Translations under genes and position numbers: made by a program | Notes under the pieces: model-generated | Told to the model about the DNA's origin: nothing | The model's input: only the letters and a program-made list of their open reading frames with translations | The model's database searches: none | DNA from: Micrococcales bacterium | Lineage (GTDB): Bacteria; Actinomycetota; Actinomycetes; Actinomycetales; Cellulomonadaceae | DNA length: 15,228 nt | Direction of reading: 5' to 3' | Assembly (NCBI GenBank): GCA_009783975.1 | Contig: WRCL01000009.1 | Location: 1 to 15,228, forward strand | Shown: in pieces, positions 1-15,228 of the stretch | How the letters are laid out: each line of letters begins with the position of its first letter | How positions within the stretch are numbered: position 1 is the stretch's first letter

Positions 1-52
1 CGTGACCGCAACCAAGACTGCTGCCGGATCCTTGCGTCGTGCCACTGACCAG

Positions 53-80
53 GCAAGACATAGGAACCGTCCCCATGTCC
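53..80 (-). repeat. REP-like palindrome, copy 1, abutting the hemA stop
   Basis: Read on the minus strand this is a copy of the window's dispersed repeat: core GGGGACGGTTCC followed by TATGTCTTGC and CTGGTCAG. GACAT pairs with ATGTC, and GGGAC pairs with GTTCC through one G-T wobble around a single central G. It begins directly after the hemA stop codon, so it would form a hairpin at the 3' end of the hemA mRNA and could act as an mRNA-end or terminator-like structure. No T-run follows it. Confidence 0.8.
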
Positions 81-1349
81 TCACAGCAGGACGGCGGCGG
101 CGTCCATCTGGCGTTCGACGGCCTCGGCGATCTCGTCGAGCTCGGCGAGGGCGGCGACGTAGGCGTCGCGGTCTCCAGCGGCGGCGGCCCACTTGGCGCG
201 GACGGTCACCGGGTGCATCTCGCGGTGGGCCGACCGGCGTGCGGCGACGGTGTCGTCGACCCCGACGACGCAGGCGCGCAGCACACGGGCACGGGCGGCG
301 ACCAGCGGCGGTGACCAGTCACGGACCTGGCGTTCGCGGATGAACGCGTCAGCCGCGGCTTCGACCAGGGACCGGGCTGCGGCCACGTCGGGGCCAGAGG
401 TGGCCACACCCACGTCTGCCAGGGCCACCAGGCGCACGCCGGGCAGCGAGGCGACCTCGGGGGCCACGTCGCGGCGCAGGGCCAGGTCCACGAGCACCAA
501 CGGGCGTCCTTCGCGGGCTGCGGCGACCTGGTGGGCCTCGAGCACAGGCCCGGTGCCAGAGCATGTGACGACGACGTCGGCCTCGCGCAGCTCGGCGAGC
601 AGGTCGGCGGCTGGGGCGACGCGGTGGCGGTCAGCGAACCCCTGCGCCCGGCCGCTACCAGAGAACACCCGCACGTCGTGGACGCCGCGGGCGCGCAGAG
701 CAGCCAAGGACGCCCCGGCGTAGCTGCCTGTGCCGACCAGCAGGGCCCTGGTGCCGCTGCGGGAGACCTCGGCGAGGTCGAGGGCCTCAGAGACCGCTGA
801 ACGGCCCAGGACGTGCAGAGGAACGGCTCCAACGACGGCGCGTGAGACCCGCAGCGCGTTCTGGAACGCGGCCTCGAGCAACGGGGTCGTCGTGTGCTGG
901 TCACGGGCTGTGCTCAGCGCGTCGCGGACCTGCCCGACGATCTCGCGCTCGCCGACGACCATCGACTCCAGGCCAGCGGCGACAGCGAACAGGTGGACGA
1001 CCGCCTCACGTTTGGTCCGCACGTCGATCCCGTGCGGGCACCCGGCGGGGGCGAACGGGGAACGGACCAGCTGTTCTTGGCGGTCTGACTGGGGGTGGGC
1101 GTAGCGGGCGCCGCTGAGGGCGGCGCGGGCGGCCAGGGCCCGGGTGGCGTGCCGGCTGGTTCCGGCCATGGCATCTGCGGGCACGTCGAGGTACAGCTCG
1201 ACCCGGTTGCACGTCGCCAGGGCGACAACCCCGTCGACGGCCCCGGACGCGACAAGCTCGGGGCCGACGCCCGGCACGCCAGCTGACAAGCTGGCAAGCA
1301 CGTCAAGCCCGGATCCGGTGTGGTCAGCGACCACGACACACAAGGCCAT
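81..1349 (-). CDS. hemA: Glutamyl-tRNA reductase
   Basis: This enzyme is predicted to reduce glutamyl-tRNA(Glu) with NADPH to glutamate-1-semialdehyde, the first committed step of the C5 route to heme in the cytoplasm. From the ATG at 1349 it has 422 residues, the normal family length. Visible landmarks are ATCNRVELY with the catalytic cysteine, GLESMVVGEREIVGQVR, the nucleotide-binding stretch LLVGTGSYAG (looser than the usual GAGEM form) and the LVDLALRRDV motif. The C-terminal 100 residues match the dimerisation region. An in-frame ATG at 1367 would add six residues. I prefer 1349 because the -10-like CACTAT lies exactly 6 nt upstream (leaderless) and the N-terminus then matches the family. 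It is divergent from hemE and ends against a REP-like repeat. Confidence 0.95.
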   Translation of the reverse strand: MALCVVVADHTGSGLDVLASLSAGVPGVGPELVASGAVDGVVALATCNRVELYLDVPADAMAGTSRHATRALAARAALSGARYAHPQSDRQEQLVRSPFAPAGCPHGIDVRTKREAVVHLFAVAAGLESMVVGEREIVGQVRDALSTARDQHTTTPLLEAAFQNALRVSRAVVGAVPLHVLGRSAVSEALDLAEVSRSGTRALLVGTGSYAGASLAALRARGVHDVRVFSGSGRAQGFADRHRVAPAADLLAELREADVVVTCSGTGPVLEAHQVAAAREGRPLVLVDLALRRDVAPEVASLPGVRLVALADVGVATSGPDVAAARSLVEAAADAFIRERQVRDWSPPLVAARARVLRACVVGVDDTVAARRSAHREMHPVTVRAKWAAAAGDRDAYVAALAELDEIAEAVERQMDAAAVLL

Positions 1350-1355
1350 GGTCGA

Positions 1356-1361
1356 ATAGTG
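1356..1361 (-). promoter_or_regulatory. Predicted -10 element for leaderless hemA
   Basis: On the minus strand the hexamer CACTAT is followed by TCGACC and then the hemA ATG. This puts the start codon at +1 if transcription begins 7 nt after the hexamer. A at the second and T at the last position fit TANNNT, though the first T is absent. No convincing -35 or Shine-Dalgarno sequence was seen. Confidence 0.45.
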
Positions 1362-1383
1362 AATCATGTCCACACCCTTCGGG

Positions 1384-1389
1384 CACAAT
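1384..1389 (+). promoter_or_regulatory. Predicted -10 element for leaderless hemE
   Basis: CACAAT is followed by AGTCGG and then GTG at 1396, the same 6-nt spacing as hemA in the opposite direction. It supports GTG at 1396 as the hemE start over the ATG at 1366. The hexamer would lie inside the coding region if 1366 were used. Confidence 0.45.
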
Positions 1390-1395
1390 AGTCGG

Positions 1396-2457
1396 GTGGA
1401 AAGTTCCCCCGTTCGCCCAGGAGATGACACTCCGTCCGTCAAACCGCTGCTGACAGCCCTCGCTGGGGACCGTCCGACGACGTTTCCCGTGTGGTTCATG
1501 CGCCAGGCGGGGCGGTCCCTGCCTGAGTACCGCCAGGTGCGTGGCCAGACCACGATGCTCCAGGCGTGCCTCGACCCGGACCTGGCAGCCGAGATCACCT
1601 GCCAGCCGGTACGACGCCATGGTGTGGACGCGGCGATCTTCTTCTCCGACATCGTCGTGCCCCTGGCGCTGGCCGGGGTCGAGGTCACCATCGAACCTGG
1701 GGTCGGGCCAGTGTTCGCCCGGCCTGTGCGCACCGTCGCCGACGTCGCCGCGCTCACCCACACCGGGCCCCCCGACGACGAGGCCCTCGCCCCCGTGGCC
1801 GCCGGGGTCCGCGAGGCTGTCGCCAGGCTCGCCGGGACCCCGCTCATCGGGTTCGCCGGGGCGCCGTTCACCCTTGCGGCGTACCTCGCACAAGGACGCG
1901 CCTCACGTGACCACCTGGCTGCACGGCGCCTCATGCACACCGACCCCGCTGCGTGGGCCGCGCTCATGGAGTACACCGCGGCGGTCTCTGCGGCGTTCCT
2001 CGTCGCCCAGATCCGTGCCGGGGCTGTGGCTGTGCAGCTGTTCGACTCGTGGGTCGGGTCGCTGCGCGAGGCCGACTACCGTGCGCACGTCCTGCCAGCC
2101 TCGGCCAAGGTCCTCGCCGCCGCGAAGGCCGAAGGGGTCCCCACGATCCACTTCGGGACGGGCACAGGCGAGCTCTTGGCGGCCCTGCACGACGCTGGGG
2201 CGGACGTCGTGGGGGTCGACCACCGGGTGGGCCTGGACGTGGCTGTGCAGCGCCTGGGGGGCACCACACCGGTGCAGGGCAACATCGACCCCGCGTTGCT
2301 CGCCGCTCCTTGGCCGGTGCTCGAAGCGCATGTGCGTGATGTCGTCGACCGCGGCCGGGCGGCTCCCGGCCATGTCGTCAACCTCGGGCACGGGGTCCCC
2401 CCGGACACCGACCCCGACGTCCTGACCCGTCTGGTGAGGCTGGTGCACTCGTTGTGA
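1396..2457 (+). CDS. hemE: Uroporphyrinogen decarboxylase
   Basis: This enzyme is predicted to remove four carboxyl groups from uroporphyrinogen III to give coproporphyrinogen III in the cytoplasm. From GTG at 1396 it has 353 residues, usual for the family. The signature [17 protein letters not shown] is near the N-terminus and contains the substrate-binding arginines. It is followed by [15 protein letters not shown] (active-site aspartate region), [34 protein letters not shown] and [14 protein letters not shown], all in the expected order. An upstream in-frame ATG at 1366 would add ten non-conserved residues and overlap the hemA promoter region. Its TGA overlaps the hemY GTG by 4 nt, so the two genes are almost certainly co-transcribed and translationally coupled. 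Confidence 0.97.
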
Positions 2458-3842
2458 AAACCACACACACACCCAAGTCCGTGGTTGTCGTCGGGGCGGG
2501 GATCGCCGGGCTCATCGTCGCCCGGGCCCTTGCCCGCGCCGGGTTCACCACGCTCGTCCTCGAAGGCCGTGACGCGCCCGGCGGCGCGGTGCGTTCGCAC
2601 CGGGTCGCCGGCCTCGTGCTCGACGCCGGGGCTGAGTCGTTCGCCACACGCGGCGGGTACGTCGCCGACCTGCTCGCCGAGCTCGACCTTGGTGACGACA
2701 TCGCCGCACCGGACCCCACCGGGGCGTGGGTGCAGCTGCCTGACACGGCCCGGCCCATGCCTCACGGGGGTGTGCTCGGGATCCCCGCCCAGCCGTGGTC
2801 ACCGGCGATCCGCCGGACCCTGGGCACCGTCGGGGCCGCCCGGGCCTGGCTGGACCTGGTGCTGCCGGCCCGTGTGGGCGCTGGCGGGTCCCTGCGCGAC
2901 CAGGTCGGCAGACGTATGGGGTACGCGGTCGTCGACCGGTTGGTCCACCCGGTGGTCGGCGGGGTGTACGGGGCTGACCCTGCCGACGTCACCCTCGCCG
3001 GGCTGGCCCCGCACCTGGCCGACGAGCTTGCCGCGTCGGGCGGGTCGCTGGCCCGTGCGGTGCGCACCGTCGTGGCGTCGATGCCCTCGGGCGCCTCGAC
3101 CCAGGGCCTGCGCGGCGGGCTGTACCGGCTCACCGACACGTTGGCCGCCGACGTCGAAGCCCACGGCGGGCAGGTCAAGGTCCACACGAAGGTCACACAG
3201 GTCGCCCATGACGGCGACCGCTGGACAGTGACCGCCAGCGACGGCGACCACGAGGCGGACCTTGTCGTCCTTGCCTCGCCGATGCTCGGTGGCCTGGCAG
3301 GGCTCGAGGGTGTCGAGCTTGACCAGGGCCGCCCCTCGACCCTGGTCACGCTCGTGCTCGACGACGTCCGCCTCGACGCGGCACCGCGGGGCACAGGGAT
3401 GCTCGTCGCCCCTGGCAGCCTGGTCGACGCCAAAGCACTCACCCACTCCACCGTCAAGTGGTCGTGGCTGGCCGACGAGGCCGGCCCGGGCCGGCACGTC
3501 CTGCGCGTGTCGTACGAAGGCAACCGCATGGAGGCGTGGAACGAGGAGAACCGCCAGCGTCTGCGCGACGCCGCCCTGGTCGACGCCGGCAAGATGCTCG
3601 GCCTGGCCCTGAGCGGCTCAGCGGTCATCGGCTATGACGTCGTGGTGTGGACCCAGGCGATGCCGCGTCCCTCCGCGGCGCACCGTGAGGCCGTCGCGAC
3701 AGTCAAAGCCCTCGCCGACGCGACACCCGGCCTTGCCGTCACCGGGTCGTGGGTGGCTGGGACCGGCCTGGCTGCGGTCGTCGCCGACGCCGTGGCCGTT
3801 GGCCAAGCCCTGGTCGGCCCGGACGATGGGGACGGTTCCTAG
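2454..3842 (+). CDS. hemY: Coproporphyrinogen III / protoporphyrinogen oxidase (FAD)
   Basis: This is a 462-residue FAD amine-oxidase-fold protein. The dinucleotide motif [18 protein letters not shown] is at residues 10-27 and continues into an E-R-PGG segment. [18 protein letters not shown] lies mid-protein, and the FAD-closing motif [18 protein letters not shown] is near the C-terminus. In actinobacteria this family oxidises coproporphyrinogen III to coproporphyrin III (also named CgoX) in the coproporphyrin-dependent heme route. Assigning that substrate here is by lineage. The GTG start overlaps the hemE stop. The last residues, DDGDGS, and the TAG stop are encoded by a dispersed REP-like repeat rather than by native hemY sequence, so the original C-terminus has probably been replaced. 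The usual next gene hemQ (chdC) does not follow. Confidence 0.93.
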
Positions 3843-3849
3843 TGGTCAG
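3822..3849 (+). repeat. REP-like palindrome, copy 2, inside the hemY 3' end
   Basis: GACGATGGGGACGGTTCCTA matches the repeat core, then about ten bases (TGTCTTGCCT in other copies) are missing before GTGGTCAG resumes the consensus tail. It supplies the final hemY codons and the TAG stop. Because the right arm is deleted, it can no longer form the full hairpin. Confidence 0.75.
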
Positions 3850-3908
3850 CGCCGCCTAGCTCGCTGCGGTGACCGACGCGGTCGCGGCTGTGAGCCGAAG
3901 AGACGACA

Positions 3909-3946
3909 GTCGGTGCGCGGCCTGGGCCACCAGGCCGCGCACCGAC
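3909..3946. terminator. Strong hairpin between convergent hemY and the surface-protein gene
   Basis: A perfect 16-bp inverted repeat, arms 3909-3924 and 3931-3946, with a 6-nt loop (GGCCAC) and mostly G-C pairs. It lies 66 nt after the hemY stop and 7 nt after the stop of the minus-strand adhesin, so it can terminate transcription from both sides. No T-tract is present, which is common for hairpins in high-GC actinobacteria. Confidence 0.75.
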
Positions 3947-3953
3947 CGGTCCG

Positions 3954-6900
3954 TCAGGCGCTCGGGCGCGACTGGCGGCGTCTCACCGTGACCAGGACGC
4001 CACCAGCGGCAAACATGAGCACCGCGAACCCCACAAGCGGCACGAGCGCGCTGCCGGTGTAGGGCAGCTTGCCCGGCCCACCTGGCTTGGCGGGAGTGTT
4101 CGGGTTGCCCGGCGCACCTGGGTCGCCCGGCTGACCAGGCAGCGGCGGGTCACCGGGGTCGCCCGGGTCGCCCGGGTCACCCGGATCGCCAGGGTCACCA
4201 GGATCGCCCGGGTCCCCAGGGTCACCCGGGTCGCTGGGGTCGCCCGGGTCAGGAGGCTCGATCGGGCTGGGGGTCCTGGGGTCGGCGAACGTCACCGTCT
4301 GGACGTCGTCGACGTTCTCGGCGGTGATGATGACCGGCGCGCTCACCGGGTCGGCCGGCAGGTCGTACCCGATCGGCGCCGACGTCTCGACCCAGAAGTA
4401 CGTGCCTTCGTCAAGGTCTTTGAGCATGCACGTCCCAGTCGCGTTCGTCGTGCACCCACCCATGACGACGTCACCTGGGCCGTAGGTCCCGTCACCGTCG
4501 TCGAGGTAGAGCTCGAACGTGCCACCAGCCAGGACCAGCGACGTGTCGTCCTCGTCGACCTTGAGCACCTGCGCGGCCCCGGGGACCCGCGGGTTGGTGA
4601 ACTGGTACACAGCGACCGTCGTCCCAGCGTTCGCGGCGTTGAGGTTCACCAGCGCGCTGGTCTGGTCGGTGGGCACCGGGTAGCCAGGTGCCGGGGAGAC
4701 CTCGTGCCAGTAGTAGTCGCCGAACACCAGGTCGGTGATGGTGCACAGCCCGTCAGCGCCGGTCGTGCACTGCTGCCCGACGGCGGCGTCGGCGACGCTG
4801 GGGGTGTTGCCCGGCTCGGTGCCGTCGGCGCTGCGGTACAGCTGGAACACCGCCCCCGGCAGCGGGGCACCACCAGGTTTGTCGACCTTGAGCACAGAGA
4901 TCGTCGTGAGGATCTCCGCGTCCCAGACCTTGGTCACCTCGAAGGTCGACCCGGCGTTGTTGACGTCGACGACGATCGGTCCGCCAACAGCACCAGCGGG
5001 GCTGACATACCCGGGCGGGGCCGTGCGCTCCACCCAGAAGTACGTGCCGAAGTCGACGTCGCCGACGGTGCACATCCCCGCGGCGTCGGACGTGCAGCTG
5101 GCCACGACGCTGTCAGCGCCGACGTCGTACACACCGTTGCCGTTGTCCTTGACCAGGTCGAACACAGCCCCGGCGACCGGCTCACCAGTCGTCGCGTCAA
5201 GCTTGAGCACGCTCAGCTGCGACATCGCCCGGTTGACGAACAGGCAGGCGGCCTTCGCCCCGCCAGGCAGGACGACGTCGTTGCGGTTGAGGATGCTCAA
5301 CGACGTCAGGCACACCGACGCGCTCTCGACGATCTTGTAGCCCGGCGGGCCGGTCTCGACGATCTTGTAGTGCTGGTCGGGGCGCAAGGTGATGGTGTAC
5401 CCGTCAGGCCCTGCGGTCCCAGGCACCTCGTGCTCGTGCGCACCAGGGGCCAACGGGGCGATCGGCACGACGGTGAAGGTGAAGTCCGAGGGTTGGGCCG
5501 TCCCACCCTGGACGGTCTTTTGGATGTTGATCGTCGCCACGGTGTTCAAGGCGGTGCACTGCATGTGCTCGCCAAGCGGCACGGCGATCCCGCCGTCGTT
5601 GCCCAAGATCATGCGCACCTGGGTGCCGTTCCCGGCGACCTGGCACGACCACGACCCGGTCGACTGCGGGTACGCCAACGGCACGGCGCGCACGTCGACC
5701 TGGGCGTAGTGCTCCAAGAACTCCGGCGTGGCGTCTGCTGTCTCAGCGAGCTGGTAGGCGACGTCCGGTGTCACCTCGACCTTGGTGACCCCGGCCGAAC
5801 CGTCACGCCCCTGCGGCCCAGGCAGCGCACCAGACGGGGCGATGGCGTTGAGGGTCCACTGGCCGGGTGTGGCTTCCCCGACGGTGTTCGCCGACAGCGA
5901 CACCGGGAAGACGACCTGTTTGGCCAACGTGAGGTAGCTCGTGCACGTCACGACGTTGGTCAGGGTCCACTCGTTGTTGCCTGGGCCCACCGGCTGGTTC
6001 GTGCGCAGGGTGTCCAGGGGCACGACGGTGCCAGACCCGGGGGCGCTGTTCGCAGGCGGACCAGGCTCGACCGTCACACGGGTGAGCTCGCACCCAGGCG
6101 GCGCGAGGGTGACGGTCTCGAGCAACCCGATGGTGGAGTCGGCGTTGGTGTAGTCATACCCGGTGCGTTCTTGGCCCCACGGCTGGGGTGAGGCTGGTGC
6201 CGGGGACGGCCCGGTCATCGACAGCTGTGAGCGCAGGCCAAGAGGCTGGGCTCCGTTGAGGTAGTCGCTCGTCGTCGACCCGACGACGACCTGCCAGCGT
6301 TTGTGCGCGACGACCGCCGCGATGTCCGACGGCTCCTCGTTGTAGACCACACAGCTGACCGAGGTGCCCGAGGACACCGTGACGCCAAATCCTGTGGTCC
6401 CGACGTTGGTCACGGCGACCGGTCCGGTCGCTTTGTCGACGCAGAAGGCGTTCTGCGTCGCCGGGGTGTCAGTGCCGGTGTCCGACACCTGGTACAGGGC
6501 GTACCCAGGCTGTGGGGTCTCAGCGATCTCGAACGTCCCCGTCGACGCGCCCTTGAAGTCCACGTCGAAGACGACACCACCGGTCGCCGGGTCTGTGAGC
6601 AGCGGGCCTGCGGCGATCTCCGCCGGGGCGACCGTCGACTGCGCGGCAAACTCCCACGGGTCAGACGGGGTGTAGGCGTCGGCGACAGACCCACCGTTGG
6701 GGATCACGCGTTTGACCACGGAGATCGTCGTCCCGCAGTCACGGGTCATCAGGTCGTGCAGCGCTGTGCCGACAGTGGAGAAATCCTCGGTCTGGATGTA
6801 GTCAGCGGTTGTGATGTTCGAACCGTCGTACTTGGTGAGCCCAGAGATCGTCCGCAGGTTGTACCCGGCGCCGTCGGACGACACACCACGTCCGACGCCG

Positions 6901-8033
6901 ACCGCCAAGATCCGGCTGTCTTGGCTCTTGAGCAGGTTCGCCGACGCACGGGCGGCGTCCAGCTCGCGGAACCTGGTGTACCCCGTCCCGCCGGTGACCG
7001 TCGGGCTGGGCCCGTAGACCGTCGGGTTGCCGTCGGTGATGAGCACGACGAGGTCGATGTGGTCCCCAGCGCCCACCGCGCCGTTGATCTCGGCAACCGC
7101 AGCAAAACCACGGTCCCAGTTCGTCCAGTTGATGAGGTTGTCGGTCCAGCCGGCGTAGTAGGCCTTGACCTTGGAGGCGTCGGCGACGGTCGCCACCGAC
7201 TGCAGGCCGGTGTTCGGCGGGTAGACCGCTCCAGCCGAGCTGACCGCCGGGGAGTCAGTGCCCAAGGTGAAGATCGCGACCTGCGACGGTGTGCCCTGCA
7301 ACGCGTCGATGACCGCGTCCATCGCGTCTTTCAGGGCCTCGACACCCTCGGCCTCCATCGATGCCGACAGGTCTGCGACGAGTGCGACGTTGAGCCCTGC
7401 GCACTGGCCCACCAGCGGCGGGTTCGCCCGCGACAAGGCGACCATGCCGCCTGAGGAGGTGCGCCGGGTGTAGGCAGCCTGCCCGGCCTCAGGTGACCCG
7501 GTGATCGCTGCGAGCCCAGGGTCGGTCACCCATGTCATCCCTGACCGGTACGTCTGGCCCGCGACGAGCGCTGGTGTGGGCCACAGGACCCGGTTGGTCT
7601 CGGTGTCGGCGGCGTTGTAGCCGGTCTGCAACGTCCCGGTCGTGTAATACCCGGCCGGTCCGCCGATCGCGCCCATCCACAGCCTCGTGCCCTGGGCGAC
7701 CCCGCCGAGGCCCACGGGTACGACGAACGAGCAGTCGCCGTCGGCGTCGGAGGTGCACGTGTAGTCCGGGGTGGCTGTGATGAACCCCGCAGCGTCGACT
7801 GCCGTGTCCGGTGGCCGGGTGACGAACAGCCCGTACCGCGCCCCGACGAGGGGGCCCACTGTCGTCGCACCTGTGCGCAGGTCGCCGACCGAGACGGTGA
7901 CGACCGCTTGGGTGGCGCTGGGCGTGGGCACGTCGGCCCGGGAGGTCACACCTGAGACGAACATCGCCGCCACCAGGCCGATGAACGTCAGGCCTGCTAC
8001 TGCTGCACGCCGCACCGACAGTGTGTACCTCAC
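3954..8033 (-). CDS. LPxTG-anchored VWA / SpaA-type surface adhesin
   Basis: A 1359-residue secreted, wall-anchored protein. The signal peptide has basic SVRR, a hydrophobic core and likely cleavage after SRA (about residue 33). A VWA domain spans roughly 212-435 with a full metal-ion site: DLSASM at 221, a TNWD threonine and LITDGNP. Three SpaA/Cna_B-like modules follow at about 938-1040, 1043-1148 and 1148-1252. Each has a VLK(L/V)D lysine and a YFWVE or YYWHE glutamate, as in isopeptide-bonded pilin folds. Next come a Pro-Gly-Asp repeat stalk, LPYTG (nt 4053-4067), a hydrophobic segment and a basic RRR tail. I chose GTG at 8033 because GGGAG lies 6 nt upstream; the ATG at 8057 has no ribosome binding site. 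The layout resembles a pilus-tip adhesin or large single-protein adhesin. The ligand is unknown. Confidence 0.88.
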   Translation of the reverse strand: MRYTLSVRRAAVAGLTFIGLVAAMFVSGVTSRADVPTPSATQAVVTVSVGDLRTGATTVGPLVGARYGLFVTRPPDTAVDAAGFITATPDYTCTSDADGDCSFVVPVGLGGVAQGTRLWMGAIGGPAGYYTTGTLQTGYNAADTETNRVLWPTPALVAGQTYRSGMTWVTDPGLAAITGSPEAGQAAYTRRTSSGGMVALSRANPPLVGQCAGLNVALVADLSASMEAEGVEALKDAMDAVIDALQGTPSQVAIFTLGTDSPAVSSAGAVYPPNTGLQSVATVADASKVKAYYAGWTDNLINWTNWDRGFAAVAEINGAVGAGDHIDLVVLITDGNPTVYGPSPTVTGGTGYTRFRELDAARASANLLKSQDSRILAVGVGRGVSSDGAGYNLRTISGLTKYDGSNITTADYIQTEDFSTVGTALHDLMTRDCGTTISVVKRVIPNGGSVADAYTPSDPWEFAAQSTVAPAEIAAGPLLTDPATGGVVFDVDFKGASTGTFEIAETPQPGYALYQVSDTGTDTPATQNAFCVDKATGPVAVTNVGTTGFGVTVSSGTSVSCVVYNEEPSDIAAVVAHKRWQVVVGSTTSDYLNGAQPLGLRSQLSMTGPSPAPASPQPWGQERTGYDYTNADSTIGLLETVTLAPPGCELTRVTVEPGPPANSAPGSGTVVPLDTLRTNQPVGPGNNEWTLTNVVTCTSYLTLAKQVVFPVSLSANTVGEATPGQWTLNAIAPSGALPGPQGRDGSAGVTKVEVTPDVAYQLAETADATPEFLEHYAQVDVRAVPLAYPQSTGSWSCQVAGNGTQVRMILGNDGGIAVPLGEHMQCTALNTVATINIQKTVQGGTAQPSDFTFTVVPIAPLAPGAHEHEVPGTAGPDGYTITLRPDQHYKIVETGPPGYKIVESASVCLTSLSILNRNDVVLPGGAKAACLFVNRAMSQLSVLKLDATTGEPVAGAVFDLVKDNGNGVYDVGADSVVASCTSDAAGMCTVGDVDFGTYFWVERTAPPGYVSPAGAVGGPIVVDVNNAGSTFEVTKVWDAEILTTISVLKVDKPGGAPLPGAVFQLYRSADGTEPGNTPSVADAAVGQQCTTGADGLCTITDLVFGDYYWHEVSPAPGYPVPTDQTSALVNLNAANAGTTVAVYQFTNPRVPGAAQVLKVDEDDTSLVLAGGTFELYLDDGDGTYGPGDVVMGGCTTNATGTCMLKDLDEGTYFWVETSAPIGYDLPADPVSAPVIITAENVDDVQTVTFADPRTPSPIEPPDPGDPSDPGDPGDPGDPGDPGDPGDPGDPGDPGDPPLPGQPGDPGAPGNPNTPAKPGGPGKLPYTGSALVPLVGFAVLMFAAGGVLVTVRRRQSRPSA
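4110..4256 (-). repeat. Pro-Gly-Asp coding repeat of the adhesin stalk
   Basis: A run of 9-nt units encodes (GDP)n, about a dozen near-perfect copies with a few variants (SDP, then PLPGQPGDPGAPGNP), between the last SpaA-like module and LPYTG. The units differ at silent positions. Such low-complexity stalks extend the binding domains beyond the wall, and their copy number can change by slippage. Confidence 0.85.
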
Positions 8034-8052
8034 ACGAGTCTCCCGTCTCTCA

Positions 8053-8080
8053 CCCATGACATGGGATCATGGGATCATTG
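8053..8080. promoter_or_regulatory. Tandem ATGGGATC octamers upstream of the adhesin gene
   Basis: ATGGGATC occurs at 8061-8068 and again directly at 8069-8076, followed by ATTGGG. CCCAT-GAC-ATGGG (8053-8065) forms a small dyad overlapping the first copy. The position, 20-45 nt upstream of the adhesin GTG, fits an operator or untranslated-leader element. No clear -35/-10 pair was identified, so the role is inferred from placement. Confidence 0.3.
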
Positions 8081-8209
8081 GGCAACTGTGCACCTGTTTC
8101 TGGGGTTCTGCAATCGCTCGCGAGGGCTGCGGGGAAGGTGTTGAGTTTCTGCGTCCCAGTAGTTGCCGCCGATCCCGCGGCCGTCAGACCACAATGTCGC
8201 GTCCCGAGC

Positions 8210-8366
8210 CGGACAAACCGGTCTATACCGCAGGTCAGGAATGTTCGCGCTGTCTCCTCCGGGGCCAGTCCAAGGTTTCGGCCCGCCCTGTGCAGCCTGG
8301 TTGGAGACGTGCATTCTGCCGGGAGCAGACGAGGCGGACAAATCGGTCGATCCGGCTCTCGGAATG
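8210..8366 (+). repeat. Degenerate direct-repeat pair GGACAAA-CGGTC-...-GGAATG
   Basis: Two related segments, about 8210-8243 and 8335-8366, share CGGACAAA, then CGGTC, a CCG and a final GGAATG, and lie about 125 bp apart. The stretch 8081-8460 otherwise shows no believable coding region on either strand. Function unknown: possibly paired binding sites or the edge of a decayed mobile element. Confidence 0.4.
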
Positions 8367-8460
8367 CTGTTGTGGCGTGCGCTGCGGGGTCGGCTTTCGC
8401 GTGTCCGGCGGTCTGGTGCGCGACCTCGGGGCGAAAACCTCTGGTCGTGCGGCGGTCGCC

Positions 8461-8710
8461 ACGGCACCATGCGACCCCGACCTGGCATACCTTGCCGAAG
8501 GCACCGACGAGTTCTGGGCGTACGTCCGCGCGCTACGCTGGGCCCAGCAGCTCGCCCTGCTCAACCGCGAGGAGATGATGGACCGCACCGTCGCCGCCGT
8601 CGCCGCGTTCACCGGCGAGGACGTCACCGAAGCCGAGCGCATCAACTGCCACCACAACTTCACCGGGAAAGAGCACCACGCACCGGCTCGTCAACGTCAA
8701 AGGCGACTGA
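8461..8710 (+). pseudogene. rtcB: Remnant of RNA-splicing ligase RtcB (internal deletion, frameshift)
   Basis: Reading from about 8470, the segments DPDLAYLAEGTDEFWAYVRA, WAQQLALLNREEMMDR and INCHHNFTGKEHH match the middle of RtcB, which joins 2',3'-cyclic phosphate and 5'-OH RNA ends. INCHHNF includes a metal-binding histidine. Right after KEHH the frame changes by one, and HRLVNVKGD with its TGA (8681-8710) matches the RtcB extreme C-terminus. So most of the C-terminal half, including the nucleotidylated histidine region, has been deleted, probably across CAC repeats near 8674-8683. The N-terminal half is also absent, leaving about 80 of more than 400 codons. It cannot be functional. Confidence 0.75.
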
Positions 8711-8735
8711 CCCTGGCCGCCACGCGGGGCCAGGG
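8711..8735. terminator. Hairpin after the rtcB remnant and the Rpn pair
   Basis: CCCTGGCC (8711-8718) and GGCCAGGG (8728-8735) form an 8-bp perfect stem with a 9-nt loop. It follows the rtcB remnant stop with no gap and lies 8 nt past the stop of the minus-strand small gene, so it can end transcription from both directions. Confidence 0.6.
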
Positions 8736-8742
8736 CCCGCCC

Positions 8743-9066
8743 CTATACCTGCGCGAGCCTGGCAACCTCAGCCACGTCCAGCCCGGTGATTGAGGCGGCT
8801 TCCTCCACGCTCATCCCTCGCCCGAGAATGGAACGGGCAACCTCCGCCATCACTGCCCGGCCCTCCTCGCGGGCCTCTTCGCGACCCTGCGCACGGCCCT
8901 CCTCACGGCCCTGCTCACGACCCTCCTCACGCGCGTAGTACTCCCTGGCCTGCCGGTCCCACTGGAACTTCGCACGGGACTCGGCCTCGAACCACGCGTT
9001 CTCCTCGGCTGTGAACCGCCTGACGACGCACTCCTCGTCACCGACGTCCCGGTTCGCTCCAGCCAT
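8743..9066 (-). CDS. Stand-alone Rpn C-terminal domain protein (RpnS-like candidate antitoxin)
   Basis: A 107-residue protein with no nuclease domain. Residues 15-107 align with the C-terminal part of the nuclease encoded just upstream: VRRF(T/S)A, KF-WD-QAREYYAREEG, an Arg-Glu-Glu-Gly repeat, and the ending SILGRGMSVEEAASITGLD, which looks like a small helix-turn-helix or oligomerisation unit. The repeat has about eight more residues than the nuclease copy. The ATG is 2 nt past the nuclease stop and has a strong AAGGGGG ribosome binding site 5 nt upstream, so the two genes are co-transcribed. Its start coincides with an internal Met of the nuclease, which suggests a duplicated intragenic antitoxin. 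A decayed nuclease copy is the alternative, but the intact ribosome binding site and frame argue against it. Confidence 0.7.
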   Translation of the reverse strand: MAGANRDVGDEECVVRRFTAEENAWFEAESRAKFQWDRQAREYYAREEGREQGREEGRAQGREEAREEGRAVMAEVARSILGRGMSVEEAASITGLDVAEVARLAQV

Positions 9067-9312
9067 GGCTACCCCCTTCGGTCGGTCCGATGAGCCCGAC
9101 CGCCCAATATCCCCCCGAGCCGGGCGACCTCGGCCGGGTCCAGCCCGGTGATGGAGGCGGCTTCCTCCACGCTCATCCCTCGCCCGAGAATGGAACGGAC
9201 AACCTCCGCCATCGCTGCCCGACCCTCCTCGCGGCCCTCCTCACGACCCTGCTCGCGGCCCTCCTCGCGCGCGTAGTACTCCCTGGCCTGCTGGTCCCAC
9301 AGGAACTTCTCG
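8764..9312. repeat. Tandem duplication of the Rpn 3' coding region
   Basis: Roughly 8764-8971 and 9126-9312 are near-identical over about 200 nt. Blocks such as GGAGGCGGCTTCCTCCACGC-type sequence and GCGTAGTACTCCCTGGCCTG are unchanged or almost so. The first copy has an extra 24 nt in the section coding for Arg-Glu-Glu-Gly. Many third positions match, so the duplication is recent or maintained by gene conversion. Confidence 0.85.
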
Positions 9313-9407
9313 CGGGCTTCGATCTCTTGGCGGACGGTCTCGTCGGCGGAGAACCGGCGGACGAGGGTGGCCGCAGCGGCGATCTCGGGGTTGCCTTCGG
9401 CTGCCAT
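9069..9407 (-). CDS. Predicted intragenic RpnS-type product within the Rpn nuclease gene
   Basis: In the frame of the nuclease, ATG at 9407 (Met194) is preceded by AGGAG (9418-9414) with a 6-nt spacer, an ideal internal ribosome binding site. It would give a 112-residue protein, MAAEGNPEIA onward, lacking the catalytic domain. In characterised enterobacterial rpn genes the C-terminal segment is translated from within and neutralises the full-length toxin. That knowledge is extended here by analogy. The neighbouring stand-alone gene begins at the equivalent residue, which supports the internal start being real. Confidence 0.5.
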   Translation of the reverse strand: MAAEGNPEIAAAATLVRRFSADETVRQEIEAREKFLWDQQAREYYAREEGREQGREEGREEGRAAMAEVVRSILGRGMSVEEAASITGLDPAEVARLGGILGGRAHRTDRRG

Positions 9408-9986
9408 GTCCAGCTCCTCTTCGGTCGTCGCGGCGATGAACCGCAACCAGGACCACGCTGCGGTCCCGTCGTTCGCGCCCAGTTTGGACAGCTCCAGGGT
9501 ACGCACCTGGATCACGCCGGAGAAGAGGTCGCGGTGCACCTCGTCGTACAGCACGTAACGGTGGGCGTAGTCCTCGTCGGTCGTCACCAGGTCAAACCCT
9601 GTGATGACCAGGACGATCGCAGGCCGCATGCGGTGGTACGGCTGCCCTGCGCGCTGGCGCGACGCCAGGAGCCGGGCGAGGTAGAACACGATCCGTTCGC
9701 GCACCCCGCGGTGGTCGAGGAGCTGGATCTCGATGTCGACGAGGATGTCGGTGCCGCTGTGGACCAGGACGTCGAGCACCGCCTCTTTGGCATGGATGTC
9801 GTCCCCGAGCAGGTGCGGCTCGCTCACGGTGAGCTCGGTCCACTCTTTGTCGGGCATGTCCGCCAGCAGGGCGGCCAGCAGCGACCGCAGCAGGGGCACA
9901 TGGTTCTGGTTGGCGAACAACCGGCGGAACAGCAGGTCGTTGCGGGGGTGCAAGATCGGAGCGGAATAGCGCTGAAGATTCGTCAT
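9069..9986 (-). CDS. Rpn-family PD-(D/E)XK nuclease / putative transposase
   Basis: A 305-residue protein of the PDDEXK_2 / Rpn type, DNA endonucleases tied to RecA-independent recombination and, in recent work, to toxin-like anti-phage defence. The N-terminal P-RNDLLFRRLF segment, Asp72 (VLDVLV) and the E86-x-Q88 pair (VDIEIQ) form the catalytic site, with Gln in place of the usual Lys, as is normal for this family. FYLARLLASRQRAGQPYHRM and LELSKLG complete the nuclease domain (about 10-185). A charged Arg-Glu-Glu-Gly region follows, then a GMSVEEAASITGLD tail. I chose ATG at 9986 because it gives the family N-terminus; the ribosome binding site there is weak and a GTG a few codons upstream is possible. 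The gene holds a probable internal start at 9407 and precedes a stand-alone duplicate of its C-terminus. Confidence 0.85.
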   Translation of the reverse strand: MTNLQRYSAPILHPRNDLLFRRLFANQNHVPLLRSLLAALLADMPDKEWTELTVSEPHLLGDDIHAKEAVLDVLVHSGTDILVDIEIQLLDHRGVRERIVFYLARLLASRQRAGQPYHRMRPAIVLVITGFDLVTTDEDYAHRYVLYDEVHRDLFSGVIQVRTLELSKLGANDGTAAWSWLRFIAATTEEELDMAAEGNPEIAAAATLVRRFSADETVRQEIEAREKFLWDQQAREYYAREEGREQGREEGREEGRAAMAEVVRSILGRGMSVEEAASITGLDPAEVARLGGILGGRAHRTDRRG

Positions 9987-10060
9987 AAGAGGATCTTCAC
10001 CCACACCACCGACACCTTGAGGCACCCAGAAACACATGCGTGAGCAGGGGTTTCGCCGTC

Positions 10061-10136
10061 GTGGGCTGGGGACGGGTCGCCAGGACCCGTCCGTCAGGTG
10101 GGCTGGGACACCCCCTGGCGGTGGGACGCCCAGCCC
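10061..10136. repeat. Hairpin flanked by GTGGGCTGGG repeats
   Basis: GGACGGGT (10070-10077) pairs with ACCCGTCC (10085-10092) over a 7-nt loop. GTGGGCTGGG occurs at 10061-10070 and again at 10098-10107, and the second copy can pair with CCCAGCCC at 10129-10136. This lies between the nuclease start and the tRNA promoter. It may insulate the two, but no role can be assigned. Confidence 0.4.
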
Positions 10137-10164
10137 TTCCACCACCGCTGGCCAGGATTTGGGT

Positions 10165-10193
10165 TTGGGGACCTCCGCCTCGCCCTGTACTCT
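10165..10193 (+). promoter_or_regulatory. Promoter of tRNA-Arg
   Basis: TTGGGG (10165-10170) and TACTCT (10188-10193) are separated by 17 nt, a normal housekeeping spacing. The expected start near 10200 leaves an 18-nt leader before the mature tRNA. Confidence 0.6.
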
Positions 10194-10217
10194 CGTGCCT
10201 TGACCCGCAAGGGTCCG

Positions 10218-10290
10218 GCGCCCGTGGCTCAATGGATAGAGCACCTGACTACGGATCAGGAGGTTGGGGGTTCGAGTCCCTCCGGGCGCG
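10218..10290 (+). tRNA. tRNA-Arg (anticodon ACG)
   Basis: A complete 73-nt cloverleaf. Acceptor stem GCGCCCG/CGGGCGC with discriminator G; D arm GCTC-AATGGATA-GAGC; anticodon arm CCTGA-CTACGGA-TCAGG with anticodon ACG at 10251-10253; variable loop AGGTT; T arm GGGGG-TTCGAGT-CCCTC with one G-T pair. The 3' CCA is not encoded. It decodes CGU (and, after A34 deamination to inosine, CGC and CGA). tRNA-Arg 3' ends are common integration targets, but no second copy of the 3' end is present in this window. Confidence 0.97.
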
Positions 10291-10298
10291 CCGAGTCC

Positions 10299-10355
10299 CT
10301 GACCAGGCATGATGTGCAGGACACTGGGGACGGTTCCTATGTCTTGCGAGGTCAG
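10299..10355 (+). repeat. REP-like palindrome, copy 3, downstream of tRNA-Arg
   Basis: GACACTGGGGACGGTTCC continues into TATGTCTTGCGAGGTCAG (10320-10355). Here the dyad extends further out: CTGACC at 10299-10304 is the inverse of GGTCAG at 10350-10355. It lies 8 nt after the tRNA and could act in 3' processing or termination. Confidence 0.75.
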
Positions 10356-10376
10356 AGGCCCCACCGGACACTCCCC

Positions 10377-10523
10377 GGTGACGAGACGATCGGCCGGCCA
10401 GAGCTTCTCAGGGCAGACCTGTCCGGCTGGGCGTCGGTCCGGAACGACCAGCACAACCGCCTTGTGCACCCGACCCGCGACGACGTCGTGGAGATCCTCT
10501 CCGCCCGTGGCCACTACGCACGA
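10377..10523 (+). pseudogene. Remnant of a YoeB/Txe-family toxin gene
   Basis: This open stretch encodes GRPELLRADLSGWASVRNDQ, then HNRLVHPTRDDVVEILSARG and HY. It resembles the C-terminal half of YoeB/Txe mRNA interferases, whose usual form is KPEPLKH-L-G-W-RRI-EHRLVY, ending R-HY. The terminal His-Tyr pair is kept. The N-terminal half and the start are missing, with a REP-like repeat just upstream, and there is no stop at the usual place: the frame runs on into an inverted repeat. No YefM/Axe antitoxin is beside it. It is interpreted as a dead fragment of a toxin-antitoxin module. Confidence 0.6.
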
Positions 10524-10565
10524 CAGGTGCGTTCGTCGTGGGTCAAGCCCCCTGCGCGTGAAGAT

Positions 10566-10635
10566 GTGAGAGGTGATCGTTCCGTCGAGAAGTGATGCTC
10601 CAGGATCACTTCTCGACGGGACGGTCACTTCTCAC
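10566..10635. repeat. 70-bp inverted repeat overlapping the amylase 3' end
   Basis: Arms 10566-10596 and 10605-10635 pair over 31 bp with only three G-T mismatches and an 8-nt loop (GCTCCAGG). The inner 13 bp plus flanking two, from GTCGAGAAGTGAT outward, are perfect. GAGA(A/G)GTGAT occurs twice within each arm. The right arm includes the last three codons and stop of the amylase gene. It could terminate that gene, or be two abutting transposon ends. The T-tract needed for a classical terminator is absent. Confidence 0.8.
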
Positions 10636-11902
10636 TGGGGCTGACCGTCGCGAGGACCTCGCCGTGCGGGGAGCGGACCTGGGCGCGGGGGGTGGTCGTG
10701 ATGTCCAGGTCGACGATGAGCGAACCGGCGTCGGCGGTGGACTGGTAGACGTAGTGGGTGTTCGTCAGCTCCAGGGTGCGGGTGTGGGCGCGGACCAGCC
10801 AGGGGTGGCGCCGGCGCAGGCCGAGCAGCTGCTGGTGCAGGCGGAACGCCCGGCCCTCCGGACCGTCCCAGGGCAAGGTGGGGGCTGGGACGAACGCGGG
10901 GCGCACAGCGTCGTCGCCGTCCCAGCCGTCGGTCTTCACGCCGGTCCAGCCCAGCTCGTCGCCGGCGTAGACGCTGGGGATACCGCCGACGGTCGCCAGG
11001 ACGACCAGGGCCAGCGCCGCGGCGTCGGGGCCGACCTTGCTGGCGATGCGGGTGACGTCGTGGTTGCCGACGAAGGTGTTGGGCACGAACGCCGCGAGCA
11101 GGTCGTTGTGGCGGCGCAACGCCCACTCGAGCTCGAAGAAGTTGCGGTCGACCAGGGCGGACCAGATGGCTTTCCACAGCTGGTACTGGGTGATCGAGTC
11201 GACGCCCGACGCTGCGGCGGTCTCGCGGTAGTCACCGTGGATGACCTCGGCGAGGAACCACGTCCGCCGGTGCCGCGCCCGGACCTGGGCGACGACGTCG
11301 GCCCAGAACCCCGGGTCGACGGCGTACGCGGCGTCCAGGCGCCAGGCGTCCACGCCCCGGGCGGTCCAGCGGTCGATGATGCCGACGGTCCACGCGCGTA
11401 CGGCAGGGTTGGCGTGGTTGAGCTCGACGAGGGTGTCGTGGCCTTCGAACACGGCCGGGCGGGGGCCCCCCGGGGCGTCCCAGTCGATGGCGAACCAGTC
11501 GGCGTCGGGGCCGTGCGGGCCGTCGGCCAGGGCTGCGCGCACCCGCGGGTGGTCGCGGCTGACGTGGTTGAACACCCCGTCGAGGCACACCCGCACCCCG
11601 CGGTCGTGGGCGGCGGCGACCAGGGCGTCCAGGTCGTCGTCGGTGCCCAGGCGCGGGTCGACGTGGTCGTGGTCGAGCGTGTCGTACCCGTGGGTCGCCG
11701 AGGTGAACACCGGGCCGAGCAGCAGCCCGTTGGCACCCAGGGCCAGCACGTGGTCGAGCCAGGCGGTGACCTGGCCCAGACGGTGCTCACCGGCGTGCTG
11801 CGCCGCCTCGGCGCTGTGGGGGCCAGGCCAGTCGCGGATCGGCGCCCCGACGAACCCCAGCGGGTACATGTGCCACCAGATGGTGTGCTCGGTCCAGTCC
11901 AT
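10625..11902 (-). CDS. GH13 alpha-amylase family glycosidase
   Basis: A 425-residue glycoside hydrolase of family 13 acting on alpha-1,4-glucans or short maltodextrins. All four conserved regions are present: I, DGVFNHV; II, GVDAWRLDAAY with the nucleophile Asp; III, FLAEVIHGD with the acid/base Glu; IV, FVGNHDVTRI with the transition-state Asp. A small beta-domain with the LIVDLDI strand closes the protein. There is no signal peptide, so it should act in the cytoplasm, as in glycogen or maltodextrin turnover. It is shorter than secreted amylases and lacks a starch-binding domain. ATG at 11902 follows GGGGAGGAG, an excellent ribosome binding site. The final Ser-Glu-Lys and stop come from an inverted repeat. 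It stands alone: no sugar transporter or regulator is nearby. Confidence 0.92.
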   Translation of the reverse strand: MDWTEHTIWWHMYPLGFVGAPIRDWPGPHSAEAAQHAGEHRLGQVTAWLDHVLALGANGLLLGPVFTSATHGYDTLDHDHVDPRLGTDDDLDALVAAAHDRGVRVCLDGVFNHVSRDHPRVRAALADGPHGPDADWFAIDWDAPGGPRPAVFEGHDTLVELNHANPAVRAWTVGIIDRWTARGVDAWRLDAAYAVDPGFWADVVAQVRARHRRTWFLAEVIHGDYRETAAASGVDSITQYQLWKAIWSALVDRNFFELEWALRRHNDLLAAFVPNTFVGNHDVTRIASKVGPDAAALALVVLATVGGIPSVYAGDELGWTGVKTDGWDGDDAVRPAFVPAPTLPWDGPEGRAFRLHQQLLGLRRRHPWLVRAHTRTLELTNTHYVYQSTADAGSLIVDLDITTTPRAQVRSPHGEVLATVSPSEK

Positions 11903-11915
11903 CGCTCCTCCCCTC

Positions 11916-11971
11916 TCAGGACAATGGGGACTCAGGACAATGGGGACGGTTCCTATGTCTTGCCTGGTCAG
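11916..11971 (+). repeat. REP-like palindrome, copy 4, with a tandem partial copy
   Basis: TCAGGACAATGGGGAC occurs twice in direct tandem (11916-11931 and 11932-11947). The second runs on into GGTTCCTATGTCTTGCCTGG and TCAG, a full element. It lies 14 nt upstream of the amylase start codon, just before that gene's ribosome binding site, so it would occupy the amylase leader or promoter. Confidence 0.8.
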
Positions 11972-12059
11972 CCTACACGTCTTGAGTCTGCAGACAGCTC
12001 GGGGGACGCTCGTGCCACATGACGGCGGGCCGGCCACGCGGGGTAGGTACCGATCGCAA

Positions 12060-12138
12060 CCAAGACGATGGGACGGTTCGTGGTGTCCCAGGACAATGGG
12101 GACGGTTCGGGACTGCGGGGTCGGTTCCTGTGCTGACC
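12060..12138 (+). repeat. REP-like palindromes, copies 5 and 6 (degenerate, adjacent)
   Basis: Copy 5 (12060-12090) is CAAGACGATGG then GACGGTTCGTGGTGTCC, missing one G in the core. Copy 6 begins at 12091 with GGACAATGGGGACGGTTC, is interrupted by about 19 nt (GGGACTGCGGGGTCGGTTC type, partly duplicating the core), then resumes with CTGTGCTGACC. The 386-nt gap between the amylase and HAD genes holds copies 4-6 and no gene that I can support on either strand. Confidence 0.65.
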
Positions 12139-12276
12139 GCCGGGGCAAAGCCAGCCAGCGATCAGCAGGTGTTGGCGAGCAGGCCCGGGTGCCGACCTCA
12201 CTGCAGAACCATCGACCTGGGCGAGCACGACGCCGGAACCGGCCAACCACGGCCCGAGCCACCGCACCGTCCGTGC

Positions 12277-12282
12277 GACGAT
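12277..12282 (+). promoter_or_regulatory. Predicted -10 element for the leaderless HAD gene
   Basis: GACGAT is followed by GCGGGT and then ATG at 12289, the same 6-nt spacing as hemA and hemE. A and T fall at the two most conserved positions of TANNNT. GCGGGT alone would be a poor and too-close Shine-Dalgarno sequence. Confidence 0.35.
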
Positions 12283-12288
12283 GCGGGT

Positions 12289-13089
12289 ATGGAACGTCCG
12301 CGGCTGGTGGCCACAGACCTGGACGGGACGTTGCTCGCCCCTGACGGGTCGGTCTCGGCCCGGACCGCTGCGGCCTTGGCTGGCGCGCAGGACGCCGGGG
12401 TCCTCGTCGTGTTCGTCACCGCGCGGCCCCACCGCTGGCTCAGCGAGCTGGTGGGGCTCGTCGGGCCGCATGGCACGGCGATCTGCGCGAACGGGGCGTC
12501 GGTCGTCGACGTCGCGACGTTGAGCGTCGTCGAGCAGCACGGCATGGCCCCTGACCTTGTCGCGGCGCTCGTCGCCCGGCTGCGGGCCGCGCTTGGGCCG
12601 GGGGCGCGGTTCGCCACCGAGTGCGCCGACGGGTTCGCCCGCGAGCGCCGGTTCGTCTCAGAGCACCCCGTCCCGCCGGGCAGCCCGTGCGTCGAACGGA
12701 TCGAGCAGGCGCTGCCGGCGACGACCTTGAAGCTGCTCGTCCTCGACCCAGACGCCGGCCCACCCGAGGAGTTCACCGCCCGCGTCACCGCCGCGGTGGG
12801 CGACCTTGCCACCGCCTCGTCCTCGGGGCCGCAGGGGCTGGGCGAGATCGCCGCGCCAGGGGTGACCAAGGCCCGCACCCTCGCAGCATGGGCTGCACGG
12901 CGCGGGATCGACGCCGAAGCGGTCTGGGCTGTGGGCGACGCCCCCAACGACCTGCCGATGCTGGGCTGGGCGGGCCGGTCGTTCGCTGTGGCCAACGCTC
13001 ACCAATCAGTGCGGGCCGTCGTCGACGAGGTGCTCGCGTCCAACGCCGACGACGGTGTCGCCGCCCTGCTGGAACGCTGCGCCGGGTGA
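12289..13089 (+). CDS. Cof-type HAD-IIB phosphatase
   Basis: A 266-residue haloacid-dehalogenase-fold hydrolase, predicted to remove phosphate from sugar phosphates, nucleotides or cofactors such as FMN. Motif I is ATDLDGTLL at residues 7-15 with the nucleophile and acid/base aspartates. Motif II is VFVTARP; KLLVLDPD lies near the cap; and motif IV is GDAPNDLPML, followed by AVANAHQSVRAVVDEVLASN, the usual Cof ending. The cap between motifs II and III is the C2 (IIB) type by length. Substrate specificity cannot be read from the sequence. The ATG at 12289 gives the family N-terminus directly before motif I. A REP-like palindrome lies 7 nt after the stop, so the gene probably forms its own transcript. 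Confidence 0.88.
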   Translation: MERPRLVATDLDGTLLAPDGSVSARTAAALAGAQDAGVLVVFVTARPHRWLSELVGLVGPHGTAICANGASVVDVATLSVVEQHGMAPDLVAALVARLRAALGPGARFATECADGFARERRFVSEHPVPPGSPCVERIEQALPATTLKLLVLDPDAGPPEEFTARVTAAVGDLATASSSGPQGLGEIAAPGVTKARTLAAWAARRGIDAEAVWAVGDAPNDLPMLGWAGRSFAVANAHQSVRAVVDEVLASNADDGVAALLERCAG

Positions 13090-13096
13090 CGCACTG

Positions 13097-13128
13097 GCAA
13101 GACGATGGGGACGGTTCCTGTGTCTTGC
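13097..13128 (+). repeat. REP-like palindrome, copy 7, between the HAD and acyltransferase genes
   Basis: The most symmetrical copy: arms GCAAGAC and GTCTTGC flank the GATGGGGACGGTTCCT core over 32 bp. It is 7 nt after the HAD stop. Its right arm gives TTGCCG at 13125-13130, a possible though widely spaced -35 for the next gene. Confidence 0.8.
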
Positions 13129-13149
13129 CGTGCACCGTCGTGCCGCCGG

Positions 13150-13155
13150 TAGGGT
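13150..13155 (+). promoter_or_regulatory. Predicted -10 element for the leaderless acyltransferase gene
   Basis: TAGGGT fits TANNNT fully and is followed by CGCGGT and GTG at 13162, placing the start codon at +1. The best -35 candidate, TTGCCG, is 19 nt upstream inside the REP-like repeat. Confidence 0.5.
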
Positions 13156-13161
13156 CGCGGT

Positions 13162-14496
13162 GTGATTCCTTCGGTGCGCGAGGTGGAACAGACGACGCCG
13201 GTGACGCGGGACCGGTTCGTCGACGTCGTGCGGTTGTTCTCCTTGCTTGTCGTCATCGGGGGGCACGCGGTGATGCTGCTGGTGACGGTCACCCCAGACC
13301 GGTGGACGTTCGGCAACGTGCTGGACGGGTCGCCCCGGCTGCAGCTGCTCACATGGGTGCTGCAGGTCATGCCGCTGTTCTTTTTTGCTGGGGTTGCTGC
13401 GAGCCTGCACAGCTACACCGGGACCGACGCGGCGCGCTGGTTGTTCCGGCGGGTGCAACGGCTGTACCGGCCGGTGTTCTACTACCTCGCGGGGTGGCTG
13501 GTCGCGCTGACGATCGCCCGGCGGTACCTGTCAGACCAGGCGTACAACAACATCGCCGGGGTCGGGATCCAGCTCACGTGGTTCCTCGGGGCGTACATGC
13601 TCGTCCTCGTCGGGGTCCCGGCGTTGCACAAGATCACCAGCGCACGGGCGTTGTGGACGACGCTGGCGGGCATGGTCGCGGTGGTTGCTGTGATCGACCA
13701 GGTGCGGATCGCTGGGGGGCCCGGGCTTGTCGGGTACCTGAACTTCGCCGCGTGGTACGTCGCGGGGGTCCTGGGCGTGGGGTACGTGCGCGGGCTCATC
13801 ACCCGACGCACCGCGCTGCTGGTGGCGCTGGGGGCGTTCGCGGTCAACGTCGTGCTCGTCACCGCCGGACCGTACGAGGTGAGCCTGGTCACGGTCCGCG
13901 GCCTGCACCTGTCGAACATGACCCCGCCGACGGTCGTGCTGTGCGGGCACATGCTGTTCTTGTGCGCGCTGGCCATCTGGGCGCGCCCGGCGGTCACCCG
14001 GGCCGCGGCCAACGCGCGGGTGTGGTGGTTCGTCGCGATCGGCAACCGCGGGGCGATGACGTTGTACCTGTGGCACCTGGTCGCGCTCATCATCGTGTTC
14101 GCCGCCAGCCACGTTCTGGGCCACGACCGTGTGAGCACCGAGCAGCCCGGGTTCTGGTGCCTGGTCGCGGTGCAGGTGCTCGCCGTGTACGCGCTGACCT
14201 GTGTGCTGTTCTGGCTGCTGCAACCGTTGGAGAACACACCGTTGCCCTGGTGGGACGCGAAGGTCGCGCCGTTGTCCACCCCACGCGCAGCCGTCGCGTG
14301 GGCCGGGCTGCTCGCGATCGTCGTCACCAACCTCATGTCAGCCAAGGAGGGCCTGAAAGGGCCCGGGCTGGTGTGGGTGCCGTTGTTCGTCGCCGCCCTG
14401 CTCGGCACCCGGGCGATCATGCCCACCAAACCAGGCTGTGGCAGCGCGTCGCCCGACCGACGCACACACAAGCGCGGGGCATCCGGTGGGTGCTGA
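13162..14496 (+). CDS. Acyltransferase_3-family integral membrane protein
   Basis: A 444-residue multi-pass membrane protein of the acyltransferase 3 family, which moves acetyl or other acyl groups onto sugars, wall polymers or lipids. The family signature lies in the first membrane segment: RDRFVDVVRLFSLLVVIGGH, with Arg and the putative catalytic His. MPLFFFAGVAASLHSY in the next segments and the MTLYLWHLVALI helix, also with a conserved His, are typical. About ten hydrophobic segments can be counted, and the C-terminal 30 residues are basic and probably cytoplasmic. The acceptor cannot be inferred, since no glycan cluster surrounds it. GTG at 13162 is chosen because TAGGGT sits exactly 6 nt upstream. 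It is separated from the HAD gene by a palindrome and likely transcribed alone. Confidence 0.88.
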   Translation: MIPSVREVEQTTPVTRDRFVDVVRLFSLLVVIGGHAVMLLVTVTPDRWTFGNVLDGSPRLQLLTWVLQVMPLFFFAGVAASLHSYTGTDAARWLFRRVQRLYRPVFYYLAGWLVALTIARRYLSDQAYNNIAGVGIQLTWFLGAYMLVLVGVPALHKITSARALWTTLAGMVAVVAVIDQVRIAGGPGLVGYLNFAAWYVAGVLGVGYVRGLITRRTALLVALGAFAVNVVLVTAGPYEVSLVTVRGLHLSNMTPPTVVLCGHMLFLCALAIWARPAVTRAAANARVWWFVAIGNRGAMTLYLWHLVALIIVFAASHVLGHDRVSTEQPGFWCLVAVQVLAVYALTCVLFWLLQPLENTPLPWWDAKVAPLSTPRAAVAWAGLLAIVVTNLMSAKEGLKGPGLVWVPLFVAALLGTRAIMPTKPGCGSASPDRRTHKRGASGGC

Positions 14497-14537
14497 CGCC
14501 TTAGGATCCGGCACTGCATGACCTCGGCGTCAACCCC

Positions 14538-14735
14538 TCAGCGGCGGGTAGATTCGTAGGCGACCCAGGCATCCAGCTCGGAGCGGTGATTGTCGACGAA
14601 GGTTTGTTGGTACCTGGCGGCGATCGAGTGGAGCCGTGAGGTGTAGAAAGGCAACCCGCCTTCACTGGACGGTCGAGAGGCACAGCCTACGACGACAACC
14701 AGCATCAGAGCACATGCGAGTGGGCGGGATATCAT
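14538..14735 (-). CDS. Small putative lipoprotein
   Basis: A 65-residue product with a short basic start, a hydrophobic stretch LACALMLVVVVGC and a lipobox (VVGC-A), so it should be exported and lipidated, leaving about 45 residues outside the membrane. I do not recognise the mature part, which contains YTSRLHSIAARYQQTFVDNH and ends in Thr-Arg-Arg. The ATG overlaps the stop of the upstream gene by 4 nt (ATGA), which implies translational coupling. Base composition is visibly less GC-rich than in the genes to its left, consistent with acquired DNA. Confidence 0.6.
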   Translation of the reverse strand: MISRPLACALMLVVVVGCASRPSSEGGLPFYTSRLHSIAARYQQTFVDNHRSELDAWVAYESTRR

Positions 14736-15130
14736 GGACCACTTCGGAATTCGCCGACGACAGTGACACCGTCGCTCTCGTACACCGGCATCTTTCGGGA
14801 CAAAGCCTCCGCAGCAGCGGCCGCGCATCGTCCCGCGAGTTCGGTCAGGCTGGCTGGAACGGCCGACGACTCCACGCCCGACTCCTTCAGTATTGACGCC
14901 AGCGCTGCCGTGCCATCGGTTTGTAGCGCGCCAGAGTTCCGAGCAGAGATCACATCCCACACCAACATCTGGGTCGTTTCGTTGACGGGCGCTTCCTGCG
15001 GCAGGCCGGTGACGTCTGAGCGGACAGCATCGAGGCAACCCTGCAACGCAGCAGCGTCGCGCCGCGTCTGGTACGCGACCGCCTCTTCAGGATTCTGCGG
15101 CTGTTCGGCGTACAGGTCCGTTTTGCGTGA
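14732..15130 (-). CDS. Hypothetical protein, 5' end apparently cut off by an insertion sequence
   Basis: The frame is open from 15130 down to the TGA at 14734-14732 (132 codons) with an in-frame TAG immediately before it and no ATG or GTG near the open end. TTG at 15046 is the only possible start of note and would give 104 residues, yet the residues before it (QNPEEAVAYQTRRDAAALQG) look like ordinary coding sequence. The simplest reading is a gene whose start was removed when the adjacent transposable element arrived. No domain is recognised. The product is rich in Ala and Glu, has no membrane segment and ends VYESDGVTVVGEFRSGP. It overlaps the lipoprotein gene by 4 nt, so the two formed one operon. 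Confidence 0.5.
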   Translation of the reverse strand, partial: SRKTDLYAEQPQNPEEAVAYQTRRDAAALQGCLDAVRSDVTGLPQEAPVNETTQMLVWDVISARNSGALQTDGTAALASILKESGVESSAVPASLTELAGRCAAAAAEALSRKMPVYESDGVTVVGEFRSGP

Positions 15131-15134
15131 CTAT

Positions 15135-15228
15135 TCAGGGTGCCACGGGTAGCCAGATGTTGTCGCTGAACAGGGACGTGATGGCTTCGAGGGGTGAGAC
15201 GTGGTTCTTGCGGGCGGTGGACACGTAG
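15135..15228 (-). mobile_element. 3' end of an IS66-like transposase gene (runs off the window)
   Basis: The last 30 codons, YVSTARKNHVSPLEAITSLF followed by SDNIWLPVAP and a TGA at 15137-15135, resemble the C-terminus of IS66-family TnpC transposases, which often read Y-TARKHG-DALDAL-LF-G-PW-P. Only this tail is inside the window, so the family call rests on a short match. The element boundary must lie near 15125-15135, between this stop and the opening of the truncated neighbouring frame. No terminal repeat or target duplication can be verified with the other end outside the window. Confidence 0.55.

What the first reader, a model, noticed from the sequence alone, without database searches (positions are those of the whole stretch)
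8743..9986. Rpn nuclease with both a nested and a duplicated stand-alone C-terminal protein: candidate toxin/antitoxin defence pair
Seen: a PDDEXK nuclease (Asp72, Glu86-x-Gln88) contains an internal ATG at codon 194 with AGGAG six nt upstream. The gene 2 nt downstream encodes only the matching C-terminal part, starts at the equivalent residue, has its own AAGGGGG ribosome binding site and differs by an 8-residue repeat expansion. Known: in characterised enterobacterial Rpn systems the full-length DNA nuclease is toxic and anti-phage, and a C-terminal RpnS made from inside the gene neutralises it. Inference: here the nested antitoxin has been duplicated into a separate gene, giving two antitoxin sources whose diverged sequences may form mixed oligomers or differ in affinity.
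Basis: partly seen in the sequence, partly recalled or inferred. Interest (0 to 1): 0.82.

Follow-up and report, generated by a model that had tools for sequence, protein, structure and literature searches.

The report
Nuclease gene with mismatched spare antitoxin
A bacterial DNA-cutting defence gene of a known family is followed by a separate copy of its own built-in inhibitor domain; that layout is already published, but here and in relatives the copy carries a different number of a short repeat that sets which partner it fits, so it looks more like a spare, swappable specificity part than a second brake.

Summary
The sequence observation is correct. The 305-aa Rpn nuclease (PF12784, TIGR01784) has an in-frame ATG at codon 194 behind AGGAG. 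Two bases after its stop lies an intact 107-aa gene matching its C-terminal part, with its own ribosome site and eight extra residues (two 4-residue repeats). The layout is not new: Zhong et al. 2023 describe nested RpnS and separate downstream copies in E. coli. My addition: in every co-resident pair I could score the repeat lengths differ (0 of 9 non-E. coli nuclease/stand-alone pairs match, 0 of 11 rpnE and 0 of 3 rpnC haplotypes, 0 of 5 tandem full-length pairs); a permutation test does not show active avoidance. Two single-copy E. coli strains have a nuclease domain identical to a two-copy strain's but a tail like the latter's stand-alone gene, so the spare C-terminus appears to swap onto the nuclease. 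Best reading: a repeat-shifted RpnS paralogue acting as a spare specificity cassette, with weak or no neutralisation of its neighbour (inferred, untested). New member of a known kind.

The parts
9069..9986 (-). RpnL: full-length PD-(D/E)XK nuclease, 305 aa
   Evidence: PF12784 131 bits (cut-off 27.4), TIGR01784 107.9 bits (cut-off 52.1)
9723..9773 (-). active-site stretch D72 ... E86-x-Q88
   Evidence: D72 and E86 invariant in 8 of 8; predicted model has strands at 73-76 and 82-88
9414..9418 (-). AGGAG ribosome-binding-like site of the nested start
   Evidence: purine-rich GAGGAG or GAGGGAG also precedes an internal ATG in 7 of 8 relatives examined, but it encodes conserved Glu residues
9069..9407 (-). 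nested RpnS reading frame, codons 194-305
   Evidence: sequence; translation inferred from the family
9072..9078 (-). AAGGGGG ribosome-binding-like site of the stand-alone gene, inside the end of RpnL
8743..9066 (-). stand-alone RpnS-like gene, 107 aa
   Evidence: predicted helices 20-82, 87-94, 98-106
8872..8895 (-). 24-nt, 8-residue (two 4-aa repeats) insertion relative to RpnL
8741..8907 (-). direct repeat, stand-alone copy (matches 9103-9269 at 88%)

Best explanation
This is an Rpn nuclease locus. SHOWN: a full-length nuclease carries an in-frame internal ATG with a ribosome-like site for its C-terminal dimerisation/antitoxin domain, and a second C-terminal gene follows at once. The second gene has an open frame but two extra 4-residue repeats in the long helix. 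INFERRED: the nested RpnS, which by construction has the same repeat number as its RpnL, is the cognate antitoxin. The stand-alone protein is a repeat-shifted paralogue that pairs mainly with itself and neutralises its neighbour weakly or not at all. It persists as a spare C-terminal cassette: recombination between nested and stand-alone copies can put the spare tail on the nuclease. Because the antitoxin is nested in that tail, toxin and antitoxin then change specificity together in one safe step.
For: Published: only RpnCS with the same repeat number blocks RpnCL (PMC10327210). The window pair differs by two repeats. No scorable pair matched: 0 of 9 distinct non-E. coli nuclease/stand-alone pairs, 0 of 11 distinct rpnE haplotypes from 17 records, 0 of 3 rpnC haplotypes from 4 records, 0 of 5 scorable tandem full-length pairs. 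Cassette swap: single-copy E. coli L202 and two-copy L058 have identical nuclease domains (0 of 696 nt), yet the L202 tail matches the L058 stand-alone gene (0 mismatches, one 24-nt gap, i.e. two repeats fewer) better than its nested tail (29 mismatches, 15 gap columns); L200/L208 likewise (0 of 696; 4 mismatches, no gap, against 25 mismatches, 63 gap columns). All 6 fetched single-copy strains have the stand-alone-type tail. The two-copy/one-copy label changes at least 5 times on the nuclease tree, at least 4 forced by well-supported branches. The window copies are themselves a mosaic.
Against: No expression, binding or toxicity data for this organism. The repeat-number rule was tested in print for one protein (RpnC). 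Avoidance of matching is not significant: permuting the 11 rpnE haplotypes expects 0.9 matches and gives none in 33% of shuffles, so fast neutral repeat slippage may suffice. The tail swap is seen in E. coli rpnE only, not in the window's genus, and a tail next to the 3' flank is also what an ancestral single copy would keep; direction (deletion against gain, or transfer of a larger segment) rests on parsimony. K-12 RpnE is inactive in assays (PMC5350276 passages). In L202 the swapped tail has 2 repeats, while the L058 stand-alone gene has 4.
Confidence: 0.42

Rival explanations
1. Second antitoxin: the stand-alone gene adds RpnS dose or a tuned-affinity partner to the same nuclease, coupled to it by the 2-nt spacing.
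For: Own ribosome-like site, 2-nt spacing, open frame and a synonymous excess in the C-terminal two thirds. In G053 the copy's frame, read from its first ATG, overlaps the end of RpnL by 8 nt. The E. coli stand-alone protein YpaA is made in the cell (PMC10327210). The flanks on both sides of the insertion are nearly identical to RpnL.
Against: Repeat number differs by two here and differs in each pair scored; in print a mismatch by one repeat abolishes neutralisation.
Confidence: 0.25
2. Passive relic: a tandem duplication that slippage and decay are eroding, with no function.
For: Broken or partial copies occur beside other RpnL genes (L146, L096, L090, L099, L070). Repeats slip readily: tandem full-length RpnL genes 96% identical in the tail already differ by one repeat (L077). 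RefSeq marks the E. coli rpnE copy as a pseudogene or incomplete. No close orthologue of the window gene was found.
Against: Frame open with an in-frame 24-nt indel; synonymous excess between the copies, p 0.019; the stand-alone copy is present in 34 of 60 evenly drawn E. coli genomes; protein detected for ypaA.
Confidence: 0.25
3. Antitoxin for a different, currently or formerly resident or incoming RpnL allele with the longer repeat (anti-addiction).
For: Repeat number acts as the matching code in print; the genome holds six further rpn matches; rpn genes are patchy (3 of 81 genus genomes; 8 of 396 in the order, own genome counted in both).
Against: The other rpn genes in the 68%-complete genome whose repeat region could be read (L002, L003, part of L005) have other repeat sequences; the remaining matches stop before the repeats.
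Confidence: 0.08

Closest known systems
E. coli rpnE-ypaA (rpnES) and rpnC with downstream rpnCS (Zhong et al. 2023, PMC10327210)
   Same: Full-length PD-(D/E)XK nuclease with nested RpnS and a separate downstream RpnS gene; 4-residue repeats in the long helix; repeat length differs between the two copies in each haplotype I read.
   Different: High-GC actinobacterial host; the nested product would be 112 aa, against 49 residues for the RpnA-S chain in 7TH0, because the start lies further upstream; gap of 2 nt; REEG/REQG-type repeats.
RpnA-S crystal structure 7TH0
   Same: Predicted long helix plus two short helices. Foldseek pairs the model with 7TH0 over 37 columns at rmsd 1.4 (TM 0.67 by target length); the RpnL profile also finds it.
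   Different: Both matches are individually weak (Foldseek E 2.6, rank 49; profile E 0.39). The first helix is 63 residues in the window's stand-alone model and 53 in RpnL.
Orphan C-terminal cassettes of polymorphic toxins (recalled, from no call)
   Same: A spare C-terminal module behind a full gene that can recombine onto it.
   Different: Here the spare carries the antitoxin/dimerisation domain, not the toxic domain; the likeness is an analogy only.

Membership tests
Rpn recombination-promoting nuclease / RpnL-RpnS toxin-antitoxin | PDDEXK_2 / TIGR01784 domain above curated cut-off | tested here: met
   131 and 107.9 bits for the large protein
Rpn recombination-promoting nuclease / RpnL-RpnS toxin-antitoxin | Catalytic Asp and Glu-x-(Lys/Gln) in a nuclease core | tested here: met
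   D72, E86, Q88; D72/E86 invariant in 8 of 8. The fold search gave no significant match; some restriction-type nucleases are among the insignificant hits
Rpn recombination-promoting nuclease / RpnL-RpnS toxin-antitoxin | Internal start with ribosome-binding site giving a C-terminal small protein | tested here: inconclusive
   Site present in the window and in 7 of 8 relatives examined, but it coincides with conserved Glu/Met codons; translation not testable here
Rpn recombination-promoting nuclease / RpnL-RpnS toxin-antitoxin | 4-residue repeats in a long C-terminal helix that vary in number | tested here: met
   8-residue difference inside the predicted long helix; 13 of 14 non-E. coli net differences are multiples of 4
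Cognate RpnS antitoxin (claim for the stand-alone gene) | Same repeat number as the RpnL it blocks (Zhong et al., Fig. 4D legend) | tested here: not met
   Two repeats more than RpnL
Rpn recombination-promoting nuclease / RpnL-RpnS toxin-antitoxin | RpnL toxic, RpnS neutralises, protects against phage | not testable with these tools
   Needs laboratory assays; PADLOC-DB 2.0.0 has no match for either protein
Rpn recombination-promoting nuclease / RpnL-RpnS toxin-antitoxin | Gained and lost as a unit, without own inverted terminal repeats | tested here: met
   Pair absent from the syntenic site of one relative, G052; in 8500-10300 only two weak inverted repeats (16-22 nt, 73-81%), neither framing the pair

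The most novel reading that the evidence does not exclude
Rpn C-terminal domains that share a cell obey an exclusion rule: their helix-repeat number must differ, which insulates each nuclease and its antitoxin from the other. Stand-alone rpnS genes such as this one are silent specificity cassettes. One recombination event moves a cassette onto the nuclease and, because the antitoxin is nested in it, re-codes toxin and antitoxin together. This would explain both why the antitoxin is nested and why spare copies are kept.
Probability: 0.25. Interest if true: 0.75.

Novelty: new member of a known kind. Interest (0 to 1): 0.5.

Why it matters
Stand-alone RpnS genes are published but what they are for is open. 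If co-resident Rpn tails must differ in repeat number and can be swapped onto the nuclease, then the nested antitoxin, the hypervariable repeats and the spare copies become one system for re-coding toxin-antitoxin specificity without ever leaving the toxin unguarded. That can be tested directly with natural E. coli alleles in laboratory strains.

Tried and rejected
Chance match: rejected (shuffle control). Assembly duplicate: unlikely, since the copies differ at 59 of 297 aligned nt. Read as a simple recent copy of the nested gene: rejected, because the first 30 codons are far more diverged than the rest. Active avoidance of equal repeat number: not shown (permutation P 0.33 on 11 rpnE haplotypes; with no match in 28 pairs a true match rate of 10% would still give P 0.05, and the 28 are not independent). 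Viral contigs: no relative. A profile scan of genome contigs could not be run; the single-protein scan found 3 loci. Fold search with RpnL gave nothing significant.

Rows dropped before counting; copies L146, L096, L090, L099, L070 (broken or without the repeat region), L041 (judged chance, z 8.3), and three repeat listings of the window plus one of G053; a full-length RpnL was recognised in only 12 of the 36 loci; of its matches L302 (stops inside the repeats) and L318 (cut by a contig end) were left out. L012/L015 (contig end), L178 (partial), and L102 as a duplicate of L077. The loci were the best matches plus those, not a random draw, and the E. coli records were picked from evenly spread search listings for differing length, so none of these frequencies are population frequencies. 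One tree row (L055) was 51 nt longer than the others. In one search most output was low-complexity noise and was not used. One search served only to choose records.

Full report
Observation. On the minus strand, RpnL (9986-9069, 305 aa) carries PF12784 and TIGR01784 well above cut-off, D72/E86/Q88 and an internal ATG at codon 194 with AGGAG six nt before it. Its TAG is followed after two nt by the ATG of a 107-aa gene (9066-8743) whose ribosome-like site lies inside the end of RpnL. That gene aligns from RpnL residue 195 to near its end at 66% identity, with one 8-residue insertion between nearly identical flanks. RpnL runs 12 codons past the position where the stand-alone copy stops, and longer than the relatives aligned; residues 295-305 are of low confidence in the model.

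The two copies. Divergence is uneven: 38 of 90 nt differ in the first 30 aligned codons and 21 of 207 in the other 69 (Fisher 1e-9). After codon 35, synonymous sites differ more than non-synonymous ones (9 of 47.7 against 9 of 144.3, p 0.019). This fits coding genes whose 3' parts were exchanged or copied more recently than the 5' part. The predicted stand-alone fold is one long helix (20-82) and two short ones, with a low-confidence start (mean pLDDT 80.8, pTM 0.40). RpnL ends in the same three helices with a shorter first helix (216-268; mean pLDDT 79.7, pTM 0.69). Foldseek pairs the stand-alone model with RpnA-S (7TH0) over 37 columns, weakly. No fold match of RpnL is significant.

Distribution and site. 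In the genus, 3 of 81 genomes have any match to RpnL, in a draw from the order 8 of 396, in a draw from the phylum 5 of 396 with TIGR01784; the own genome is counted each time. No close orthologue of either protein was found in the 5.8-billion set, whose search works by shared exact words: the best other RpnL hits are 46-54% identical, the stand-alone's hits 53% or less. In G052 of the same genus, stretches matching window 8472-8725, 10163-10291 and 10653-11911 lie in the same order, but neither rpn protein is found between them. A frame like the window's RtcB fragment, a PIN-domain gene and a tRNA-Arg lie there instead (the longer rtcB-like frame was read by eye, not run through Pfam). The pair therefore sits at a variable site; that it moved as a unit is inferred from one empty site.

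What is already known. Zhong et al. 2023 (PMC10327210, the preprint; whole main text read; supplements not readable) show that RpnS is made from inside rpn genes, blocks RpnL, dimerises through a helix with variable 4-residue repeats, and can also be encoded by a separate downstream gene (ypaA after rpnE, a copy after rpnC), or be fused or lost. Their Fig. 4D legend states that only RpnCS with the same repeat number blocks RpnCL. Kingston et al. 2017 (PMC5350276; passages only) found K-12 RpnE inactive. I saw no remark in the Zhong main text that downstream copies differ in repeat number from their neighbour. Searches listed no other paper on it; of the review PMC12707154 I saw passages only.

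Repeat mismatch. Within the genus, the G053 pair has a stand-alone copy 12 residues shorter than its RpnL. Among 178 RpnL ORFs with their 3' end in view (186 loci, some overlapping), one search gave six distinct intact downstream copies: window +8, G053 -12, L114 +16, L073 -11, L128 +16, L142 -8 (net). Most RpnL genes thus have none. One search, on 36 further loci of which 12 held a recognised RpnL, added L298 (two stand-alone copies, -12 and -4) and L300 (-12). In E. coli, 17 two-copy rpnE records gave 11 distinct (nested, stand-alone) counts, none equal: (0,1) (3,1) (5,2) (1,4) (8,1) (8,4) (5,1) (5,0) (8,6) (6,4) (1,2). Three rpnC haplotypes from four records differ by -10, -10 and -14 residues. 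As a comparison, tandem full-length RpnL pairs also differ: 4, 4, 12, 36 and 8 residues in the five that could be scored. So decoupling is general in what I saw. Active avoidance is not shown: shuffling stand-alone alleles over the 11 rpnE haplotypes expects 0.9 matches and gives none in 33% of shuffles.

Cassette swap. Of 60 evenly drawn E. coli genomes, 34 have the stand-alone copy, 25 appear to have one copy only and 1 gave a partial match (read from the matches). All six single-copy rpnE genes fetched carry the stand-alone-type tail: against seven two-copy strains, 0-5 mismatches (repeat gaps apart) to the closest stand-alone gene and at least 23 to any nested tail. On a tree of the nuclease domain (19 rows) one-copy and two-copy strains are interspersed, at least five changes, at least four of them forced by well-supported branches. 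Two one-copy strains have a nuclease domain identical to a two-copy strain (0 of 696 nt), with a tail near-identical, repeats apart, to that strain's stand-alone gene: L202/L058 (2 repeats against 4) and L200/L208 (0 against 0). In L200/L208 the count on the nuclease differs by five repeats (0 against 5). Since the two-copy strains read share one distinct nested-type tail, repeated deletion fusion is the simplest history, but transfer of larger segments or an ancestral single copy in part of the strains is possible. Zhong et al. mention such fusion; reading it as a change of specificity is my inference.

Origin of stand-alone copies. In L298 both stand-alone copies begin with a close match to the first 17 or so residues and ribosome-like site of their RpnL and then continue with the C-terminal domain, as if a full copy had lost its nuclease core in frame. 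In the window and in G053 the start is different, so stand-alone copies may arise in more than one way.

Mechanism. The nested RpnS always has its RpnL's repeat number and is the likely cognate antitoxin. The stand-alone protein has a first helix two repeats longer and, by the published rule, should pair poorly with RpnL. I judge a spare specificity cassette most likely (0.42), a second antitoxin or a relic less so (0.25 each). None of this has been tested in this organism.

Verdict. The added value is the repeat mismatch across lineages and the evidence for tail exchange, both open to simple tests with natural alleles.

Noticed in passing
window 8472-8711 (+): Fragment of an RtcB RNA ligase gene (RtcB profile positions 213-289 of 426 only) directly beside the stand-alone gene; G052 has a longer rtcB-like frame at the same site followed by a PIN-domain gene (L245 2482-2979), suggesting a site where such modules change.
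   Followed up: partly
L298 (G1015), minus strand: Two successive stand-alone copies after one RpnL, each starting with a close match to RpnL's own first ~17 residues and ribosome-like site joined to the C-terminal domain; all three tails differ in repeat length.
   Followed up: partly
window 9069-9107 (-): RpnL extends 12 codons beyond the stop position of the stand-alone copy, ending inside the stand-alone gene's leader; the last 11 residues are low-confidence in the model.
   Followed up: partly
L077 (G993): Two adjacent full-length RpnL genes about 98% identical differ by exactly one 4-residue repeat.
   Followed up: partly
G000, six further places: The 68%-complete source genome holds a second full-length rpn gene (C7) and five partial matches, three of them at contig ends.
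   Followed up: no
L054 12817-13002 and E. coli relatives: RefSeq marks the E. coli stand-alone gene (ypaA) as a pseudogene or as missing its N-terminus in the records fetched, although the protein was detected by Zhong et al.
   Followed up: no
RpnL C-terminal profile: A solved chain named CAP REPEAT (8vd6) matches the C-terminal stretch five times (E 2.7e-16); meaning unknown.
   Followed up: no
window 3954-8057 (-): Large 1367-aa surface-type protein with SpaA prealbumin-like domains and a weak VWA match near the rpn pair.
   Followed up: no
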